From positions 919,501 to 983,500 of the forward strand of contig NZ_OLMF01000004.1 in assembly GCF_900290195.1 (NCBI RefSeq): 64,000 nt of DNA. Direction: 5' to 3'. Below the pieces are notes generated by a model, which was given only the letters and a program-made list of their open reading frames with translations, was not told where the DNA came from and made no database searches. Both the position numbers and the translations under genes were made by a program. This document shows, piece by piece, positions 1 to 64,000 of this stretch (within the stretch, counting starts at the first letter, position 1; the number at the start of each line of letters is the position of its first letter). This stretch comes from Anaerococcus marasmi. Its GTDB lineage: Bacteria; Bacillota; Clostridia; Tissierellales; Peptoniphilaceae.

Positions 1-219
1 TTCTGTAAGATCATAGAGACCAAATAGATCTATGTTTCCATTTTTCCTAATCACATCGACCATAGCAGAAGTCTCGTAAAGCTCTTCTCTTATATAATTT
101 ATATCATCATAAGGTCTTAGATTGAGGATCTGATCCTTTACAAGATTTGACCTCGCACATCCAGCAAGTCTTTCTAGAATCTTGTCATATTCTAAAACCT
201 TTAAGCTTTTTTCTTGCAT
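1..219 (-). CDS. mutS2: MutS2 family protein, N-terminal fragment
   Basis: The first 73 codons of a gene running off the left edge. The start ATG (219) overlaps the stop of the U32 gene by one base (TAATG). The N-terminus reads MQEKSLKVLEYDKILERLAG and continues with a SNLVKDQI-type helix, which matches the start of the MutS2 core/clamp domain. The ATPase, KOW and Smr domains would lie outside the window. MutS2 binds branched DNA and has been linked to suppression of recombination and to rescue of collided ribosomes. Its place behind zapA and the U32 gene is usual in Firmicutes and supports the call. Confidence 0.85.
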   Translation of the reverse strand, partial: MQEKSLKVLEYDKILERLAGCARSNLVKDQILNLRPYDDINYIREELYETSAMVDVIRKNGNIDLFGLYDLTE

Positions 220-2429
220 TAAATAATACCTCTATCGTAATTTAGATTGTTAGTTTCTTTTCTGTCTTGATAATCTCTTATATCTTCATCCGAAAATACC
301 TGAACTAGGAGGGATATATCAGTAGTAAAGTTTCTCCTATCTACCTTGGAAGCCTTGGATGGATAGATCCTACTTATGCCTTCTCTTCTTATTATCTTAA
401 GCCTATCTCCATTTTCATTTACCATTTCTCCATTTCTAAAGTTACAGGTCGGGCATCCCTTAAGCCCGCACTTTTTTATAGTAGAAAATGGACAGTGGAC
501 CATATTCATAAGCTCAATTCTTCCGAAGGCCAAGGCTTCTACATCAAAGTATCTGCCGTTTTGATTTATAGAATCAAATGTCGCTTCTACAGATGATGAA
601 GTCATCTCGGCAAACTTATCGTAAAAAGCATAGGTAAATTTATTGAAGACATTTAGGTATCTGCCTATCCTAATTTTTATATTATTTTCCCTGAATTTAT
701 CAACAAAGGCAAGGTCTCTATAGTTATTGAAAACTACCCCCTTGATAGATCTTTCCTTAATGAAGGCTATAAGCTCATCTATATCGTAGTCCGTGTGGGA
801 ATTAAGGATTAGATAAAGACTAAGGCCAGCATATTTCTCATCATATTCTTCTAGGTAAATATTATCGAAGTCTTTTAAAAGACTTGGACTTATATTAGTA
901 TTTTTAAGCTCCGCATTTACTTCTTTCTTGTGGTTTTTCTTTTTGCCAACTCCAGGGATTTCTATATCTATCTCATCTCTCCTAAAGGATTTGAGGATTT
1001 CCTCTTTAAGCTTAGCAGATCCTTCTCTTCTTAGTCTGTTGATGTCCTTTTTTCTAATGAAGACATCAGGGTCCATGACTATATTAATTTGCCTTGCCTT
1101 GTAGATATCGTCCCCAAACTTGCTTAAATTTTCCCTAAAGTCTTCTTCTGAAAGAGAAATCTTCTTAGCCCTTTCTAGATTGTCATCTATACTTAGGCTA
1201 ATTGACTTATCTTCATAGGTCATGGTAATCTCTGCAGGCTCTCCTACCTTGGCCCTAAAGTCAATTCTTATCGGAAGATTTTTATATTCTCCTAGAGCCT
1301 TTTCTAAGTTACTGCCTATCTTTTGAGAATTTAGAATATATACATCAGAGCCTTCCTTGGCGTCTGGATATTGGCCTAGATAAGTTTTAGAGTTTTTCTT
1401 TAGATTTTCGGTCAAGGTATAGGGTAATTTCTTGCCCTTATCTGTGATTATCTCTAGATTATCTCCTATAAGAAGGTCGGATGAATTAATAAAGTACTTT
1501 TTACTTCCTTCTTTGATGACTTTACCCACAGACCTATGCTTGGCATCAGATGAAAGTCTTACATAATCACTCTTTTGTCCAAAGATAAAACCCTTGGTGT
1601 AGCCTCTGTTTGATATATCTCTCAAATCATTTTTGTCGTAAGAATTTTTATCTATCTTATCCTTATAGCTTTTTACACTTGTATAGACATATTCTGGGCT
1701 TTTCATCCTACCTTCGATCTTGAAGCAATCTATGCCAAGGTCTACTAACTGGTCGATTTGATCTATGACATTTAAATCTCTCATATTTAGGAAATAATCA
1801 TCAGCCAAAGTTTTCCCATCTGCTATAAGGGAGTATTTTTGCCTACAAATACCAGCACATCTACCCCTGTTAGCGGAACGCGCTCCAAAATATGAGCTCA
1901 TCAAACATTCTCCAGAGTATGACACGCACAAGGACCCGTGGACGAAAACTTCCTTTTCTACAGGAAGGGTAGCAATCTTTCTAAGCTCTTCGATTGGGGT
2001 CTCTCTAGCAATAACTACCCTATCAAAACCCATATCCATGAGACTTTTGGCCCCGTAATAGTCTCTTACAGCCATTTGAGTTGAAGCATGAAGGTCCATG
2101 CCGGGCACTTGGTCTTTTAGGATTGTAAATAGTCCCAGATCTTGGATTATTAGGGCATCTGCTCCGTATTCGTAGAGCTTTTTGGCGTAATATATTGCCT
2201 TTTCTATCTCCTCATCCTTGATAAGAATATTCATAGTCACAAATACCTTCTTGCCAAATAGGTGGATGAGGTCAATAAAAGCTCCCACATTTTCTATATC
2301 AAAGTTTTTGGCATAGGCACGAGCTCCAAAGTCGTCCACTGCCATATAAAAGCTAGAAGCCCCAGCGGCAAGGCCTGCATAAAGCATCTCTTCATTGCCA
2401 ACTGGAGCTAGGATTTCAGATTTTGCCAT
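219..2429 (-). CDS. U32 family peptidase / RNA hydroxylation protein (TrhP/RlhA-like)
   Basis: A 736-residue protein of the U32 'peptidase' family. The N-terminal TIM-barrel part (about 1-290) contains SANRGRCAGICRQ and the family signature CFKIEGRMKSPEYV. A C-terminal DUF3656-like region follows. A late Cys cluster (HCPFSTIKKCGLKGCPTC) would supply iron-sulfur ligands. Known relatives, E. coli RlhA and B. subtilis TrhP, hydroxylate 23S rRNA or tRNA U34 using prephenate, so an RNA-modification role is more likely than proteolysis. A TTG lies one codon upstream, but the ATG at 2429 overlaps the zapA stop (TGATG) and is preferred. Which RNA it modifies cannot be read from sequence. Confidence 0.85.
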   Translation of the reverse strand: MAKSEILAPVGNEEMLYAGLAAGASSFYMAVDDFGARAYAKNFDIENVGAFIDLIHLFGKKVFVTMNILIKDEEIEKAIYYAKKLYEYGADALIIQDLGLFTILKDQVPGMDLHASTQMAVRDYYGAKSLMDMGFDRVVIARETPIEELRKIATLPVEKEVFVHGSLCVSYSGECLMSSYFGARSANRGRCAGICRQKYSLIADGKTLADDYFLNMRDLNVIDQIDQLVDLGIDCFKIEGRMKSPEYVYTSVKSYKDKIDKNSYDKNDLRDISNRGYTKGFIFGQKSDYVRLSSDAKHRSVGKVIKEGSKKYFINSSDLLIGDNLEIITDKGKKLPYTLTENLKKNSKTYLGQYPDAKEGSDVYILNSQKIGSNLEKALGEYKNLPIRIDFRAKVGEPAEITMTYEDKSISLSIDDNLERAKKISLSEEDFRENLSKFGDDIYKARQINIVMDPDVFIRKKDINRLRREGSAKLKEEILKSFRRDEIDIEIPGVGKKKNHKKEVNAELKNTNISPSLLKDFDNIYLEEYDEKYAGLSLYLILNSHTDYDIDELIAFIKERSIKGVVFNNYRDLAFVDKFRENNIKIRIGRYLNVFNKFTYAFYDKFAEMTSSSVEATFDSINQNGRYFDVEALAFGRIELMNMVHCPFSTIKKCGLKGCPTCNFRNGEMVNENGDRLKIIRREGISRIYPSKASKVDRRNFTTDISLLVQVFSDEDIRDYQDRKETNNLNYDRGII

Positions 2430-2920
2430 CAAAGTTTTCCTTTCAAGCTGTCATTTTCCTTGCTAAGGTCCATTACTTCTACTTGAAGTCTTTTGACTTC
2501 GTTTTTGAGTTTATCTATAGTCTCTTTAGAATCCTTGTATCTTACAAGATCTCTCTTAAGCTTAGAATTTTCCTTATCTAGCTCATCTAGTCTTTCTTTA
2601 TCCTCCAAGCTTTCCCTAAGAAGCTTATCCTTCTCGCTTCTGATTAAGTCTACTTCTTCTTTTAGCTTAGGGTATTCTCTTAGAGGAACTTCGCTTTCTT
2701 CCTTAAGACTCTTATACTTTTCGGCAAGTCTATAGAGGTCATCTGTAATATTTACACCAGCCAATACTAGTTGCCTATCAAAAGTAAGCCTATTGGATTT
2801 AACTTCTTGGATTTTCCTATCAAATATTTCTGCTATATCTTTAATATTTTCCTTAGGCTCCTTGGAGACTAGGGTGTAGGTCTTGCCGTCTATTTTGACA
2901 TCAACTTTATATTCGCTCAA
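2429..2920 (-). CDS. zapA: Cell division protein ZapA with coiled-coil extension
   Basis: 163 residues. The first 70 or so (KVDVKIDGKTYTLVSKEP, then a helix ending DDLYRLAEKYK) match the ZapA domain, which binds FtsZ and bundles protofilaments at the Z ring. The remaining 90 are charged heptad-like coiled coil rich in Glu, Lys and Leu, so the protein is longer than the usual ZapA of about 100 residues. The start codon is TTG, with AGGAG six bases upstream. It lies 9 bp after pheT and overlaps the U32 start, so it is translated within the pheS-pheT-zapA-U32-mutS2 transcript. Confidence 0.85.
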   Translation of the reverse strand: MSEYKVDVKIDGKTYTLVSKEPKENIKDIAEIFDRKIQEVKSNRLTFDRQLVLAGVNITDDLYRLAEKYKSLKEESEVPLREYPKLKEEVDLIRSEKDKLLRESLEDKERLDELDKENSKLKRDLVRYKDSKETIDKLKNEVKRLQVEVMDLSKENDSLKGKL

Positions 2921-2929
2921 ATACTACTC

Positions 2930-5317
2930 CTAACTACGTAATACAATATCCTCTTCTGCCAAGCAATCGAGGATTTTCTTCTCTATTCCTGCTATATCCT
3001 TATCCTTTAGGGTCCTATCCTTAGCCCTATATAAGACCTTATAAGAAATTGACTTCTTATCTTCTTCTATATGCTCTCCTGTATAAATGTCAAATAGGCT
3101 AATCTTATCTACAAGGCCAGATCCATTTTCTCTTATAGTATTTTCTATTAGTTCTGACTCAAGATTTCTGTCGCATACAAATGAATAGTCTCTTTCTATA
3201 GCAGGGAATTTTGCTATTTGTTTATATTTTCTATCAATTACTCTCTTATCTTCAATCCCCGCAAGATTTATCTCAAGGATTAAGGCTCCCTTATCTATCT
3301 CATATTCATCACGAACTTCGTAGGAAATCTCACCCATTATACCAACATGGTCTCCTTCATAGAAGATATCTGCACAACGGCCAGCGTGGAAGGCGTAGAT
3401 ATTTTCATTTGCCTTAAATGTAAAGCCAGTAAATCCAACCTCTCCCATGGCTAGGGTAAAGAAATCCTTAAGGTCGTAGAAGGAATAATCTCCATATAGG
3501 CCCATGGTTAGGGTAATATTTTCCTTTGGAAGCTTATCTGAAGTTTTCTCGAAAGTCCTATCTAGCTCGAAGAATCTCATGTCCTTTTGACCGTATTTAA
3601 TATTTTTAGCAATTACATCTAGCATAGATGGAACTTGACTAGTTCTCATTACTGAGTAGTCTTCTCCAAGCGGATTTATTAGCTTGATATAATCACGAAG
3701 ATTAGAATCCTTATCTACACCTAATCTGTCATATTCTCTTGGGGAGATAAAGGAATAGGTTGCAAGCTCTGAGAACTTTTGTCCAACAAGCTTACTACAA
3801 AGCTCATCTCTTAGAAGTCTTCTCTTAGATCTTTCTCCTCTTTGAAGGGATGATACCAAAGGAGCATTTTCGATATTTCCCATACCGTAGAGCCTAACAA
3901 CTTCTTCTATTAGGTCTGCTTCTATAGTGACATCACTTCTAAAGTAAGGAACTCTTACCCTAAGCTTTTTATCATCTAGCTTTTCTACTTCAAATTCTAG
4001 AAGCTCTAGATTTCTAATAGCAGTATCTAGGTCAAAGTCCACACCTGTTAGCATGTTTAGTCTTTCTAGTCTAAGATCTACCTTTATCTCTTCTCTTTCT
4101 TTTATGCCTTCATCGATTGTGCCTCCGACAACTTCTCCTATAGCAAGTTCGTCGATTAATCTCATGGCCCTTCTTGAAGCAAAGTCTGCCATCTCAACTG
4201 GAACACCCTTTTCAAATCTAGAGCTTGCTTCGCTCCTAAGACCTAGAGTTTTGGAGGACTTTCTAATATTTGCTTGATCGAAATTTGCTGCCTCTAGGAG
4301 GATGTTTTTGGTATCCTTTGTTACCTCAGAGTCCATTCCTCCCATAAGACCTGCGAGGCCTATAGCTTCCTTGCCATCAGCTATAACAAGCATTGAAGGG
4401 TCGAGCTTCCTGTCTACTCCATCAAGAGTCTTTAGAATTTCTCCTTCCCTAGCATCTCTTACTATAATTTTTTGATCAACTAATTTGTCGAGGTCATAGG
4501 CATGGAGGGGTTGACCAGTTTCAAGCATTACGAAGTTTGTAATGTCTACTATGTTATTTATTGGTCTCATACCTGCAAGCATGAGGTAGTTTTGTAGCCA
4601 TTGAGGAGATCTTTTGACTTCGACATTCTTGGCAACTCTTGCTACAAAGCGATTACACTTATCACTTTCAATAGAAACTCCATTAGAATAGTCTTTTATG
4701 TCCTCATCATTTTCCTTAAATTCGAGACTTGGATAGGTGATTTTTTCTCCAAAACTTGCCGCAGTTTCTCTTGCCATACCGATTATTGAAAGACAGTCTG
4801 GTCTGTTTGGGGTTATCTCGTATTCTATAACTGGGCTATTTGAGTGAATTGCTTGGCTTAGGGGAGTGCCTGGCTCATATTCTCCTTCTAGAACTATAAC
4901 TCCCTCCCTAAGTTCCTTTGGAATTACAGAATCTTCATAGCCTAGTTCGCTGTAGGCTGTAAGCATGCCTTGGCTTACAATTCCAAAAAAGTCATGGTCT
5001 TCTATGAGAGTTCCGTCATCAAGCTTAGTCCCTGATGTGATAACTGGAAGGTAGTCGCCCTTCTTGGTGTTTTTGGCATTGGTTATAATAGTGATCGGTT
5101 CATCTTTTCCAATATCTATTGTAAGAACTTGGAGCCTATCAGCCTCCTCGTGTTTTACTTGATCTGTAACTTTTCCTACAAGGATTCCATCAAGATCAGA
5201 TGTGTGAATTGTAACTTCTTCTACGTGCGATCCTGTCTCTGAAAGCCTATCAGTAATTGTCTTAAGGTCTTTATCTATTTTTATATAATCTTTTTGCCAT
5301 ATTAAAGGTACTAACAT
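2930..5317 (-). CDS. pheT: Phenylalanine--tRNA ligase, beta subunit
   Basis: 795 residues, the normal bacterial length. Visible in order are the N-terminal tRNA-binding OB fold (about 40-150), the B3/B4 editing region (RPDCLSIIGMARE near 170, later RPINNIVDITNFVMLETGQP), the B5 domain, the catalytic-like core (MRTSQVPSML), and the C-terminal ferredoxin-fold anticodon-binding domain starting near KFPAIERDYSF. It pairs with PheS as the (alpha-beta)2 enzyme that charges tRNA-Phe in the cytoplasm. ATG with GGAGG eight bases upstream; 8 bp behind pheS and under the same T-box. Confidence 0.97.
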   Translation of the reverse strand: MLVPLIWQKDYIKIDKDLKTITDRLSETGSHVEEVTIHTSDLDGILVGKVTDQVKHEEADRLQVLTIDIGKDEPITIITNAKNTKKGDYLPVITSGTKLDDGTLIEDHDFFGIVSQGMLTAYSELGYEDSVIPKELREGVIVLEGEYEPGTPLSQAIHSNSPVIEYEITPNRPDCLSIIGMARETAASFGEKITYPSLEFKENDEDIKDYSNGVSIESDKCNRFVARVAKNVEVKRSPQWLQNYLMLAGMRPINNIVDITNFVMLETGQPLHAYDLDKLVDQKIIVRDAREGEILKTLDGVDRKLDPSMLVIADGKEAIGLAGLMGGMDSEVTKDTKNILLEAANFDQANIRKSSKTLGLRSEASSRFEKGVPVEMADFASRRAMRLIDELAIGEVVGGTIDEGIKEREEIKVDLRLERLNMLTGVDFDLDTAIRNLELLEFEVEKLDDKKLRVRVPYFRSDVTIEADLIEEVVRLYGMGNIENAPLVSSLQRGERSKRRLLRDELCSKLVGQKFSELATYSFISPREYDRLGVDKDSNLRDYIKLINPLGEDYSVMRTSQVPSMLDVIAKNIKYGQKDMRFFELDRTFEKTSDKLPKENITLTMGLYGDYSFYDLKDFFTLAMGEVGFTGFTFKANENIYAFHAGRCADIFYEGDHVGIMGEISYEVRDEYEIDKGALILEINLAGIEDKRVIDRKYKQIAKFPAIERDYSFVCDRNLESELIENTIRENGSGLVDKISLFDIYTGEHIEEDKKSISYKVLYRAKDRTLKDKDIAGIEKKILDCLAEEDIVLRS

Positions 5318-5325
5318 ATATCCTC

Positions 5326-6348
5326 CTAGAATTGTTCCATAAATCTCTTGTCATTATCATAAAGAAGTCTTATGTCATCGAGTCCATATTTAACCATGGC
5401 AATCCTATCGACTCCTAGACCAAAGGCAAAGCCTGTGTATTTTTCGCTATCAATACCGCAAGCCTCTAGTACATTTGGATGAACCATTCCTCCACCCAAA
5501 AGCTCCATTGACCAGCCAGTATTACCACAAGCAGGACATCCCTCTCCCTTGCACACTGGGCAAGTTACGTCTACTTCAAGGCTTGGCTCTGTGAATGGGA
5601 AGTGGTGAGGACGGTATCTTAATTTCATCTCATCTCCAAACATTTCCTTTATAAAGGTCTCAAGAGTCGCCTTAAGGTTAGCCATAGATACATTCTCATC
5701 TACTACCAAGCATTCCAATTGGTGGAACATTGGTGAGTGGGTAGCATCTACTTCGTCGTTTCTGAAAACTCTTCCTGCTGAAACCATTTTTATAGGAAGT
5801 TTTCCCTCCTTCATTACTCTAACTTGCATGCTTGATGTGTGAGGCCTTAACAAAACTTCATCATTGATATAGAAGGTATCTGATGTTGATCTTGCTGGGT
5901 GATCTTCTGGTGAGTTTAGATCATCAAAGACGAACTTCACTGTATCGACTTCTGGACCTTCTACTACATCAAAGCCCATGTTTTGAAAGATTGACTCGAG
6001 CTCTTCCATAGTTTGGTTAATCACTGCCAAGTGACCTGATTCGTACTTGTCGAAGTGGGCTGTGACGTCGATTTTTTCTGCCTTGACCTTCTCTTCTAGG
6101 AGGGCTTTTTTGATTTCTTCGTTTTTAAGAAGAAGTTTCTCTTCTATTTCCTTGCTGGTCTTGTTGATTAGCTTACCTGCGGCTGGTTTTTCTTCATTAG
6201 GGAGTTTGGCGATTGATTTTTTAAGATCTGTTATTTCACCCTTTTTTCCTAAGTACTTGATTCTTAACTTTTCCAAGTCGTCTAGGGACTTAGCAGCTTC
6301 TATTTCATTCTTAAAAGTTTCTAATACTTTTGTTAAATTTTCTTCCAT
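5326..6348 (-). CDS. pheS: Phenylalanine--tRNA ligase, alpha subunit
   Basis: 340 residues starting MEENLTKVLETFKNEIEAAK. An in-frame upstream extension to 6420 would run through the T-box and terminator, so the ATG at 6348 (behind TTTGGAGG) is the start. The N-terminal coiled coil binds tRNA. The class II catalytic core has motif 2 (AGRVFRNDEVDATHSPMFHQ) and motif 3 (GFAFGLGVDRIAM). A Cys-rich CPVCKGEGCPACGNTGW segment, common in clostridial PheS, may bind zinc. It adenylates phenylalanine and transfers it to tRNA-Phe. It is the first gene of the T-box-controlled operon. Confidence 0.97.
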   Translation of the reverse strand: MEENLTKVLETFKNEIEAAKSLDDLEKLRIKYLGKKGEITDLKKSIAKLPNEEKPAAGKLINKTSKEIEEKLLLKNEEIKKALLEEKVKAEKIDVTAHFDKYESGHLAVINQTMEELESIFQNMGFDVVEGPEVDTVKFVFDDLNSPEDHPARSTSDTFYINDEVLLRPHTSSMQVRVMKEGKLPIKMVSAGRVFRNDEVDATHSPMFHQLECLVVDENVSMANLKATLETFIKEMFGDEMKLRYRPHHFPFTEPSLEVDVTCPVCKGEGCPACGNTGWSMELLGGGMVHPNVLEACGIDSEKYTGFAFGLGVDRIAMVKYGLDDIRLLYDNDKRFMEQF

Positions 6349-6361
6349 TTTTCCTCCAAAT

Positions 6362-6600
6362 AAAAAAAATCCGCCCTCTAAAGGACAGATAATTCTGCGG
6401 TACCACCTTATTTGACTCATATATCATATTTACTAAAATTTAGACTTCTAATAAATACTTATACAAATCCACTCTTAGCTTTAACGTAAGCTTAAACGTA
6501 TCGACTACTTTATTCATCTCAAGCTTCATCGGTGAATATCCCTAGTCGTTACTTAAAAGGCTCTCAACATCCCCAATTTGCTGTATAAGAATAACTAAAG
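6362..6600 (-). promoter_or_regulatory. T-box leader controlling pheS-pheT
   Basis: On the minus strand just ahead of pheS, AAGGTGGTACCGCAGAA (6393-6409) is a near-consensus T-box. It is followed by a terminator hairpin and an eight-base T run (6362-6390). Upstream, 6411-6600 can form the stem I region. A TTC triplet followed by A at 6534-6536 is a candidate Phe specifier codon, though I could not fold stem I with certainty. Uncharged tRNA-Phe would stabilise the antiterminator and allow pheST transcription. The T-box element is clear; the specifier assignment is inference. Confidence 0.9.
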
Positions 6601-6610
6601 TCTTTCCGAA

Positions 6611-7336
6611 TCAATAGCCTAGTGTATTCATCATTATGCTCGCTGCGATAGCAGCGTTTAAGGATTCGATTTCTCCCTGCATAGAAATTTTGATAAAATC
6701 GTCGGTCAATTTCCTTATATCCTCACTCAGTCCATTGGCCTCGTTTCCTATAGCAAGAATTATCAAATCGTTAGAACTATCATACTTTCTAACATCGATT
6801 CCTTCCATATGACTTGAAAGAAATCTATAGTTTTTCTTAAGCTTTCTTATCTCCTCTAGACTAAGCTCCACGATGTTTTCCCTAAAGACTGACCCCATGG
6901 ATGCCCTTAGACATTTCTCGTTGTAGATATCCACGCATCCCTTGGTTAGGATTATATCAGAAAAACCAAAGGCTTCGGCTGATCTTATTATTGTTCCCAT
7001 ATTACCAGGATCAGAAATATGATCAAGAAGAAGGATCCTATCTGATTTTAAAGCACAAGCTTCTTTCTTTCTGATTACTGCGGCATAGCCGTCTGGAGAT
7101 TTTAGCTCGCTTAGCTTAGCAAATAAGTTTCTATCAAATACAAGGTAAGGGATATTTTCTTCAAAAGATATCCCCTCTCTTAAGAAAAGAAAGTCTATAT
7201 CGGCATTAGACTTGATAGCTTCCTCGATTAGCTTTCTTGACTCAATGACAAATAGTCCTTCCTTGTCCCTGTATTTTTTATTTCTAAGTTTTTTTATTAA
7301 TTTAAACTTTGGGTTCGCTTGAGATTTGATTATCAT
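6611..7336 (-). CDS. TrmH/SpoU family RNA 2'-O-methyltransferase
   Basis: 241 residues. The C-terminal SPOUT fold shows the three family motifs: DHISDPGNMGTIIRSAEAFG (motif 1), LAIGNEANGLSEDI (motif 2) and MQGEIESLNAAIAASIMM (motif 3). The N-terminal 100 residues are a substrate-binding L30e-like domain. Such enzymes transfer a methyl group from SAM to a ribose in rRNA or tRNA; the exact target is unknown. The start ATG overlaps the rplT stop (TAATG), so it is co-translated with the infC-rpmI-rplT operon, a common clostridial arrangement. Confidence 0.9.
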   Translation of the reverse strand: MIIKSQANPKFKLIKKLRNKKYRDKEGLFVIESRKLIEEAIKSNADIDFLFLREGISFEENIPYLVFDRNLFAKLSELKSPDGYAAVIRKKEACALKSDRILLLDHISDPGNMGTIIRSAEAFGFSDIILTKGCVDIYNEKCLRASMGSVFRENIVELSLEEIRKLKKNYRFLSSHMEGIDVRKYDSSNDLIILAIGNEANGLSEDIRKLTDDFIKISMQGEIESLNAAIAASIMMNTLGY

Positions 7337-7689
7337 TAAGCTGCTTGGTTTGCAAGCTCTACAAGTTTAGCGAATTCTTCTTGGTTGTTTACTGCAAGCT
7401 CAGCAAGCATTTTTCTGTTGATGTCGATGTTTGCTTTCTTAAGGTTACCCATAAATTTAGAATAGCTTGTTCCGTTAAGTCTTGCTGCTGCGTTGATTCT
7501 AGCAATCCATAGTTTTCTGAAGTCTCTTTTTCTGTGCTTTCTTCCGATGTAAGCATAGTTAAGAGATTTCATTACAGCTTGGTTAGCTGTTCTGAATAGA
7601 AGGCTCTTGGAACCGTAGTATCCTTTAGCTTGTTTTAATACTTTTTTGTGTCTTTTTTTAGCGTTTACTGCTCTTTTTACTCTTGCCAT
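7336..7689 (-). CDS. rplT: 50S ribosomal protein L20
   Basis: 117 residues, the family's normal length. The very basic N-terminus ([20 protein letters not shown]) and the conserved RRDF-like [18 protein letters not shown] stretch identify L20. It nucleates early 23S rRNA assembly and in Firmicutes represses its own operon by binding the leader RNA. It lies 10 bp after rpmI and overlaps the trmH-type gene by one base. Confidence 0.98.
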
Positions 7690-7699
7690 CTATATCCTC

Positions 7700-7897
7700 C
7701 TATGCACCGATCATGTTTTTAACGTTTTTCATTTCGCTTGATGAAACAACTGTTGCTTTTCTTAGTCTTCTTTTTCTGTTTGGTGATTTTTTAGCTGTAA
7801 GGTGTCCCTTGTAAGCTTTTCTTCTCATAACTTTTCCGCTGCCAGTAACTTTGAATCTCTTAACTGCAGCTCTTCTTGTTTTATTTTTCTTTGCCAT
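7700..7897 (-). CDS. rpmI: 50S ribosomal protein L35
   Basis: 65 residues, starting MAKKNKTRRAAVKRFKVTG, the normal L35 length. A possible in-frame start seven codons earlier overlaps infC; the ATG at 7897 behind AAGGAGAAT is preferred. Highly basic small protein of the large subunit, in the canonical order infC-rpmI-rplT and only 1 bp from the infC stop. Confidence 0.97.
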   Translation of the reverse strand: MAKKNKTRRAAVKRFKVTGSGKVMRRKAYKGHLTAKKSPNRKRRLRKATVVSSSEMKNVKNMIGA

Positions 7898-7898
7898 C

Positions 7899-8417
7899 TT
7901 ATTCTCCTTTTTCGTCATTTGGTTCTAAAAACATCACTAAAGATCTTCCTTCCATTTTAGGTTTTTTCGTAACCTTGTAGGAATCTTTAAGCATTGTCTT
8001 AAACTTATCCATCAATTCGTAGCCAGGCTCTTTACGTCCAAGCTCTCTACCACGGAATCTTATAGAAACTTTTACTTTATCCCCGTTATTTAAGAATTTC
8101 ATGCTTTGATTTGCTTTTGTTTGCAAGTCATTGTCTTCTATATTAAGAGAAAATCTTGTTTCTTTTAATTGAGCATTTTTTTGTTTTTTTCTATTCTCTT
8201 TTTCTTTTTTCTCTTGATCGTATTTGAACTTGCCGTAATCCATTATCCTAGTAACAGGTGGCTTAGCCTTTGGGCTCATCAATACTAGGTCAAGTTTGCT
8301 ATCATAAGCCATGTCTAGGGCTCTGTTTAGGTCAACTATTCCTACCTGATTACCATTTTCATCAATAAGTCTTACTTGCTTAGCTCTAATTTCATCATTT
8401 ATTCTTAAATCTTTTAT
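7899..8417 (-). CDS. infC: Translation initiation factor IF-3, probable AUA start
   Basis: 172 residues with both IF-3 domains: the N-terminal part (RINDEIRAKQVRLIDENGNQ) and, after a Lys/Glu-rich linker, the C-terminal 30S-binding part (FSLNIEDNDLQTKANQSMKF and KVSIRFRGRELGRKEPGYEL). No ATG or GTG lies at the expected place. The ribosome-binding site GGAGG is followed after 7 bases by ATA at 8417. The only upstream start-like codon in frame is a TTG at 8453 inside the terminator hairpin, which is unlikely. IF-3 discriminates against non-standard start codons, and infC in other bacteria uses AUU, so an AUA start fits autoregulation. Confidence 0.9.
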   Translation of the reverse strand: MKDLRINDEIRAKQVRLIDENGNQVGIVDLNRALDMAYDSKLDLVLMSPKAKPPVTRIMDYGKFKYDQEKKEKENRKKQKNAQLKETRFSLNIEDNDLQTKANQSMKFLNNGDKVKVSIRFRGRELGRKEPGYELMDKFKTMLKDSYKVTKKPKMEGRSLVMFLEPNDEKGE

Positions 8418-8429
8418 AAGTATACCTCC

Positions 8430-8557
8430 ATATATTAAAAAAAGCGGGCACAAAGTACCCGTTCCAATTTATAATTAAATCTCGTAATTAAAAATTATTA
8501 ACCTACAAACTTAAGTCGGCAGGTGAGTTGGGTACTTCTTTGTTGTCTACGCTTTTT
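8430..8557 (-). promoter_or_regulatory. Structured leader of infC-rpmI-rplT (probable L20 autoregulatory leader)
   Basis: A leader of roughly 130 bases sits between the promoter and infC. Near its 3' end CGGGTAC-TTT-GTGCCCG with a seven-base T run (8437-8464) forms an intrinsic terminator. Earlier in the leader a GTACCC segment (near 8530) is complementary to the GGGTAC arm and could form the competing antiterminator. In B. subtilis the same operon is controlled by L20 through leader termination; the position and pairing here match that scheme. I did not fold the full element. Confidence 0.75.
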
Positions 8558-8586
8558 ATAGTACTATATCATGGCTTTTTTGTCAA
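8558..8586 (-). promoter_or_regulatory. Sigma-A promoter for infC operon
   Basis: Minus strand: TTGACA (8586-8581), a 17-bp spacer, then TACTAT (8563-8558). Good match to the vegetative consensus, placing transcription start at about 8550, just upstream of the structured leader. Confidence 0.8.
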
Positions 8587-8636
8587 GGATCTTTCTCTTA
8601 TTTCTGACAAAAAACACCTATTTAAATTAATGATTT

Positions 8637-9089
8637 CTATCTAAGAAATTCCCTAAGCTCTTTTTCAAGCTCCCTATTTACAAGGTCCAAATTATCATAT
8701 AGGTATTCTCTCTCTTTTTTATCAAGTTTATCTTCTACATTTCTAAGAACCCTTGCAGTAAGCTCATTTTTCTTCCTTTTGTATGAAAAGTACTTATCTG
8801 TTAAGACTATGTGAGTAATCCTTGCGTCCTCCATTGACTTAGTTTTTGTTATATAGCCCTTCTTCTGTAAGATATTAATCCTATAAGAAACATTGGGCTG
8901 GGACATATATAGAAACTTTACCAAGTCGTTTATACTTGGTCTATCGAGATATTCTATAACTTCTAGGATCATACTCTCAGCCAAACCTAGAGATGAGGAA
9001 TGATAGTTCATAAATACTGACCTAAAAAAATGAAGCTTGGTCTTTTTTACAATCTCATCTAGAATATTATCCTTATTTTTCTTATTCAT
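8637..9089 (-). CDS. MarR family transcriptional regulator
   Basis: 150 residues with a MarR winged helix. The recognition region reads LYMSQPNVSYRINILQKKGYI and the wing TKSMEDARITHIVLTDKYFS. Helices at both ends would form the dimer interface. It lies 11 bp behind a DegV-type fatty-acid-binding gene and probably shares its transcript. That invites comparison with FabT-type regulators of lipid synthesis, but no fab genes are nearby and the ligand is unknown. Confidence 0.85.
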   Translation of the reverse strand: MNKKNKDNILDEIVKKTKLHFFRSVFMNYHSSSLGLAESMILEVIEYLDRPSINDLVKFLYMSQPNVSYRINILQKKGYITKTKSMEDARITHIVLTDKYFSYKRKKNELTARVLRNVEDKLDKKEREYLYDNLDLVNRELEKELREFLR

Positions 9090-9100
9090 AAGTCTCCTGT

Positions 9101-9955
9101 CTAGCTTATCTTTAGAAAGGCGAAGCCGAATAGACCAGGTCCTGTATTAGCTCCAAGAGTTGGGGATATTTGTCCTTTGATAAAAAGGCTCGCCCCATCA
9201 ATAAATTCCTTTAGGGTATCTTCAAGCCTATCTGCCATATCATTGGAGTCACCATCGCCTATAAATATATAGTAGTTTTTGGCATCTTCTAGATATTCCT
9301 TGGCAATCTTATAGAATTGCTTGAAGATCCTCTTCTCTCCTCTGACAATCTTCATTAGCTTAAATTTACCATCTTCAGGATTAACCGTAATTAGTGGCTT
9401 AACATTTAAGGCATCAGAAAGCTTGCCAAAAGTTTTTGGCACCCTACCACCTTCTATTATATATTTTAGAGATTCCAAAGTGAAAAACACTCTCGAATTC
9501 TCACGGGTCTTCTCAAGGGCTTCTTTGATCTCTTCAAAGCTTTTCCCTTGATCTATGAGATCTTTGGCAAAAAGAGCCAAAAACCCTTCTGCCATGGTAA
9601 GATTTCTACTATCAAAGGCATAGGTCTCTATATCGGAAGCTTCGAGCATATCACATAAATTATAAGTTCCCGAGAAGTGACTTCCTATACAAATCATTAT
9701 TACCTTTCCGTATCCGTCATTTTTGATCTCTTCAACAAGCTCCATTATATCTCCTGGCGCTGGAAGACTTGTCTTTGCCCTATTGCCTTCTTTTTTGATA
9801 TAGGAATAGAACTCATCAGGACTGATATCAATCCTATCCTTGAGGAATTCTCCTCCTATATTGACATACAAAGGAAGATAATATATGCCCTTTTCCCTTG
9901 CAAGTTCTGGGGAAATATCAGCCCCCGAATCTACAATTATTGCTATTTTTTCCAT
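9101..9955 (-). CDS. DegV family fatty-acid-binding protein
   Basis: 284 residues. IVDSGADISPELAREKGIYYLPLYV at the start and SLKYIIEGGRVPKTFGKLSDALNVKPLI in the middle are DegV signatures (listed here as two separate motifs). FakB proteins of this family hand bound fatty acids to the kinase FakA for incorporation into membrane lipid. No fakA-like gene is visible in the window. It precedes a MarR gene in the same direction. Confidence 0.9.
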   Translation of the reverse strand: MEKIAIIVDSGADISPELAREKGIYYLPLYVNIGGEFLKDRIDISPDEFYSYIKKEGNRAKTSLPAPGDIMELVEEIKNDGYGKVIMICIGSHFSGTYNLCDMLEASDIETYAFDSRNLTMAEGFLALFAKDLIDQGKSFEEIKEALEKTRENSRVFFTLESLKYIIEGGRVPKTFGKLSDALNVKPLITVNPEDGKFKLMKIVRGEKRIFKQFYKIAKEYLEDAKNYYIFIGDGDSNDMADRLEDTLKEFIDGASLFIKGQISPTLGANTGPGLFGFAFLKIS

Positions 9956-10258
9956 ATTTACTCCTAACGATTCTCTATCTTAATAAATCTTCTATAGCTA
10001 GTTTTATTATTACTAAAGCTTTTAGAAAATTTCTATATTAATCAAGAGAAATACAAACACAACTATATTAAAAGTCTCTTACAGACTAGTAAAACTATTT
10101 TAGTAAATTATCCACAAACACTAGGACCTTTCTATGGGATAAGTATTACTATTTACTCATCTTTGTCAAAGATCTTATTTACCTATGGTTAAATCTTCGC
10201 TTAAAATCATTTATTATGGCTTATTATACCTCTTTTACGGCTTATCTACTATCCTACT
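9956..10258. other. AT-rich intergenic region, no gene seen
   Basis: About 300 bp between the DegV gene and the MBL-like gene, both minus strand. It must hold the degV promoter and the end of the MBL-like transcript. No clear terminator or long repeat is visible. One exact DnaA-box sequence (TTATCCACA, 10108-10116) occurs alone and is probably chance. Confidence 0.5.
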
Positions 10259-11005
10259 TTAATCATCCATGTCTATTTCAAAATCCTGATTATCTTCGTC
10301 AATAAATCTCACGTCTGTAGGATTATCTGAAAAACTTAAAGCAAAATCCTTGCTCATTTCAAAGTCCTCATCGATATTGAGCGGGAAAAATATTTGTGGA
10401 TTGAATATCTCTATAAAGCTTCTGGGACAAGCGAAACTTGCATCGCCCCCATCTGTCCTTATTGGGAAAAATCCTAAGTCTATTTCTCCTTCTCTATCAA
10501 ATATTTCATAAAGATAATTTATAAGTTCAGTATTTCCTTCTCCTTGTTCAAAGAAAATAGACTCTCCCGTGTAAAAGATAGAAAAATCAAAAATCTTTAC
10601 AAAGAAGCTTAGACCAGATCCCTTAGCGGAAAAACTCAAGACCTCTATATCCTTATTAAGCTTATACCTATCCGATGAATTTGTGAAGATAACATTCTTT
10701 TTCTTATACAAGTCCTTGAGATTTTCGAGAGAAAGCCCCACCTCATTTAGATAAATCACATTGCCCTCTCCCTTATCGTAGGCAATGTCTGAGGATAAAA
10801 CGTAGCTAAAGTTATCCATATCAAATAACTTCAAAATCTCTTGGGTATAGTGACCATCCCTGTTGCTTGTAGCAAAAAATATAGTCTTCTTATCATCAGG
10901 GATATTCAATATCCCATTACAATAATCGAAGACTAAAAGATATTCTCCAATCTCCAAACTGTAGCAATTCTCTCCTACATAATTTACTTTGATATCATCA
11001 TACAT
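10259..11005 (-). CDS. MBL-fold-like protein with degenerate metal site
   Basis: 248 residues. The start (VNYVGENCYSLEIGEYLLVF) and the beta/alpha layout resemble UlaG/YtkL-type metallo-beta-lactamase-fold hydrolases. The usual HxHxDH metal motif appears replaced by SNRDGHYTQEI, and later metal positions read SSDIAY, FYTGES and FFPIRTDGGD. So it probably lacks a standard two-metal centre. The C-terminus is very acidic (DNQDFEIDMDD). It could be a non-catalytic relative. It is divergent from the YbaK gene. No specific function can be claimed. Confidence 0.5.
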   Translation of the reverse strand: MYDDIKVNYVGENCYSLEIGEYLLVFDYCNGILNIPDDKKTIFFATSNRDGHYTQEILKLFDMDNFSYVLSSDIAYDKGEGNVIYLNEVGLSLENLKDLYKKKNVIFTNSSDRYKLNKDIEVLSFSAKGSGLSFFVKIFDFSIFYTGESIFFEQGEGNTELINYLYEIFDREGEIDLGFFPIRTDGGDASFACPRSFIEIFNPQIFFPLNIDEDFEMSKDFALSFSDNPTDVRFIDEDNQDFEIDMDD

Positions 11006-11090
11006 AACAAACTCCCTTACTATCTTTAAAATATATACCCAATCTTGTTAAATATAAATTTATCGTATAATTATTTTGAAGGGAGCTAAT

Positions 11091-11570
11091 ATGAAAAAAG
11101 AAATTAAAACTAATGCCATGAGAATACTAGAAAACTTAGATATAGATTACGAACACGTTGATTACGAGCTAGAAGGAGACTTTACTTCTGCAGTAGATAT
11201 AGCAGAAAAAACTAACGAGGATGTAGATATAGTCTATAAGACTCTTGCAACTATTTCTAAAGACAAGGAAGTCTTCGTCCTTGTAATACCTGCAGCAGAT
11301 TCAATTGACTTCAAAAAGGCTGCAAGAGTTTGTGGTGTAAAGAGTCTTTCCATGCTCCACCTAAAAGACCTTAAGAAGACTGTCGGCTACGAAAGGGGAG
11401 CAACAACAGCAATCGCTATGAAAAAGGACTATCCAGTCGTTCTTGATGAAAAGGCTAAAAATCACGAGATAATCAAAGTATCTGCCGGTAAAATCGGACA
11501 TGGCTTAAAACTTAGACCAGATGATTTCATAAAAGCGACCGATGGCAAATATGGGGATATTACCCAATGA
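11091..11570 (+). CDS. ybaK: Cys-tRNA(Pro)/Ala-tRNA(Pro)-type deacylase YbaK/EbsC family
   Basis: 159 residues from the ATG at 11091, which has GAAGGGAG upstream; an earlier in-frame ATG at 11076 includes that site and is rejected. The YbaK/ProRS-INS fold is recognised from TNEDVDIVYKTLATISKDKE, PAADSIDFKKAARVCGVK, and YERGATTAIAMKKDYPVVLD (separate motifs), including the conserved Lys of the KTL segment. The enzyme clears mischarged Cys-tRNA-Pro in the cytoplasm. Its last codons overlap the next gene by four bases (ATGA). Confidence 0.9.
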   Translation: MKKEIKTNAMRILENLDIDYEHVDYELEGDFTSAVDIAEKTNEDVDIVYKTLATISKDKEVFVLVIPAADSIDFKKAARVCGVKSLSMLHLKDLKKTVGYERGATTAIAMKKDYPVVLDEKAKNHEIIKVSAGKIGHGLKLRPDDFIKATDGKYGDITQ

Positions 11571-12241
11571 AAGTGATTAAAGTCTTTGCTTCTGAAAGTT
11601 TATCCTATGAGTATTCGACTACCTCTGCCCTCAAAGAAAAAATAGACAAAACTTCTGACTACGAAGACTTAAGAGAAGTTAAATTCATAATCGATAATGA
11701 TAAGGACAAGGAGAAGCTTTTGCTTTTAGTAATTCTTTCTCCAATATTTTTAGCAAGTTTTGATTCATCAAGTGAAGAACTAGACTTTTTTAGGGGAAAA
11801 ATTTCAAGTTCTAACTTTGCCTACGGTCTTTATCCAGAGTTTTTCCCCTTTGACGAGGAAAAATATAGGCTAGTTTATGAAAACAAGGAAAATAAAGAAG
11901 ATATTTTCCTAAATGAAGAAGGCCTTATCGAATTTACTATAAACCCAATAGGGGATGAATACATACTTGCCTTGGCCTACCTATTAGAAAAGCTTATAGA
12001 AGATGATATAAATAGAAAAAAACTTTTAAAATATTTTGATAAGATTAGAAACGATATCGTAATAAACGGAAGAAGGTCAATCCTTGCAAATGGTATCCAG
12101 GCCTTCTATCTATCGAAATATGTCCTAGTGCGGATGATTACATTTTGTGAAGATCTGATAGAGAAAGACTATAAAGCAAAAGACTACCTATCTTCTATCC
12201 TAAGTAAGTCTGAGAGTCTCCAAAGGCCTATTTATGAATAA
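11567..12241 (+). CDS. Hypothetical protein
   Basis: 224 residues, no family recognised. It is acidic and mostly helical, with a Lys/Glu-rich start, a LLLLVILSPIFLA hydrophobic stretch too short and isolated to be a clear transmembrane segment, and a C-terminal helical half. No signal peptide. Its start overlaps the ybaK stop (ATGA), so the two are translationally coupled; a function related to tRNA quality control is possible but unsupported. Confidence 0.7.
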   Translation: MKVIKVFASESLSYEYSTTSALKEKIDKTSDYEDLREVKFIIDNDKDKEKLLLLVILSPIFLASFDSSSEELDFFRGKISSSNFAYGLYPEFFPFDEEKYRLVYENKENKEDIFLNEEGLIEFTINPIGDEYILALAYLLEKLIEDDINRKKLLKYFDKIRNDIVINGRRSILANGIQAFYLSKYVLVRMITFCEDLIEKDYKAKDYLSSILSKSESLQRPIYE

Positions 12242-12262
12242 CTCCTGTATTTTATATTTTAA

Positions 12263-12288
12263 AAGATTGGCTAATTTTAGCCAATCTT
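12263..12288. terminator. Bidirectional intrinsic terminator
   Basis: AGATTGGCTA-ATTT-TAGCCAATCT with T-rich flanks on both strands, between convergent genes (the hypothetical gene on plus, PPK2 on minus). Confidence 0.85.
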
Positions 12289-12290
12289 TG

Positions 12291-13151
12291 TTAAATTTCA
12301 TTATTTTTTAGTTTTTCTTTTATTTCTTTAGCTTTTTGTTTTTCCTCATCTGTGAAAGTAGGATACTGAGGATTTATTTTTTCAAGACTTTCAATCAAAG
12401 CTAATGTCGCAATTTTTCTAGCAAGCCATGGATTATCAGCTGGCAAAGCATACCAAGGAGCGATTTTGCTAGCTGTATTGTTTAGCATTTCCTCAAAGGC
12501 TTTTTGATATTTATCCCAGTTCTCCCTATCCTCTATATCGGAGAAGGCAAATTCATGGTTTTTATCTATATTTTCAAGTCTATCAAGAAGTCTTTGTCTT
12601 TGGACATCCTTAGACATATGGAAATATAATTTCAAAACTGGAAATCCATTATCATTCATATATTTTTCGAAATTATTTATGTGTTCATATCTTTTTTCCC
12701 AAAGATCTGGATCTTCTCTTATTTCTTTTGGCAAATGTCCCAGGGTGTCGTATATCTTAGGAGCTATTATATCTTCATAGTAAGACCTATTAAGTATAGC
12801 AATTTCTCCTCTTTTAGGAAGGCCTTCGTGCATGCGCCACAAATAATCATGGGCATTTTCCTCATCAGAAGGTTTACCAAAGGATGTGTTCTTCAGGCCT
12901 TGTGGAAGCAAGTTTGAAAATATATACTTAATAATCTCATCTTTTCCAGCAGCATCCAAGGCTTGAAGGACGATTAGAACTCCATGTTTAGATTCTGCAA
13001 ATAATCTGTTATGCAAATCATTGAGTCTTGGAACTAAATCATCAAATAATTCCTTTTTGATATCTTCTTCTTTTTCGTCACTTACAAGATGGGTTTCAAG
13101 TTCTTCAATTTCTATTTTCTGTCCGTCAATTTTGAAATAATCTTTTTTCAA
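12291..13151 (-). CDS. Polyphosphate kinase 2 family protein
   Basis: 286 residues. The P-loop variant LQALDAAGKDEIIKYIFSNL (near 62-81), the lid motif AILNRSYYEDI (near 117) and the downstream WRMHEGLPKRGE segment mark PPK2. These cytoplasmic enzymes move phosphate between polyphosphate and nucleotides (class I ADP, class II AMP, class III both). The single-domain length and the close relation to 'PPK2 family polyphosphate:nucleotide phosphotransferases' suggest class I or III, but the substrate is not decided by sequence here. The start codon is TTG with AGGAGAAA upstream. Monocistronic. Confidence 0.9.
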   Translation of the reverse strand: MKKDYFKIDGQKIEIEELETHLVSDEKEEDIKKELFDDLVPRLNDLHNRLFAESKHGVLIVLQALDAAGKDEIIKYIFSNLLPQGLKNTSFGKPSDEENAHDYLWRMHEGLPKRGEIAILNRSYYEDIIAPKIYDTLGHLPKEIREDPDLWEKRYEHINNFEKYMNDNGFPVLKLYFHMSKDVQRQRLLDRLENIDKNHEFAFSDIEDRENWDKYQKAFEEMLNNTASKIAPWYALPADNPWLARKIATLALIESLEKINPQYPTFTDEEKQKAKEIKEKLKNNEI

Positions 13152-13182
13152 TTTCTCCTACTTTCTTTTTATAAGTTAGTAA

Positions 13183-14526
13183 CTACTTGTTAGATTTCCT
13201 CCAGATACCAAGTTTTTCTGCTTCTTTTATAAGTTCATCTCTGTTATCTGGATGAGCTAAGCTAACAAGAGCTTCTGCTGCTTGCCAGGTTGATAGACCT
13301 TTGAAGTTAACTATACCTTGTTCTGTTGCAATGTAGTGGGTGTTGCTTCTTACAGCAGTAGCTTGAGTACCAGGTTTGAAGGTTGGAACTATATTTGAAA
13401 TTCTTTTTCCTTCTTTGTTTACTCTAGAAGATTTAAGGGCGATAAATGATCTACCACCTTTAGATCTGTATGCTCCAAGTACAAAGTCAAGGGCTCCACC
13501 TGCTCCGGAAATGTGTCTTGTTCCAGCAGATTCAGCTGATATTTGTCCCCAAAGGTCTACTTCAAGAACTGTATTTATTGATACATAGTTATCATGTGCT
13601 GCTATAACATCAATATCGTTTACATATGACACTGGTGCTGCCATTAGTTCTTCATTTCCATCTATATAGTCATACATTTCTTGAGAACCTGCTGCAAAGG
13701 CATAGACTTGTCTACCTGGGTTAATATTTTTCTTCTTACCTGTAATTCTTCCAGCTTGAGCCATTTCCATGAAACTATCTACATACATCTCTGAGTGAAC
13801 TCCCAAATCTTTTAAATCAGACTTAGCAATTTGGCTTCCTATAGCATTAGGGAGCCCTCCGATACCTAATTGTAGAGTATCGCCGTCTCTTAGATTATCT
13901 ACAACGTATTTAGCTACTTGTACTTCTTCTTCGCCAAATTTTGCACTTGGAAGAGTTATCATGTCATAGTTGCTTGATTCATAGACATAATCTACATCTT
14001 TGATATTGATAAAATTTCTAAATCCACCGAGAGCAACTGGTACGTTTTTATTTACCTCGAGTACAACTTTATCTGAATTTTCAAAAGAAGTTAAAGCATG
14101 AGATGCAGAAAGACCCAAGTTAAAGTTACCGTGTTTGTCCATTGGAGAAACTTGGATTACAGACACTGCTGCTTTGTCTGCATTTTCTGCTATATATCTT
14201 TCTATTTCTGAGTATTTGATTGGAATAAAGAAAGCACCGTATTGGTTGTTGTTGATTAAGTTTCTTTCTGGACCTGTTGAGTGCCAAGAATGATAGATAA
14301 AATGTTCTCCTGTGCTGTCTGCTTGACCTATGTGAAGGTTATATGGAACAACTCCGCTTCTAATCTTTACGTCTTTTAATTCGTCCACTCTTGCTGCAAG
14401 AGCCTTATCGAAGTCAACTGGTACTAGGGCTCCCCATCCCATTTCAACCCAGTCGCCGTCTTTTACAAGTCCTGCCGCTTCTTTTACAGTTATTAGTTTA
14501 TCTTGATACATTTTTTCAAAATCCAT
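13183..14526 (-). CDS. Acetyl-CoA hydrolase/CoA-transferase family, probable butyryl-CoA:acetate CoA-transferase
   Basis: 447 residues of the Cat/ACH1-type CoA-transferase family. Visible are LQLGIGGLPNAIG, the Glu-containing LGVHSEMYVD (the Glu forms the covalent CoA thioester in this family), and GTRHISGAGGALDFVLGAYR. Next to a full butyrate pathway it most likely swaps CoA from butyryl-CoA to acetate, giving butyrate and acetyl-CoA. Succinate- or 4-hydroxybutyrate-CoA transferase activity cannot be excluded. It has its own upstream region with TATAAT near 14570 and is separated from thl by a terminator, so it is a separate transcript. Confidence 0.85.
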   Translation of the reverse strand: MDFEKMYQDKLITVKEAAGLVKDGDWVEMGWGALVPVDFDKALAARVDELKDVKIRSGVVPYNLHIGQADSTGEHFIYHSWHSTGPERNLINNNQYGAFFIPIKYSEIERYIAENADKAAVSVIQVSPMDKHGNFNLGLSASHALTSFENSDKVVLEVNKNVPVALGGFRNFINIKDVDYVYESSNYDMITLPSAKFGEEEVQVAKYVVDNLRDGDTLQLGIGGLPNAIGSQIAKSDLKDLGVHSEMYVDSFMEMAQAGRITGKKKNINPGRQVYAFAAGSQEMYDYIDGNEELMAAPVSYVNDIDVIAAHDNYVSINTVLEVDLWGQISAESAGTRHISGAGGALDFVLGAYRSKGGRSFIALKSSRVNKEGKRISNIVPTFKPGTQATAVRSNTHYIATEQGIVNFKGLSTWQAAEALVSLAHPDNRDELIKEAEKLGIWRKSNK

Positions 14527-14659
14527 TTTAAACCCCTTTAAATATTAAAATCGTTTTCAATATATATTATACCCATAAATCTATGTTTTATTCTCTATTT
14601 GATATTTATTATCAATCACTTTTATTTAATCTTTATTCTAATTTACAGGTGTTTTTAGA

Positions 14660-14689
14660 TAAAATAAGAGGGTGTAAGCCTACACCCTC
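14660..14689 (-). terminator. Intrinsic terminator after the butyrate operon
   Basis: Minus strand: GAGGGTGTA-GGCT-TACACCCTC followed by TTATTTT, directly downstream of the thiolase stop. Confidence 0.85.
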
Positions 14690-14704
14690 CATCATTATTA
14701 ATTC

Positions 14705-15889
14705 TTATCTTTCAACTACTACAGCAGTACCCATACCACCACCTATACATAGGGTTGCGATACCTTTTTTAGAATCTCTCTTTTGCATTTCGTAAAGAAG
14801 TGTTGTTAGGATTCTTGCTCCACTTGCTCCAACAGGGTGTCCAAGAGCTATTGCACCACCGTTTACGTTAACTATATCTGTGTTAAGACCAAGTTCTTTG
14901 ATTACAGATAGAGCTTGAGCAGCGAATGCTTCGTTAGCTTCGATTAGGTCAATATCTTCAAGTTTTAGATCAGCTTTTTCAAGAGCTTTTCTAACTGTTG
15001 GGATTGGGCCTGTACCCATGATAGCTGGATCAACACCTTCTGTAGCGTAGCTTACGATTGTGGCAAGTGGCTTAACGCCTAATTCTTTTGCTTTTTCTTC
15101 ACTCATTACTACTAGTGCTGCAGATCCATCGTTAAGACCTGATGCGTTAGCTGCTGTTACACTACCACCATCTCTCTTAAATGCTGGTTTAAGTTTAGAG
15201 ATACCTTCAGCTGTTACGCCTTCTCTGATGTGTTCATCTGTATCAACTACAGTTACATTTCCTTTTCTATCTTTTACTTCTACAGGTACGATTTCGTCTT
15301 TGAATTTACCTTCTGCTCTTGCTTTTTCTGCTCTGTTTTGGCTCATTGCAGCAAGTTCGTCTTGTTCTTCTCTTGTTAGACCGAATTTTTCAACTATATT
15401 TTCAGCTGTCATACCCATGTGATAGTCGTTGAATGCATCCCAAAGACCGTCTTTAATCATTTCATCTACAGCCTTCTTATCTCCCATTCTAGCTCCCCAT
15501 CTTTCGTTTTGAAGAAGGTATGGTGCATTTGACATTGACTCTGTACCACCAGCTACAACTATGTCAGAATCTCCTGCCATAATCATTTGAGCTGCTAGAG
15601 ATACAGATCTAAGACCTGAACCACATACAATATTAAGAGTCATTGCTGGTTTTTCTTTAGGGATACCTGCTCCGATAGAAATTTGTCTAGCTACGTTTTG
15701 TCCAAGACCTGCTTGAAGTACGCAACCAAATACCATTTCATCTACATCTTCTGGTTTGATTCCTGCTCTTTCAATTGCTCCCTTAACTGCTGTTATTCCT
15801 AGATCTTGAGCGCTTACTGATTTTAATGCGCCACCGTATGATCCTATTGGTGTTCTTGCTGCACTTGCTATTACTACTTTTCTAGTCAT
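14705..15889 (-). CDS. thlA: Acetyl-CoA C-acetyltransferase (thiolase)
   Basis: 394 residues, normal thiolase length. The nucleophilic Cys is in [15 protein letters not shown] (near 88), the His in [17 protein letters not shown] (near 350) and the second Cys in [10 protein letters not shown] (near 380). It condenses two acetyl-CoA to acetoacetyl-CoA, the first step to butyrate. It is the last gene of the bcd-etfB-etfA-crt-hbd-thl unit and ends before an intrinsic terminator. Confidence 0.95.
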
Positions 15890-15947
15890 ATTATCTCCTT
15901 ATATTTAAAATTCGTTTACTTTTGATCTATTTTTTATTTGCTGTAGT

Positions 15948-16790
15948 CTATTTGCTGTAGTCGTAGAAACCTTTACCAGTTTTTCTACCAAGGTCTCCTG
16001 CTCTTACCATTTGTCTTAGAAGCGGATTTGGTCTGTACTTGCTATCTCCAAATTCGTTGTATAGAACTTCCATGATTGCAAGACATGTATCAAGGCCTAT
16101 AAGATCTCCTAGAGCAAGAGGTCCCATTGGGTGGTTTGCACCAAGTTGCATTCCCTTGTCGATATCTTCAACGCTTGCAAGTCCATCTGCAAGAACTCCG
16201 ATTCCTTCGTTAATCATTGGGATTAAGAGTCTATTAACTACAAATCCTGGTCCTTCTTTAACTTCGATAGGTTGTTTTCCAAGATCTTCTGCAAGTTTGA
16301 ATATTGTTGTGTTTGTTTCATCAGATGTGTGAAGTCCTCTGATAACTTCAACTAGTTTCATTACTGGAACTGGATTGAAGAAGTGCATTCCAATAACGTT
16401 TTCTGGTCTGTTTGTAGATGCAGCAATATCTGTAATTGATAGTGAAGATGTGTTAGATGCAAGGATTGCTCCTTCTTTTACAACTTCATCAAGTTCTTTG
16501 AAGATTTCTTTTTTAAGTTTTGGATTTTCTGTAGCAGCTTCTATAACTACGTCACAGTCAGCCAAATCTTTTACTTCTGTTGTGTAAGTAATGTTTTTAA
16601 GAGCTTTATCTTTTTCATCTTCTGTCATTCTTTCTTTAGAAACTTGTTTAGCATAGGATTTTTCTATTCTTGCTTTAGCTTTTTCTAAGAATTCATCTTT
16701 GATATCTCTAACTACTACTTCGTATTTTCTTGCAGCAGTTTCTACGATACCGCCACCCATAATTCCTGAACCGATTACTCCAATTTTCAT
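15948..16790 (-). CDS. hbd: 3-hydroxybutyryl-CoA dehydrogenase
   Basis: 280 residues. The N-terminal Rossmann fold has [14 protein letters not shown]. The 3HCDH signature appears as [20 protein letters not shown], and the C-terminal dimerisation domain has [19 protein letters not shown]. It reduces acetoacetyl-CoA to 3-hydroxybutyryl-CoA with NAD(P)H. Flanked by thl and crt in one direction. Confidence 0.96.
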
Positions 16791-16831
16791 AATTACTCCT
16801 TTATTTTTCTCTCTGTTTTATACTTACCCGA

Positions 16832-17611
16832 TTATTTATTTTTAAACTCAGCTTTTTCCTTATTTAAGAAAGCATTCATACCTGCTTTTTGATCTTCAGT
16901 CGCAAATGATAGACCAAATAGGTTTTCTTCAATCTTAATAGCTGAATCTATATCAACTTGTCCACCAACGTTTATAGCTTCTTTAGCAAGTCTTACAGCA
17001 ACTGGTCCGTTAGAAGCAACTTTAGAAGCAAGTTTTGCTACTCTTTCTTCTAATTCATCGGCAGCAACTACTTCTTGAACAAGGCCTATTTCTAATGCCT
17101 TATCAGCCTTGATGTTTGAAGATGTATAAATTAGATATTTTGCATATCCAGGTCCAACTAGTCTTTGTAGTCTTTGTGTTCCACCAAATCCTGGTAGGAT
17201 TCCAAGACCAGTTTCAGGTTGACCAAATAGTGCCTTATCACTTGCGATTCTAAAATCACAGCTCATAGCAAGTTCGCATCCACCGCCTAGGGCGAATCCA
17301 TTAACAGCTGCTATTGTTGGGATTTCGAGACTTTCTAGTTTTCTAAATACTGCTAGCCCCTTCTTACCAAAAGCTTTTCCTTCAAGTGGAGAAAGTGTTG
17401 ACATTTCCTTGATATCTGCTCCTGCTACGAAGCTTCTTCCTTCACCTGTTACTATTAGGGCTCTTAAGTCCTTATTTTCCTTAATTTCATCTAAAACTTT
17501 GTCAAGTTCGTCAAGAACTTCAGAGTTTAGTGCATTTAGAGCCTTTGGTCTGTTGATTGTAAGCTTTCCTATAAAGCCATCAACTTCGTACTTGATTGTC
17601 TTATATTCCAT
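16832..17611 (-). CDS. crt: Crotonase (3-hydroxybutyryl-CoA dehydratase)
   Basis: 259 residues of the enoyl-CoA hydratase fold. RSFVAGADIKEMSTLS carries the first oxyanion-hole region, ALGGGCELAMSCDFRIAS the second with a catalytic Glu, and FGQPETGLGILPGFGGTQRL the second Glu. It removes water from 3-hydroxybutyryl-CoA to give crotonyl-CoA. Placed between hbd and etfA. Confidence 0.96.
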   Translation of the reverse strand: MEYKTIKYEVDGFIGKLTINRPKALNALNSEVLDELDKVLDEIKENKDLRALIVTGEGRSFVAGADIKEMSTLSPLEGKAFGKKGLAVFRKLESLEIPTIAAVNGFALGGGCELAMSCDFRIASDKALFGQPETGLGILPGFGGTQRLQRLVGPGYAKYLIYTSSNIKADKALEIGLVQEVVAADELEERVAKLASKVASNGPVAVRLAKEAINVGGQVDIDSAIKIEENLFGLSFATEDQKAGMNAFLNKEKAEFKNK

Positions 17612-17749
17612 AATCGCCTCCTATTTAGCAATAAATTATTACTAGGTCTTTGTTTTGTGATATTTTTTTATCAATAAGCTTTAATAGTTAGCTGCTTATA
17701 ATCTGATGTATATTATCATCTTCTAAGCAGCTTCTATCCTTCAAGCTAA

Positions 17750-18754
17750 TTAGTTAGCTTTTCTTTCTTTTATTAATTCTGTTAATTTTGGAACTACTTC
17801 AAATAAGTCCCCAACAATACCGTAGTCAGCAATATCAAATATTGGTGCATCTGGGTCTTTGTTGATAGCTATGATTGTATCACTTGCTCCGATACCAGCC
17901 AAGTGTTGGATAGCTCCAGAGATACCAACAGCTATATAAACTTTTGGTCCTACAGTCTTACCTGATTGTCCTACTTGGTGAGAGTGAGAAATCCAACCAG
18001 CATCTACAGCAGCACGTGATGATCCTACTGTACCATCTAAGGCTTCTGCTAATTCTTCAATTAACTTAAAGTTTGCAGGATCTGCAAGTCCACGTCCACC
18101 ACTTACGATGTATTCTGCACCAGCAAGATCTACATCTTCTCCTTCATCTCTTGGGATAAAGTCTAAGATTTTTGTTCTAACTTCTCCGTCGTATTTGATA
18201 TCTTCAGAGATTTCTTCGATTTCTTCTTTTGCGCCAACTTCTTCTTTAGAGAATACTCCTGGACGAACTGTACCCATTTGTGGTCTAGAATCTGGGCAGA
18301 GGATTTGAGCCATTAGGTTACCACCAAAGGCAGGTCTTGTCCATTTTACATTTCCTGTTTCAAAGTCAACGTCAAGTTCTGTACAATCTGCTGTAAGTCC
18401 AGTTCCAAGTCTTGAAGAAATTCTTGGACCTAGGTCACGTCCTACGTTAGTAGCACCGATTAGGATTACATTTGGATTGTGTTTTTCAACAAGTTTACAT
18501 ACAGCATTTGCGTAGATGTCTGTATTGTATTGTTTATATTCTTCACCTTCTACAGTAATTACGCCGTCAACTCCGTATTTTTTAACTTCTTCTTTTGCAT
18601 TGTCAGCATTTTCGCCGATGATTACTGCATATAGTTTTTCTTTAAGTACATCAGCCATTTTTCTGCCTGGATTTAGTAATTCTAATCCAACATTTAAGGC
18701 TTTTCCTTCTTCATTTGTTTCTACAATTACCCAAAGGTTTTTATTATCTGTCAT
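17750..18754 (-). CDS. etfA: Electron transfer flavoprotein, alpha subunit
   Basis: 334 residues. The C-terminal FAD-binding domain shows SGGRGLADPANFKLIEELA, GSSRAAVDAGWISHSHQVGQ and SGKTVGPKVYIAVGISGAIQ. It pairs with EtfB; in clostridia the Bcd/EtfAB complex couples crotonyl-CoA reduction by NADH to ferredoxin reduction. The length is typical of clostridial EtfA without an extra ferredoxin domain. It lies 9 bp after etfB. Confidence 0.96.
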   Translation of the reverse strand: MTDNKNLWVIVETNEEGKALNVGLELLNPGRKMADVLKEKLYAVIIGENADNAKEEVKKYGVDGVITVEGEEYKQYNTDIYANAVCKLVEKHNPNVILIGATNVGRDLGPRISSRLGTGLTADCTELDVDFETGNVKWTRPAFGGNLMAQILCPDSRPQMGTVRPGVFSKEEVGAKEEIEEISEDIKYDGEVRTKILDFIPRDEGEDVDLAGAEYIVSGGRGLADPANFKLIEELAEALDGTVGSSRAAVDAGWISHSHQVGQSGKTVGPKVYIAVGISGAIQHLAGIGASDTIIAINKDPDAPIFDIADYGIVGDLFEVVPKLTELIKERKAN

Positions 18755-18763
18755 ACTTCCCCC

Positions 18764-19573
18764 TTAAATAAGCTTTTGATCTACTAGAGCATCCATTAAC
18801 TTAGTTGCAGCTTCTTCTGCTTCCATGTCTTCAAACATAACTGCAATTTTTGTTCTGTCTGGAGCGTAAGATTTATTAACTCTAGTTGGAGATCCCTTAA
18901 GACCAATTTTTGTCTTATCAATGGTAGCTTCTAAATCGTCAAAGGTGATTTGTCCGATTTCAGCTTTTTTAGCTTTAAGTTTATTTTTGATTTTTGGATA
19001 TCTAAGCTCTTCGTCACCATATTTTGTAAATGTGATTAGGGCTGGAAGTACACATTGCACGTTTTGAGCTCCGCCTTCTACTTCTTGTAAAACCTTAATT
19101 CCTTCATCGTTTAGCTCTGCTGTATAAGCACGTGTAACTTGAGGAAGTCCTAGGTGTTCTGCAAGTTCAGGTCCTACTTGTGCTGTATCTCCGTCAATTG
19201 CTTGAAGACCACAGTAAACTAGGTCAGGTTCGCCTTCTTTTTCTGCTACTGCCTTTATAGCATTAGCTAGAATGTAAGATGTAGCAAGTGTGTCAGATCC
19301 ACCGAATTTTCTATCTGTTACAAGATATGCCTTGTCAGCACCAACTGCTAGACAATCTCTAAGCATTGCTTCTGCTTGTCCTGGTCCCATAGATATTACT
19401 ACAATGTTTATTTCAGGATCTTTATCCTTAAGTCTAAGAGCTTGTTCAAGAGCGAAAGCATCGTAAGTATTTAAGATACTTGGAACTCCCTTTCTTATAA
19501 GTGTATTTGTAATAGGATCGATTTTGATCTCATTTGTGTCTGGAACTTGTTTCGCACATACGAAAATATTCAT
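18764..19573 (-). CDS. etfB: Electron transfer flavoprotein, beta subunit
   Basis: 269 residues. NIFVCAKQVPDTNEIKIDP at the start, then the family signature region VYCGLQAIDGDTAQVGPELA and LPALITFTKYGDEELRYP. In bifurcating complexes this subunit carries the FAD that splits NADH electrons. Co-oriented with bcd (33 bp upstream) and etfA. Confidence 0.96.
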   Translation of the reverse strand: MNIFVCAKQVPDTNEIKIDPITNTLIRKGVPSILNTYDAFALEQALRLKDKDPEINIVVISMGPGQAEAMLRDCLAVGADKAYLVTDRKFGGSDTLATSYILANAIKAVAEKEGEPDLVYCGLQAIDGDTAQVGPELAEHLGLPQVTRAYTAELNDEGIKVLQEVEGGAQNVQCVLPALITFTKYGDEELRYPKIKNKLKAKKAEIGQITFDDLEATIDKTKIGLKGSPTRVNKSYAPDRTKIAVMFEDMEAEEAATKLMDALVDQKLI

Positions 19574-19606
19574 ATATCCCCCTTTGATTCTAAGTAACTA
19601 TCGAGC

Positions 19607-20746
19607 TTATTTATTTAATAATGCGCCAGATACAACCATTAACATTACTTCTGAAGTACCTTCATAGATTTCTGTTATTTTTGCATCTCTCATCATTCTT
19701 TCAACTTCGTATTCCTTGATGTAGCCGTAACCACCTAGTAGTTGAACAGCCTTTGTTGTAACATCCATTGCAACTCTTGATGCTTTAAGTTTTGCTTCAG
19801 CTGCTGCTACTGTGTAGCTTTCACCAGCATCTTTAAGTGTTGCTGCTTTATAAACTAAGTGACGAGCTGATTCAATATCTATTGCCATTTCAGCAAGTTT
19901 GAATTGTGTATTTTGGAATTTAGCTAGAGGTCTACCAAATTGGTTTCTTTCTTTTACATATTTAACTGCCTTATCAAGAGCACCTTCAGCTATACCTAAT
20001 GCTTGAGCTGCTATACCAATTCTACCGCCGTCTAGTGTTTGCATTGCGTATTTGAAGCCCTTACCTTCTTCACCAAGTAAGTTTTCTTTTGGAACTTTAC
20101 AATCTCTAAAGATTAATTCCATTGTTGAAGAACCCTTGATACCCATCTTATCTTCTACTGTACCAAAGTCGAATCCTTCCATTCCTTTCTCAACGATGAA
20201 AGCAGAAATTCCTCTAGTTCCTTGTTCTTTATCTGTCATTGCAAATACAACATAAGTATCAGCGTAACCTGCATTTGTTATAAAGATTTTTGATCCATTA
20301 AGTACGTAGTGATCTCCATCAAGTTTTGCAACTGTTTTTTGTCCTGATGCGTCTGTTCCTGCATCTGGTTCTGTAAGTGCGAAAGCACCAAGTTTTTCAC
20401 CTGAAGCAAGTGGTGTTAGGTATTTTTCTTTTTGTTCTTCGTTACCAAACTTGTTAATGCAATCAGCGCAAAGTGATGTATGAGCTGAAACGATAACTCC
20501 TGTTGTCGCGCATGCTTTAGAAAGTTCTTCTACGCAAAGAACATATGTAAGTGTATCAAGGCCAATTCCGCCGTATTCTTCATCGAAAGGAATTCCAAAA
20601 AATCCTAGCTCTTGCATTTTTGCTACGTTATCTTCTGGGAACATGTGTTTTTCGTCTACTTCTATTGCAAGTGGAGCAACTTCTTTTTGAGCGAAGTCTC
20701 TGAACATGTCTCTCATTTCTACTTGTTCTTCTGTTAACTTATACAT
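19607..20746 (-). CDS. bcd: Butyryl-CoA dehydrogenase
   Basis: 379 residues, normal for acyl-CoA dehydrogenases. [14 protein letters not shown] and the [17 protein letters not shown] segment form the FAD and substrate pockets. The catalytic Glu lies in [12 protein letters not shown] near the C-terminus. It reduces crotonyl-CoA to butyryl-CoA with EtfAB. It is the first gene of the butyrate operon and is preceded by a promoter overlapping a Rex-like site. Confidence 0.95.
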
Positions 20747-20809
20747 AATCTCTCCTTATAAAACTTTTTAGATGATATATCAGAATTGATATATTCTTAA
20801 CTAACTCTT

Positions 20810-20846
20810 ATGTTATTATATTAACAATGTTAACGACAAATGTCAA
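20810..20846 (-). promoter_or_regulatory. bcd operon promoter with overlapping Rex-like operator
   Basis: Minus strand: TTGACA (20846-20841), 17-bp spacer, TAATAT (20823-20818), with TATAAT at 20820-20815 as an alternative -10. The plus-strand sequence ATGTTAT-TATA-TTAACAA (20810-20827) matches the Rex consensus TTGTTAA-N4-TTAACAA at 12 of 14 fixed positions and covers the -10. A second palindrome TTAACAATGTTAA (20821-20833) overlaps it. Rex controls the same genes in clostridia by sensing NADH/NAD. Confidence 0.7.
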
Positions 20847-21184
20847 GCTCTTTTTTAAGTTTTTACAAAATTTTAATATAAATTTTATAAAAACCTAAGC
20901 CCATGAAATTTATTTTCCTTATATATATAAACATTTTCCCTATCAACTTACATAAATTAACTATTTATTAGTTAAATAAGTATATTTATACAATATGGGA
21001 GCATATATTCATAGATATAAGCTTATTTATCTCTTCATTAACCATGATATCACAAAAATCCCTTATGTCAATCGTTTACAGAGATAATTGTAATGTTTTC
21101 CCATAAAAAAACCTTATACCGCTATAATGTTTAATTTTCAACGACGATAGATTTTTAATCGGTGAGATTTTTTTTGAAAACATT
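20847..21184. other. AT-rich divergent intergenic region
   Basis: About 340 bp between the bcd promoter and the lactate dehydrogenase promoter. Very AT-rich with no ORF, tRNA or clear terminator. It contains short palindromic AT tracts only; upstream control sites for either side could be here, but none is recognised. Confidence 0.5.
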
Positions 21185-21213
21185 TTTACAAAATTAAAAT
21201 CTTGTGATATAAT
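21185..21213 (+). promoter_or_regulatory. Promoter of the lactate dehydrogenase-lrgAB operon
   Basis: TTTACA (21185-21190), 17-bp spacer, TATAAT (21208-21213), with a TG ending one base before the -10 (TGATATAAT). It leaves a leader of about 45 bases before the RBS TAGGAGG of the dehydrogenase gene. Confidence 0.8.
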
Positions 21214-21266
21214 CTAAGCATAAATATTAAATGATATTTATTACATATTATTTATAGGAGGTTTAA

Positions 21267-22691
21267 ATGAATAATTATAACGCAATATCAGATGATATTA
21301 TCCAACAAATTAAAGACGCTGTTTCTGGTAAAGTTTATGTTGGAGACGAGGTAAACGAAGACTTCTTCCACGATGAGATGCCTATCTATGGTGATGGATA
21401 TCCAGATTGTCTAGTAGATGCAACGTCAAAAGAAGATGTAGCAGCTGTAATGAAAATTTGTAACGAAAACAAGGTTCCTGTTATAGCAAGAGGTGCTGGT
21501 ACTGGTCTTACAGGTGCTGGTGTTGCTATTAAAAAAGGTGTAATGATTAACATGCAAACCATGAACAAAATCATTGAATATGATGAAGATAACATGGTAG
21601 TTAGAGTACAACCTGGTGTTTTACTAAATGATTTGGCTGAAGATTGCTTGTCAAAAGGTTACCTATACCCACCTGATCCAGGTGAAAAATTCGCAACTCT
21701 AGGCGGAAACGTTGCTACAAACGCTGGTGGTATGCGTGCTGTTAAATACGGTACAACAAGAGATTATGTTAGAGCTATGGAAGTTGTTCTTCCTAACGGA
21801 GAAATCACTAATTTTGGTGCTGTTATTTCTAAATCATCAACAGGTTATTCACTTAAAGATCTTATGATTGGTTCTGAAGGTACTCTAGGAATCATAACAG
21901 AGTTAACTTTAAAAATAGTTCCAGCTCCAAAGACAACTATTTCATTAATAGTTCCATTTGAAGACTTAAACAGCTGTATAGCAACTGTTCCAAAACTATT
22001 CCAGGCTAATCTTAACCCTCAAGCTATCGAATTTATGGAAAGAAAGATAGTTCTTGCTTCTGAAAAATATATCGGAAAAGAAACTTTCCCTAAAAACATC
22101 GAAGGTACAGATGTGAATGCTTACCTACTTATCACATTTGACGGTGATGATGAGGATGGTATCTACGATACATTAGAAAGAGCTGCAGAAGTTCTTACAG
22201 AAAATGGTGCAATCGACGTATTAGTAGCTGACACTCCAGCACAACTTAAAGAAGCATGGGCTGCAAGAAGCTCATTCCTTGAAGCTATCGAATCTCAATA
22301 CGAACTTCTCGATGAATGTGACGTTGTAGTTCCAATTACAAAGATTGCAGAATATGTAGAATTTGTAAATGAAACAGCAGAAGAATATATGTTTGACGTA
22401 CAAAGTTTCGGACACGCAGGAGACGGAAACTTACACATCTATACACTTTCTAACGAAAGCGACAAGCTTGACCAATTCAAGGATGAAGTACATGAATTCA
22501 TGCTTATAATCTACAAGAAAGCATACGACCTCGGTGGAAAACTATCAGGTGAGCACGGAGTAGGTGCTGGTAAGCTTAAATATCTGAAGGAATTTGAAGG
22601 AAACTTAAACACAGGAATAATGAGAGGAATCAAGAAAGTATTCGACCCTAATATGATTCTTAACCCAGATAAAGTTATAGGACTTGAGTAA
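21267..22691 (+). CDS. FAD-linked D-lactate/glycolate dehydrogenase (GlcD family)
   Basis: 474 residues. PCMH-type FAD domain with IARGAGTGLTGAGVAI and TLGGNVATNAGGMRAVKYG; the C-terminal FAD-oxidase domain has QSFGHAGDGNLHIYTLS and LSGEHGVGAGKLKYL. Family members oxidise D-lactate or glycolate. In some anaerobes a GlcD-type enzyme works with an Etf to drive NAD reduction by lactate through electron confurcation. No separate etf lies on this side, but etfAB are in the divergent operon. Followed within 16 bp by lrgA. Confidence 0.88.
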   Translation: MNNYNAISDDIIQQIKDAVSGKVYVGDEVNEDFFHDEMPIYGDGYPDCLVDATSKEDVAAVMKICNENKVPVIARGAGTGLTGAGVAIKKGVMINMQTMNKIIEYDEDNMVVRVQPGVLLNDLAEDCLSKGYLYPPDPGEKFATLGGNVATNAGGMRAVKYGTTRDYVRAMEVVLPNGEITNFGAVISKSSTGYSLKDLMIGSEGTLGIITELTLKIVPAPKTTISLIVPFEDLNSCIATVPKLFQANLNPQAIEFMERKIVLASEKYIGKETFPKNIEGTDVNAYLLITFDGDDEDGIYDTLERAAEVLTENGAIDVLVADTPAQLKEAWAARSSFLEAIESQYELLDECDVVVPITKIAEYVEFVNETAEEYMFDVQSFGHAGDGNLHIYTLSNESDKLDQFKDEVHEFMLIIYKKAYDLGGKLSGEHGVGAGKLKYLKEFEGNLNTGIMRGIKKVFDPNMILNPDKVIGLE

Positions 22692-22706
22692 AACTAAGGA
22701 GTAGCA

Positions 22707-23054
22707 ATGAATTATCTAAAAGAGTTTGTAATTCTTTGCGTATGTTTATTCCTAGGTGTTATCACAAGACACCTAATCAACTTCCCTATACCTGAGGCTG
22801 TATATGGTATGATCTACCTCTTTATAGCCCTTAACTTTAAAATATTAAAGCCAGAGGACGTACAAGAGACTTCAGATGGTATCTTACACAATCTAGCCTT
22901 CCTTTTCGTTCCAGTTGGTGTTGGTATAATGGCAAATTACGATGTTATCCAAGGTAAAATCGTCAAACTCTTAATTATCACTGCCATAGGAACAGCTTTG
23001 ACAATGGCCATAACTGGTATCGTTGTTCAATTACTACAAAGGAGGAAGAAATAA
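22707..23054 (+). CDS. lrgA: CidA/LrgA family membrane protein
   Basis: 115 residues, four predicted membrane helices, with the family feature of a small holin-like protein (FPIPEAVYGMIYLFIALNFK). LrgA works with LrgB. The pair was first tied to murein hydrolase control, and later LrgAB/PftAB-type pairs were shown to move pyruvate. Being next to a lactate-oxidising enzyme that makes pyruvate favours a transport role here. The stop overlaps the lrgB start by one base (TAATG). Confidence 0.85.
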   Translation: MNYLKEFVILCVCLFLGVITRHLINFPIPEAVYGMIYLFIALNFKILKPEDVQETSDGILHNLAFLFVPVGVGIMANYDVIQGKIVKLLIITAIGTALTMAITGIVVQLLQRRKK

Positions 23055-23746
23055 TGTTTGATAACTCATATTTCGGTATAATCCTATCATTTGCTGCCTA
23101 TGAAATAGGAAAATGGATAAATAGCAAAGTAAAAAAACCACTTGCCAATCCCCTCCTCATAGCAATCCTACTAATAATTGGATTTCTGTCAGTAACTGGC
23201 ATACCTTATGAAAGTTACAAAAAAGGTGGAGATTTCATAGCATTCTTCATCGCTCCTGCTACTGTTGCAATGATTTTGGACCTATACGCAAATCTTGACT
23301 CTCTAAAGGCTAACCTAGTTCCTATCTTAGTCGGAGTCCTAATAGGTTCTATTTTCTCAATGCTTTTGGCTATAATCTTATCAAAAGTAGTTGGATTTAA
23401 CCAAGAAATGATTACATCACTAGTTCCTCAATCAATCACAACAGCTATAGCCATCTCACTAACAGAAGAATATAAGGGTATCGTGGCCCTAACTGCTATG
23501 ATAGTTGTATTTAGAGGTGTAATAGGAGCTGCTATGGCACCAAGTATTCTAAAAATATGTAAAATAAAAGACCCTGTTGCCCAAGGTGTTGCAATAGGAA
23601 CCGCAAGCCACGCTGTCGGTACTAGCCAAGCTAGACAAATAGGAAAGATTCAAGGCGCTATGAGCGGACTTTCAATAGCTGTGGCAGGTATCATAACTGT
23701 ATTGCTAATGCCGCTTGCTATGTCTGTTGTAAACTTAATAGCATAA
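23054..23746 (+). CDS. lrgB: LrgB family membrane protein
   Basis: 230 residues with several hydrophobic helices. The conserved LVPQSITTAIAISLTEEYKG and GTASHAVGTSQARQIGKIQG segments identify LrgB. It is the partner of LrgA, probably for pyruvate or a related monocarboxylate. It ends the three-gene operon with a terminator 6-35 bp downstream. Confidence 0.92.
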   Translation: MFDNSYFGIILSFAAYEIGKWINSKVKKPLANPLLIAILLIIGFLSVTGIPYESYKKGGDFIAFFIAPATVAMILDLYANLDSLKANLVPILVGVLIGSIFSMLLAIILSKVVGFNQEMITSLVPQSITTAIAISLTEEYKGIVALTAMIVVFRGVIGAAMAPSILKICKIKDPVAQGVAIGTASHAVGTSQARQIGKIQGAMSGLSIAVAGIITVLLMPLAMSVVNLIA

Positions 23747-23751
23747 GATAA

Positions 23752-23781
23752 AAACTGTCAGTATAAGCTGGCAGTTTTTAT
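23752..23781 (+). terminator. Intrinsic terminator after lrgB
   Basis: AAAACTGTCAG-TATAAG-CTGGCAGTTTTT; stem of about nine pairs followed by a T run. Confidence 0.85.
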
Positions 23782-23852
23782 GTATTATATTTGCTTTTAT
23801 GATATAATATCTGTAATTCATAAAATAAAATTGGCAAAAGGAGGTGGCCTTA

Positions 23853-24725
23853 GTGCAAGATCACTATACTATCGGTAAAGTCTCAAAAATGTGCAATATT
23901 CCCAAAGAGACCTTGAGATATTACGATAAAATAGGACTATTTTGCCCTGATTACAGAGATAATGAAACAGGCTACAGATATTACAGCAAAGAAAGTCTAA
24001 AGACCCTTCTCATTCTAAGAAGACTTAGAAATCTAGGTTTTTCTATAGAGGCCCTCAAAAATTCTTTGGACGTAAACTCCCTAGATAATCTAGAAAATCT
24101 AATCGAAGAAAAATCCTTAGAATACGAAAAACAAATACAAATACTTCAGGCTAGAAAGGTTGCCTGTGATATTGCAATCAAAAGATTTGCCAGGGCCAAG
24201 AAGGCTACAGAATACATAATCAAGGAAGGAATAGATCCAATAGACTTTCCAGTTAAAATCGACTACATAGAAGAAAATCCAGTTGTATTTTCAAGAAAAA
24301 TCATGAAAAATTACGTTCATCCAGATATTACTCTGACAAGATGGATAGATATCTACGAAAAATGTACTGAAAACGGCCTAGAAATGATGGGATCAATTCT
24401 TATAATCTTTCACGGAAGGCCCTTCGATCAGTTCCTAGAAAAAAACTCTGACGTTGAGTTTGCTATGCAGGTAACAAAAATCGAAGCTGGTAGACTTAAT
24501 AAAAGAGTAACGAGATTTTGGGGAGGATTCGAAGCTGTAACTTCCTATTATGTGGGAGATTACAAAAATATTAGACAAAAACATAAGAAAATGCTAACTT
24601 GGATTAACGATAATGGTTACAAGGTCACAGGTCCTATAACAGAGGAGTTTCTCATATCTCCCCTAGATGTCGACGATCCATCTAAGCATGTAACAAAAAT
24701 AATTATCCCTATCGAAAAAAGATAA
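23853..24725 (+). CDS. MerR family regulator with GyrI-like effector domain
   Basis: 290 residues from GTG at 23853, eight bases behind AGGAGG. An in-frame GTG at 23844 overlaps the RBS and is rejected. The N-terminus is a MerR winged helix (YTIGKVSKMCNIPKETLRYY, then RDNETGYRYYSKES), followed by a coiled coil and a GyrI/BmrR-like effector domain (about 140-290). Such proteins activate promoters with long spacers on binding a small molecule, often a drug. No partner gene is adjacent in the same direction, so its target is unknown. Confidence 0.85.
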   Translation: MQDHYTIGKVSKMCNIPKETLRYYDKIGLFCPDYRDNETGYRYYSKESLKTLLILRRLRNLGFSIEALKNSLDVNSLDNLENLIEEKSLEYEKQIQILQARKVACDIAIKRFARAKKATEYIIKEGIDPIDFPVKIDYIEENPVVFSRKIMKNYVHPDITLTRWIDIYEKCTENGLEMMGSILIIFHGRPFDQFLEKNSDVEFAMQVTKIEAGRLNKRVTRFWGGFEAVTSYYVGDYKNIRQKHKKMLTWINDNGYKVTGPITEEFLISPLDVDDPSKHVTKIIIPIEKR

Positions 24726-24794
24726 ATAAGTATTGAAGATAATAGATCAAAATTTAAAATATGAATACATAAAAATAATAAATTTTTCCATATT

Positions 24795-24821
24795 AAAAGC
24801 GGACCCTAAGATCCGCTTTTT
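24795..24821. terminator. Bidirectional terminator between merR-type gene and superoxide reductase
   Basis: AAAAGCGGA-CCCTAAGA-TCCGCTTTTT, with A run and T run on the two sides; serves both convergent genes. Confidence 0.85.
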
Positions 24822-24828
24822 CTATCTA

Positions 24829-25191
24829 TTAGTCAAGTTCTAGAGAGTTTTCCCATAGACCGTGGATGTTACAATAGCTTAGTGCGTAGAAAGTACCTTT
24901 CTTTTCTGTTTTGATTACGCCTGATGCACATGGTTCAGAGAAAATATCATCTTCGCCGTGAGCTGAGTATTGGTATGATCCAACTTCTACTGGGAATTTG
25001 CCATCTTCAGCCTTGAAGAATACTTTAATCCAAGCGATGTGGTGTTCAAGTGTGTTAGGATGTTCAATTTCCTTACCAACTCTTGCGTTAACTCTTACTT
25101 TACCATCTTCAAGTCTTTCAACTTCTAGTTCTGGTACGTGTTTTTCAGCTTTCCAATCACCTGATTGTACAGTTTCAGTTAATTTTGTCAT
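24829..25191 (-). CDS. Superoxide reductase (neelaredoxin type)
   Basis: 120 residues. The ferrous-iron ligands are in place: His18 in WKAEKHVPELE, His44 and His50 (spaced six apart, in the NTLEHHIAW region), and Cys107/His110 in LSYCNIHGLW. Lys17 of the EKH motif is the catalytic lysine. There is no N-terminal desulforedoxin domain, so it is the one-iron type. It reduces superoxide to hydrogen peroxide without making oxygen, an oxygen defence of anaerobes. Single gene with RBS AGGAGG-like sequence and terminator. Confidence 0.95.
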   Translation of the reverse strand: MTKLTETVQSGDWKAEKHVPELEVERLEDGKVRVNARVGKEIEHPNTLEHHIAWIKVFFKAEDGKFPVEVGSYQYSAHGEDDIFSEPCASGVIKTEKKGTFYALSYCNIHGLWENSLELD

Positions 25192-25267
25192 ATTTTTACC
25201 TCCATATGATCATATGTTGTCTACATTATAATTTATACCCAATATTTTAAAAAATATAGCCTACAGA

Positions 25268-26554
25268 TCAAAGTTCTTCGAATTTTTTACTAACTTGCTC
25301 GCCTGTTTCCATATCCTTTATAGAATATTCTCTCTTACTCATCTCTTCTTCACCTAAGATAATCACCCTTCTGATTCCACACTTATCCGCATAGTTCATC
25401 TTCTTCTTAAATTTGCCGCTTTCAAGGTAGATATCTACGCTTTCGCCATTATCTCTTAGCTTGTTTAGGATTTCTATACCATATTCATTTATGGACTCAT
25501 CCATTGGAATAATCAAGATGTCAGTTAGGCTCTTGATCTTCTCATCAATTAGACCAAGCTCTTGAAGTTGATAGAATAATCTTGTAAGACCGATTGACAT
25601 ACCAACTCCTGGAAGTTTTTGCTTGGAGAAATTACTTGCAAGGTCTTCATATCTTCCACCTGAGCAGACAGAACCAATCTTTTCATAGCCATTTATAAAG
25701 GTTTCATAGACTGTAGATGTGTAATAATCGAGCCCTCTTGTTATAGCTAGGTCGATTTTGATATTTTTATCAGGTATACCTAAGTCAACCATATACCTAT
25801 AGACCTTATTTAACTCATCTACTCCCTCAAGGAAAAGCCCGTCATCGGAAAAATCAAAGAGTTTATATAAAAGTTTTTCATTAGAATCTTCATTTTCTAT
25901 AAATTCTATGATAATACTAGCTTTTTTCTCATCTGTTAATCTTACAAGCTCGTCAAATGTCTTATCAATTCCAATCTTATCTTTCTTGTCAATTGTCCTT
26001 AATACATCTGTGGTATCTTCTATACCCAAGGATTTGAAAAATCCGTTCAAAAGCTTCCTGTTATTGATCTTGAAGGTAAGATCAGAGAAATTTAATTTTT
26101 CAAATATCTCAAAAATAACCCTAGGAAGAAGGGCGTCGTTGTAGATTGAAAGACTGTTATGTCCTATGATATCTATATCAGCCTGGTAGAATTCCCTATA
26201 TCTTCCCTTTTGATTTCTCTCACCCCTGTAGACTTTTCCTATGTGATAGCGTTTGAAAGGGAAATTTAAATCTTGGAAATGCTCAGATACGTAGCGTGCT
26301 AGAGGAACTGTAAGGTCAAATCTTAAGCTCATATCCTTAGAGCCAGAGGCAATCTCATAGATTTGTTTTTCAGTTTCTCCGCCTCCCTTAGCAAAGAGTA
26401 TTTCATTTTTCTCAATAACTGGCGTATCGATTGGCATAAATTGATATTTCTTATAGGTTTCTTCGACTATGTTTTTAATATTATCAAAAACTAATTGCTC
26501 CTTAGGTAAAAGTTCCATTACCCCCGCAATTGTAGATGGTTTTACAATGTTCAT
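25268..26554 (-). CDS. hisS: Histidine--tRNA ligase
   Basis: 428 residues. Class II motifs are visible: GGETEKQIYEI and SLRFDLTVPLARYVSEH (the motif 2 region, with RGERNQKGRYREFYQ nearby). The histidine-specific motifs are GLDYYTSTVYETF and GSVCSGGRYEDLA. The C-terminal anticodon-binding domain starts near DILIIPMDESI. The length and intact histidine motifs fit HisS rather than the HisZ paralogue. No his operon is nearby. It charges tRNA-His in the cytoplasm. Confidence 0.95.
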   Translation of the reverse strand: MNIVKPSTIAGVMELLPKEQLVFDNIKNIVEETYKKYQFMPIDTPVIEKNEILFAKGGGETEKQIYEIASGSKDMSLRFDLTVPLARYVSEHFQDLNFPFKRYHIGKVYRGERNQKGRYREFYQADIDIIGHNSLSIYNDALLPRVIFEIFEKLNFSDLTFKINNRKLLNGFFKSLGIEDTTDVLRTIDKKDKIGIDKTFDELVRLTDEKKASIIIEFIENEDSNEKLLYKLFDFSDDGLFLEGVDELNKVYRYMVDLGIPDKNIKIDLAITRGLDYYTSTVYETFINGYEKIGSVCSGGRYEDLASNFSKQKLPGVGMSIGLTRLFYQLQELGLIDEKIKSLTDILIIPMDESINEYGIEILNKLRDNGESVDIYLESGKFKKKMNYADKCGIRRVIILGEEEMSKREYSIKDMETGEQVSKKFEEL

Positions 26555-26605
26555 ACTATCCTCTCTTTTTTCTTTACTATAATAAATTATACGATTTTTT
26601 CCAAA

Positions 26606-26626
26606 AGAAAAAAGCCTAGACAGGCT
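26606..26626 (-). terminator. Intrinsic terminator overlapping the stop codon of the DUF6873-like gene
   Basis: Minus strand AGCCT-GTCT-AGGCT followed by TTTTTTC; the 5' arm includes part of the gene's TAG stop. Confidence 0.75.
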
Positions 26627-27299
26627 ATATACAAATCAAAGACCCCAAGTCAGTAAGAGATGTCTCTGGATAGATAATTTCTATATTTTCCCTATCGCAA
26701 GCTTTTTTGATTCTATCAAAGGACTTGTGTCTTGATATATCTCCAGTAAAAACTAATTTGTCATCTACTAGGCCACAAGTTCCTCCCACAAATCCTTGAT
26801 CAAAACCATCAAGTTCGATTTTATCATTTTCTAGTAAGATAATATCTACCTTGTCCTTAAGGGCCTTATATATTCCATAATCGCTAGTTAGTAAACTTTC
26901 TCTAAGAGGAATAATAGAACATCTACTATAGCCTTGCTTTACAAAAAGATGCTTATAATTCCTCTCTTTAAGGCTTCTCTCGATGTTTTTCTCAGTAAAG
27001 TCATTGTTGATGTAGAAATCCTTGAAAGTAAAGAGGTTGTAGATACAATCTTTAGGATATTTCCTAAAAACAGATGACCCCTTTATTAGATTTTTAGAAG
27101 ATAGCTTCACTTTATAATATGGATAGACCTCCTCTGCCACGATAATATTATCACTATCTATGACGAAAATAGAAAGATCAGGATGATCAGCAATCCTTTT
27201 ATCAAGATTTGGATTATCTATAGTCTCTATAAAATCTATATTTTGATCAGTTAAGAAATTCTTAAACTCTAAGCTTGCCTTATTACTTATAATTAACAT
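26625..27299 (-). CDS. DUF6873-like conserved protein (GME fold suggested)
   Basis: 224 residues. It resembles conserved clostridial proteins now labelled DUF6873, predicted to have the guanidino-modifying-enzyme fold. Pointers are VKQGYSRCSIIPL with a Cys, GFVGGTCGLVDDKLVFTGDI with a second Cys, and the closing YPETSLTDLGSL. No biochemical role is known to me. It sits between hisS and the tRNA cluster as its own transcript, ending in a hairpin. Recognition is from memory of the family, not a search. Confidence 0.65.
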   Translation of the reverse strand: MLIISNKASLEFKNFLTDQNIDFIETIDNPNLDKRIADHPDLSIFVIDSDNIIVAEEVYPYYKVKLSSKNLIKGSSVFRKYPKDCIYNLFTFKDFYINNDFTEKNIERSLKERNYKHLFVKQGYSRCSIIPLRESLLTSDYGIYKALKDKVDIILLENDKIELDGFDQGFVGGTCGLVDDKLVFTGDISRHKSFDRIKKACDRENIEIIYPETSLTDLGSLICI

Positions 27300-27312
27300 A
27301 AATACTCCTAAT

Positions 27313-27335
27313 AAAAAAAGCTCTCCGAAGAGAGC
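27313..27335 (-). terminator. Intrinsic terminator after the Gly-Cys tRNA pair
   Basis: Minus strand GCTCTC-TTCG-GAGAGC followed by seven T; starts 5 bp after the tRNA-Cys CCA end. Confidence 0.9.
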
Positions 27336-27339
27336 GATT

Positions 27340-27413
27340 TGGAGGCGCCACTCAGATTTGAACTGAGGGTAAAGGTGTTGCAGACCTCTGCCTTACCACT
27401 TGGCTATGGCGCC
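27340..27413 (-). tRNA. tRNA-Cys (GCA)
   Basis: 74 bases including the encoded CCA. Acceptor GGCGCCA pairs with TGGCGCC. The anticodon loop CTGCAAC reads GCA, and the T arm contains GTTCAAAT. It is in tandem with tRNA-Gly on the same strand, 8 bp apart. Confidence 0.96.
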
Positions 27414-27421
27414 AAATACAA

Positions 27422-27496
27422 TGGAGCGGATGACGAGATTCGAACTCGCGACCCTCGCCTTGGCAAGGCGATGCTCTACCACTGAGCCACATCCGC
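27422..27496 (-). tRNA. tRNA-Gly (GCC)
   Basis: 75 bases including CCA. Acceptor GCGGATG pairs with CATCCGC. The anticodon loop TTGCCAA reads GCC; GTTCGAATC marks the T loop. First gene of the two-tRNA unit. Confidence 0.96.
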
Positions 27497-27599
27497 ACAT
27501 CTATTATTATATATCATAATTTGGATTTGTAAAGTTTTTATTATATTTTATTTAATTTAAAAAAATTAAATAGCTAAGAAACCAGTATATCTATGCTTA

Positions 27600-27625
27600 G
27601 AGATCTCTCGACTGCGCTCGAGATA
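27600..27625. repeat. Hairpin near the repeat cluster
   Basis: ATCTCTCGA-CTGCGC-TCGAGAT: a perfect eight-pair stem (ATCTC-TCGA arms) standing alone between tRNA-Gly and the GC-rich repeats. No T run, so not a normal terminator. Confidence 0.6.
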
Positions 27626-27683
27626 AGGGTTGTTTATAATACTCTTATAATTATAACAGTAAGGTAAATTTCATCCTTGGCTA

Positions 27684-28066
27684 GACGGGCCTTCTGCTTC
27701 GCAGAACCACTCCGTGGTGGGTCCTCTCTGTGCCAGTTAAATGACCCTTGATTTGGGCGCTCTATGCCGCTTGGGCAAGTTTTAACCCGAAAACCGCTTG
27801 CGATAGCAAGCTTTGAGTTAAGCAAAGCTTAACGCGTTTTCGTACGGGCCTGTTTATTCTCGGGCTTCGCCCTGCGACCATTTCATGGAGACTCCTCCTA
27901 TAGCCGGAGCGGCCTTCTGCTTCGCAGAACCACTCCGTGGAGGGTCCTCTACTGGCCGGACGGGCCTGCTGCTTCGCAGAACCATTTCATGGAGACTCCT
28001 CCATAAGCCGGAGGGGCCTTCTGCTTCGCAGAACCACTCCGTGGAGGGTCCTCTACTGGCCGGACG
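27684..28066. repeat. GC-rich array of about 53-bp hairpin repeat units
   Basis: Units start near 27685 (A-type), 27845 (partial B-type), 27908 (A), 27961 (B) and 28014 (A); A to A is 106 bp. Each unit carries TTCTGC-TTC-GCAGAA (or CTGC-TTC-GCAG) and a second hairpin, CCAC-TCC-GTGG in A and CCAT-TTC-ATGG in B, so the stem is kept by a paired change. The array is much richer in GC than its surroundings. Short ORFs crossing it are repeat artefacts. It lies between tRNA-Gly and tRNA-Phe; a spreading palindromic element or structured RNA is possible. Confidence 0.75.
27786..27842. repeat. Branched inverted repeat (cruciform-like)
   Basis: An outer stem CGAAAAC...GTTTTCG (27788-27794 with 27836-27842) encloses two inner hairpins, GCTTGC-GATA-GCAAGC and a second built on AAGCTTTG...CAAAGCTT. 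Flanked on both sides by the 53-bp repeat units. Confidence 0.65.
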
Positions 28067-28077
28067 GGCCTGCTTTT

Positions 28078-28153
28078 TGGTGCCCAGAGGCGGAATCGAA
28101 CCACCGACACGGGGATTTTCAGTCCCCTGCTCTACCGACTGAGCTATCTGGGC
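28078..28153 (-). tRNA. tRNA-Phe (GAA)
   Basis: 76 bases including CCA. Acceptor GCCCAGA pairs with TCTGGGC. The anticodon loop CTGAAAA reads GAA; GTTCGATTC marks the T loop. The repeat array abuts its 3' end within 12 bp. Confidence 0.96.
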
Positions 28154-28272
28154 TTATTTGTTGATACTTGTATATGATAACATAGGATTTTGGCTTTGTC
28201 AAATGTTTTCATTACTCTTCGGTTTTTATTTTGTTTGATTTCTTTATTTTGTTTCATTAGAGTCTTTTCTAT

Positions 28273-28304
28273 AAAAATAGACGGAAATTTCTTCCGCCTA
28301 TTTC
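28273..28304 (-). terminator. Intrinsic terminator after the ABC exporter operon
   Basis: Minus strand AATAGGCGGAA-GAAAT-TTCCGTCTATT followed by TTTAT; about 30 bp beyond the ABC stop codon. Confidence 0.8.
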
Positions 28305-28333
28305 TATATAGTTCTTATATCTTATATTTTTAT

Positions 28334-30199
28334 CTAGTCTAGCTCTAGTTGACCAGTGTAGAGTTGCCAATAGGTTCCCTTTTCTTCTATTAGCTTATCA
28401 TGGTTTCCTCTTTCTATTATCCTTCCATTTTCCATTACCATTATGACATCGGAGTTTTGGATGGTGGATAGTCTGTGGGCTATTACTATTGAGGTTGATC
28501 CTGCCATGAGGTTATCCATGGCTTCAGTTACTTCAAGTTCTGTTGCTGTATCTATAGAGCTTGTCGCCTCGTCTAGGATTAGCATTGGTGGCTCGGCAAT
28601 TGCCGCTCTTGAGATCGATATGAGCTGATTTTGTCCATCTGATAGACTTGATCCGTCTCCGTTTATTTCTGTATCGTATCCTTCAGGGAGTCTCTTTATG
28701 AAGGAGTCTGCTCCTGATAGTCTTGCGGCTGAGTTGATTTGTTCAGAATCTGCGTCAAGCTTACCATATTTGATATTTCCTTCGATAGTATCAGTAAATA
28801 GGTTTACTTCTTGAAGCACCATGCCGAAGGCCCTTCTTAGAGCTTCTTTTTTTATATTTTTGATATTTATGCCATCGACTTCAATTATCCCATTGTCTAT
28901 TTCATAAAATCTAGTAATTACATTGGTTATGGTTGTCTTTCCAGCTCCAGTTGATCCTACAAAGGCAATCTTCTCGCCTGGATCTGCGTAGAAGGAGATG
29001 TCTTTTAGGATTTGGTTTTTGCCATCGTAGGAGAAGTCCACGTTTTTAAATTCCAATCTTCCTTCTAGGAGTTGGTATTTATCTTCACCGTCTTCTTCCC
29101 ATTTCCAAGCATATCTTCCACTCATTCCAACATGTTCTGTGATTGTTCCGTCTCTTCTAACTATTGCGCTTACAAGGTCAATGTAGCCTGTGTCGATTTC
29201 TTCTTCCATATCCATCACCTCAAATATCCTATCAGCTCCAGCGAGGGCTTGGAATACTGCATTTGCTTGTTGGGATATATTTACTATAGGGTTTTGGATT
29301 TGTCTAATGTTTGATAGGAAGGCTGCAAGAACTCCAACTGTGATATTTCCTTTTATAGTAAGATATACTCCAAGAACTGTGATTAGGGCGTAAAGAATAT
29401 TTACAGAGTTTAGAAGAAAAGGCATAATCTTTCCTGCTGTAATATTTGCCTCCGCAAAACTTGCTCTTAGGTCCTCACTTTTTTTAGAAAATTCTTCTTC
29501 AGCAATTTTCTCCCTAGAAAACACCTTAACCACCTTTTGGCCTGATAGCATCTCTTCATTGAAACCGTGAAGCTTTGACACGTTGGCTTGGGCCTTGGCG
29601 AAAAACTTCCCTGACTTTAGTACAATCTTCGATAGGATTGGAATCATCACTACAAGTCCTATGATTAGAGATAAGGTTAGACTAAAGTCTAGCTTAAACA
29701 TAACGATTATAGTCCCAAAGAAGGTTAGTAAACTTCTTATAATTGTAGGAACTGTATTGGCCAAGGCTTGGGATAGGACGTCCGTATCATTTGTGAAACG
29801 ACTCATAATTTCCCCGTGTTGATTATTATCGAAAAATCTTACAGGTAGAGTTTGAATCTTATCGAAAAGATCGTGTCTTATGTTTCTAATTGATCTTTCA
29901 CCGACTCTTACCATAAGTCTTGAATAGATTAAGCTTGTTAGAGCTGATACTAAATAGATAAAGGCCATTTGTATAACAGCTGTCTTAAGTCCTGGGACAT
30001 CTCCTTTGAGGATATGATTATCTATTATAGGCTGGAGCATATTTACTCCCCAAATTTGGGTCACTGTAGATATTATTACTCCAAGGATAATCACAATCAT
30101 CTGCCATTTGTAATCAAAGAGATAGGCCATGAGCCTTGACAAGGACTTAAATGACATTTTCCTTCTGTAATCTTTTTTTTGTATGCGATTATCAGTCAT
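28334..30199 (-). CDS. ABC transporter, permease-ATPase fusion (second half-transporter)
   Basis: 621 residues from ATG at 30199, eight bases behind GGGAGG inside the end of the upstream gene; longer in-frame starts are rejected. An N-terminal six-helix exporter domain (about 30-330) precedes an ATPase with Walker A GSTGAGKTT, a degenerate signature LSDGQNQLISISRA (LSDGQ in place of LSGGQ), and Walker B LILDEATSSID. Between them is an unusual 30-residue insert before the ATPase (near YIDLVSAIVRRDGTITEHVG), typical of YheH/LmrD-like partners. It forms a heterodimer with the overlapping upstream gene, exporting an unknown drug or lipid. Confidence 0.9.
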   Translation of the reverse strand: MTDNRIQKKDYRRKMSFKSLSRLMAYLFDYKWQMIVIILGVIISTVTQIWGVNMLQPIIDNHILKGDVPGLKTAVIQMAFIYLVSALTSLIYSRLMVRVGERSIRNIRHDLFDKIQTLPVRFFDNNQHGEIMSRFTNDTDVLSQALANTVPTIIRSLLTFFGTIIVMFKLDFSLTLSLIIGLVVMIPILSKIVLKSGKFFAKAQANVSKLHGFNEEMLSGQKVVKVFSREKIAEEEFSKKSEDLRASFAEANITAGKIMPFLLNSVNILYALITVLGVYLTIKGNITVGVLAAFLSNIRQIQNPIVNISQQANAVFQALAGADRIFEVMDMEEEIDTGYIDLVSAIVRRDGTITEHVGMSGRYAWKWEEDGEDKYQLLEGRLEFKNVDFSYDGKNQILKDISFYADPGEKIAFVGSTGAGKTTITNVITRFYEIDNGIIEVDGINIKNIKKEALRRAFGMVLQEVNLFTDTIEGNIKYGKLDADSEQINSAARLSGADSFIKRLPEGYDTEINGDGSSLSDGQNQLISISRAAIAEPPMLILDEATSSIDTATELEVTEAMDNLMAGSTSIVIAHRLSTIQNSDVIMVMENGRIIERGNHDKLIEEKGTYWQLYTGQLELD

Positions 30200-31955
30200 T
30201 ATCATTACCTCCCTGTTGTTGAATATCATAAGTTTGTCTGTAGTTTTTATTTCTTTCATAAAGCTCGTCGTGAGTGCCTATATCAGAAATTTTTCCTTCT
30301 TCCATAACGATAATTCTATCTGCGTACTTAAAGGAAGACACTCTTTGGGAGATTATGATTTTGGTAAGATCCTTTAAGTTTCGATCTATTCCTTCCATAA
30401 TCGCAGTTTCAGTCTTGGTATCTACTGCAGATGTTGAGTTATCGAGTATCAAGATTTTTGGTTTCTTTAAGAGAGACCTAGCTATGGTTAGCCTTTGTCT
30501 TTGACCACCGGAAACTCCACTTCCTCCCTGGCCTAGGACTGATTCATATGAGTCATTTCTTTCTCTTACGAATTCATCTGCTTGGGCAATTTCTGCTGCA
30601 AGACGAACTTCTTCATCACCTGCTTCGCTATCTCCCCAGCGTAAGTTATCCGCTATAGTTCCAGAGAAAAGTGTGTTTTTCTGAAGTACTATTGAAACTT
30701 TATCTCTTAAGGTCTTAAGGTCATATTCTCTTATGTCATGCCCCCCCACCTTAAGGCTTCCCTTACTTATATCGTAAAGTCTTGGTATAAGTTGGACTAG
30801 GGTAGACTTGGCAGAGCCTGTTGGTCCAAGGATTCCTATTGACTCTCCGCTTTTGATGTGAAGATTGATATCTTCAAGCTGATAATTATCTGAATCTTCC
30901 TCGTACTTAAAGGAAACATAATCAAAGTCGATTGATCCATCTTCAAGGTCAAGACCTTCTACTTTGTCATCATTATCCATTGTTGGCTCTCTTTTTATAA
31001 CTTCAACTACACGGGTTATACCTGGTGAAGCTGCCATAAACATAGTAAGAACCATGCTCATACCGATGAAGGCTCCTAGAAGCATAATTGCATACATGTT
31101 AAAGGAAATTAGATCTCCTACTCCAAGTCTGCCCTCGATAATCTCAATACCGCCATAGTAGGTTAGACCTACGAAGGTTGCAAACAAAATAAAGTTTGCT
31201 ACAGGGAAGACATAGCTCATAGGCCCTTGGGATCCATCTGCTAGCTTAAACATCTCTTCGTTTTGAAGGCCAAACTTATCCAGTTCATATCTTTTTCTAA
31301 CGAAGGACTTGATTACCCTCATATTGTTTAGGTTTTCTTCTATAACTAGATTTAACTTATCGTATTGGAAACGAGCCTTCTTGAACTTTGGTAAAGCGTA
31401 GGTAGTAAGTGCCATCAAGGCTATGAAAAGCAAAGGCACTGCTACAAGAAATATAAGGGACAATTTGGCACTGGCCCTAAAGGCTAAAACAAAGGAAAAT
31501 ATAGCCATAACAATAGTCTTACCTACAAATCTTGTTGACATAAACATTGATTGGGCTAACTGTTGCATATCAGAAGTTAACCTGGTTAAGAGAGATGGAA
31601 CTCCAAAATATTCCAAGTCCTCGAAAGAAAACTTCTGTATGTTTTTGTATTGGGCCCTTCTTGCATTGTCAGCAAGTCCACTCGAAGTAAGACCTGCGTT
31701 TTTAGTAGCTTGCATACCAAAGTACATGGTTACAAGAGAAAGAACTACCATCAATACTCCATATTTTATAGCAAGACCTAAGTCCTTGTCGTTTACGGCA
31801 GTATTTAGGGTCATACCCATAATCATTGGTATAAGTAGTTCTAGAATTGTCTCAAGCGTTGTGAAAATCTGCGACAGCAATCTAGTTTTTTTGTACTTTC
31901 CAAGATGCCTCTTCATATAAGAAAAGGATCTGTTAAATTCCTTTATACTATTCAT
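30192..31955 (-). CDS. ABC transporter, permease-ATPase fusion (first half-transporter)
   Basis: 587 residues. Exporter membrane domain (about 20-310), then an ATPase with Walker A GPTGSAKSTL, signature VSGGQRQRLTIARSLL, and Walker B ILILDNSTSAVD, where Asn-Ser replaces the catalytic Glu region (DNSTSA instead of DEATSA). That marks a non-catalytic site, normal for one half of a heterodimeric exporter. Its last eight bases overlap the next half-transporter. Starts four bases inside the MarR gene (ATGA-type coupling). Confidence 0.9.
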   Translation of the reverse strand: MNSIKEFNRSFSYMKRHLGKYKKTRLLSQIFTTLETILELLIPMIMGMTLNTAVNDKDLGLAIKYGVLMVVLSLVTMYFGMQATKNAGLTSSGLADNARRAQYKNIQKFSFEDLEYFGVPSLLTRLTSDMQQLAQSMFMSTRFVGKTIVMAIFSFVLAFRASAKLSLIFLVAVPLLFIALMALTTYALPKFKKARFQYDKLNLVIEENLNNMRVIKSFVRKRYELDKFGLQNEEMFKLADGSQGPMSYVFPVANFILFATFVGLTYYGGIEIIEGRLGVGDLISFNMYAIMLLGAFIGMSMVLTMFMAASPGITRVVEVIKREPTMDNDDKVEGLDLEDGSIDFDYVSFKYEEDSDNYQLEDINLHIKSGESIGILGPTGSAKSTLVQLIPRLYDISKGSLKVGGHDIREYDLKTLRDKVSIVLQKNTLFSGTIADNLRWGDSEAGDEEVRLAAEIAQADEFVRERNDSYESVLGQGGSGVSGGQRQRLTIARSLLKKPKILILDNSTSAVDTKTETAIMEGIDRNLKDLTKIIISQRVSSFKYADRIIVMEEGKISDIGTHDELYERNKNYRQTYDIQQQGGNDND

Positions 31956-32395
31956 CTATCCTCCTTCATAAAATTATTAGAAATTGAATCCAAGAGAAGC
32001 TCTAAGTATTTAGTAATCTCTCTTACATTCCCTTCTCCCAAATCCTCATACATGGCCCTGTTGGCCTCTTCTATTGGGACTAAGACCTCTCTCATCCTAA
32101 ACTCACCCTTCTTAGTAAGGTAGAGGTTTTTCGCCCTCTTGTCAGCCTCATCTCTTCTAAGTTCGATAAACTCCTTCTCCTTTAAATTCATGATTGCGCT
32201 ATTAATAGTCTGTTTGGGGGCTTTGAACTTATTTACGAGAGTCTTTTGCTTTACTTTTTCATTCATTCCGATTTGGATTAGAATCATACTTTCCAAATCG
32301 TTTAGGCCATAATAGTTTGCTCTTTCTCTATTGAGGCCATTGGCCTTTCTTAGTAGAGAAAAAATATTAATTATGGCTTTTAGTTTTTCGTCCAT
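31952..32395 (-). CDS. MarR family regulator of the ABC exporter
   Basis: 147 residues. Winged helix with KTLVNKFKAPKQTINSAIMN as the recognition region and the wing RRDEADKRAKNLYLTKKGE. It is the first gene of the exporter operon. Its promoter contains a perfect inverted repeat between -35 and -10, so autorepression of the operon is likely. Inducer unknown. Confidence 0.88.
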   Translation of the reverse strand: MDEKLKAIINIFSLLRKANGLNRERANYYGLNDLESMILIQIGMNEKVKQKTLVNKFKAPKQTINSAIMNLKEKEFIELRRDEADKRAKNLYLTKKGEFRMREVLVPIEEANRAMYEDLGEGNVREITKYLELLLDSISNNFMKEDR

Positions 32396-32424
32396 CTACC
32401 CTCCTTACTTTTACTTACCATCAT

Positions 32425-32452
32425 ATTATAGTCCGATTTTGGACTATGTCAA
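32425..32452 (-). promoter_or_regulatory. MarR-ABC promoter with embedded operator
   Basis: Minus strand TTGACA (32452-32447), 16-bp spacer, TATAAT (32430-32425). The inverted repeat ATAGTCC-GATTTT-GGACTAT (32428-32447) fills the spacer and touches both hexamers, the expected site for the MarR dimer. Confidence 0.85.
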
Positions 32453-32497
32453 GTGAAAAATTCTCCTTAGATTGTATAGTATAAAACGAGGTGAAAC

Positions 32498-33403
32498 ATG
32501 ATTAAATACTTACAAGAAGAAAACATAGACGAAAATTTGATAAAACAATTAGAAGAATATAGAAAAGAAAATGGACTTACTGATAACGACAGAGTAATTA
32601 AGCCTGAGTACAAATACTACGGCAAGGAAGTTCTAGAGCAAGCCATAGCCGCCCTCCTCGCAGGAAAAAACATCCTCCTTACAGGAGCAAAGGCTACGGG
32701 GAAAAATGTGCTTTCATCAAATCTTTCCTATCTCTTCCAAAGACCATCCTACAACGTATCCTTCCACGTAAACACAGATTCTGCCTCTCTTATAGGTGCA
32801 GATACTTTCAAAAACGGGGAAGTTGTATTTAGAAAGGGTCCTATCACAGAGGCAGCAGAAAAGGGAGGATTTGCTATCTTAGATGAGATCAATATGGCCA
32901 AAAACGAAGCCATATCAGTTCTTCACGCAACTCTCGACCACAGGAGGATAATAGATCTTTCTGGCTACGATAAGATTGCCTTAGATCCAAATACAAGATT
33001 TATAGCCACAATGAACTACGGATATGTAGGAACAAGGGAGCTTAACGAGGCCCTCTCTTCAAGATTTATGATTATTAATGTGCCAAACATAACTAAGGGA
33101 AATCTAGATAAACTACTAAAAGATAACTTCCCGACTCTTAAGGAAAAATACAGGAAGGCCTTTATCGATTTATTTATAAGTCTTCAAACAAAGAGCGAAA
33201 ACAATGAAATCTCCACTAAGTCTGTCGACCTACGTGGATTAATCGGAGCCATTGAAACTATAAAGATAGGTCTTTCTCCTTACCAAGCCTTGATGATGGG
33301 ACTAGTCAACAAATCCTTCGATGAATTCGAAAGACAAATTGTCCTCGATGCCTTAAAGAGCAAGATCCCAACAGATATAGGAGAAAGTGTATTTGATGAA
33401 TGA
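32498..33403 (+). CDS. MoxR-like AAA+ ATPase
   Basis: 301 residues. Walker A reads GAKATGKN (63-70), with Asn where Ser/Thr is usual. Walker B is AILDEINMA (126-134), sensor 1 lies in RFIATMNYGYVGTRELNEAL, and the Arg finger is in LSSRF. It resembles the AAA_5 dynein-related MoxR/CobS group, which acts with VWA proteins to remodel or insert metals into client enzymes. The stop overlaps the VWA gene. The client is not evident. Confidence 0.85.
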   Translation: MIKYLQEENIDENLIKQLEEYRKENGLTDNDRVIKPEYKYYGKEVLEQAIAALLAGKNILLTGAKATGKNVLSSNLSYLFQRPSYNVSFHVNTDSASLIGADTFKNGEVVFRKGPITEAAEKGGFAILDEINMAKNEAISVLHATLDHRRIIDLSGYDKIALDPNTRFIATMNYGYVGTRELNEALSSRFMIINVPNITKGNLDKLLKDNFPTLKEKYRKAFIDLFISLQTKSENNEISTKSVDLRGLIGAIETIKIGLSPYQALMMGLVNKSFDEFERQIVLDALKSKIPTDIGESVFDE

Positions 33404-35126
33404 TCAACTAGAAAAGATTAGACAGTACAACATAATCTGGGACTTCGCGAAAACCTATAAGTTCCTTCCCAAAAAATCCTTCCCCATGGAAGACATCTAC
33501 CTTAATATGGTCACAGGCTTTAAGATAGGGACTTTCGATTTTAAAATCCTAGATTCCTTCTTTGCCTATATCAAAAAAGACAATATGTTCTTTGATGATT
33601 TTAAGTTTATGACAGAAATTTTAATGGAAGAAATTGCCTTTAAGGAAATTGCCAAAGAAAATCTAGTTATAGCTGACTTTAGGAAAAAATACGCAAGAAA
33701 AGTCATGGAAAAATACTCCTACCATGAGCCAAAAGATCTAAGAGAGCAAATCGAGAAGGCCTACTACGGCAAGATTTTGGATAGGCCAATCACTGAGGGC
33801 AAACTCTTTAGAGATATCTACTCCGCCCTATTTTCTATCCACACCACAAAGACCAACGAATTAGTCGATGAATTGAATAATTTCTTTGAAAAATATTTTC
33901 GACTGGATAGGTCGGCCAAGGATAGGGATAGGTTTAAGGAAATGGTCTCAGAAAATAAGGCCAAGGACTTTAAGGATCCCGACGAGATTGATGATAAAAA
34001 CGCTGAGTACTCCGAAGAATATCTTTCAGAGCAATTTGGCATAGGTAGTGCAGAGTTTACTGGAAATATATATCTAGCTGAAAAGAAAGAAGACAATGAC
34101 AAAAACCTCATGTTTCTTAACACAGGCGAGGATACCTACCACTCATCTACAGAATTTATCGAGGACTTCTATGGGCTTTCTGTAATGGCTAAGGAGAAAG
34201 TCTCTGCCCTAGAAACAAAGCTTTGTAAGGGAATCCACAAGAACAAAAGGCTCTACTTCACTAGGGGAGAATATTCTACTAAGGCCAACGCTAGATTTTA
34301 CAAGAAAGGCCGCCGTGAACAAGCAGAGAAAACCGAAGCCTTTATCAAGGAAAATACAGCCATCAACAACAGATCTATTAACGAGCTAACCCTTTCAATC
34401 AAAAACTCCATAGCAAACTTCCTAGAATACAACGAAGTCTACAAAAACTATGGAGCGATCGACTCATCAAAGGCCTGGAGGGCAAATATCCTCCATGACT
34501 ACGATGTCTTTATCAATGAAGAAAGCGACGATATATCGAAGTTTAAGGTAGATCTAATACTCGATGGTTCTGCCAGCCAAATAGGTCGCCAGGCCATGGT
34601 CGCAAATGAGGCCTATATCATAGAAAAGGCCATGGATGCCCTAGATATTCCAATCAGAGTCATGAGTTTTTCTACTCTTAGGGACTTTACTGTCTTTAAT
34701 ATATATAGGGACTATGACGAAAAGGAAAATAACGAGAAGATTTTTAACTTTTTCGCATCAGGTTCAAACAGGGACGGCCTTGCCTTTAGAACTGTCCATG
34801 AACTGATCGAAAAGGATGACGAAAACACCAAAAATATTGTCATAATCCTTTCAGATGGTAAGCCCAATGATGAAAGAAGTAATATCAATACCGTAAAAAT
34901 GCTTGATAAGGACCAATATGTAGAAGAAGTTGCAGTCAAAGATACTGCCAAGGAAGTTAGAAATATAAAAGAAGATGAAATCTCAATTCTCGGAGTTTTC
35001 ACTGGAGAGGAAGAAGACGTAGAAAACGCCAAGTTAATCTATAACACAGACTTCTGTAGGATAACTAATCTAGAAAACTTCTCAAAGATTGTTTCAATCT
35101 TTATGAAAAACCAAATCCTTCAATAG
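33396..35126 (+). CDS. VWA domain protein, MoxR partner
   Basis: 576 residues from ATG at 33396, eight bases inside the ATPase gene. The N-terminal 370 residues are helical and charged with no family I recognise. The C-terminal VWA domain (about 385-560) has the MIDAS motif DGSAS (390-394), a Thr-containing strand near VMSFSTLRDFT and a distal IILSDGKPND. Architecture and pairing resemble NorD/CobT/CoxE-like partners of MoxR ATPases. It binds a divalent metal and probably a client protein; no cofactor-loaded enzyme gene lies beside it. Confidence 0.82.
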   Translation: MNDQLEKIRQYNIIWDFAKTYKFLPKKSFPMEDIYLNMVTGFKIGTFDFKILDSFFAYIKKDNMFFDDFKFMTEILMEEIAFKEIAKENLVIADFRKKYARKVMEKYSYHEPKDLREQIEKAYYGKILDRPITEGKLFRDIYSALFSIHTTKTNELVDELNNFFEKYFRLDRSAKDRDRFKEMVSENKAKDFKDPDEIDDKNAEYSEEYLSEQFGIGSAEFTGNIYLAEKKEDNDKNLMFLNTGEDTYHSSTEFIEDFYGLSVMAKEKVSALETKLCKGIHKNKRLYFTRGEYSTKANARFYKKGRREQAEKTEAFIKENTAINNRSINELTLSIKNSIANFLEYNEVYKNYGAIDSSKAWRANILHDYDVFINEESDDISKFKVDLILDGSASQIGRQAMVANEAYIIEKAMDALDIPIRVMSFSTLRDFTVFNIYRDYDEKENNEKIFNFFASGSNRDGLAFRTVHELIEKDDENTKNIVIILSDGKPNDERSNINTVKMLDKDQYVEEVAVKDTAKEVRNIKEDEISILGVFTGEEEDVENAKLIYNTDFCRITNLENFSKIVSIFMKNQILQ

Positions 35127-35165
35127 GATTTTAGGCTAATAATAAAAATCACTTATAAGAAAATT

Positions 35166-35187
35166 AGAGGGAATATCCCTCTTTTTT
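35166..35187 (+). terminator. Terminator after the VWA gene
   Basis: AGAGGGA-AT-ATCCCTCT followed by TTTTT on the plus strand. Confidence 0.85.
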
Positions 35188-35192
35188 CGTAC

Positions 35193-35213
35193 AAAAAACC
35201 GGCTCTAGGCCGG
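35193..35213 (-). terminator. Terminator after murJ
   Basis: Minus strand CCGGC-CTAGA-GCCGG followed by TTTTTT; back-to-back with the plus-strand terminator. Confidence 0.85.
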
Positions 35214-35221
35214 CAATTTTA

Positions 35222-36766
35222 CTAATTTGAATTCTTATTTTCTTTTCTATACTTTATTTTATGATAGATCCTATTTACCATCTCCATAACCTCTGGAATT
35301 CTTGCTAGAAGAATTACCAGTCCGTAAACTAGCATAGCGGCAATTATCGCTACAAATAAGGCCACAAGTCTTGGAGCAAAATTTGAAAGTGCTCCATTAA
35401 CCCCAACAGCTACTAGAGCCATAAGAGCTGTCGCAAGACTTATCTTTATAAGAGATATTAGGGAAGTCTTGAAGTTAAAACTTCCAAATTTCTTCCTAAA
35501 TTGATAAATCATCATAACTGTACCAATAGCAGTAGATAAAACTGTCGCATAGGCAAGTCCCCTTATTCCAAATATCTTGATTAAGATAAAGTTAAATATA
35601 ACATTTAAAATCTGTTGGATAATCACAACGACCACAGGTGTCTTTGAATCTCCCACTGCATAAAAGCCTCTGTCTACAACATCTATTGTAGATTGGAAGA
35701 TATTGTTTGGGGCGTAGGCAGCAAGTAAGATTGCAACAGCTACGGTATCTTCTCTAGTAAAGGCATTTCTCTCAAATACAACTCCTATAATAGGCTCAGC
35801 AAGGACTGCCATACCAATACTTGCAGGAATTACTAGAAGCATGGTAGATACAACAGATGAGCTGATTGACTTTTTCATCTTGCCTATCTCACCGCTTGCC
35901 CCATATTCTGCTATAGTTGGAAATAGGGCTGTAGTGATAGAAATCGTGATGATTCCTGTAATCATAGTAAGCATTGTCTTTGAATAAAAGAGCTTAGAGA
36001 TGGCTGCTTTTCCAAAGAAGGCTGAAGCCATAGAGTTATCTATGATTATAGAAATCTCTCCTGCTGCTGACGATAAGATTATTGGAATAGCTACAAGCAT
36101 CAGGCTTCTTACATACTTATTGTGGATATCTAAGACTTTCTTATGCTCATAACCCACCTTCCTACAAGCTCTTGGAAAGAGTATATATTGGAGGGAGTTA
36201 CCCAAGAGGGCTCCGATTATTAGCATGTAAGGATTCTTTGTAATTCCCGTAAGGACAGTAAAGCCAATGATTATAATATTCATTATAATACCTGTAATTG
36301 CAGGATCGAAGAAGTTACCCTTTAGATTCAAATATCCTCTAAATACTGCTGAATAAAGATAAGCAAATACTGCAAACATCATTATTCTAGTATAGTTTGT
36401 GGCAAGGTCCAAAGACTCGCCGCTTAAATCTGGGGAAAGGAGTTTAGAAAATGGCCTTGCAAAAACCATTCCTATTATTACTGCGAAAACAGCAAACACC
36501 ATGAGGATATTGAAAATATTTGAAGTAAATTCCTCAGCTACCGCTTCCCCTTCTTCCTTCTTTGCCTTATTATAAATTGGAATAAATCCTGAAATTATTC
36601 CGACAGCCACGAAGTTTGCTATAACAACCGGCAGGGTGTTGGCGGTTGTGTATATACTTTTTAAATCACCTGCTCCAATGTATGACGCCATAACAGACTC
36701 TCTCAAGAATCCAAAAATCTTGGAGATTATCGTCACAAACATGAGCATTATAGTAGTTTGACCCAT
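35222..36766 (-). CDS. murJ: Lipid II flippase MurJ
   Basis: 514 residues with about 14 membrane helices. The N-terminus (MLMFVTIISKIFGFLRESVM) and the later RGFYAVGDSKTPVVV segment are MVIN/MurJ signatures. It moves lipid II across the membrane for peptidoglycan assembly. Polytopic relatives of the polysaccharide-flippase family are the alternative, but length and N-terminal motif favour MurJ. Monocistronic. Confidence 0.9.
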   Translation of the reverse strand: MGQTTIMLMFVTIISKIFGFLRESVMASYIGAGDLKSIYTTANTLPVVIANFVAVGIISGFIPIYNKAKKEEGEAVAEEFTSNIFNILMVFAVFAVIIGMVFARPFSKLLSPDLSGESLDLATNYTRIMMFAVFAYLYSAVFRGYLNLKGNFFDPAITGIIMNIIIIGFTVLTGITKNPYMLIIGALLGNSLQYILFPRACRKVGYEHKKVLDIHNKYVRSLMLVAIPIILSSAAGEISIIIDNSMASAFFGKAAISKLFYSKTMLTMITGIITISITTALFPTIAEYGASGEIGKMKKSISSSVVSTMLLVIPASIGMAVLAEPIIGVVFERNAFTREDTVAVAILLAAYAPNNIFQSTIDVVDRGFYAVGDSKTPVVVVIIQQILNVIFNFILIKIFGIRGLAYATVLSTAIGTVMMIYQFRKKFGSFNFKTSLISLIKISLATALMALVAVGVNGALSNFAPRLVALFVAIIAAMLVYGLVILLARIPEVMEMVNRIYHKIKYRKENKNSN

Positions 36767-36884
36767 AGTTACCTCTCTTTATTTCTTATCTTCTTATTAT
36801 ATCATTTAGAACGATAAAGACAAATAAATTATGGCCTAATAGAGGCTCGTAAGTAATATCAAAAGCAAGAATCTAAAAAGCCCT

Positions 36885-36931
36885 ACTCAAAGAAGACTTA
36901 AAAATATTCTTCGAGTGAGGGCTTTATCTAT
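36885..36931 (-). terminator. Terminator after the [FeFe] hydrogenase gene
   Basis: Minus strand long imperfect stem: AAAGCCCTCACTCGAAGAA, a short loop, then its near complement ending GTAGGGCTTTTTAG. Confidence 0.8.
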
Positions 36932-36943
36932 ATTTTTATAATA

Positions 36944-38470
36944 TTATTTTTGTAATTTGCTATCGTCTGGTCTGTCTTCTGCTGGAATATTCTCATTATC
37001 AGCAGGAGATCTGTAGATTGATTCAGCAGCAAAGGCCTTAACCTTCTTGCCGGTCTTATTTTCTGCAACTACTGTTCCAGGTCCTCCGACACAGCCACCC
37101 ATACAAGCCATACCTTCTATTAGCTTACCGTCCATCCTGCCGAGTTTGGCCATTCTTGCAAGCTTGACACAATTATCTAATCCTTCTGCCTTTTCTACTT
37201 GAACCTTGGCATCTGGGTCGATTTCTCCTACTCTTCTCTTAACAGCTTCGGCAACACCTCCACTTACTGCATAGAATCTTCCTGTCTCTGAAGCATCCAT
37301 CATTGGCTCATCTACTTCGATTTCTGATGGTTCGATTCCTTTAGCAAGGAACATTCCTAGAAGCTCTTCGTAGGTTATTACGAAGTCTACTACTTCAGCT
37401 ACTTCATCTTCAAGAGCTTCGAGTTTCTTGGATATACATGGTCCTATAAATACTACTTCACAGTTTGGATCACGTTTTTTCATTTGTTTTCCTGAATAGA
37501 TCATTGGTGTTGATGATTCAGAAATCTTATCGTTTATATCTGGGAATTGCTTTCTTACCATTAACTTCCATGAGAAACAGCAGCTTGTTCCCATAAATGG
37601 AATCTCGCCAGTTGGAACTTGTTCTAAATACTCATGGGCTTCGTTCATTGTAGTAAGGTCAGCTCCTAGTCCTACTTCTATAACATCCTCAAAGCCAAGT
37701 TGTTTGATAGCTTCTCTGATTTGTTCTGGGCTCACGTTTACACCAAATTGTCCGACAAATGATGGTGCAATTATAGCATAAACTTTCTTATCTGATTGTA
37801 GGGACTTGATAAGTTGGTAGATCTCACTCTTATCTGAGATTGCTCCAAACGGACAAGTTATAATACATCTACCGCAAGCTACGCACTTATCTTCGTCGAT
37901 TTTAGCACGACCTAATTCATCAGATCCAATTGCCTTTACACCACAGGATTCTGCACAAGGTCTTTTTTGGTGGTTGATTGCTTGATATGGACAAGCAGCC
38001 ACACATTTACCACACTTGATACATTTGTCTTGATCTATTATTGCTCCCTTGGCAGTATATGTAACAGCATTTTTAGGGCAAACATTTACACAAGGATGTC
38101 CAATACAAGCATGGCATTGGTCTGTTACTGTGACTTTGTTTTCAGGACATGCTTCGCAGGCGATTTTTATAACTGAGACTAGTGGTGGATTGTAGATTCT
38201 CTTATCATAATCCATCTCATCAAGACCTTCTGTGACAGCATCTGTATCAGCAGCACTTCTTGCGTCAAGACCTATACACATTCTAAGTCTCTCACCCATT
38301 ACTGCTCTTTCTCTAAAGATATTTTCCCTATATGTCGCTTCTTCTCCTGGAAGAATATCAAAAACTTCTAGGGCTATGTCTGTAATTGGCCTGTTTTCGT
38401 AGGCAATTTTGGCAACTGCCTCAAAGGCCATCCTTCTAATATTAAGTATGTCTATGTATGATTCCTTCAT
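36944..38470 (-). CDS. Monomeric [FeFe] hydrogenase
   Basis: 508 residues. Several [4Fe-4S] motifs lie between 105 and 206 (CHACIGHPCVNVCP, CIKCGKCVAACP, CVACGRCIITCP). The H-cluster motifs follow: TSCCFSW (295-301), IGPCISKKLEA (342-352) and MACMGGCVGGPG (454-465). The TSCCFSW form is typical of group B enzymes. It should exchange electrons between reduced ferredoxin and protons in the cytoplasm, disposing of reductant made by fermentation and Bcd/Etf. The maturases HydEFG are not in the window. The small Cys-rich gene upstream is probably co-transcribed. Confidence 0.92.
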   Translation of the reverse strand: MKESYIDILNIRRMAFEAVAKIAYENRPITDIALEVFDILPGEEATYRENIFRERAVMGERLRMCIGLDARSAADTDAVTEGLDEMDYDKRIYNPPLVSVIKIACEACPENKVTVTDQCHACIGHPCVNVCPKNAVTYTAKGAIIDQDKCIKCGKCVAACPYQAINHQKRPCAESCGVKAIGSDELGRAKIDEDKCVACGRCIITCPFGAISDKSEIYQLIKSLQSDKKVYAIIAPSFVGQFGVNVSPEQIREAIKQLGFEDVIEVGLGADLTTMNEAHEYLEQVPTGEIPFMGTSCCFSWKLMVRKQFPDINDKISESSTPMIYSGKQMKKRDPNCEVVFIGPCISKKLEALEDEVAEVVDFVITYEELLGMFLAKGIEPSEIEVDEPMMDASETGRFYAVSGGVAEAVKRRVGEIDPDAKVQVEKAEGLDNCVKLARMAKLGRMDGKLIEGMACMGGCVGGPGTVVAENKTGKKVKAFAAESIYRSPADNENIPAEDRPDDSKLQK

Positions 38471-38488
38471 TATTATCCTCTTCTTTTA

Positions 38489-38770
38489 TTACTCAGCTGG
38501 TTTTAACTTATCAAACATCATCTCCATCATAACCTCAGGCTTAGCCTTCTTTATATATGTATCGTCGATTTTAACTAATGGAGCGTTCTTAGATGGATTT
38601 TCAATCTCATCCATTATATTTTCGTAGACAACTTCGATTTCTGGAGTATCTCCTAAACCTTCAAGCTTGTAAGCGTACTCGATATCAGTTTTCACTATGT
38701 TTGCTGAATCGTATAGGAACTCGTTTCCGTGGGCAGTGCATCTAGCACATGAACATATAGTTACTTTCAT
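38489..38770 (-). CDS. Small Cys-rich protein upstream of hydrogenase
   Basis: 93 residues from ATG at 38770; a TTG four codons earlier overlaps the RBS TTTGGAGGAG. The N-terminus MKVTICSCARCTAHGNEFLY holds three Cys and one His that could bind an iron-sulfur cluster or zinc; the rest is acidic with no further Cys. The shape is reminiscent of a thioredoxin-like 2Fe-2S protein, but too few ligands are visible to say so. It lies 18 bp before the hydrogenase and may deliver electrons to it. Confidence 0.75.
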   Translation of the reverse strand: MKVTICSCARCTAHGNEFLYDSANIVKTDIEYAYKLEGLGDTPEIEVVYENIMDEIENPSKNAPLVKIDDTYIKKAKPEVMMEMMFDKLKPAE

Positions 38771-38835
38771 AATCTCCTCCAAATATATTCTTAATTAGAT
38801 TGTATCAAATTTAACAGGATATAGCAATTAATTTC

Positions 38836-40461
38836 CTAAATATCTATAATAATTCTAAAAGTCGATCCCTTCCCTAGCTTACTTCTTACCTCTAGTCCAT
38901 ATCCTAGATAGTCAGCAATGTGCTTGGCTATGGATAGGCCAAGCCCGGTCGATTTGTTATCTCTTTTTCTTGACTTATCAGCCATGTAGAATCTTTCAAA
39001 TATCCTAGGCAAATCCTTTTGGCTGATTCCTACCCCATTATCCTTAATGAATATTATTAGTTTATTATCTAATATTATTGAAGAAATCTCAATTCTTCCG
39101 CCTTCTCCTGTATATTTTATGGCATTTTCATAAATGTTTGATAAAAGATCGGTAAATAAAGATATGGAAGTTTTTATTTTAAAAGATCCTACCGTATTTA
39201 CTATTTTGATATTTTTATCATCAGACCTTTTCTTGTAATTATCCACACAAAGCTCGGCTATTTCTTTTATGTCAAATTCTATTTCATCGATTCCCTGGCC
39301 ATTTTCGTCAAGACTTGAAAGCTTTAGGATATCATCTATTATCTGAAGGAGCCTATTTCCTTCCCTATATATAATCTCTGCGAAGTTTCTCACGTCACTT
39401 TCCCTGGCAATTCCAGTAGATATTAGCTCCGCATATCCATTAATAGAAGTTAGAGGACTTTTTAGCTCATGGCTTACATTGGCAGAAAATTCTCGTCTCA
39501 TAAGCTCAGCCTTTCTTGTCTCTGAGTTATCTATTATGATAATCACATAGCCCATATCGTAGCTATCAATGATTGGATCGACAAAGACCTTTAGGTGGAA
39601 GTTATTTACATCAAAGGCCATAGCCTTAGTTTTTTTAGTCTTTTGAATTTCCTTTATGGCTTTCTTGTAATCTTTATCATCAATAAGATCTATAAAGCTA
39701 GTATCAGAGCTTTTGTCTAGATAGTTCTGGGCGGCCTTATTCATTATCTCAATCCTGCCATTTTCATCGCAAACCACAAGGCCTTCTTCCATATTCTCTG
39801 TTATATCTATTATCTCCTTAAATCTCGAAGCTTGGGCCATTTCACTTGCCTTAAGTTTCTTCTTGCTTTCTACTAGGTTTTCAAAGTATGGACTTATTTC
39901 TTTATATCTTGGGTCAATCTCCTTAAAATCGTAATTATCATCGAATCGACTCAGACCTTCTATGTACTTATTTACAAAATTATCTGCTTCAAACTTTATA
40001 ATACCAATTATAAATAAGTAGGCTATAAGATAAATTGAGATGATTTTGCCATCAAAGATATCTAAGATTGTATTTTGAGATTTGATTATAAGATTATTCT
40101 CTCCTCCTATATAGTAGGCAGTGTTTATGGAATCCTTTATCCCATATTTAATTTCTCTGATTTTCCCATCATCTCGAATATTAATATCTTTTAGGCCTAT
40201 ATTATCCATCGAACTATAGAGAATATTCTTTTCGTCATCAAAATATATTAGCTTGTATTTTGGATAAGTTTTTTCAAAATCTTTTAATATATTTTTATTT
40301 CCATCATTTATCTCATAGAAAATAAAGCTCAAAGAATCCTCCATGAATTCATTTTGAGCTTTATTTTTTCCTCTAAAGACTATGCTTATATTTATTAAAA
40401 ATGTTACAAGCATTACAAGGCTAAATATCCTTATAAGTCTTTTTTCTAGTAAGTCTTTCAT
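38836..40461 (-). CDS. phoR: Phosphate-regulon sensor histidine kinase
   Basis: 541 residues. Two membrane helices (about 10-28 and 137-157) flank an extracytoplasmic region. A PAS domain (near VVCDENGRIEIMNKAAQNYL) precedes the HisKA domain with phospho-acceptor REFSANVSHELKSPLTSING and an ATPase with IFIKDNGVGI and STGLGLSIAKHI. It phosphorylates the response regulator; in Pho systems PstSCAB and PhoU feed the signal. The start overlaps phoP by four bases. Last gene of the pst-pho operon. Confidence 0.9.
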   Translation of the reverse strand: MKDLLEKRLIRIFSLVMLVTFLINISIVFRGKNKAQNEFMEDSLSFIFYEINDGNKNILKDFEKTYPKYKLIYFDDEKNILYSSMDNIGLKDINIRDDGKIREIKYGIKDSINTAYYIGGENNLIIKSQNTILDIFDGKIISIYLIAYLFIIGIIKFEADNFVNKYIEGLSRFDDNYDFKEIDPRYKEISPYFENLVESKKKLKASEMAQASRFKEIIDITENMEEGLVVCDENGRIEIMNKAAQNYLDKSSDTSFIDLIDDKDYKKAIKEIQKTKKTKAMAFDVNNFHLKVFVDPIIDSYDMGYVIIIIDNSETRKAELMRREFSANVSHELKSPLTSINGYAELISTGIARESDVRNFAEIIYREGNRLLQIIDDILKLSSLDENGQGIDEIEFDIKEIAELCVDNYKKRSDDKNIKIVNTVGSFKIKTSISLFTDLLSNIYENAIKYTGEGGRIEISSIILDNKLIIFIKDNGVGISQKDLPRIFERFYMADKSRKRDNKSTGLGLSIAKHIADYLGYGLEVRSKLGKGSTFRIIIDI

Positions 40462-41117
40462 ATTTCACCAAATTTATAGCCTAGATTTCTAACAGTTTCT
40501 ATATATTTCCCCGCATTTTTTAACTTAGCCCTAAGACTTGCTATATGAACATCTACAGTTCTAGTCTCTCCTTCGTAGTCGTATCCCCATACTTTAAGTA
40601 GGAAGTCATCACGAGTTATGACATTTCCTATATTAGACATAAAAAGAAGTAGCATCTCAAATTCCTTGTAGGTAAGGTCTATTTTTTCACCACCAACTTT
40701 TACCGAACGCTTTTTCATATTAATTCTTACTTCTTTATAGCTTATGTGATCTGTATCCTTCTTCTTGCTTCTCCTGAGTACTGCCTTGACTCTGCTGATT
40801 AATTCTAAGATTGAGAAGGGTTTTGTTATATAATCATCCGCCCCTAGGTCAAGGCCCATCACCTTATCAAACTCATCAGTCCTAGCTGTAAGCATTATTA
40901 TGGGCATATCAGAAAACTCTCTAATCTCCTTAAGTATAGTTATACCGTCCTTTTCTGGAAGCATTATATCAAGGATTAAAAGATCACCTGGCTTATTTCT
41001 TACATCACTTACTATTTTGGAACCATCTTCGTAGCCAGCTACCTCATATCCTTTTTCTCTTAAGGCATATTCTACTAAATTTCTTATAGACTTATCGTCT
41101 TCGACAACATATATCAT
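40458..41117 (-). CDS. phoP: Phosphate-regulon response regulator, OmpR/PhoB family
   Basis: 219 residues. Receiver domain with acidic pocket DD (8-9 region of YVVEDDKSIR), phospho-Asp in LLILDIMLPEKDG, Thr/Lys in MLTARTDEFDK and DDYITKPFSILEL. The C-terminal winged helix has RTVDVHIASLRAKL. It should bind the direct repeats upstream of pstS. Abuts phoU and overlaps phoR. Confidence 0.92.
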   Translation of the reverse strand: MIYVVEDDKSIRNLVEYALREKGYEVAGYEDGSKIVSDVRNKPGDLLILDIMLPEKDGITILKEIREFSDMPIIMLTARTDEFDKVMGLDLGADDYITKPFSILELISRVKAVLRRSKKKDTDHISYKEVRINMKKRSVKVGGEKIDLTYKEFEMLLLFMSNIGNVITRDDFLLKVWGYDYEGETRTVDVHIASLRAKLKNAGKYIETVRNLGYKFGEI

Positions 41118-41744
41118 CTAAAGCCTCGTTGCAAGATCAGCTACTCTCGCAAGCCTATCTCCTAACCTTTCAAAATACTTGTAGAGGAGGACTTTTTCTG
41201 ATAATTCCATAGGAGCAATATTATCTTTCTTGTTCTCGTTTGAAATGTATGAGATTGCCTCTTCAAATAACTTGTTGTTTACTTCATCTTGCTTTATTGT
41301 TTCCTTGGCAAGGTTCATATTATAGTTTACGAAAGAATTAATAGCATCTTTTGCCATCTTTGTCTCATTTTCTATGAACTTATTTAGAAAATCTTTTTCA
41401 CTTTCATTTAGTGAATAATCGCCTAATATAAAAGAAACTTGCTCGAAATGTCCTGCTATTCTCTTAAATGATGATGCCAGCTTCATTGACATTTGTAGTA
41501 GTCTTAAGTCTTTCGCAACTGGTTGTTGAAGGGCCATTAGCTCAAAGCTAAGCCTTTCTATATCACTTGCTTTTCTCCTAATATCATCGTGAAGATCGAT
41601 TATATCCTTAAGCTCATCTTCCTTGGAATTTTCTATAAATTGGCCAATTTTCTCATAAGAGATTATGACGTAATCCATAAGGTCTTTGGCCATTTTCTTG
41701 ATATTGTCTAAGTCTTCGTTGTATTTTATTCTCATATCAACCAA
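41118..41744 (-). CDS. phoU: Phosphate signalling protein PhoU
   Basis: 208 residues, two three-helix bundles. Recognisable are [19 protein letters not shown] and [20 protein letters not shown] (an E/D-xxxD metal-binding region), and the repeat ending [18 protein letters not shown]. It links Pst transport state to the kinase and limits phosphate uptake. Overlaps pstB by eight bases. Confidence 0.92.
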
Positions 41745-42519
41745 ACCTTCCAGTTATATAATCTTCTGTTCTCTTATCTTTTGGATTTTCGAATATATCT
41801 ATGGTATTTGCCATCTCTATTACCTCTCCTGTTAGAAAGAAGGCAGTTTGATCTGAAATTCTAGCTGCTTGTTGCATATTATGAGTTACAATTACTATAG
41901 TATATTCGTTCTTTAGTCCGTCAAGTAGGTCTTCTATGGCTGATGTCGAAATTGGGTCAAGGGCACTTGTTGGCTCATCCATCAAGATAATATTAGGATT
42001 TACAGAAAGGGTTCTCGCTATACAGATTCTTTGCTGCTGACCTCCAGAAAATGATAGAGCGTTTTGGTCAAGCTTATCTTTTACCTCATCCCAAATCGCA
42101 GCTGACTTTAGAGATTTCTCAACAATCTCATCTAGTCTGTCCTTATCCTTAATTCCAGAAATCTTAGGGCCATAGGTTATATTGTCATATACAGACTTTG
42201 AAAAAGGGTTAGGTGATTGGAAAACCATTCCGACCCTTCTTCTTAATTCTACTACATCTACATCCTTCTTGTAAATATCATCTCCATCAATTGTGATGAG
42301 TCCTTCAATTTTACAATCATCTACTAGGTCATTCATCCTATTAAAACATCTTAGCATAGTAGACTTACCACAACCAGAAGGACCTATGAAGGCAGTAATC
42401 TTCCCCTTCTTGATATCCATATTTACTTTCTTTAAGGCCTTGAAGTCTCCATAGTATAAGTCAACGTCCTTGACTCCTATGGCAGTATTATTACCATTTA
42501 TTATTTCTTTATTTTCCAT
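41737..42519 (-). CDS. pstB: Phosphate ABC transporter ATP-binding protein
   Basis: 260 residues. Walker [20 protein letters not shown], signature [17 protein letters not shown], Walker [14 protein letters not shown], switch His in [13 protein letters not shown]. The FNRMND stretch is diagnostic of PstB. It powers phosphate import from the cytoplasmic face. Confidence 0.97.
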
Positions 42520-42538
42520 TAATTATTATCCTTTCTTC

Positions 42539-43351
42539 CTATCCTACAAGTTTCTTGCTGATTTTTGCTGATACGAAGTTTATAGCTATGACGAATACCA
42601 AAAGAAGGACTGCTGTTGCATAAGCTTCATTTACGTGGAAACCTTCTGATGATAGAACGTACATGTGCACTGCCATTGTCCTTGCTGAATTAAAGATTCC
42701 TTTTGGAATTGAAGGTTGAGTACCCATGGTATATATTAGTGCAGCTGATTCTCCAACGATTCTTCCTGTTGATAGGAATATTCCGCCCAAGATTCCATCC
42801 ATGGCATCTGGTAATACTACCTTAAAGATTGTCTGTATCTTTGTAGCTCCTAGGGCAAGGGAGGCGTGGGCTTGGAGTGGGTTTACGGTAAGGATCGCTT
42901 CTTCTGTTGTTCTAATTATAGTAGGGAGGACCATTATTGAAACCGTGAAGCAACCTGCAATAAGGGAGTAACCCATACCAAGACCCAGGCCTGTGCTTGT
43001 AACAAAAAACAAGTATCCAAACAAACCATAAACAATGGAAGGGATAGATGAAAGAATTTCCGTTGAAAATCTTACTAGCTTGATAAAGACTTTGTTCTTC
43101 GCATATTGTGAAAGATAAATCGCTGTGAAAATCCCAATAGGCAGAGATATCAACAAGCTTAAAATTATAGTAAATAAGGTCGCTATCAAGGCTGGCATTA
43201 TCGAAACATTTTCTGTAGTATAATTCATTTCGAAAAGTCCAGGAGATATATTAGGTATACCCTTAAAGAGAATATAGGCAATGATTATCCCACTCATAGC
43301 GAAGGCTATGAAGGTAAAGACCATTATTAAAGTTTTGTAAGTTTTGCTCAT
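42539..43351 (-). CDS. pstA: Phosphate ABC transporter permease PstA
   Basis: 270 residues, six membrane helices; EAA-type loop in HASLALGATKIQTIFKVVLP and the family region GESAALIYTMG. Pairs with PstC to form the channel. 10 bp after pstC. Confidence 0.95.
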   Translation of the reverse strand: MSKTYKTLIMVFTFIAFAMSGIIIAYILFKGIPNISPGLFEMNYTTENVSIMPALIATLFTIILSLLISLPIGIFTAIYLSQYAKNKVFIKLVRFSTEILSSIPSIVYGLFGYLFFVTSTGLGLGMGYSLIAGCFTVSIMVLPTIIRTTEEAILTVNPLQAHASLALGATKIQTIFKVVLPDAMDGILGGIFLSTGRIVGESAALIYTMGTQPSIPKGIFNSARTMAVHMYVLSSEGFHVNEAYATAVLLLVFVIAINFVSAKISKKLVG

Positions 43352-43360
43352 AAATCACTC

Positions 43361-44224
43361 CTATAATTTCTTTTCATTTCTATCTCTTATGATATTAAAG
43401 ACAATATTTATAAAAAGTATGAAGAAGAAAAGCACCATACCCGTTGCAATCAAGGCTTGTCTATGCATACCTGAGGCATAACCCATCTCCAAGACTATAT
43501 TTGTTGTAAGAGTTCTCGAACCTTTAAGGATTTCTGTAGTTAGACGTGGTTGGTTGCCGACAACAAGATAAACTGCCATAGTCTCTCCGATTGCCCTACC
43601 TATTGCAAGGATTATCGAAGAGAAAATCCCGCTTTTGGCATAGGGAATCATGACCTTTCTTATAGTCTCTTCCTTGGTAGCTCCAAGGGCAAGGGAACCT
43701 TGATAGAAGGTCATTGGTACTTGCTTAAGAGAGTTTTCAGAAATATTTACCATGGTAGGTAATATCATTATAGCAAGTAAGATAGATGCTGTAAGCATTG
43801 TCATACCACTTCTAATATCAAAGATAGACTTAACAAGTGGAACCAATACCATCATAGCAAAGAAACCATATACTACTGAAGGTATTGCTGCCATTAGATT
43901 GATTAAAGATTTGAGTGGAGAATAGCTCTTTTTTGCATAATAGGCCATAAATACTGAAGTAGCAAGGCCAAATGGTAGAGCTATGATTGTGGATAATACA
44001 GTTACGATAATAGATCCTACTATCATTGGGAAGATACCAAAGTGAGGGTTTCCCGCTGTTGGCTTCCATACTTTTCCCGTTATAAACGGAACAAGTCCGT
44101 ATTCATTAACAAACTTAATCCCTTCATTGAAGATGAAAAAGATTATAAGAAGGATAAGGAATACGGACATTGCTGCTGATAATAGGAAAATTATCTCTCC
44201 GATTCTTTCCCTAGTTTTATTCAT
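43361..44224 (-). CDS. pstC: Phosphate ABC transporter permease PstC
   Basis: 287 residues, six membrane helices; the EAA-type loop is in QGSLALGATKEETIRKVMIP, and AIGRAIGETMAVYLVVGN is conserved in PstC. Starts 1 bp after the pstS stop (TAATATG). Confidence 0.95.
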   Translation of the reverse strand: MNKTRERIGEIIFLLSAAMSVFLILLIIFFIFNEGIKFVNEYGLVPFITGKVWKPTAGNPHFGIFPMIVGSIIVTVLSTIIALPFGLATSVFMAYYAKKSYSPLKSLINLMAAIPSVVYGFFAMMVLVPLVKSIFDIRSGMTMLTASILLAIMILPTMVNISENSLKQVPMTFYQGSLALGATKEETIRKVMIPYAKSGIFSSIILAIGRAIGETMAVYLVVGNQPRLTTEILKGSRTLTTNIVLEMGYASGMHRQALIATGMVLFFFILFINIVFNIIRDRNEKKL

Positions 44225-44225
44225 A

Positions 44226-45209
44226 TTACTTCTCTAATTCACTAGTATTTGTAATTGTTCCGTTAAAGATTTCTTTTAACTGGTCTACTGTTACATCTTC
44301 TAGCTTGCTATCTTTATTTACAACTACTGCGATTCCGTCGGTTGCGATAACAGATACTTGAAGTTTTTCCTTTTCTTCATCCTTAAGCTCACGAGAAGCC
44401 ATAGCGATTTGAGCTGCTCCATCGATACAAGCTTCGATTCCTGAAGATGATCCTGTAGATTGGATTTCGATTTTAGCATCTGGGTTAAGCTTTTGGTATG
44501 CTTCTACCATTTTTTCCATAAGTGGAGTAACTGATGTAGAACCTGCTACAGTTATTGTTCCCTTTGCACCGCTTGCTTCGTAAGCTTCAGTTTCTTTTAA
44601 TGGAACGTAGCCTTCTTCAAGAACAAGCTTTTGAGCTTCTTCTGATTTAACATATTTTAGGAAGTCCTTTGATAGATCATCTAGCTCACTTTCTTTATAA
44701 GCTAGGTTGAATGGGCGAGCAATCTTGTAAGATCCATCTGCTATTGTCTCTTCTGTTGCCTCAACTCCGTCAACCTTAAGGGCTTTTACAGTATCATTTA
44801 GGGAACCAAGTGAAATATATCCGATTGCGTTAGCATCTTGGCTTACTGTTTGCATAACACCATTTGTAGAGTTTTGAACTACGGCATCTTGGGTTGTCAT
44901 ATCTTCCTTGGCACCGTCAACTTCTTCTTCAAGTCCTACGATTTCGATGAAGGCTCCACGAGTACCCGAACCGTCTTCTCTAGAAACTACAGTAAAGTCA
45001 TAGTCTTCTGCACTTGCTGTGTCAGTCTCTTCTTCTTTCTCTTCAGGTGCTTTAGCTGCATCATCAGTTTTTGCTGCGTCATCAGTATTAGCTGCATCTT
45101 CTGTCTTAGTTTCTGTAGAAGTGTCAGCTCCTTTATCATTTGAACAACCAGCAAAGATTAAGCCGAATGATAGGGCAGCTGCTAGAATTTTTGCATTTTT
45201 AATTTTCAT
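44226..45209 (-). CDS. pstS: Phosphate-binding lipoprotein PstS, circularly permuted
   Basis: 327 residues. A lipoprotein signal with Cys22 (LIFAGC) is followed by a 45-residue Asp/Ala/Thr/Glu-rich linker. The order of the binding fold is then reversed from the textbook PstS. Residues 71-205 hold what is normally the C-terminal half (TVVSREDGSGTRGAF at 73-87, IGYISLGSL at 129-137, KDFLKYVKSEEAQ). Residues 216-327 hold the usual N-terminal half (GTITVAGSTSVTPLMEK, TGSSSGIEACIDG, MASRELKDEE), ending at the natural hinge DQLKEIFNGTIT. Phosphate-contact loops from both halves are present, so the protein should fold and bind phosphate. It captures phosphate outside the membrane for PstCAB. Confidence 0.93.
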   Translation of the reverse strand: MKIKNAKILAAALSFGLIFAGCSNDKGADTSTETKTEDAANTDDAAKTDDAAKAPEEKEEETDTASAEDYDFTVVSREDGSGTRGAFIEIVGLEEEVDGAKEDMTTQDAVVQNSTNGVMQTVSQDANAIGYISLGSLNDTVKALKVDGVEATEETIADGSYKIARPFNLAYKESELDDLSKDFLKYVKSEEAQKLVLEEGYVPLKETEAYEASGAKGTITVAGSTSVTPLMEKMVEAYQKLNPDAKIEIQSTGSSSGIEACIDGAAQIAMASRELKDEEKEKLQVSVIATDGIAVVVNKDSKLEDVTVDQLKEIFNGTITNTSELEK

Positions 45210-45278
45210 AATATCTCCTTTTATTTTTATCTATTACTTATTTTGTACCTACATAATACTATCCGATTGTATAGCTTA

Positions 45279-45306
45279 GTTTAAGTAAATGTAAAGTTTA
45301 TGTAAA
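45279..45306 (-). promoter_or_regulatory. Pho-box direct repeats upstream of pstS
   Basis: Minus strand: TTTACA (45306-45301), TTTACA (45295-45290), TTAAAC (45284-45279), each start 11 bp apart. This matches the TT(A/T/C)ACA-type repeats with 5-bp spacers bound by PhoP in B. subtilis. They lie 70-100 bp upstream of the pstS start, suitable for activation. Confidence 0.8.
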
Positions 45307-45319
45307 ATTTCTTTACAAA

Positions 45320-45900
45320 ATCGAATAGGGGCTAAGTACTAGCCCCTTTCACACCACCCGTACGTGCCGTTCGGCATACGGCGGTTCAATATTTTATTGT
45401 ATCATATTATTTATTACTGATGTTTCTATTTAACTTTATTCTTTTTGTATCCGAACCTTGAGAAATGAATACGTCATTCCTTGTGTTCCATCAAGTCATA
45501 GTACATCCTTTTCAAATATTACAATAAATATCGTTCCTCCCTTCGCTCCATTTCCATTACAGAAACTTCTTCACTACTATGGAGTCTGCTGACTTCTCAT
45601 AGTTCGTTGTTACTACTGAGTCGTCTATGAGACCTCACGGGATAAGCCCTAATACTTTCATCGTTTACTTGCAGAATTTACGCTTTGGGTTTACGGTTAC
45701 CTTTTGGGTCTTTACTATCTTTGGCTAGCTTGCCCACCTGTTACGCCTTATATTCTGTTCCTGTTCGTCAAGCCACGATTTCGCTACCCGTTCTTCTCTC
45801 CTAGATGTCGCCACCTAAAACTTCGGGGTCGCTATTAGATTCGTCGGCAACTACGCTCTGTAGGGAATTTCACCCCAGCATTAGAACATGCCCGTCATAC
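45320..45900 (-). ncRNA. ORF-less group II intron (probable class C)
   Basis: A 581-bp non-coding stretch on the minus strand. It begins GTATGACGGGCATG at 45900, one base after the T run of the kdgK terminator. It ends with a domain V-like hairpin (GAACCGCCGTATGCCG, then GGCACGTACGGGTGG, near 45346-45378) and a domain VI-like hairpin, closing CTATTCGAT near 45320. The domain V arm carries CGC, as in class C introns, which insert behind terminators. No reverse transcriptase is present and domain IV is short. End points are my reading of the sequence, not a covariance-model fit. Confidence 0.75.
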
Positions 45901-45901
45901 C

Positions 45902-45925
45902 AAAAAAGCCCTGGCTAAACCAGGG
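45902..45925 (-). terminator. Intrinsic terminator after kdgK
   Basis: Minus strand CCCTGG-TTTAG-CCAGGG, C, then six T; starts five bases after the kdgK stop and ends at the intron border. Confidence 0.9.
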
Positions 45926-45930
45926 TGAAC

Positions 45931-46926
45931 TTATGAAAATGACAACATCCTCTTGTCTCCGCTTACAAGTTTTCCTACTTGTTTTTCGTTAAAGATGGCA
46001 TAATCTCCTATTATTGAATGTTTAAGAGCTGATAGGGCTATGGCGAAGTCTAGGGCTTCGTGAATTTCAAATCCATTTATGTATGCGTGAATAAGACCTG
46101 CCGCAAAGGCATCTCCTCCTCCAATCCTATCTACAATATCAAACTTGTATGTCTGTGACTTAATGTATTCCTTACCATTGTAAAGACCAGCAGAAAGTGA
46201 ATTGACTGAGGCTGAGTAGGAGTTTCTGATAGATGAGATTGTATATTTGATATCATACTTTTCATGAATATCTCTAAGCATCCTAGAAAGCACCTCATCG
46301 TTGAAGTCTCCTGTAAAGTAATCATGTTTTGTCGGAAGGACTCCTATAAGTATATCGACCATAGGAAGGACCTCTTCGTAGAAGTCACAAGCCTCCTCGA
46401 GTGTCCAAAGGCTTGACCTATAGTTTAGGTCAAAGACCACAACAAGCCCTCTCTTCTTGGCCTCTTTTATCGAATATGTAACAAGGTCCCTTCCTTCTTT
46501 AGAAATTGCTGCAGTAATTCCAGTAGCAAAGTAGAGAGACTTTCCTTCAAATATCCCATCCCAATCAAACTCTTCTATCTTAGCCTTAGAAATGGAGGAA
46601 TTTTTCCTATCATAGATTACCTTAGGTGATCTAAGACCCACGCCTTTTTCCGCATAATAAATCCCTAGCCTATCTCCTCCCCTAACTATGTAGTCGGTAT
46701 TTATGCCAAATCTTCTTATATTGTTAAAGGCAGCCTGGCCCATCTCATTATCCACAAGTTTTGTCACATAAGTTACATCATCGCCTAAATTGGAAAGGGC
46801 TACTGCTACATTGGCCTCCGCTCCACCAAAGATCACTTCAAAGCTATCAGCTTGGACGAATCTTTGAAAATCAAATGGAGAAAGCCTAAGGGTTAGCTCT
46901 CCTAATGTTACAACTTTAGCTTTCAT
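45931..46926 (-). CDS. kdgK: 2-dehydro-3-deoxygluconokinase (PfkB family)
   Basis: 331 residues. PfkB fold with the N-terminal FGGAEANVAVALSNLGDDVT signature and the C-terminal VDRIGGGDAFAAGLIHAYIN motif containing the catalytic Asp. Similar to KdgK, which phosphorylates 2-keto-3-deoxygluconate to KDPG. With an adjacent TRAP transporter and LacI regulator this points to uronate or gluconate use. No KDPG aldolase is in the window. Other sugar kinases of the family cannot be ruled out. Confidence 0.85.
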   Translation of the reverse strand: MKAKVVTLGELTLRLSPFDFQRFVQADSFEVIFGGAEANVAVALSNLGDDVTYVTKLVDNEMGQAAFNNIRRFGINTDYIVRGGDRLGIYYAEKGVGLRSPKVIYDRKNSSISKAKIEEFDWDGIFEGKSLYFATGITAAISKEGRDLVTYSIKEAKKRGLVVVFDLNYRSSLWTLEEACDFYEEVLPMVDILIGVLPTKHDYFTGDFNDEVLSRMLRDIHEKYDIKYTISSIRNSYSASVNSLSAGLYNGKEYIKSQTYKFDIVDRIGGGDAFAAGLIHAYINGFEIHEALDFAIALSALKHSIIGDYAIFNEKQVGKLVSGDKRMLSFS

Positions 46927-46984
46927 AATTACTCCTTTGTATAAGTCTTAGAAATAGAAACAACAATACAATTATTAAAAGGTA

Positions 46985-47017
46985 AAAATATAAGGGGGAA
47001 ATTTTACTCTCCCCCTA
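46985..47017 (-). terminator. Hairpin between dctM and kdgK
   Basis: Minus strand AGGGGGA-GAGTAAAATT-TCCCCCT then TATATTTTT. It may end the TRAP transcript or attenuate read-through into kdgK. Confidence 0.75.
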
Positions 47018-47025
47018 ATTTCAGC

Positions 47026-48327
47026 TTATATTAGTCCAGCCTTAAGTGGTAGAACTAGTGATGTCATTGGAACATAAGTTACAAGCAAGAGTCCTATAAG
47101 AATTGCTACATAGAATCTTAGCATGTAAGGCATAACCTTAGATAGGGTAGTATCTCCTACCTTGATTGCAACGAAAAGTGTGTTACCAACTGGTGGTGTT
47201 ATATTTCCTATACATAGGTTGTAGACGATCATTAGACCAAATTGCACTGGGTGCATGCCAAATTCTGTCGCTATAGGAAGAAATAGTGGTGTAAAAATCA
47301 AGATCGCTGGTGTTACATCCATGAAGGTTCCTGATATAAGTAGGATTATGTTCATAATCAAGAAAATCACGTACTTGTTACTTGATACTGATAGCAAGGC
47401 ATTTCCTACCATTTGTGGAATTCCTGTAAAGGCCATTACCCAAGAAAGAATGTTTGATACACCGATTAGGAAAACAACTATGGCACTCATCTTAGCTGAT
47501 TCTACTATGATATTCCATACCTTTTTTACATTTAAGTTCTTGTAGATAAACCCTAGGATTAAGGAATAGAGTACTGATATAGCAGATCCTTCTGTAGCTG
47601 TAAAGATTCCTGCTACGATTCCTCCAATTACTACTATGATTAGTCCAAGTGAAGGTAGGGCTCTTAGGGTTGCTCTTCCAAGATTTGCAAAGGAGAACTT
47701 TCCTTCATTTGCCTTATAGCCCTTTTTCTTGGCTATGGCAATAGCAACTATGATACAAGCTACAGACCAGATTAGTCCTGGTACATACCCTCCTAGGAAA
47801 AGTGCCGCGACAGATGTCCCTCCAGAAACTAAAGAATAAGTGATTAGGGCGTTTGATGGTGGAATCAAAAGTCCTGCAGGAGCTGAAGCTCCGTTTGCAG
47901 ATGCAGATACAGCCTTATCATAACCTTGTCTTTCCTCTCCGTCTTTTACCATTGATCCTACTGCTGCAGCAGCTGCTGAAGCAGATCCTGAGATTGCTCC
48001 AAACAAAGCATTGGCTCCTACATTTGTTACAAGTAAGGCTCCAGGAAGCTTTCCTAGAATTGCCATTACAAAGTCAACTAGTCTTTTGGCTATTCCTCCC
48101 TCATTCATTAGGTTTCCTGCTAGGATAAAGAAGGGAATAGCTGTGAGGGTAAAGGAGCTCATGCCGACGAAGGTTCTTTGAGCTGCCGTGAGTGTTGCAA
48201 CGTCTGCTGGTACTGTTGTAATTATTGTAACAATTGAAGCTATACCGATGGAGAAGGCAATTGGCACTCCAGTCGCTAGCAGTATAACTAAAGATAATAA
48301 GATTATGGCTAGAGCACTTGCACTCAT
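47026..48327 (-). CDS. TRAP transporter large permease (DctM)
   Basis: 433 residues, about 11-12 membrane helices. Family segments: AIPFFILAGNLMNEGGIAKR, SGSASAAAAAVGSMVKDGEE, NASAPAGLLIPPSNALITYS-like core and IGNITPPVGNTLFVA. It is the sodium-coupled substrate channel of a tripartite transporter. Start overlaps dctQ by four bases (ATGA). Confidence 0.94.
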   Translation of the reverse strand: MSASALAIILLSLVILLATGVPIAFSIGIASIVTIITTVPADVATLTAAQRTFVGMSSFTLTAIPFFILAGNLMNEGGIAKRLVDFVMAILGKLPGALLVTNVGANALFGAISGSASAAAAAVGSMVKDGEERQGYDKAVSASANGASAPAGLLIPPSNALITYSLVSGGTSVAALFLGGYVPGLIWSVACIIVAIAIAKKKGYKANEGKFSFANLGRATLRALPSLGLIIVVIGGIVAGIFTATEGSAISVLYSLILGFIYKNLNVKKVWNIIVESAKMSAIVVFLIGVSNILSWVMAFTGIPQMVGNALLSVSSNKYVIFLIMNIILLISGTFMDVTPAILIFTPLFLPIATEFGMHPVQFGLMIVYNLCIGNITPPVGNTLFVAIKVGDTTLSKVMPYMLRFYVAILIGLLLVTYVPMTSLVLPLKAGLI

Positions 48328-48875
48328 TTGTTGCCTCCTTCATATTTTGCTACTTCTTCTGTGTCATTGGCCATGTTTGAAGCGATTTCTTCAGTTGATT
48401 TGGCCTTTACGAATTTTTCCTTGCCAGATAGAATATCTTTTATGTTCATTATTGTATAGCAGATATTAATTATTCCAGTTATAGGAAGTGGAATGTAGAA
48501 ATATCCTACTGCTATAGTTAAGGATGATGTAGTCTGACTTAGGGCAAGCTTAGTAATAGCGATTCCTCCCATGGTTAGAACTGTTAGGGAGAAAAGCAAG
48601 ATCATAAGCTCTCCGAAGATCGCAAGGACCTTTTGGATTTGTGGCTCTCTTTTTTCTACTAATACAGGGATATTCATGTGTCCTTTCTCGCTTACTACAA
48701 GACTTGCACCAAAGAGGGTTGACCAAGCGAATAGATAAGCTACAAGCTCTTCTGACCAGGTAGATGGACTATTTAGGACATATCTTGTAAATACTTGCCA
48801 TACCACGAGGATAAACATAATCAAAAGACTTGCCCCTGCTAGGACTTTCAATATATTATCTAAGGTTTTTCTCAT
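48324..48875 (-). CDS. TRAP transporter small permease (DctQ)
   Basis: 183 residues from ATG at 48875, six bases behind AAGGAGGG; a longer in-frame start at 48923 would overlap dctP. Four membrane helices, with the family segment STWSEELVAYLFAWSTLFGA. Its C-terminal cytoplasmic tail is charged. Works as the scaffold for DctM. Confidence 0.9.
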   Translation of the reverse strand: MRKTLDNILKVLAGASLLIMFILVVWQVFTRYVLNSPSTWSEELVAYLFAWSTLFGASLVVSEKGHMNIPVLVEKREPQIQKVLAIFGELMILLFSLTVLTMGGIAITKLALSQTTSSLTIAVGYFYIPLPITGIINICYTIMNIKDILSGKEKFVKAKSTEEIASNMANDTEEVAKYEGGNK

Positions 48876-48876
48876 A

Positions 48877-49899
48877 TCAGCCCTCCTTTGCTGGATATTC
48901 TTCGTTGTATTTTTGGATAGCATCGTAGAAAGGTGTTAGCTTGTCGTTTCTTTCTAACACTTCCTTTGTAAGTGGTGCCACAGCGTCCACAAAAGGCTTT
49001 TGGTCAGGATAGATAAACTCTACTCCCATTTCACTTGCCTTTTCCTTGGCCTTATCTACTGCTATTTTCCATTCTTTTCTTTGAACTTCATTTAAAACTT
49101 TAAATCCTTCATCAAAGACTTTTCTGTCTTCTTCTGGAAGGCCTTCTAGCCAGTTGTAGTTTGCAATTACTATATCTGGAACCATTTGGTGCATGTCGTA
49201 AGAATAGTACTTGCACACTTCTCCGTGACCATTGTCTGTAAGACTCATCTCGTTATTTTCTGCTCCATCGATGATACCTGATTGAAGAGCTGTATATACT
49301 TCACCAAAGCCCATTGGTGATGCAGAAGAACCTAATAGGTCTATCATCCTAACGTTGGTTGGAGATTGTTGAACTCTTATCTTTAGTCCACTGAGATCTT
49401 CTGGAGAATTCACTGGTTTATCCTTGGTGTAGAAAGACCTAGAACCTGCATCTAGCCAAGCCACTCCCTCGAATCCACCTTCTCTTGTCGATTCAAAAAT
49501 AGGCTTAACAATTTCTGGATCGTCCATTACATGGTGGTAGGCTTCGCTTGATGCGAAAAGATATGGGAGGTTGAAAATCTCCCAAACATCGTTGAAGGTC
49601 TCAAGAATTGCGTTACTTGCAACACAGATATTGATCGCTCCAGTTTGGGTTAGCTGAACCATATCGATTTGTGAGCCCAAAAGCTCTGATGGGTAGACTT
49701 GGATGTCGTATTTATCTCCAAGCTCATTTTCTACATATTCCTCAAAAGCCAGAAGACCCAGATGGGTTGGGTGGTTTTGGGATTGGTTGTGGCCGACTCT
49801 TATAATTGTCTTTTGGCTATCGCTATCTGCCTTGGAACAAGCAGTGAATATAAGAGCAAAAATTACAGCCATAAAAATAGTTTTAAATTTACTTTTCAT
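48877..49899 (-). CDS. TRAP transporter solute-binding lipoprotein (DctP)
   Basis: 340 residues from ATG at 49899; the earlier ATG at 49914 holds the RBS. A lipoprotein signal ends at LIFTAC. The DctP fold includes LSGLKIRVQQSPTNVRMIDL, in which the Arg normally binds the substrate carboxylate, and the GEVYTALQSGIIDGAENN signature. It delivers an organic acid, plausibly a hexuronate or a sugar acid given kdgK. Specificity is inference. Confidence 0.93.
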   Translation of the reverse strand: MKSKFKTIFMAVIFALIFTACSKADSDSQKTIIRVGHNQSQNHPTHLGLLAFEEYVENELGDKYDIQVYPSELLGSQIDMVQLTQTGAINICVASNAILETFNDVWEIFNLPYLFASSEAYHHVMDDPEIVKPIFESTREGGFEGVAWLDAGSRSFYTKDKPVNSPEDLSGLKIRVQQSPTNVRMIDLLGSSASPMGFGEVYTALQSGIIDGAENNEMSLTDNGHGEVCKYYSYDMHQMVPDIVIANYNWLEGLPEEDRKVFDEGFKVLNEVQRKEWKIAVDKAKEKASEMGVEFIYPDQKPFVDAVAPLTKEVLERNDKLTPFYDAIQKYNEEYPAKEG

Positions 49900-49916
49900 A
49901 CTTTCTCCTTTCATAA

Positions 49917-50915
49917 TTAAACAGTTTCCTTTTCTACTAACTTCGCCTTAACCATGATATTATTTTTAGCTTCCTCACCCTTCATAATTTTAAATAAATT
50001 GCTAACAGCAAGGTCTACCTGTTTATCTATCCTCTGGTCAATGGAAGTGATAGTTTGATTGGTGAAATTCGTAGCATCGATATTGTCAAAACCTATTAGT
50101 CCTAGATCTCCTGGAACCTTGTGGCCTGAGTTAACATAAAGCTTGTAAAATAAAACCGCAAGACTATCTAGCTCAAACTGAATACAGTCAAAATCGTTTT
50201 TCTCTACAAACTCAATAAGACCATCAAACTCACCGGCTTCATGACTTGTAAGCTTATATTCTACAAAGTCAGGCTTGTCATAATATCTATAAAGAGCTTC
50301 AATGAATCCAGCCTTCTTGGCCACATAAGAACGTGTGACAAATCCCCTATCCCAAGAAACATAAAGTGGTTTCTTATAGGCTTTTTCCTTAAAAAGTTTT
50401 ACCGCCTGATCCATAGCATCGATTTCGTCTATGTATACATTGACAATCCTATCACTAGCCATAGTAGAGCTTACATTAAGCATGGCCATTGGTATATCCT
50501 TACTTACTTCGACAAGAGTCTTGTAGAACTCTTCTTGCTCGTAAGTAGAACCAACTCCGATGATTGCCTCTACTTGATTTTCTAAAAGTAGATCAAGATA
50601 TGATCTCTTCTTTGTCAGATCATCAGTAGTCACACACAAAAGTGTAGAAAATCCTGAAGACTCTAACTTTCTTTCAAGCTCGTAGGCAGATTGAGACTCA
50701 AAATATTTTCTAATATCAGGAACCATAATTCCTATAAGCTCGCTGCTTCTTTTGGCAAGTGATCTTGCAATCCTATTGGGAGTATATCCGTTCTCCTTAA
50801 TTACCTTCTCGATTTTCTCCTTAGCCTTCTTACTGACATTGTTTTGCTTATTAATAACACGAGAAACAGTGGCAGTTGAATAGCCTGAAGCCTTGGCTAT
50901 ATCATATATATCCAT
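49917..50915 (-). CDS. LacI family transcriptional regulator
   Basis: 332 residues. N-terminal HTH DIAKASGYSTATVSRVINKQ and hinge NGYTPNRIARSLAKRSS precede a periplasmic-binding-like effector domain (ELIGIMVPDIR onward; LGLIGFDNIDATN). It is the first gene ahead of dctP-dctQ-dctM-kdgK and probably represses them until a sugar acid is bound, KdgR-like. It ends 18 bp before dctP. Confidence 0.9.
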   Translation of the reverse strand: MDIYDIAKASGYSTATVSRVINKQNNVSKKAKEKIEKVIKENGYTPNRIARSLAKRSSELIGIMVPDIRKYFESQSAYELERKLESSGFSTLLCVTTDDLTKKRSYLDLLLENQVEAIIGVGSTYEQEEFYKTLVEVSKDIPMAMLNVSSTMASDRIVNVYIDEIDAMDQAVKLFKEKAYKKPLYVSWDRGFVTRSYVAKKAGFIEALYRYYDKPDFVEYKLTSHEAGEFDGLIEFVEKNDFDCIQFELDSLAVLFYKLYVNSGHKVPGDLGLIGFDNIDATNFTNQTITSIDQRIDKQVDLAVSNLFKIMKGEEAKNNIMVKAKLVEKETV

Positions 50916-51013
50916 AACTTACCTCCTATAAAACCCTTTCCCAAAGGTGGAATGAGAAATCTGTAAGCCTAATCTTAGTTTTATTTAGCAAAATCAATAT
51001 CTTGCTCCTCTTT

Positions 51014-51028
51014 TGCAACCGCTTACAT
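51014..51028 (-). promoter_or_regulatory. cre-like / LacI-type operator upstream of the lacI gene
   Basis: Minus strand ATGTAAGCGGTTGCA fits the catabolite-responsive element consensus WTGNAANCGNWNNCW at every fixed position. It could bind CcpA or the LacI regulator itself; both use such sites. It lies about 100 bp upstream of the lacI-type start. Confidence 0.65.
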
Positions 51029-51185
51029 ATTTATATTATAATAATATCTCATTGTTTGTGAAATGTCAAATGATTTTAAAATTTTTAATAATAAATTTAT
51101 AAGAAAAAAGCCCCTGCAAATGATAAACTTCATATGTCCTAGTAGCTGATATAGAAGCTTTTATCCTTGCAAAGGCTTAAGTTTT

Positions 51186-52088
51186 TTATTTTCCGATTTT
51201 TTCTTCTCTTCCATAATAGAAGAGGTATTGTTGGGCGTAGCCAGCGTTTTTGCCGAAATATTTTCTAGCATAGTCGTCAACTTGTTTCTTAGGGACTTCC
51301 TTTTTAATAAAAAGTGTCTCCATAACTCTTTTAATCCAAACATCTACTGGGAAGGTCTCTCTCCTGTGATAGGCGAAAAGTAAGATACAATCAGCAACCT
51401 TTGGTCCAACTCCTGGTAGTTCTATTAGTCTTTTCCTAAGATCTTCTGTATCCAAGTCATTAGCTTCTTCTAGGTGTCCTTCATAGATCATCCTGCTTGC
51501 TTCTACTATCCTCTTATCCCTAAAACCTACCCTAGCATATTCTCTTAGGTCCTCAGGCTTAACTTTCATCAAGACTTCTGGAGTCGGGAAAGAATAATAC
51601 TTTCTTCCCTTATATTCTCCTAAAAAGTTTCCATATCTTTCAGATATAATCCTAACAGCCTTTTTTATCCTAGGGATTTGGTTATTGGCTGATATTATAA
51701 AAGAAATTGTAGTCTCAAATACTTCTTGGTTTAGGATTCTGATTCCATAACCATAGGCTGTAGCCTTTTCCATTACTGGATCAATGGCTATTTCTTCCTT
51801 GATAGCCTCATAATCAAGACCTAGGTCAAAGTAGTCGTAAAAGATATCATTAAAATCTTCTAGGCTGATATTTCTTATAAGACTTACTCCCTCATCAAGC
51901 TTTAGGACATTAATAATTTTTCCTAAAAATACTGCTGTGTATGACCCATCTTCTTCCTTGTGAAAGTTGAAACATTGACCACATTCGAAAATATGACTAG
52001 GTTCAAAAGAGGCCTCCCTTAGGATAAGCCCCTTTTCATTTTGCTCAATATTAATTTTTCTTTTTGAATCTGTCGTATATCTTTGCAC
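51186..52088 (-). CDS. ogg: 8-oxoguanine DNA glycosylase (OGG1 type)
   Basis: 300 residues. The HhH-GPD region reads RKRLIELPGVGPKVADCILL with the catalytic Lys, then ETFPVDVWIKRVM with the catalytic Asp. The N-terminal SFEPSHIFECGQCFNF motif is typical of clostridial OGG1. It excises 8-oxoG and nicks the DNA. The GTG start overlaps the sortase stop by one base (TAGTG). Confidence 0.93.
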   Translation of the reverse strand: MQRYTTDSKRKINIEQNEKGLILREASFEPSHIFECGQCFNFHKEEDGSYTAVFLGKIINVLKLDEGVSLIRNISLEDFNDIFYDYFDLGLDYEAIKEEIAIDPVMEKATAYGYGIRILNQEVFETTISFIISANNQIPRIKKAVRIISERYGNFLGEYKGRKYYSFPTPEVLMKVKPEDLREYARVGFRDKRIVEASRMIYEGHLEEANDLDTEDLRKRLIELPGVGPKVADCILLFAYHRRETFPVDVWIKRVMETLFIKKEVPKKQVDDYARKYFGKNAGYAQQYLFYYGREEKIGK

Positions 52089-52864
52089 TATCTTATCCTT
52101 ACTGCATGTACTGCTAGTCTTTGATCCTCATAGTCGTATTGGCAAGTTGATAGGGTTACTATGGTGTCATCTTCGTTAAATTCTCTTGTGTCAAGACTTA
52201 CCTCAGACATATCCTTCAACTTATTAAAATATGGAATCTTGTCAGCATCGTACATGAATTCAAGAGTCCTATAGTCATAGTCGGAAGGAGTACCATAAGC
52301 TGAGAATATCTCGTATTCACGAAGGCCCTCTTCTGTCGTAACATACATTACCCTATGATTTTCAGCAAATTCTTGCTCTCTATACTGATCAAGTGGAGTA
52401 AACATTGACTCAAGCTCTAGATGGTGGCCGTAAATTACGGTATTGTCATCGCTTATGTCTGTTGAATTATTGGTATCCATAAAGATGGAACCTGCTATGT
52501 CATATTCCTTATTAAGACCCTTCCTTAGATAGAAATTGTTATCTTCTGCATGAAGGATTGGGTATTTGATAGCTGTATTAGGAATCTCAATTACTCCTAC
52601 TACATCTGAGTTTTCTTCCTTGAACTTCTTTAGTAGATAGAGGTTTTGCTCTTCAAGTTTTTTGAATTTCTCATCTTCTGTAAGCTCTTCGCTCTCATTA
52701 TTGTTTTTGGACTCGCTTTTACTTTCTTCTATAAGTCCTGCTATATGCTTGTTATTTTTCATATTAGTCCAGTAGTCATAGCCCCTCTTAGCTAAGATCC
52801 CTAGGCAAACAATTATGATGACTATTAGAATAAATCTAATAACAGATATTACTTTGTTTTTCAT
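52088..52864 (-). CDS. srtB: Class B sortase
   Basis: 258 residues with one N-terminal membrane anchor (about 7-25). The catalytic His is in DNTVIYGHHLEL, Cys in VTLSTCQYDYED and Arg in DQRLAVHAVRIR, the class B set. It links surface proteins to the cell wall outside the membrane. No substrate with a sorting signal is adjacent. Confidence 0.93.
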   Translation of the reverse strand: MKNKVISVIRFILIVIIIVCLGILAKRGYDYWTNMKNNKHIAGLIEESKSESKNNNESEELTEDEKFKKLEEQNLYLLKKFKEENSDVVGVIEIPNTAIKYPILHAEDNNFYLRKGLNKEYDIAGSIFMDTNNSTDISDDNTVIYGHHLELESMFTPLDQYREQEFAENHRVMYVTTEEGLREYEIFSAYGTPSDYDYRTLEFMYDADKIPYFNKLKDMSEVSLDTREFNEDDTIVTLSTCQYDYEDQRLAVHAVRIR

Positions 52865-52961
52865 CGAACCACCTTTGTATTAACTTTAAAATATTCATAT
52901 AATAAGTATAGTATACCTTAATGAAGATATTATGAAAGTTTTTAAAAAATGAGGTGAAATA

Positions 52962-53195
52962 ATGAAAGATTACAAATTATTCGTGGGAACTGTATGCCCA
53001 TATTGTAAAAAAGTCGAAAACTTTATGAAAGAAGAAAATATCGAACTTGAAGTTGTAAATATAAACGAAGATAGAGATGCCCTAAATGAACTAGTAGAAG
53101 AGGGAGGAAAAAGACAAATCCCTTGCCTTTACCACGATGGAGAATATCTCTACGAGTCAGATGATATCATAGAGTTTTTGAAGGCTAATAAATAG
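52962..53195 (+). CDS. Glutaredoxin-like protein
   Basis: 77 residues. Thioredoxin fold with the redox pair CPYCKK (near residue 11), cis-Pro in KRQIPCLYHDG and the ESDDIIEFL helix. Small cytoplasmic dithiol protein. RBS GAGGTG; eight bp before the HAD gene, same transcript. Confidence 0.9.
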   Translation: MKDYKLFVGTVCPYCKKVENFMKEENIELEVVNINEDRDALNELVEEGGKRQIPCLYHDGEYLYESDDIIEFLKANK

Positions 53196-53203
53196 GATCT
53201 CCT

Positions 53204-54022
53204 ATGATAAAACTAATAGCATCAGATATTGATGAAACCCTGGTAGATCAGGATAAAAACGTACCTGAAAGAAATAGAATCGCTATCCAAAAAGCTCAAG
53301 AAAAAGGCATTATAGTGATGCTTGCCACAGGTCGTGGTACTTACGAGCTTTTCGATATACCTGACCAGGCTGGAGTAATCCACGATGATCGTTATGTGAT
53401 CTGCTGTAATGGGGCGATTGTTATGAATATCAAGACCAAAGAGATTGTCCACTCCATGGGGCTAAAGTATGAATATGCCAAGACAATTTTTGATTATGCC
53501 TATGCTAACAATCAAACTTGCTATATCTACACCCTAGAGCACAAGTATGGTCTTAATCTCGACCGCGATTCCTATGCGGAAACACAAATTACCGAGCTTA
53601 CTGATAACAATATTGACTTTCTCCAAGATCAAATCATACTAAAGGCCATCCTTAAAAGCAAGGACATGAACTACCTTCAAGGACTAGAAATCGACATAGC
53701 CTATCTTACCAACTACGATGTGGAGATAGCCTATTCCTCAGATATGTTTATGGAAATAAATGCTAAGGGTGTAAACAAGGCAAGAGCCTTAGAGAAAGTA
53801 TGTGAGCACTATGGAATAGGACTTGACGAGGTATTGGCTATCGGAGATAACTATAATGATGTCGCCATGCTAGAAGAGGCTGGCACTTCTGTCGCTGTAG
53901 CTAATGCCCACCTTCAGGTAAAAGAATCCGCAAACTTTGTAGCGGAAGCTACAAATGAAGAAGGTGCTGTAGGCGAAGCTATTGAGAGATTTGTTTTAAA
54001 CAAATCAAAACTACCAGCTTAG
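53204..54022 (+). CDS. Cof-type HAD hydrolase
   Basis: 272 residues. HAD motif I is SDIDETLVDQD (nucleophile Asp), motif II ATGRGTYE, motif III KARALEKV and motif IV GDNYNDVAMLEEAG. A large C2B cap lies between. It probably dephosphorylates a sugar phosphate or flavin; the substrate cannot be told. Confidence 0.92.
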   Translation: MIKLIASDIDETLVDQDKNVPERNRIAIQKAQEKGIIVMLATGRGTYELFDIPDQAGVIHDDRYVICCNGAIVMNIKTKEIVHSMGLKYEYAKTIFDYAYANNQTCYIYTLEHKYGLNLDRDSYAETQITELTDNNIDFLQDQIILKAILKSKDMNYLQGLEIDIAYLTNYDVEIAYSSDMFMEINAKGVNKARALEKVCEHYGIGLDEVLAIGDNYNDVAMLEEAGTSVAVANAHLQVKESANFVAEATNEEGAVGEAIERFVLNKSKLPA

Positions 54023-54031
54023 CTGGTAGTT
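54010..54031 (+). terminator. Hairpin after the HAD gene
   Basis: ACTACCAGCT-T-AGCTGGTAGT overlapping the last codons, with only a short T run, so a weak terminator. Confidence 0.55.
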
Positions 54032-54039
54032 TGCACAGC

Positions 54040-54715
54040 GCCTATAAGGCGCGAATACCGGCACGCCCCTATTGGGGCTGTCGAGTATTCTGTCACATGC
54101 ACCACTATCCCAACTACTGCTTAAGCAGTTTTTTTATTTGTTCTTATTTACTGACTCTCCCGTAAACGGGTCATAATATTCCTTGATACTTATTTGGTCA
54201 GTGTAATAATCTTCTCTTAATTGATTTTGTATATATTCTTTTATTTTCTTTTCATTTCTTCCCACTGTATCTACATAATATCCTCTACACCAAAAATGTC
54301 TGTTTCCATATTTATATTTTAGGTTGGCATGTCTATCAAATATTATTAATGAACTTTTCCCTTTCAAATATCCCATTATTTGTGATACAGAATATTTTGG
54401 TGGTATTTCTACCAGCATGTGTACATGATCTGGACATAGCTCTGCTTCTATTATGTTTATTCCTTTTCTTGAACATAATTCTCGAAGTATACTGCCTATA
54501 TCTTTCCTTAATTGTCTATATATTACTTGTCTTCTATATTTTGGTGCAAAAACTATATGGTATTTACATCTCCATTTGGTATGTGATAAACTATTCTTGT
54601 CCAAGTTTTAACCTCCTTGTTTAATTGTGCATGTGACTATCACAATTATACTTTAAGGAGGTTTTCTTGGTGCTTGAAGCTAAAGCTTAATCCCTCCACC
54701 TGCATAGCAGGTGGT
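54040..54715 (-). mobile_element. IS200/IS605-family element (tnpA only)
   Basis: A single Y1 transposase flanked by non-inverted hairpin ends, the IS200 layout. Downstream (54036-54105) lie GCGCC-TATA-AGGCGC and GCCCC-TATT-GGGGC. Upstream (54609-54664) AACCTCCTT...AAGGAGGTT encloses ATTGTG...CACAAT, which can mask the tnpA RBS. A third hairpin CCACCTGC-TAT-GCAGGTGG follows (54691-54712). Exact cleavage sites are not determined. Confidence 0.8.
54134..54604 (-). CDS. tnpA: IS200/IS605 transposase TnpA (Y1 HUH)
   Basis: 156 residues. HUH motif in LCPDHVHMLVEIPP (60-62), and the nucleophile Tyr probably Tyr124 in KEYIQNQ. The FAPKYRRQVIY and KGKSSLIIF segments are typical. It cuts and rejoins single-stranded DNA at subterminal hairpins. 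It appears intact and there is no tnpB beside it. Confidence 0.95.
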   Translation of the reverse strand: MDKNSLSHTKWRCKYHIVFAPKYRRQVIYRQLRKDIGSILRELCSRKGINIIEAELCPDHVHMLVEIPPKYSVSQIMGYLKGKSSLIIFDRHANLKYKYGNRHFWCRGYYVDTVGRNEKKIKEYIQNQLREDYYTDQISIKEYYDPFTGESVNKNK

Positions 54716-54769
54716 TTATTGTTTCGCTCTCTTTCGTTCGCTCAACTCACTTAAGTGAACAATAAAATA

Positions 54770-54803
54770 AGAGCCGTTGCAAGTAAGATGCAACAGCTCT
54801 ATT
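54770..54803 (-). terminator. Terminator after the small membrane protein gene
   Basis: Minus strand AGAGCTGTTGCA-TCTTACT-TGCAACGGCTCT then TATTTT. Confidence 0.85.
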
Positions 54804-54806
54804 TTT

Positions 54807-55073
54807 TTACCAAGTTTGATAATTTTCCTTATAGTACTTATATCCAAAATATCCAAGGCCTCCGATTACAAGTACTGGCAAAAGCTTAATTACAAGGCCT
54901 AAGAATCCTCCAATTACTGCTAGTGGCAAGGCCAATAGAGTAATCACTAATAAAACAGGTAGGAATACTAGGGCCAATACAAGTCCAATTATTCCTAGAC
55001 CCAACTTAAATATAAACTTAATCATTCCCCCTCCTAAAACTAGGAAAAGTATTAGCATTGCTATAGTTGCCAT
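54807..55073 (-). CDS. Small membrane protein, unknown function
   Basis: 88 residues from ATG at 55073 behind AAAGGAGA; a longer reading frame upstream is rejected. Nearly the whole chain is hydrophobic: about three membrane helices (MLILFLVLGGG, LGIIGLVLALVFLPVLLVIT, LLPVLVIGGLGYFGYKY) with a short charged tail. No family recognised. Monocistronic with a strong terminator. Confidence 0.75.
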   Translation of the reverse strand: MATIAMLILFLVLGGGMIKFIFKLGLGIIGLVLALVFLPVLLVITLLALPLAVIGGFLGLVIKLLPVLVIGGLGYFGYKYYKENYQTW

Positions 55074-55165
55074 AATTATCTCCTTTATTCTTCTTAAGAT
55101 AATTATACACATTATCAAATTATTTTCAAGTCATATCACTAATATTAATTTCGGAATTAATTATC

Positions 55166-55873
55166 TTAAATATCCTTGATTAAAATATCAAATTCTTGAA
55201 CGAAAGTTTTTCCCTCTTCGACATAGAAAGGCTCTAAGTCATCATCTAGGAAGCTTTTCCCATTATAAGTAGGCTCGATACAGATATAATCATCCAAAAA
55301 GTCAGACCACAAAGTAAAAGTACCTACATTTTCTATTCCCTTAATTTCAATTTCCCTATCTGCCATAGTGAAATCCATGGAATCAGCACTAATAAAAATA
55401 GAATCAGGAAGATCTTTCTTTTCGATTTTATAATCTCTTAGGGTCAAATCTTCAAAGCTTGTCGCAAAATATGGATGAAAGGCAGGAGCTAGAGGAAGGC
55501 TTCTCTCTCCCTTATTTTCTATAGTAAGCTTTGTCCTTAATCTATCTTCCAACAATTTATAGGAAATTTCAAAGTAAACTTCCTTATAAGAGCCAAGGCC
55601 TTTAAGTCCTAGCTTAAGATAATCTTCACCATAATCTTTTACTTCCCATTCCTCATTTCTGCCAAAGCCATGGCTAGGAAGTTCATTTAACAGTTTATCA
55701 TCCGAAAAATTAGGAGCGCATACATGCATACCGCCCCTAATCTTGTAGCTATCAGCCAATTTTAGACGAGATTTTGGGAAGAATATAGAATCTCCCCCAT
55801 ATGATAAATCTTCTACATAAGCTCCGTCTAAATTTATATGTGCTGCAAGCTTCTTATTTTTAATTGTTTTCAT
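55166..55873 (-). CDS. Aldose 1-epimerase family protein
   Basis: 235 residues, galactose mutarotase-like fold. Catalytic His candidates are in APAFHPYFATSFEDL and the start has LDGAYVEDLSYGGDSIFFPK. The conserved Glu is in the DYICIEPTYNG segment. Resembles D-hexose-6-phosphate mutarotase-like proteins. Overlaps ferritin by one base (TAATG), an odd partner with no obvious shared role. Confidence 0.8.
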   Translation of the reverse strand: MKTIKNKKLAAHINLDGAYVEDLSYGGDSIFFPKSRLKLADSYKIRGGMHVCAPNFSDDKLLNELPSHGFGRNEEWEVKDYGEDYLKLGLKGLGSYKEVYFEISYKLLEDRLRTKLTIENKGERSLPLAPAFHPYFATSFEDLTLRDYKIEKKDLPDSIFISADSMDFTMADREIEIKGIENVGTFTLWSDFLDDYICIEPTYNGKSFLDDDLEPFYVEEGKTFVQEFDILIKDI

Positions 55874-56382
55874 TATTCAGCGATATTTGGTTCTGTTGGT
55901 TCTGGTCTTTGACCAAGTTCAGCATCAAGGATATAAATTGAGTGCCAATCATCTCCAACTCTTTCTAGTCTTGTGATGATTTTATTAAATGTTTCTTCTT
56001 CTTCAACTTGTTCATCGATGTACCATTGGATAAAGCTTCTTACTCTCTCATCAACCCCGTTTGCTTCTTTGGCAATGTTTGTGATTCTTCTAGTTACTTC
56101 TTTTTCGTGTTCTAAAGCTTTCTTCATAACATCAAGAACTGATTCATAATCTCCTTGTGGTTCAGGAATTGCAGTATATACTGGTTTGTATCCAACTGAT
56201 TGAAGGAAGTCTTTCATACCTTCTCCGTGGAAGATTTCTTCTGTTACTTGGTGGTCTAACCATGTTGTAAATCCATCAAGGTCAAGGTCATCTGTGTAAG
56301 CTGCCATAGCCTTGTAAATATAAGCTGACTCAAATTCAAAGTTCATTTGTTCATTGATTAAATCAAAAATTTTCTTATCCAT
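55873..56382 (-). CDS. ftn: Ferritin
   Basis: 169 residues, four-helix bundle. Ferroxidase ligands in NFEFESAYIYKAMAAY, VTEEIFHGEGMKDFLQ (E-xx-H) and YIDEQVEEEETFNK. Stores and detoxifies iron as a 24-mer in the cytoplasm; with the superoxide reductase it limits oxidative damage. Translationally coupled on both sides (TAATG overlaps). Confidence 0.95.
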   Translation of the reverse strand: MDKKIFDLINEQMNFEFESAYIYKAMAAYTDDLDLDGFTTWLDHQVTEEIFHGEGMKDFLQSVGYKPVYTAIPEPQGDYESVLDVMKKALEHEKEVTRRITNIAKEANGVDERVRSFIQWYIDEQVEEEETFNKIITRLERVGDDWHSIYILDAELGQRPEPTEPNIAE

Positions 56383-56684
56383 TATTTTAATTCTCCTTCT
56401 TCGATGTAATTATCATATAGGGTGTAGACCCCATATATGTACATTCCTTCTTTTATAATTATACCTATCACTTCATTGATAGAAGATGGGAGGATATCCA
56501 CTGTGAAAGAATGCTCTTTTATAGTAAATCTCTTTGATTTGATGATTTTTTTCTCCATCAAATCATTAAAAATACCCACAGCAATAGACCTTTCAAAGCT
56601 TTTATCCAAATCGAAAGTTACAGGATACACTTCGTCTGCCTTATCATTATCTAGTATTTTCTTAATAAGCATCAAATCTTTCAT
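56382..56684 (-). CDS. Hypothetical protein upstream of ferritin
   Basis: 100 residues, not recognised. Mixed alpha/beta with a KIIKSKRFTIKEHSFTVDIL strand pair and a hydrophobic C-terminal EVIGIIIKEGMYIYGVYTLY region. No Cys; no signal. Its stop overlaps the ferritin start, so it is the first gene of a three-gene unit and may be related to iron storage, though nothing in the sequence proves it. Confidence 0.65.
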   Translation of the reverse strand: MKDLMLIKKILDNDKADEVYPVTFDLDKSFERSIAVGIFNDLMEKKIIKSKRFTIKEHSFTVDILPSSINEVIGIIIKEGMYIYGVYTLYDNYIEEGELK

Positions 56685-56818
56685 AATCCTCTCCTATAAG
56701 AATATTACCCAATAATCAAAAAAACTAACTTATATTGAAAATATATTAAAATAAGCTTATAAGATATCCTCCATAAAAATTTTACTTACAAATTTAGAAA
56801 AACTGAAATAAGCTAATC

Positions 56819-57454
56819 CTAGCCCAAATCTATTTTATGTTTTTCCTCCATCTCCTTAAAGGAGAAGATACAGCCGCAATAGTCTTGTCTGTAAAGCTCA
56901 TATTTTTTTGAAAGCTCTATAGATTTCTTGTAGCCATTTTTCTTCTTAAAGTCAGAATATAGGTACTTTACCCCATACTCCTTTTCTAAACTCTCACCTA
57001 TCTCATTAAGCCACTGGCTGTTTTTATAAGGAGAAATCGAAAGGGTTGTAGAAAAATAATCGTAGGATTTTTCTTTGGCAAATTTAGCCGTCTCTTCTAG
57101 CCTTAACCTATAACATTTATAGCAGGCCTCTCCCCCTTCGTGATCATCTCTTCTAAGCTTTGCAATCTCGGCAAAGTCAGATACATCATTTGGAGGAAAG
57201 ATTATCTTAGAATCTATTCCTATAGCATCCTTCAAATCTCTTAGGGTATCTACTCTTTTTTCTAGCTCGCTTGTAGGATAGATCATGGGATTATAATAGA
57301 AAAGATCAATCTCAAAGTCATCATATATCCTCTCAATAACAGCAGTTGAGCAAGGTGCACAGCAAACCTGCATCAAAAGCCTTGGCCTTAGGCCCTTTTT
57401 CTTGTTTTCTCTTATAATCTCTTCCATCTTGAGATTGTAATTAATTTTTTGCAT
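56819..57454 (-). CDS. queH: Epoxyqueuosine reductase QueH
   Basis: 211 residues. Conserved Cys motifs are VCCAPCSTAV near the start, GGEACYKCYRLRLEETA in the middle and YCGCIFSFKE at the end; STTLSISPYKNSQ is the family segment. QueH is the non-cobalamin enzyme for the last step of queuosine synthesis in tRNA. Usual length. Confidence 0.92.
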   Translation of the reverse strand: MQKINYNLKMEEIIRENKKKGLRPRLLMQVCCAPCSTAVIERIYDDFEIDLFYYNPMIYPTSELEKRVDTLRDLKDAIGIDSKIIFPPNDVSDFAEIAKLRRDDHEGGEACYKCYRLRLEETAKFAKEKSYDYFSTTLSISPYKNSQWLNEIGESLEKEYGVKYLYSDFKKKNGYKKSIELSKKYELYRQDYCGCIFSFKEMEEKHKIDLG

Positions 57455-57480
57455 TTCTTATCTCCTTAGATAATTTTCAT

Positions 57481-57512
57481 AAAAAATAAACCGCAAGTCG
57501 TAACCTGCGGTT
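57481..57512 (-). terminator. Terminator after rpsI
   Basis: Minus strand AACCGCA-GGTTACGACT-TGCGGTT then TATTTTTT, 13 bp past the rpsI stop. Confidence 0.85.
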
Positions 57513-57524
57513 GTAAATCTTTGA

Positions 57525-57914
57525 TTATCTCTTTGAGAATTGAGATGATTTTCTTGCCTTTTTGAAACCAGGTTTCTTTCTTTCTTTTTTACGAGAATCT
57601 CTTGTTAAGAATCCTGCTCTCTTAAGGGCTTGTCTATAGTCAGGGTTAGCAATTAGTAGTGCTCTTGCGATAGCGTGTCTGATTGCTCCTGCTTGTCCTG
57701 TATATCCTCCACCATTAACATTGATCTTGATATCGTAGTTGTTTAGGTTCTCTGTTAATTCAAGTGGTGATTTTGCTATTACTTTTAGTGTTTCATAGTT
57801 GAAGTATTCGTCTAGGTTTCTTCCATTTACAAGGATTTCCCCGTTACCAGAAACCATAGTACATCTAGCTACAGATGTCTTTCTTCTTCCTGTTGATTGA
57901 ATTATATCTGCCAT
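57525..57914 (-). CDS. rpsI: 30S ribosomal protein S9
   Basis: 129 residues; [19 protein letters not shown] start, [20 protein letters not shown] core and the basic C-terminal tail ending SSQFSKR that reaches the P-site tRNA. Usual rplM-rpsI pair, 11 bp apart. Confidence 0.98.
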
Positions 57915-57925
57915 CTAAGCCCTCC

Positions 57926-58366
57926 TTAATTTAATTCCAAAACTTCAGGCATTTGGGATTCATGTCCGTGTTCGCTACCAGCGTAAACTCTAAGCTTCTT
58001 AGCCATAGCACGACCAAGCTTGTTGTGTGGAAGCATGCCCTCTATTGCGTGACTTACTATAAATTCAGGTTTCTTAGATTTCATATCCTTGAATTTAGTA
58101 ATCTTTTGTCCACCGCTGTATCCTGAGTATCTTTGGTATTCTTTTTGGTCTTCTTTGTTACCAGTAAGAACGACTTTGTCAGCATTGATTACAATAACAT
58201 AATCTCCAGTATCGTAGTGTGGAGTAAATGTTGGTTTGTTCTTTCCTCTTAAGATTGCTGCAACTTGGCTAGCTAGTCTACCTAGAACCATTCCTTCTGC
58301 ATCAACGACATACCATTTTCTGTCGATTTGATCAGGAGTTGCAGTCCATGTTTTTTGATATTTCAT
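57926..58366 (-). CDS. rplM: 50S ribosomal protein L13
   Basis: 146 residues from ATG at 58366 (RBS AGGAGG eight bases upstream); an in-frame extension to 58408 would run into the leader hairpin. [20 protein letters not shown] and [20 protein letters not shown] identify L13. Confidence 0.98.
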
Positions 58367-58388
58367 AAAATTCCTCCTATAAATTTTT

Positions 58389-58505
58389 CGCCTACTATAT
58401 TTAGACACCGCTTCTAGTAGGTGGCGGCTTTACTCGTCCTGACATTTGTTTATAATCGCATTCAGGATTTGCGATTTTCATCGAAAAGCTTCATAAAAGA
58501 AACTT
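58389..58505 (-). promoter_or_regulatory. Structured leader of rplM-rpsI (L13 leader type)
   Basis: Between promoter and rplM the minus strand folds into paired segments: TCCTGA with TCAGGA (58462-58442 region) and CCACCTACTA with TAGTAGGCG (58424-58389 region). Position and structure match the L13-binding leaders known from Firmicutes, which repress the operon when L13 is in excess. Not tested with a covariance model. Confidence 0.65.
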
Positions 58506-58520
58506 TAAGTTGACTCATAT

Positions 58521-58549
58521 ATAATACTACTGAATCTAGCTATTGTCAA
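58521..58549 (-). promoter_or_regulatory. Promoter of rplM-rpsI
   Basis: Minus strand TTGACA (58549-58544), 17-bp spacer, TATTAT (58526-58521); transcription would start just before the structured leader. Confidence 0.8.
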
Positions 58550-58557
58550 TTATTTTA

Positions 58558-59715
58558 CTACTTTCTAGAGATTATTTTCCTTAAAATCAAAGTTACTATA
58601 ATCGTTAAAATCACAGATAAGATAGAAGCACCAATTGCAACATCTAACTTTAGTAAAATCCTATAGATTATAAAACCTGATACCCAACTTATAATATTTA
58701 CTTTCTCATCTACTTTTGACTTTTCATTCTTTAAGAAAAAGTCTCCTATCTGAACTGCTATCATAGGGGCAAAGACTGAACCTATTAAATAGAGGAAGTT
58801 TGTAATATCATCCATTGGATAGATCATAGCCAAGATAATACCAACTACACTTACAATTATAGAAACCTTCTTTCCATCTGCATTTTGCTTGATTGATTCA
58901 AATGAAATTCCTGCTGAATAGGCGTCTAGGAAAGTTGTAGTTACAGTAGATAATATTATTATGATTATGGCCGAAACTCCAATTCCTGAATAAGAAAATA
59001 TTGCAGAAAGGGTTGATTCACCTGTAGCCACCGCTCCCGTAAGTCCAATTATATACATCCATAAGGAAACTAGGGAATAGATACCTACAGAAATCCAAGT
59101 CGCCTTCTCTGGCTTTTCAGCCTTTGATGTGTAATCAGATATAAGAGGAAGCCAGCTCATAGGCATAGCTATGGCAAGTTCTACTGCTCCTCCAAAAGAT
59201 AGGGCATCAGCACTTGCTTTTGTTATCAAACTACTTGTAAAAGCCTTTCTAGACATCAAAATCGTTAGGATAAAGAGGGCTATCATTGAAACCGTATTTA
59301 TCTTGCCAAGATTGGTAATCCCTACGGCAATCCAGATTATTATAAGAATTCCAATAAGTAGAGCCCAAATATTATTTCCTCTTCCAAAAAGATCGCCAGA
59401 AGAGATTGCTCCATCATAGATCATAATTGCAGTCCATCCAACTAGTTGGAGGAAATTTAGGATTGCAAAAAATATCCCTCCGATCTTTCCAAAACTAAGC
59501 TTTGTCGCCTCCATTGCAGAAAGCCCCGTCCTTGCTCCAATAAGCCCTGACAAGCTCATTAGGATAAAGCCTGCTATATGGCCTATAACAATAGCGAGAA
59601 TTGCACTTTTAAAATCCATTGAGGCATAGTAAGTACCTGTCAAAATCTCTGCTATTGAAACACCTGCTCCAAACCAAATTAACCCATTTTCGTATATACT
59701 TGTATTCTTTTCCAT
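58558..59715 (-). CDS. cytX: Hydroxymethylpyrimidine transporter (CytX-like, NCS1 family)
   Basis: 385 residues, about 12 membrane helices. NCS1/cytosine-permease features include LIWFGAGVSIAEILTGTYYA and SAMEATKLSFGKIGGIFFAI. It follows thiD under a TPP riboswitch, which strongly suggests uptake of the thiamine pyrimidine precursor HMP. It lies 6 bp after thiD and shares its transcript. Confidence 0.88.
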   Translation of the reverse strand: MEKNTSIYENGLIWFGAGVSIAEILTGTYYASMDFKSAILAIVIGHIAGFILMSLSGLIGARTGLSAMEATKLSFGKIGGIFFAILNFLQLVGWTAIMIYDGAISSGDLFGRGNNIWALLIGILIIIWIAVGITNLGKINTVSMIALFILTILMSRKAFTSSLITKASADALSFGGAVELAIAMPMSWLPLISDYTSKAEKPEKATWISVGIYSLVSLWMYIIGLTGAVATGESTLSAIFSYSGIGVSAIIIIILSTVTTTFLDAYSAGISFESIKQNADGKKVSIIVSVVGIILAMIYPMDDITNFLYLIGSVFAPMIAVQIGDFFLKNEKSKVDEKVNIISWVSGFIIYRILLKLDVAIGASILSVILTIIVTLILRKIISRK

Positions 59716-59721
59716 AAATTC

Positions 59722-60519
59722 CTACTTCTTATATTCATTCTTAATATCAAAGGCGTGATTCATTGGTCCAGATCCCTTTCCTAAATTTAGGCCATCTTTG
59801 AGGCAGCCTTCCAAATATTTCTTCGCTTTTCTTATAGCTTCTTCTAGCCCATATCCCTTGGCAAGATTTGCGGCAATAGCAGAAGAAAGTGTGCATCCTG
59901 TTCCATGAGTATTAGGATTGTCAATTCTTTCTCCCTTAATCCAAATCCCAGAGCCATTTGCGTAAAGATAATCATTGGCATCATTTATCCTATGGCCACC
60001 TTTAAGGAGGACATTTACTCCATAATCCTCGTAGATTTTTTGGGCTGCCTTTTCCATATCATCTTCATCCTCTATCTTTAGAGAAGAAATTAATTCTGCC
60101 TCCGGGATATTTGGGGTTATGAGTAGAGCCAGAGGGAAAAGTTCTTCTTTTAAAGCTTCAATTGCATCGTCCTTTAAAAGCTTAGAACCTGATGTTGCAA
60201 CCATAACAGGATCTAAAACTATATTTTCCGCTTCGCATTGCTTTAATTTAAGGGCTATTGACCTAATCAAGTCTTTATCAGAAACCATACCAATCTTAAC
60301 AGCATCTGGGAAAATATCTGTAAAAACTGCATCCATTTGTTTTTCTAGAAACTCACTAGTAACATCCATAATCCCACTAACGCCTGTAGTATTTTGTGCA
60401 GTAAGGGCAGTAATAACAGACTCGGCAAAGACCCCATTTAGACTCATAGCCTTAAGATCAGCTTGGATACCAGCTCCTCCTGAAGAATCAGAGCCTGCAA
60501 TAGTAAGTGCTACTTTCAT
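59722..60519 (-). CDS. thiD: Hydroxymethylpyrimidine/phosphomethylpyrimidine kinase
   Basis: 265 residues from ATG at 60519 ([20 protein letters not shown]); the longer frame upstream overlaps the riboswitch. KMVSD-type loop, [15 protein letters not shown], and [20 protein letters not shown] with the catalytic Cys/Asp region. It phosphorylates HMP twice for thiamine synthesis. No thiE or thiM nearby. Confidence 0.95.
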
Positions 60520-60558
60520 AAAAACCTCCATATTTATTACAAGAAATATCCTCAAAAG

Positions 60559-60674
60559 AAAAAGCGGAAGACAAAACAAAGTCATTCCGCTTGATAAATC
60601 TCCCTACGTTGGCATTATCCAAATCAGGTAAGGTCGAGGGTACCACCCTCCTCTCAGATCCTTAAAGAACTCCC
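60559..60674 (-). promoter_or_regulatory. TPP riboswitch with terminator
   Basis: Minus strand, 60674-60600: GGGAG, then CTGAGAGG, ACCCTCGACC, ACCTGAT-TTGGATAATGCC and AACGTAGGGA, the conserved THI-box order. The expression platform is a hairpin AAGCGGAATGAC...GTCTTCCGCTT followed by TTTCTTTT (60592-60557). Binding of TPP would stop transcription of thiD-cytX. Confidence 0.96.
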
Positions 60675-60679
60675 TTGCT

Positions 60680-61486
60680 TTATTCTTTTTATATATAAAT
60701 TGTAAGGTCTTAAGGAAAAAAGTCAACTGAAGAAAGATATTTTATAAATATCTTTGACAAAATACTTTGATATAGTATATCTGAACAATCTAGTTATTGT
60801 AGTAATTGAGTTAATATCTTCGTTCTCTAGGGGACAGCCTAAGGATTCCTTAAAATATTTTAAAAATTTAAGATTAAACTTTTTAGGAATAATATATCTT
60901 GGTAATTTACATTTACTTCTTATGAAGGTGTCCCTTCGAACCTCTGGGAGACAACCTCTTGGGGCTTTCCGCATGCCCCATCCGGTTTTCTCCCAGGCCC
61001 TCTTTTCCAATCAACCCCGCGGGCGGCCTAGGCAGGGGCCAATAAAAGGAAGAAGTTCGCTCCGCGAATTCCTCTTAAGTATTGGGGTAGGCTTTCATAT
61101 AGAAAGCCTTATTGAATATAAGTAGTAGGCTTGCATAAGCAAGCCTCTTTTTGATAAAAAATAAAATATGATATGCTTTGCTCAAGCAAAGCTTACTGTT
61201 TCCATTTCCCATATACGACTAGCATGTATAATCAGAGTGAGCGTTAAGAAAATTTATCTGTTTGGGCGTAGCGAGTTATAAATTTTTAGCGAATGATTAT
61301 TAATAATCCCCAACTGATAAATAAACTAGAACGAAGAGTTATGCTTACTATAAAGGTCTGTTGCAAAAGTGCCTTCGTACCTAAATATCTTTATATATAC
61401 ATAGGAGTACTTCAAAGCAAAAGGCTTCCACATCAATGAGGAAAATGTTTGTGTGGAGCTTAATCTAAATCTTTACTATAATAAAT
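60680..61486. other. Long intergenic region with hairpins and relic-like GC-rich patch
   Basis: About 800 bp without a convincing gene. It holds AAGATATTT-ATA-AATATCTT (60733-60754) and a GC-rich patch at 60925-61045 out of keeping with its surroundings. Paired hairpins AGGCTTTC-ATATA-GAAAGCCT (61090-61110) and AGGCTTGC-ATAA-GCAAGCCT with T run (61126-61152) follow, then GCTTTGC-TCAA-GCAAAGC (61174-61192). Short ORFs of 95 and 123 residues cross the GC-rich patch on both strands with no known motif. A decayed mobile element is possible. Confidence 0.5.
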
Positions 61487-61501
61487 ATGCAAGGTGGTTA
61501 T

Positions 61502-63391
61502 ATGATTGAGACAAGATTAAAACAAATATTTGACTACCTAACTCTTGACTATGACTACCATACGTCCAAAGAGATAGGCGAAGTGATTGGTTTATCTTCT
61601 AAAACCATAAGAAAGGAGATAAACTCATTAAATTCAGTAATTAAAGATAAGGGGGCGATAATAGAATCCAAGCCAGGAAAGGGATTTATCTTTACCATAA
61701 AAGATAAGGAAAAATTCAAACTGTTTTTGAAAAAAGATTGGTATAAATATGCCTACTATCAGGAAGAATACGGAGATAAAAATCTACGATATATAAATAT
61801 TCTTAGGATGTTTCTCTTCTCAAATTCCTATATCAAACAATTTGAATTAGCAGAAGTCTTTCACGTAAGTGAATCACAAATTAACAAGGACTTCCCCTAT
61901 GTGAGGAAAATCCTTGAAAACTATGACCTAGAGCTAGTATCAAGACCCTACTACGGCATGAAAGTAGAAGGAAGCGAAAAAAATATAAGGCTAGCTATCA
62001 AAAATGAAATCGGAGAGGATCCTATACTCTTTGAAAAAGATAAGAATAGGGAACTTTTTAAAAAAATCCAAGAAATAATAGATGAAATGGACTTTGGTGA
62101 AGACTATTACATGCCATATGTAAACTTCAAAAATCTCGTCATCCACATCTATATATCAATTTTACGAATTAAAGAAGAAAAATATATAAAACTATCAAAA
62201 TCAATCGAGAAAAAGATAGTATCCTACGAAGAATTTAAGATAGCAAACAAGATTGTAGACGAATTACAAGACAAACTCGGAATAAAAATTCCCAAAGATG
62301 AACTAGTCTACATCACCATGCACCTAATAGCCAAAAACACAATAAGAGACCAGGAAAAGATATCTACAGACATCTTAGAAACATCTCAAGCAATAATTGA
62401 TGAGATCTATAGAGTCTCAAAATATGACTTTAGGGCAAATATAGACTTCTATTTCGCCTTAGCCATCCACCTAGGACCTTTGATAAATAGAATAAAATAC
62501 GGTTTTAACATGAAAAACCCAATCCTAGATGACATCAAAGATAACAAAATACCATACCTTCTGGCAACAATTGGATCGAATGTAATAAACGAAAAATATA
62601 ACACAAAACTATCCGAAGATGAAATAGGCTACATAGCCCTCCATATCATGGCGGCTATGAACTCAAATACCACAAACACTAAAAATATACTAATAATATG
62701 TGGGTCTGGTAACTCTTCGGCCCAGATAATGAAATCACAGCTAAATAGGCAATTTAAAGACAGTATAGATAGCATCAATACAACAGATTTAAGAAGTCTA
62801 GAAAAAATCAATATGAGAAACTACGACCTTATAATCTCATCTGTAAAACTAGACAACGCATTTGACCTACCTATAGTCTATGTTGATGTAATCTTTTCTA
62901 AGGTTGACTTTGACAATATAAAAATTGCTCTAGATGACAGTAAACTAGGCAAAATATACGATATCTTTGCAAACTCGGTATTTATAAAAACGGACAAATT
63001 TACAAACAAACTAGAAGTTCTTAAGTTTATAGCAGAAATAATCGAAGATAAATCAAATATCAAAAAAGAAAAAGCCTTAAATCAACTAAAAAAACGTGAA
63101 GAAATAGGAAATACTTCTTTTGATAATATAGCAATCCCTCACATTCTAGATCAAGTAAAGGGAAGCTCCTACTCGATAATTATAATCTTAGACAAATTTA
63201 TAAAATGGAACGATAAAAAGATTAAGTTAGTATATTCACTAGTTATTGGAGATAACATTGGAGATATGAGTCTCTACTATGAAAAACTCGGAGAATTCCT
63301 ATCCGAGCAAACAACCATAAGCAAGGCATTAGAAACCAAAGATTCTATGGAATTTATGAACGTATTTATGAAAGGAGAAAATAATGGATAA
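61502..63391 (+). CDS. BglG/MtlR-type PRD and PTS-domain transcription regulator
   Basis: 629 residues from ATG at 61502 (RBS AAGGTGG). Order: an HTH (SKEIGEVIGLSSKTIRKEIN), a second HTH (about 85-150), PRD1 (His in NLVIHIYISIL and TMHLIAKNT, about 170-270), PRD2 (LAIHLGPLINR, IALHIMAAMN, about 290-390), an EIIB-like domain with ILIICGSGNSSAQ (Cys near 399) and a C-terminal EIIA-like domain with NIAIPHI (His near 546). It senses PTS phosphorylation and activates sugar genes, here probably the lactose/cellobiose-type PTS that begins downstream. Confidence 0.92.
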   Translation: MIETRLKQIFDYLTLDYDYHTSKEIGEVIGLSSKTIRKEINSLNSVIKDKGAIIESKPGKGFIFTIKDKEKFKLFLKKDWYKYAYYQEEYGDKNLRYINILRMFLFSNSYIKQFELAEVFHVSESQINKDFPYVRKILENYDLELVSRPYYGMKVEGSEKNIRLAIKNEIGEDPILFEKDKNRELFKKIQEIIDEMDFGEDYYMPYVNFKNLVIHIYISILRIKEEKYIKLSKSIEKKIVSYEEFKIANKIVDELQDKLGIKIPKDELVYITMHLIAKNTIRDQEKISTDILETSQAIIDEIYRVSKYDFRANIDFYFALAIHLGPLINRIKYGFNMKNPILDDIKDNKIPYLLATIGSNVINEKYNTKLSEDEIGYIALHIMAAMNSNTTNTKNILIICGSGNSSAQIMKSQLNRQFKDSIDSINTTDLRSLEKINMRNYDLIISSVKLDNAFDLPIVYVDVIFSKVDFDNIKIALDDSKLGKIYDIFANSVFIKTDKFTNKLEVLKFIAEIIEDKSNIKKEKALNQLKKREEIGNTSFDNIAIPHILDQVKGSSYSIIIILDKFIKWNDKKIKLVYSLVIGDNIGDMSLYYEKLGEFLSEQTTISKALETKDSMEFMNVFMKGENNG

Positions 63392-63716
63392 TGAAAAAAC
63401 CTACGAATTAGCCTTCAATATCATAGTCCATGCTGGAGAAAGCAGAAGCTTATCTTCAGAGGCAATGGATGCCGCAGAAAACTATAATTTTGAAAAGGCA
63501 GAAGACCTATTGAAACAAGCAAACGAACAATTCTTAACATGCCACGAAATTCAAACAGAGATGTTAACAAAAGAAGCAAACGGCGAAAAAAACGACCTAA
63601 ACATTATACTAATACATGCTCAAGATCATTTGACCATGGCAAACATATCCATGAAAAACGCAAAAAGATGGATTTGGATGAATAAGAAAATAAAAAAACT
63701 GGAGGAAAATCAATAG
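63384..63716 (+). CDS. PTS lactose/cellobiose-type EIIA
   Basis: 110 residues. Helical EIIA-Lac fold with the active-site His78 in LIHAQDHLTMA and the IIVHAGESRSLSSEAMDAAE start. Accepts phosphate from HPr and passes it to EIIB. Starts eight bases inside the PRD regulator, so it is co-translated with it. The EIIB and EIIC partners are outside or elsewhere. Confidence 0.93.
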   Translation: MDNEKTYELAFNIIVHAGESRSLSSEAMDAAENYNFEKAEDLLKQANEQFLTCHEIQTEMLTKEANGEKNDLNIILIHAQDHLTMANISMKNAKRWIWMNKKIKKLEENQ

Positions 63717-63722
63717 ATATAT

Positions 63723-64000
63723 ATGGTAAAAAGAATAATAAGCTCAACTTCTTCAGAAATCTTAAATTTTACTCCAAAAGAGCTCAAAGAAAGCATAAGG
63801 GCTAGCGAAGGGAGAGTAATAGTTTCAGAGAATGTAGTTTGTAGAGAAAGCTTCCTTGGTGATGTTACAAACTCAGAAGTCGCTAGGGCCTTTGGCGCTG
63901 ATATGATTTTGTTAAATGCCTTTGATGTCTTCAACCCTTTCATAAGTGGTCTTGAAACAAAAGGAAAGAATACAATTAACAAATTACATAAATTGATTGG
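63723..64000 (+). CDS. Conserved PTS-associated protein, N-terminal fragment (DUF7916-like)
   Basis: The first 92 codons of a gene cut by the window end. ATG at 63723, with GGAGG 17 bases upstream, a longer than ideal gap. The reading frame runs unbroken to the edge: TPKELKESIRASEGRVIVSE, SEVARAFGADMILLNAFDVF and so on, a TIM-barrel-like alternation. It resembles conserved proteins found beside cellobiose PTS genes in Firmicutes, of unknown activity. The call rests on memory of that family. Confidence 0.6.
   Translation, partial: MVKRIISSTSSEILNFTPKELKESIRASEGRVIVSENVVCRESFLGDVTNSEVARAFGADMILLNAFDVFNPFISGLETKGKNTINKLHKLI

Follow-up and report, generated by a model that had tools for sequence, protein, structure and literature searches.

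Among ABC solute-binding proteins, circular permutation in nature is already known from TpMglB-2 (Tp0684), a permuted glucose-binding ABC lipoprotein termed 'Type Ic', with kin in Gram-positive bacteria (PMC4990184). As described there, TpMglB-2 adopts the Type I (cluster B) sugar-binding fold, to which a fourth hinge crossover has been added, and its permuted part is poorly conserved (PMC4990184). For the OpuAC-type glycine-betaine-binding proteins, which are not PstS (13% identity, 3.9 A), a term search of the Lactococcus OpuAC paper returned no mention of permutation, and the ProX fold is there called similar (PMC2861598). Canonical PstS proteins of the TIGR02136 type (4GD5, 4Q8R, 1TWY) have the same halves, the same phosphate loops and the same place in a pst operon as the phosphate-binding protein described here, which is encoded in a 64,000-nucleotide stretch of Anaerococcus marasmi DNA (the window). 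In the Anaerococcus protein, however, the halves are reversed, the loop with the invariant GG has become the new ends and the old ends are linked. Unlike TpMglB-2, which has another breakpoint, it keeps both halves well conserved and has the PstS fold, which we take to be type II; both its sequence and its close structural match are those of PstS and not of the Type I/cluster B sugar-binding fold. It is very probably the working, and sole found, PstS of a phosphate ABC importer, in a circularly permuted form that arose once and spread with its PstC lineage.

The stop codon of the permuted pstS lies one base ahead of the pstC ATG at 44224, and the gene sits in an operon with pstC, pstA and then genes read as pstB and phoU, as follows:

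44226..45209, minus strand: pstS, 327 aa plus stop, ATG to TAA; phosphate-binding lipoprotein in circularly permuted form
45144..45209, minus strand: lipoprotein signal peptide, residues 1-22, from the translation; lipobox FAGC with Cys22, by eye
44997..45143, minus strand: acidic, low-complexity spacer, residues 23-71, from the translation
44595..44996, minus strand: residues 72-205, the C-terminal half of canonical PstS, containing the phosphate loop SREDGSGTR, from profile matches
44565..44594, minus strand: residues 206-215, the linker between the old C-terminus and the old N-terminus
44229..44564, minus strand: residues 216-327, the N-terminal half of canonical PstS, containing the phosphate loops GSTSV and GSSSG
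43361..44224, minus strand: pstC permease (TIGR02138, 279.5 bits against a cut-off of 196.45)
42539..43351, minus strand: pstA permease (TIGR00974, 239.8 bits against a cut-off of 193.45)
41737..42519, minus strand: open reading frame read as pstB ATPase from its sequence and operon place
41118..41744, minus strand: open reading frame read as phoU regulator from its sequence and place
40458..41117, minus strand: open reading frame read as a PhoB/PnpR-like response regulator from its sequence

The identities of the last three genes are presumed from family features. A group II intron without an open reading frame (581 bp; Rfam RF02001, RF01998) occupies 45320-45900 of the window on the minus strand, 110 bp upstream of the pstS start, and its site is empty in the close relative L003, where two blastn matches abut. 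Another full-length copy (97%) is found at G000:C1:97063-97643, and a further copy of the intron (L226, G000:C2:173400-176000) is split by a 1.6-kb insert that encodes a 407-aa protein (798-2021, minus strand), which by eye we presume to be akin to IS110-type transposases. Five reverse-transcriptase loci in the genome could serve the intron in trans.

The first half of the PstS chain, residues 72-205, carries VVSREDGSGTRGAF and IGYISLGSL, while residues 216-327 carry TITVAGSTSVTPL, GSSSGI and ASRELKDEE, and the positions given for these motifs in an earlier note on this DNA were correct to within one residue. The phosphate-contact roles of the loops are assumed by analogy with E. coli PstS. 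The N-terminal half stops in the loop where a normal PstS goes on with GG-x-[DN]. The earlier note had placed the new ends at the inter-domain hinge, which is imprecise: the chain does pass the strand at core residues 213-227, which we take from type II topology to be the hinge strand, but it continues through one further helix (237-244) and ends in the loop that reads W-x-x-[VLI]-G-G in normal PstS. The folded chain would begin at the strand-loop-helix bearing the SRE..GSGTR phosphate loop and go on to the old C-terminus, from which a short linker would lead to the old N-terminus, a strand-loop-helix with GSTSV, before the chain stops in what would be the loop past the first helix of the next lobe.

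The reversed order is evident from profile matches. PF12849 (PBP_like_2) matched PstS in two stretches with 122.7 bits against a cut-off of 27, and in the genome scan these stretches corresponded to profile positions 4-122 and 129-267 of 267, which are complementary and stand in reversed order in the protein. TIGR02136 likewise matched in two separate parts and scored 199.2 bits, under its cut-off of 206.6. At 1e-5, this model matched all 22 permuted and all 16 canonical cores, the 22 having been chosen with a motif pattern that also excluded GSSS forms, so that loop invariance among them is partly by selection. When a profile was built from 41 canonical PstS sequences, the native protein was matched twice (143.7 and 133.3 bits), whereas the rotated protein gave one match only, of 277.4 bits; over 153 permuted open reading frames, rotation raised the best-domain score by a median of 135 bits (range 1.8 to 147). 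Circular permutation, as first proposed in the earlier note, is thus strongly supported: the two halves of the protein complement each other without overlap as parts of one domain, but stand in reversed order. The same matches dispose of the possibility, raised in that note, that the halves are independent paralogous domains, since they are complementary parts of a single domain.

The note had also considered a second intact pstS and a mis-assembly. A rearranged gene can in principle be a dead copy, and Desemzia (G600) has both permuted and canonical copies. However, the source genome has one PBP_like_2 locus only, with no further locus at 1e-3 in a profile scan of the 2.13-Mb genome (99.7% complete), and in nine of the ten permuted genomes searched there was no canonical match at 1e-5. 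The permuted genes have open frames, a place in the operon and conserved residues across many genera, and the occurrence of the same order in many independent genomes refutes an assembly artefact. It is therefore extremely improbable that this gene is a relic or an artefact and that another PstS does the work.

A solved structure has the same order. Among 31 distinct PDB sequences that matched PstS at E up to 1, the best was 4h1x, which aligned straight through residues 72-323 (E 1.4e-66); three of the others, 4q8r, 4gd5 and 1twy, each aligned as two separate stretches. By fold comparison, 4h1x was colinear over 254 residues, while sequential alignment to 1twy and 4gd5 spanned half and that of a canonical control the whole; 4h1x was not among the 50 structure matches listed for the canonical control model. 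Permuted PstS is accordingly predicted, on modelled coordinates, to keep the overall PstS fold with the old ends joined. In the fold listing, 4h1x is SP_2084 of Streptococcus pneumoniae TIGR4. SP_2084-8 is described as the Pst1 operon, activated by PnpRS (PMC6722419), Pst1 being needed for optimal uptake at low phosphate following limitation (PMC4913102), and the name pstS2 is given to SP_1400 (PMC11075461). Because SP_2084-8 is the Pst1 operon, the 'pstS 2' of PDB entry 4H1X is the PstS of Pst1. This protein comes from another organism, and its molecule name and entry title are silent on permutation; a second PstS of the pneumococcus (4exl/4lat) aligns in the canonical manner, whereas no second one was found in the Anaerococcus marasmi genome. 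In the literature searched, no paper on a permuted PstS was found and the odd half order of 4h1x was found remarked on nowhere, which is weak evidence of absence, most subscription papers lying outside the coverage.

The permuted order is a lineage-wide variant of PstS. It was present in L003, which is 98% identical in the best segment, and in all 23 genus genomes of the sample, the source genome included. With this protein as query, 75 loci were found in named genomes, of which 65 were permuted, 8 had the canonical order and 2 were cut by a contig end; the permuted ones belonged to Anaerococcus, Peptoniphilus, Aedoeadaptatus, Neofamilia, Globicatella, Facklamia, Desemzia, Gemmiger, Faecalimonas and [Ruminococcus] torques, and also to two MAGs labelled Anaerolineaceae/Chloroflexi. 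Over all loci, 205 PstS-type open reading frames, not de-duplicated and mostly drawn by permuted queries, comprised 153 permuted, 43 canonical, 7 tandem and 2 cut. Permuted genomes numbered at least 14 of 398 in the phylum sample (counted by eye), at least 116 of 199 in the order sample, including at least 67 of 80 in the family, at least 71 of 295 in the order of Globicatella, including seven matched as two pieces in permuted order, and, at the stricter E-value of 1e-30, at least 2 of 201 in the phylum to which the Anaerolineaceae MAG belongs; these counts leave out junction-spanning fragments in G704 (Globicatella order) and G539 and include G575, G711 and G778, in which a stop falls inside the match. 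The other 13 family genomes consisted of four with no match at 1e-5 and nine with two weak matches each, listed without their places. The suggestion in the earlier note that the order might be lineage-wide among clostridia is borne out by these samples and in fact falls short, as the order also reaches the Globicatella order and the Chloroflexi MAGs. Its occurrence across phyla suggests horizontal transfer. The permuted genes in the Chloroflexi are those of the two MAGs and one further genome of that phylum sample (L027, L030, L227), and L027 nests amid Bacillota sequences in the tree, which both transfer and mis-binning fit.

The breakpoints are shared among the permuted genes. The C half starts at model position 1-2 in 151 of the 153 permuted open reading frames, the other two being second copies cut short, and the chain ends 0-3 residues past the N half in 146. 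Between the half profiles, 143 of the 153 have a gap of 12-16 residues, and L065-L067 have one of 71-80. These long linkers, together with the C-terminal tails of L046, L047 and L064, were considered as fossils of a duplication and rejected, being low-complexity acidic sequence. Among 113 distinct permuted rows, column counts showed the Arg, Ser, Gly and Thr of the RE.GSGT loop in every one, as was also the case for G-S-x-S (x being T in 84 and S in 29) and for the Ser of GSS.G, while the Arg of SR was present in 106; the window protein has all of these loop residues. Some loci, from the Anaerococcus hydrogenalis/vaginalis group and kin (L012-L017, L022, L135, L146), carry a tandem pair of permuted pstS genes ahead of pstC; the second copy has GSSS in place of GSTS and is without the SR motif in six of these, and in L017 and L146 it is cut short at the start.

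With regard to origin, a tree of rotated halves was built from rows reduced from 164 by an identity filter, namely 43 permuted ones, 37 canonical ones and 10 from tandem halves, and two long-branch permuted rows were excluded. The permuted rows formed one clade (support 100/98; present in 100% of 200 bootstrap trees, which were not fully settled). When the long-branch rows were restored, the free tree required two changes, and one clade was not rejected (p-AU 0.50). A second origin was considered for L143, which grouped with canonical sequences in the free tree, and was set aside since the AU test does not reject one clade (p 0.50) and the best match of L143 in another genome comes from its own genus, at 41% and at a place seen to be permuted. 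L143 is provisionally treated as a putative fast-evolving member of the permuted clade. With either half alone, a branch likewise separated the permuted rows from the others; its support was 97 for the N half and 84, which is not decisive, for the C half. The canonical L182 was sister of the permuted clade both in the joint tree (97/92) and in the tree of the C half; the N-half tree did not show this. The placement of L143 and L093 aside, the permutation, with its shared breakpoints, seems to have arisen once. In a PstC tree of 59 rows taken from 144, all 34 rows found beside permuted PstS were on one side of a branch (SH-aLRT 100, short search), so that PstS and PstC appear to have been inherited together.

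Two routes can be weighed. Permutation by duplication predicts functional tandem intermediates (PMC3320104), and five genomes from three families did yield tandem N-C-N-C PstS proteins, 527-559 aa long (L137-L141), with pstC next in all; another, of 600 aa, is present in the Chloroflexota sample (L229) and was not placed in the tree. Such tandem proteins could potentially hold two phosphate sites per chain. A 669-aa frame was also seen in G992 of the Chloroflexota sample. Like permuted PstS, L137-L141 have a C-then-N junction, mid-chain and with a gap of 6-16 residues; unlike it, they and L229 retain both outer halves. L137-L141 fall at three places in the tree, none on the stem of the permuted clade, which rules them out as direct ancestors: they arose separately and leave the route open rather than proving that it was taken here. 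The proposal in the earlier note of a tandem duplication followed by loss of the outer halves hence gains from the existence of tandem proteins and lacks one on this lineage's stem; a duplication route is likely but unproven. Alternatively, PstS could have been split into two genes or chains and re-fused in the opposite order, fission and fusion being an accepted alternative route to circular permutation (PMC3320104), and the N and C halves of L182, the nearest canonical protein, do disagree on its place. However, no free-standing half was found among the loci examined (205 open reading frames) save two cut at contig ends (L068, L076), each half alone groups the permuted rows as one parent predicts, albeit not decisively for the C half, and tandem fusions, a prediction of duplication, do exist. 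We consider this alternative quite improbable. Under the preferred reading, the permutation would have arisen once, most likely by tandem duplication and fusion and then loss of the outer halves, and the permuted PstS would then have spread together with the PstC lineage belonging to it, in part through horizontal transfer.

Regarding function, we infer ordinary phosphate capture by permuted PstS because the loop residues are conserved, the locus is single, the gene keeps its operon place and PstC lineage, and a pneumococcal relative has been studied. Adjoining pstC was seen for 120 of 148 permuted open reading frames with room to show it (not de-duplicated). The permuted genes of the Aerococcaceae L026, L029, L049 and L065-L067 are without an adjoining pstC, and pstS comes after phoU (named by eye) in L026, L049 and L067, for which upstream genes are listed. 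With the two-lobed fold and the phosphate loops retained, phosphate would be bound and handed to PstC/PstA as usual, with docking presumably unchanged. The lipid anchor would attach to the other ligand-loop strand, the anchor-bearing strand in permuted PstS belonging, as we assume from type II binding-protein topology, to lobe II. The permutation could thus be an adaptation to surface tethering that moved the anchor off the ligand site, as was proposed for TpMglB-2 among the permuted sugar-binding lipoproteins, mostly tethered proteins, of treponemes and Gram-positive bacteria (PMC4990184). Nonetheless, the old and the new N-termini both feed straight into a phosphate loop (GSTS and SRE..GSGTR, respectively), which leaves no obvious relief of strain, and a lipobox is missing from several permuted PstS of the Aerococcaceae and Lachnospiraceae (loose pattern, checked by eye); these points make tethering an improbable explanation. 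In the Aerococcaceae L026, L029, L049, L066 and L067 there is a signal peptide without the lipobox Cys, and the start of L065 is unsure. It is possible, if still unlikely, that permuted PstS and its own PstC clade make up a distinct importer type, in which the move of the anchor to the other lobe and the joining of the old ends alter opening, docking or regulation; selection would then have acted on the permutation itself, and the operon would have spread as one unit through the Firmicutes and into the Chloroflexota.

Split matches drop such proteins under a curated cut-off, as for this one with TIGR02136 (199 against 206.6), and trees built without rotation of the halves would misalign permuted PstS. 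What the present case adds to the known permuted solute-binding proteins is an apparently single event in a core nutrient receptor whose halves are well conserved. As it has a solved structure, a genetically studied representative in pneumococcal Pst1, a canonical relative and independent tandem counterparts, PstS is well suited as a natural system for studying the origin of permutations and their effects.
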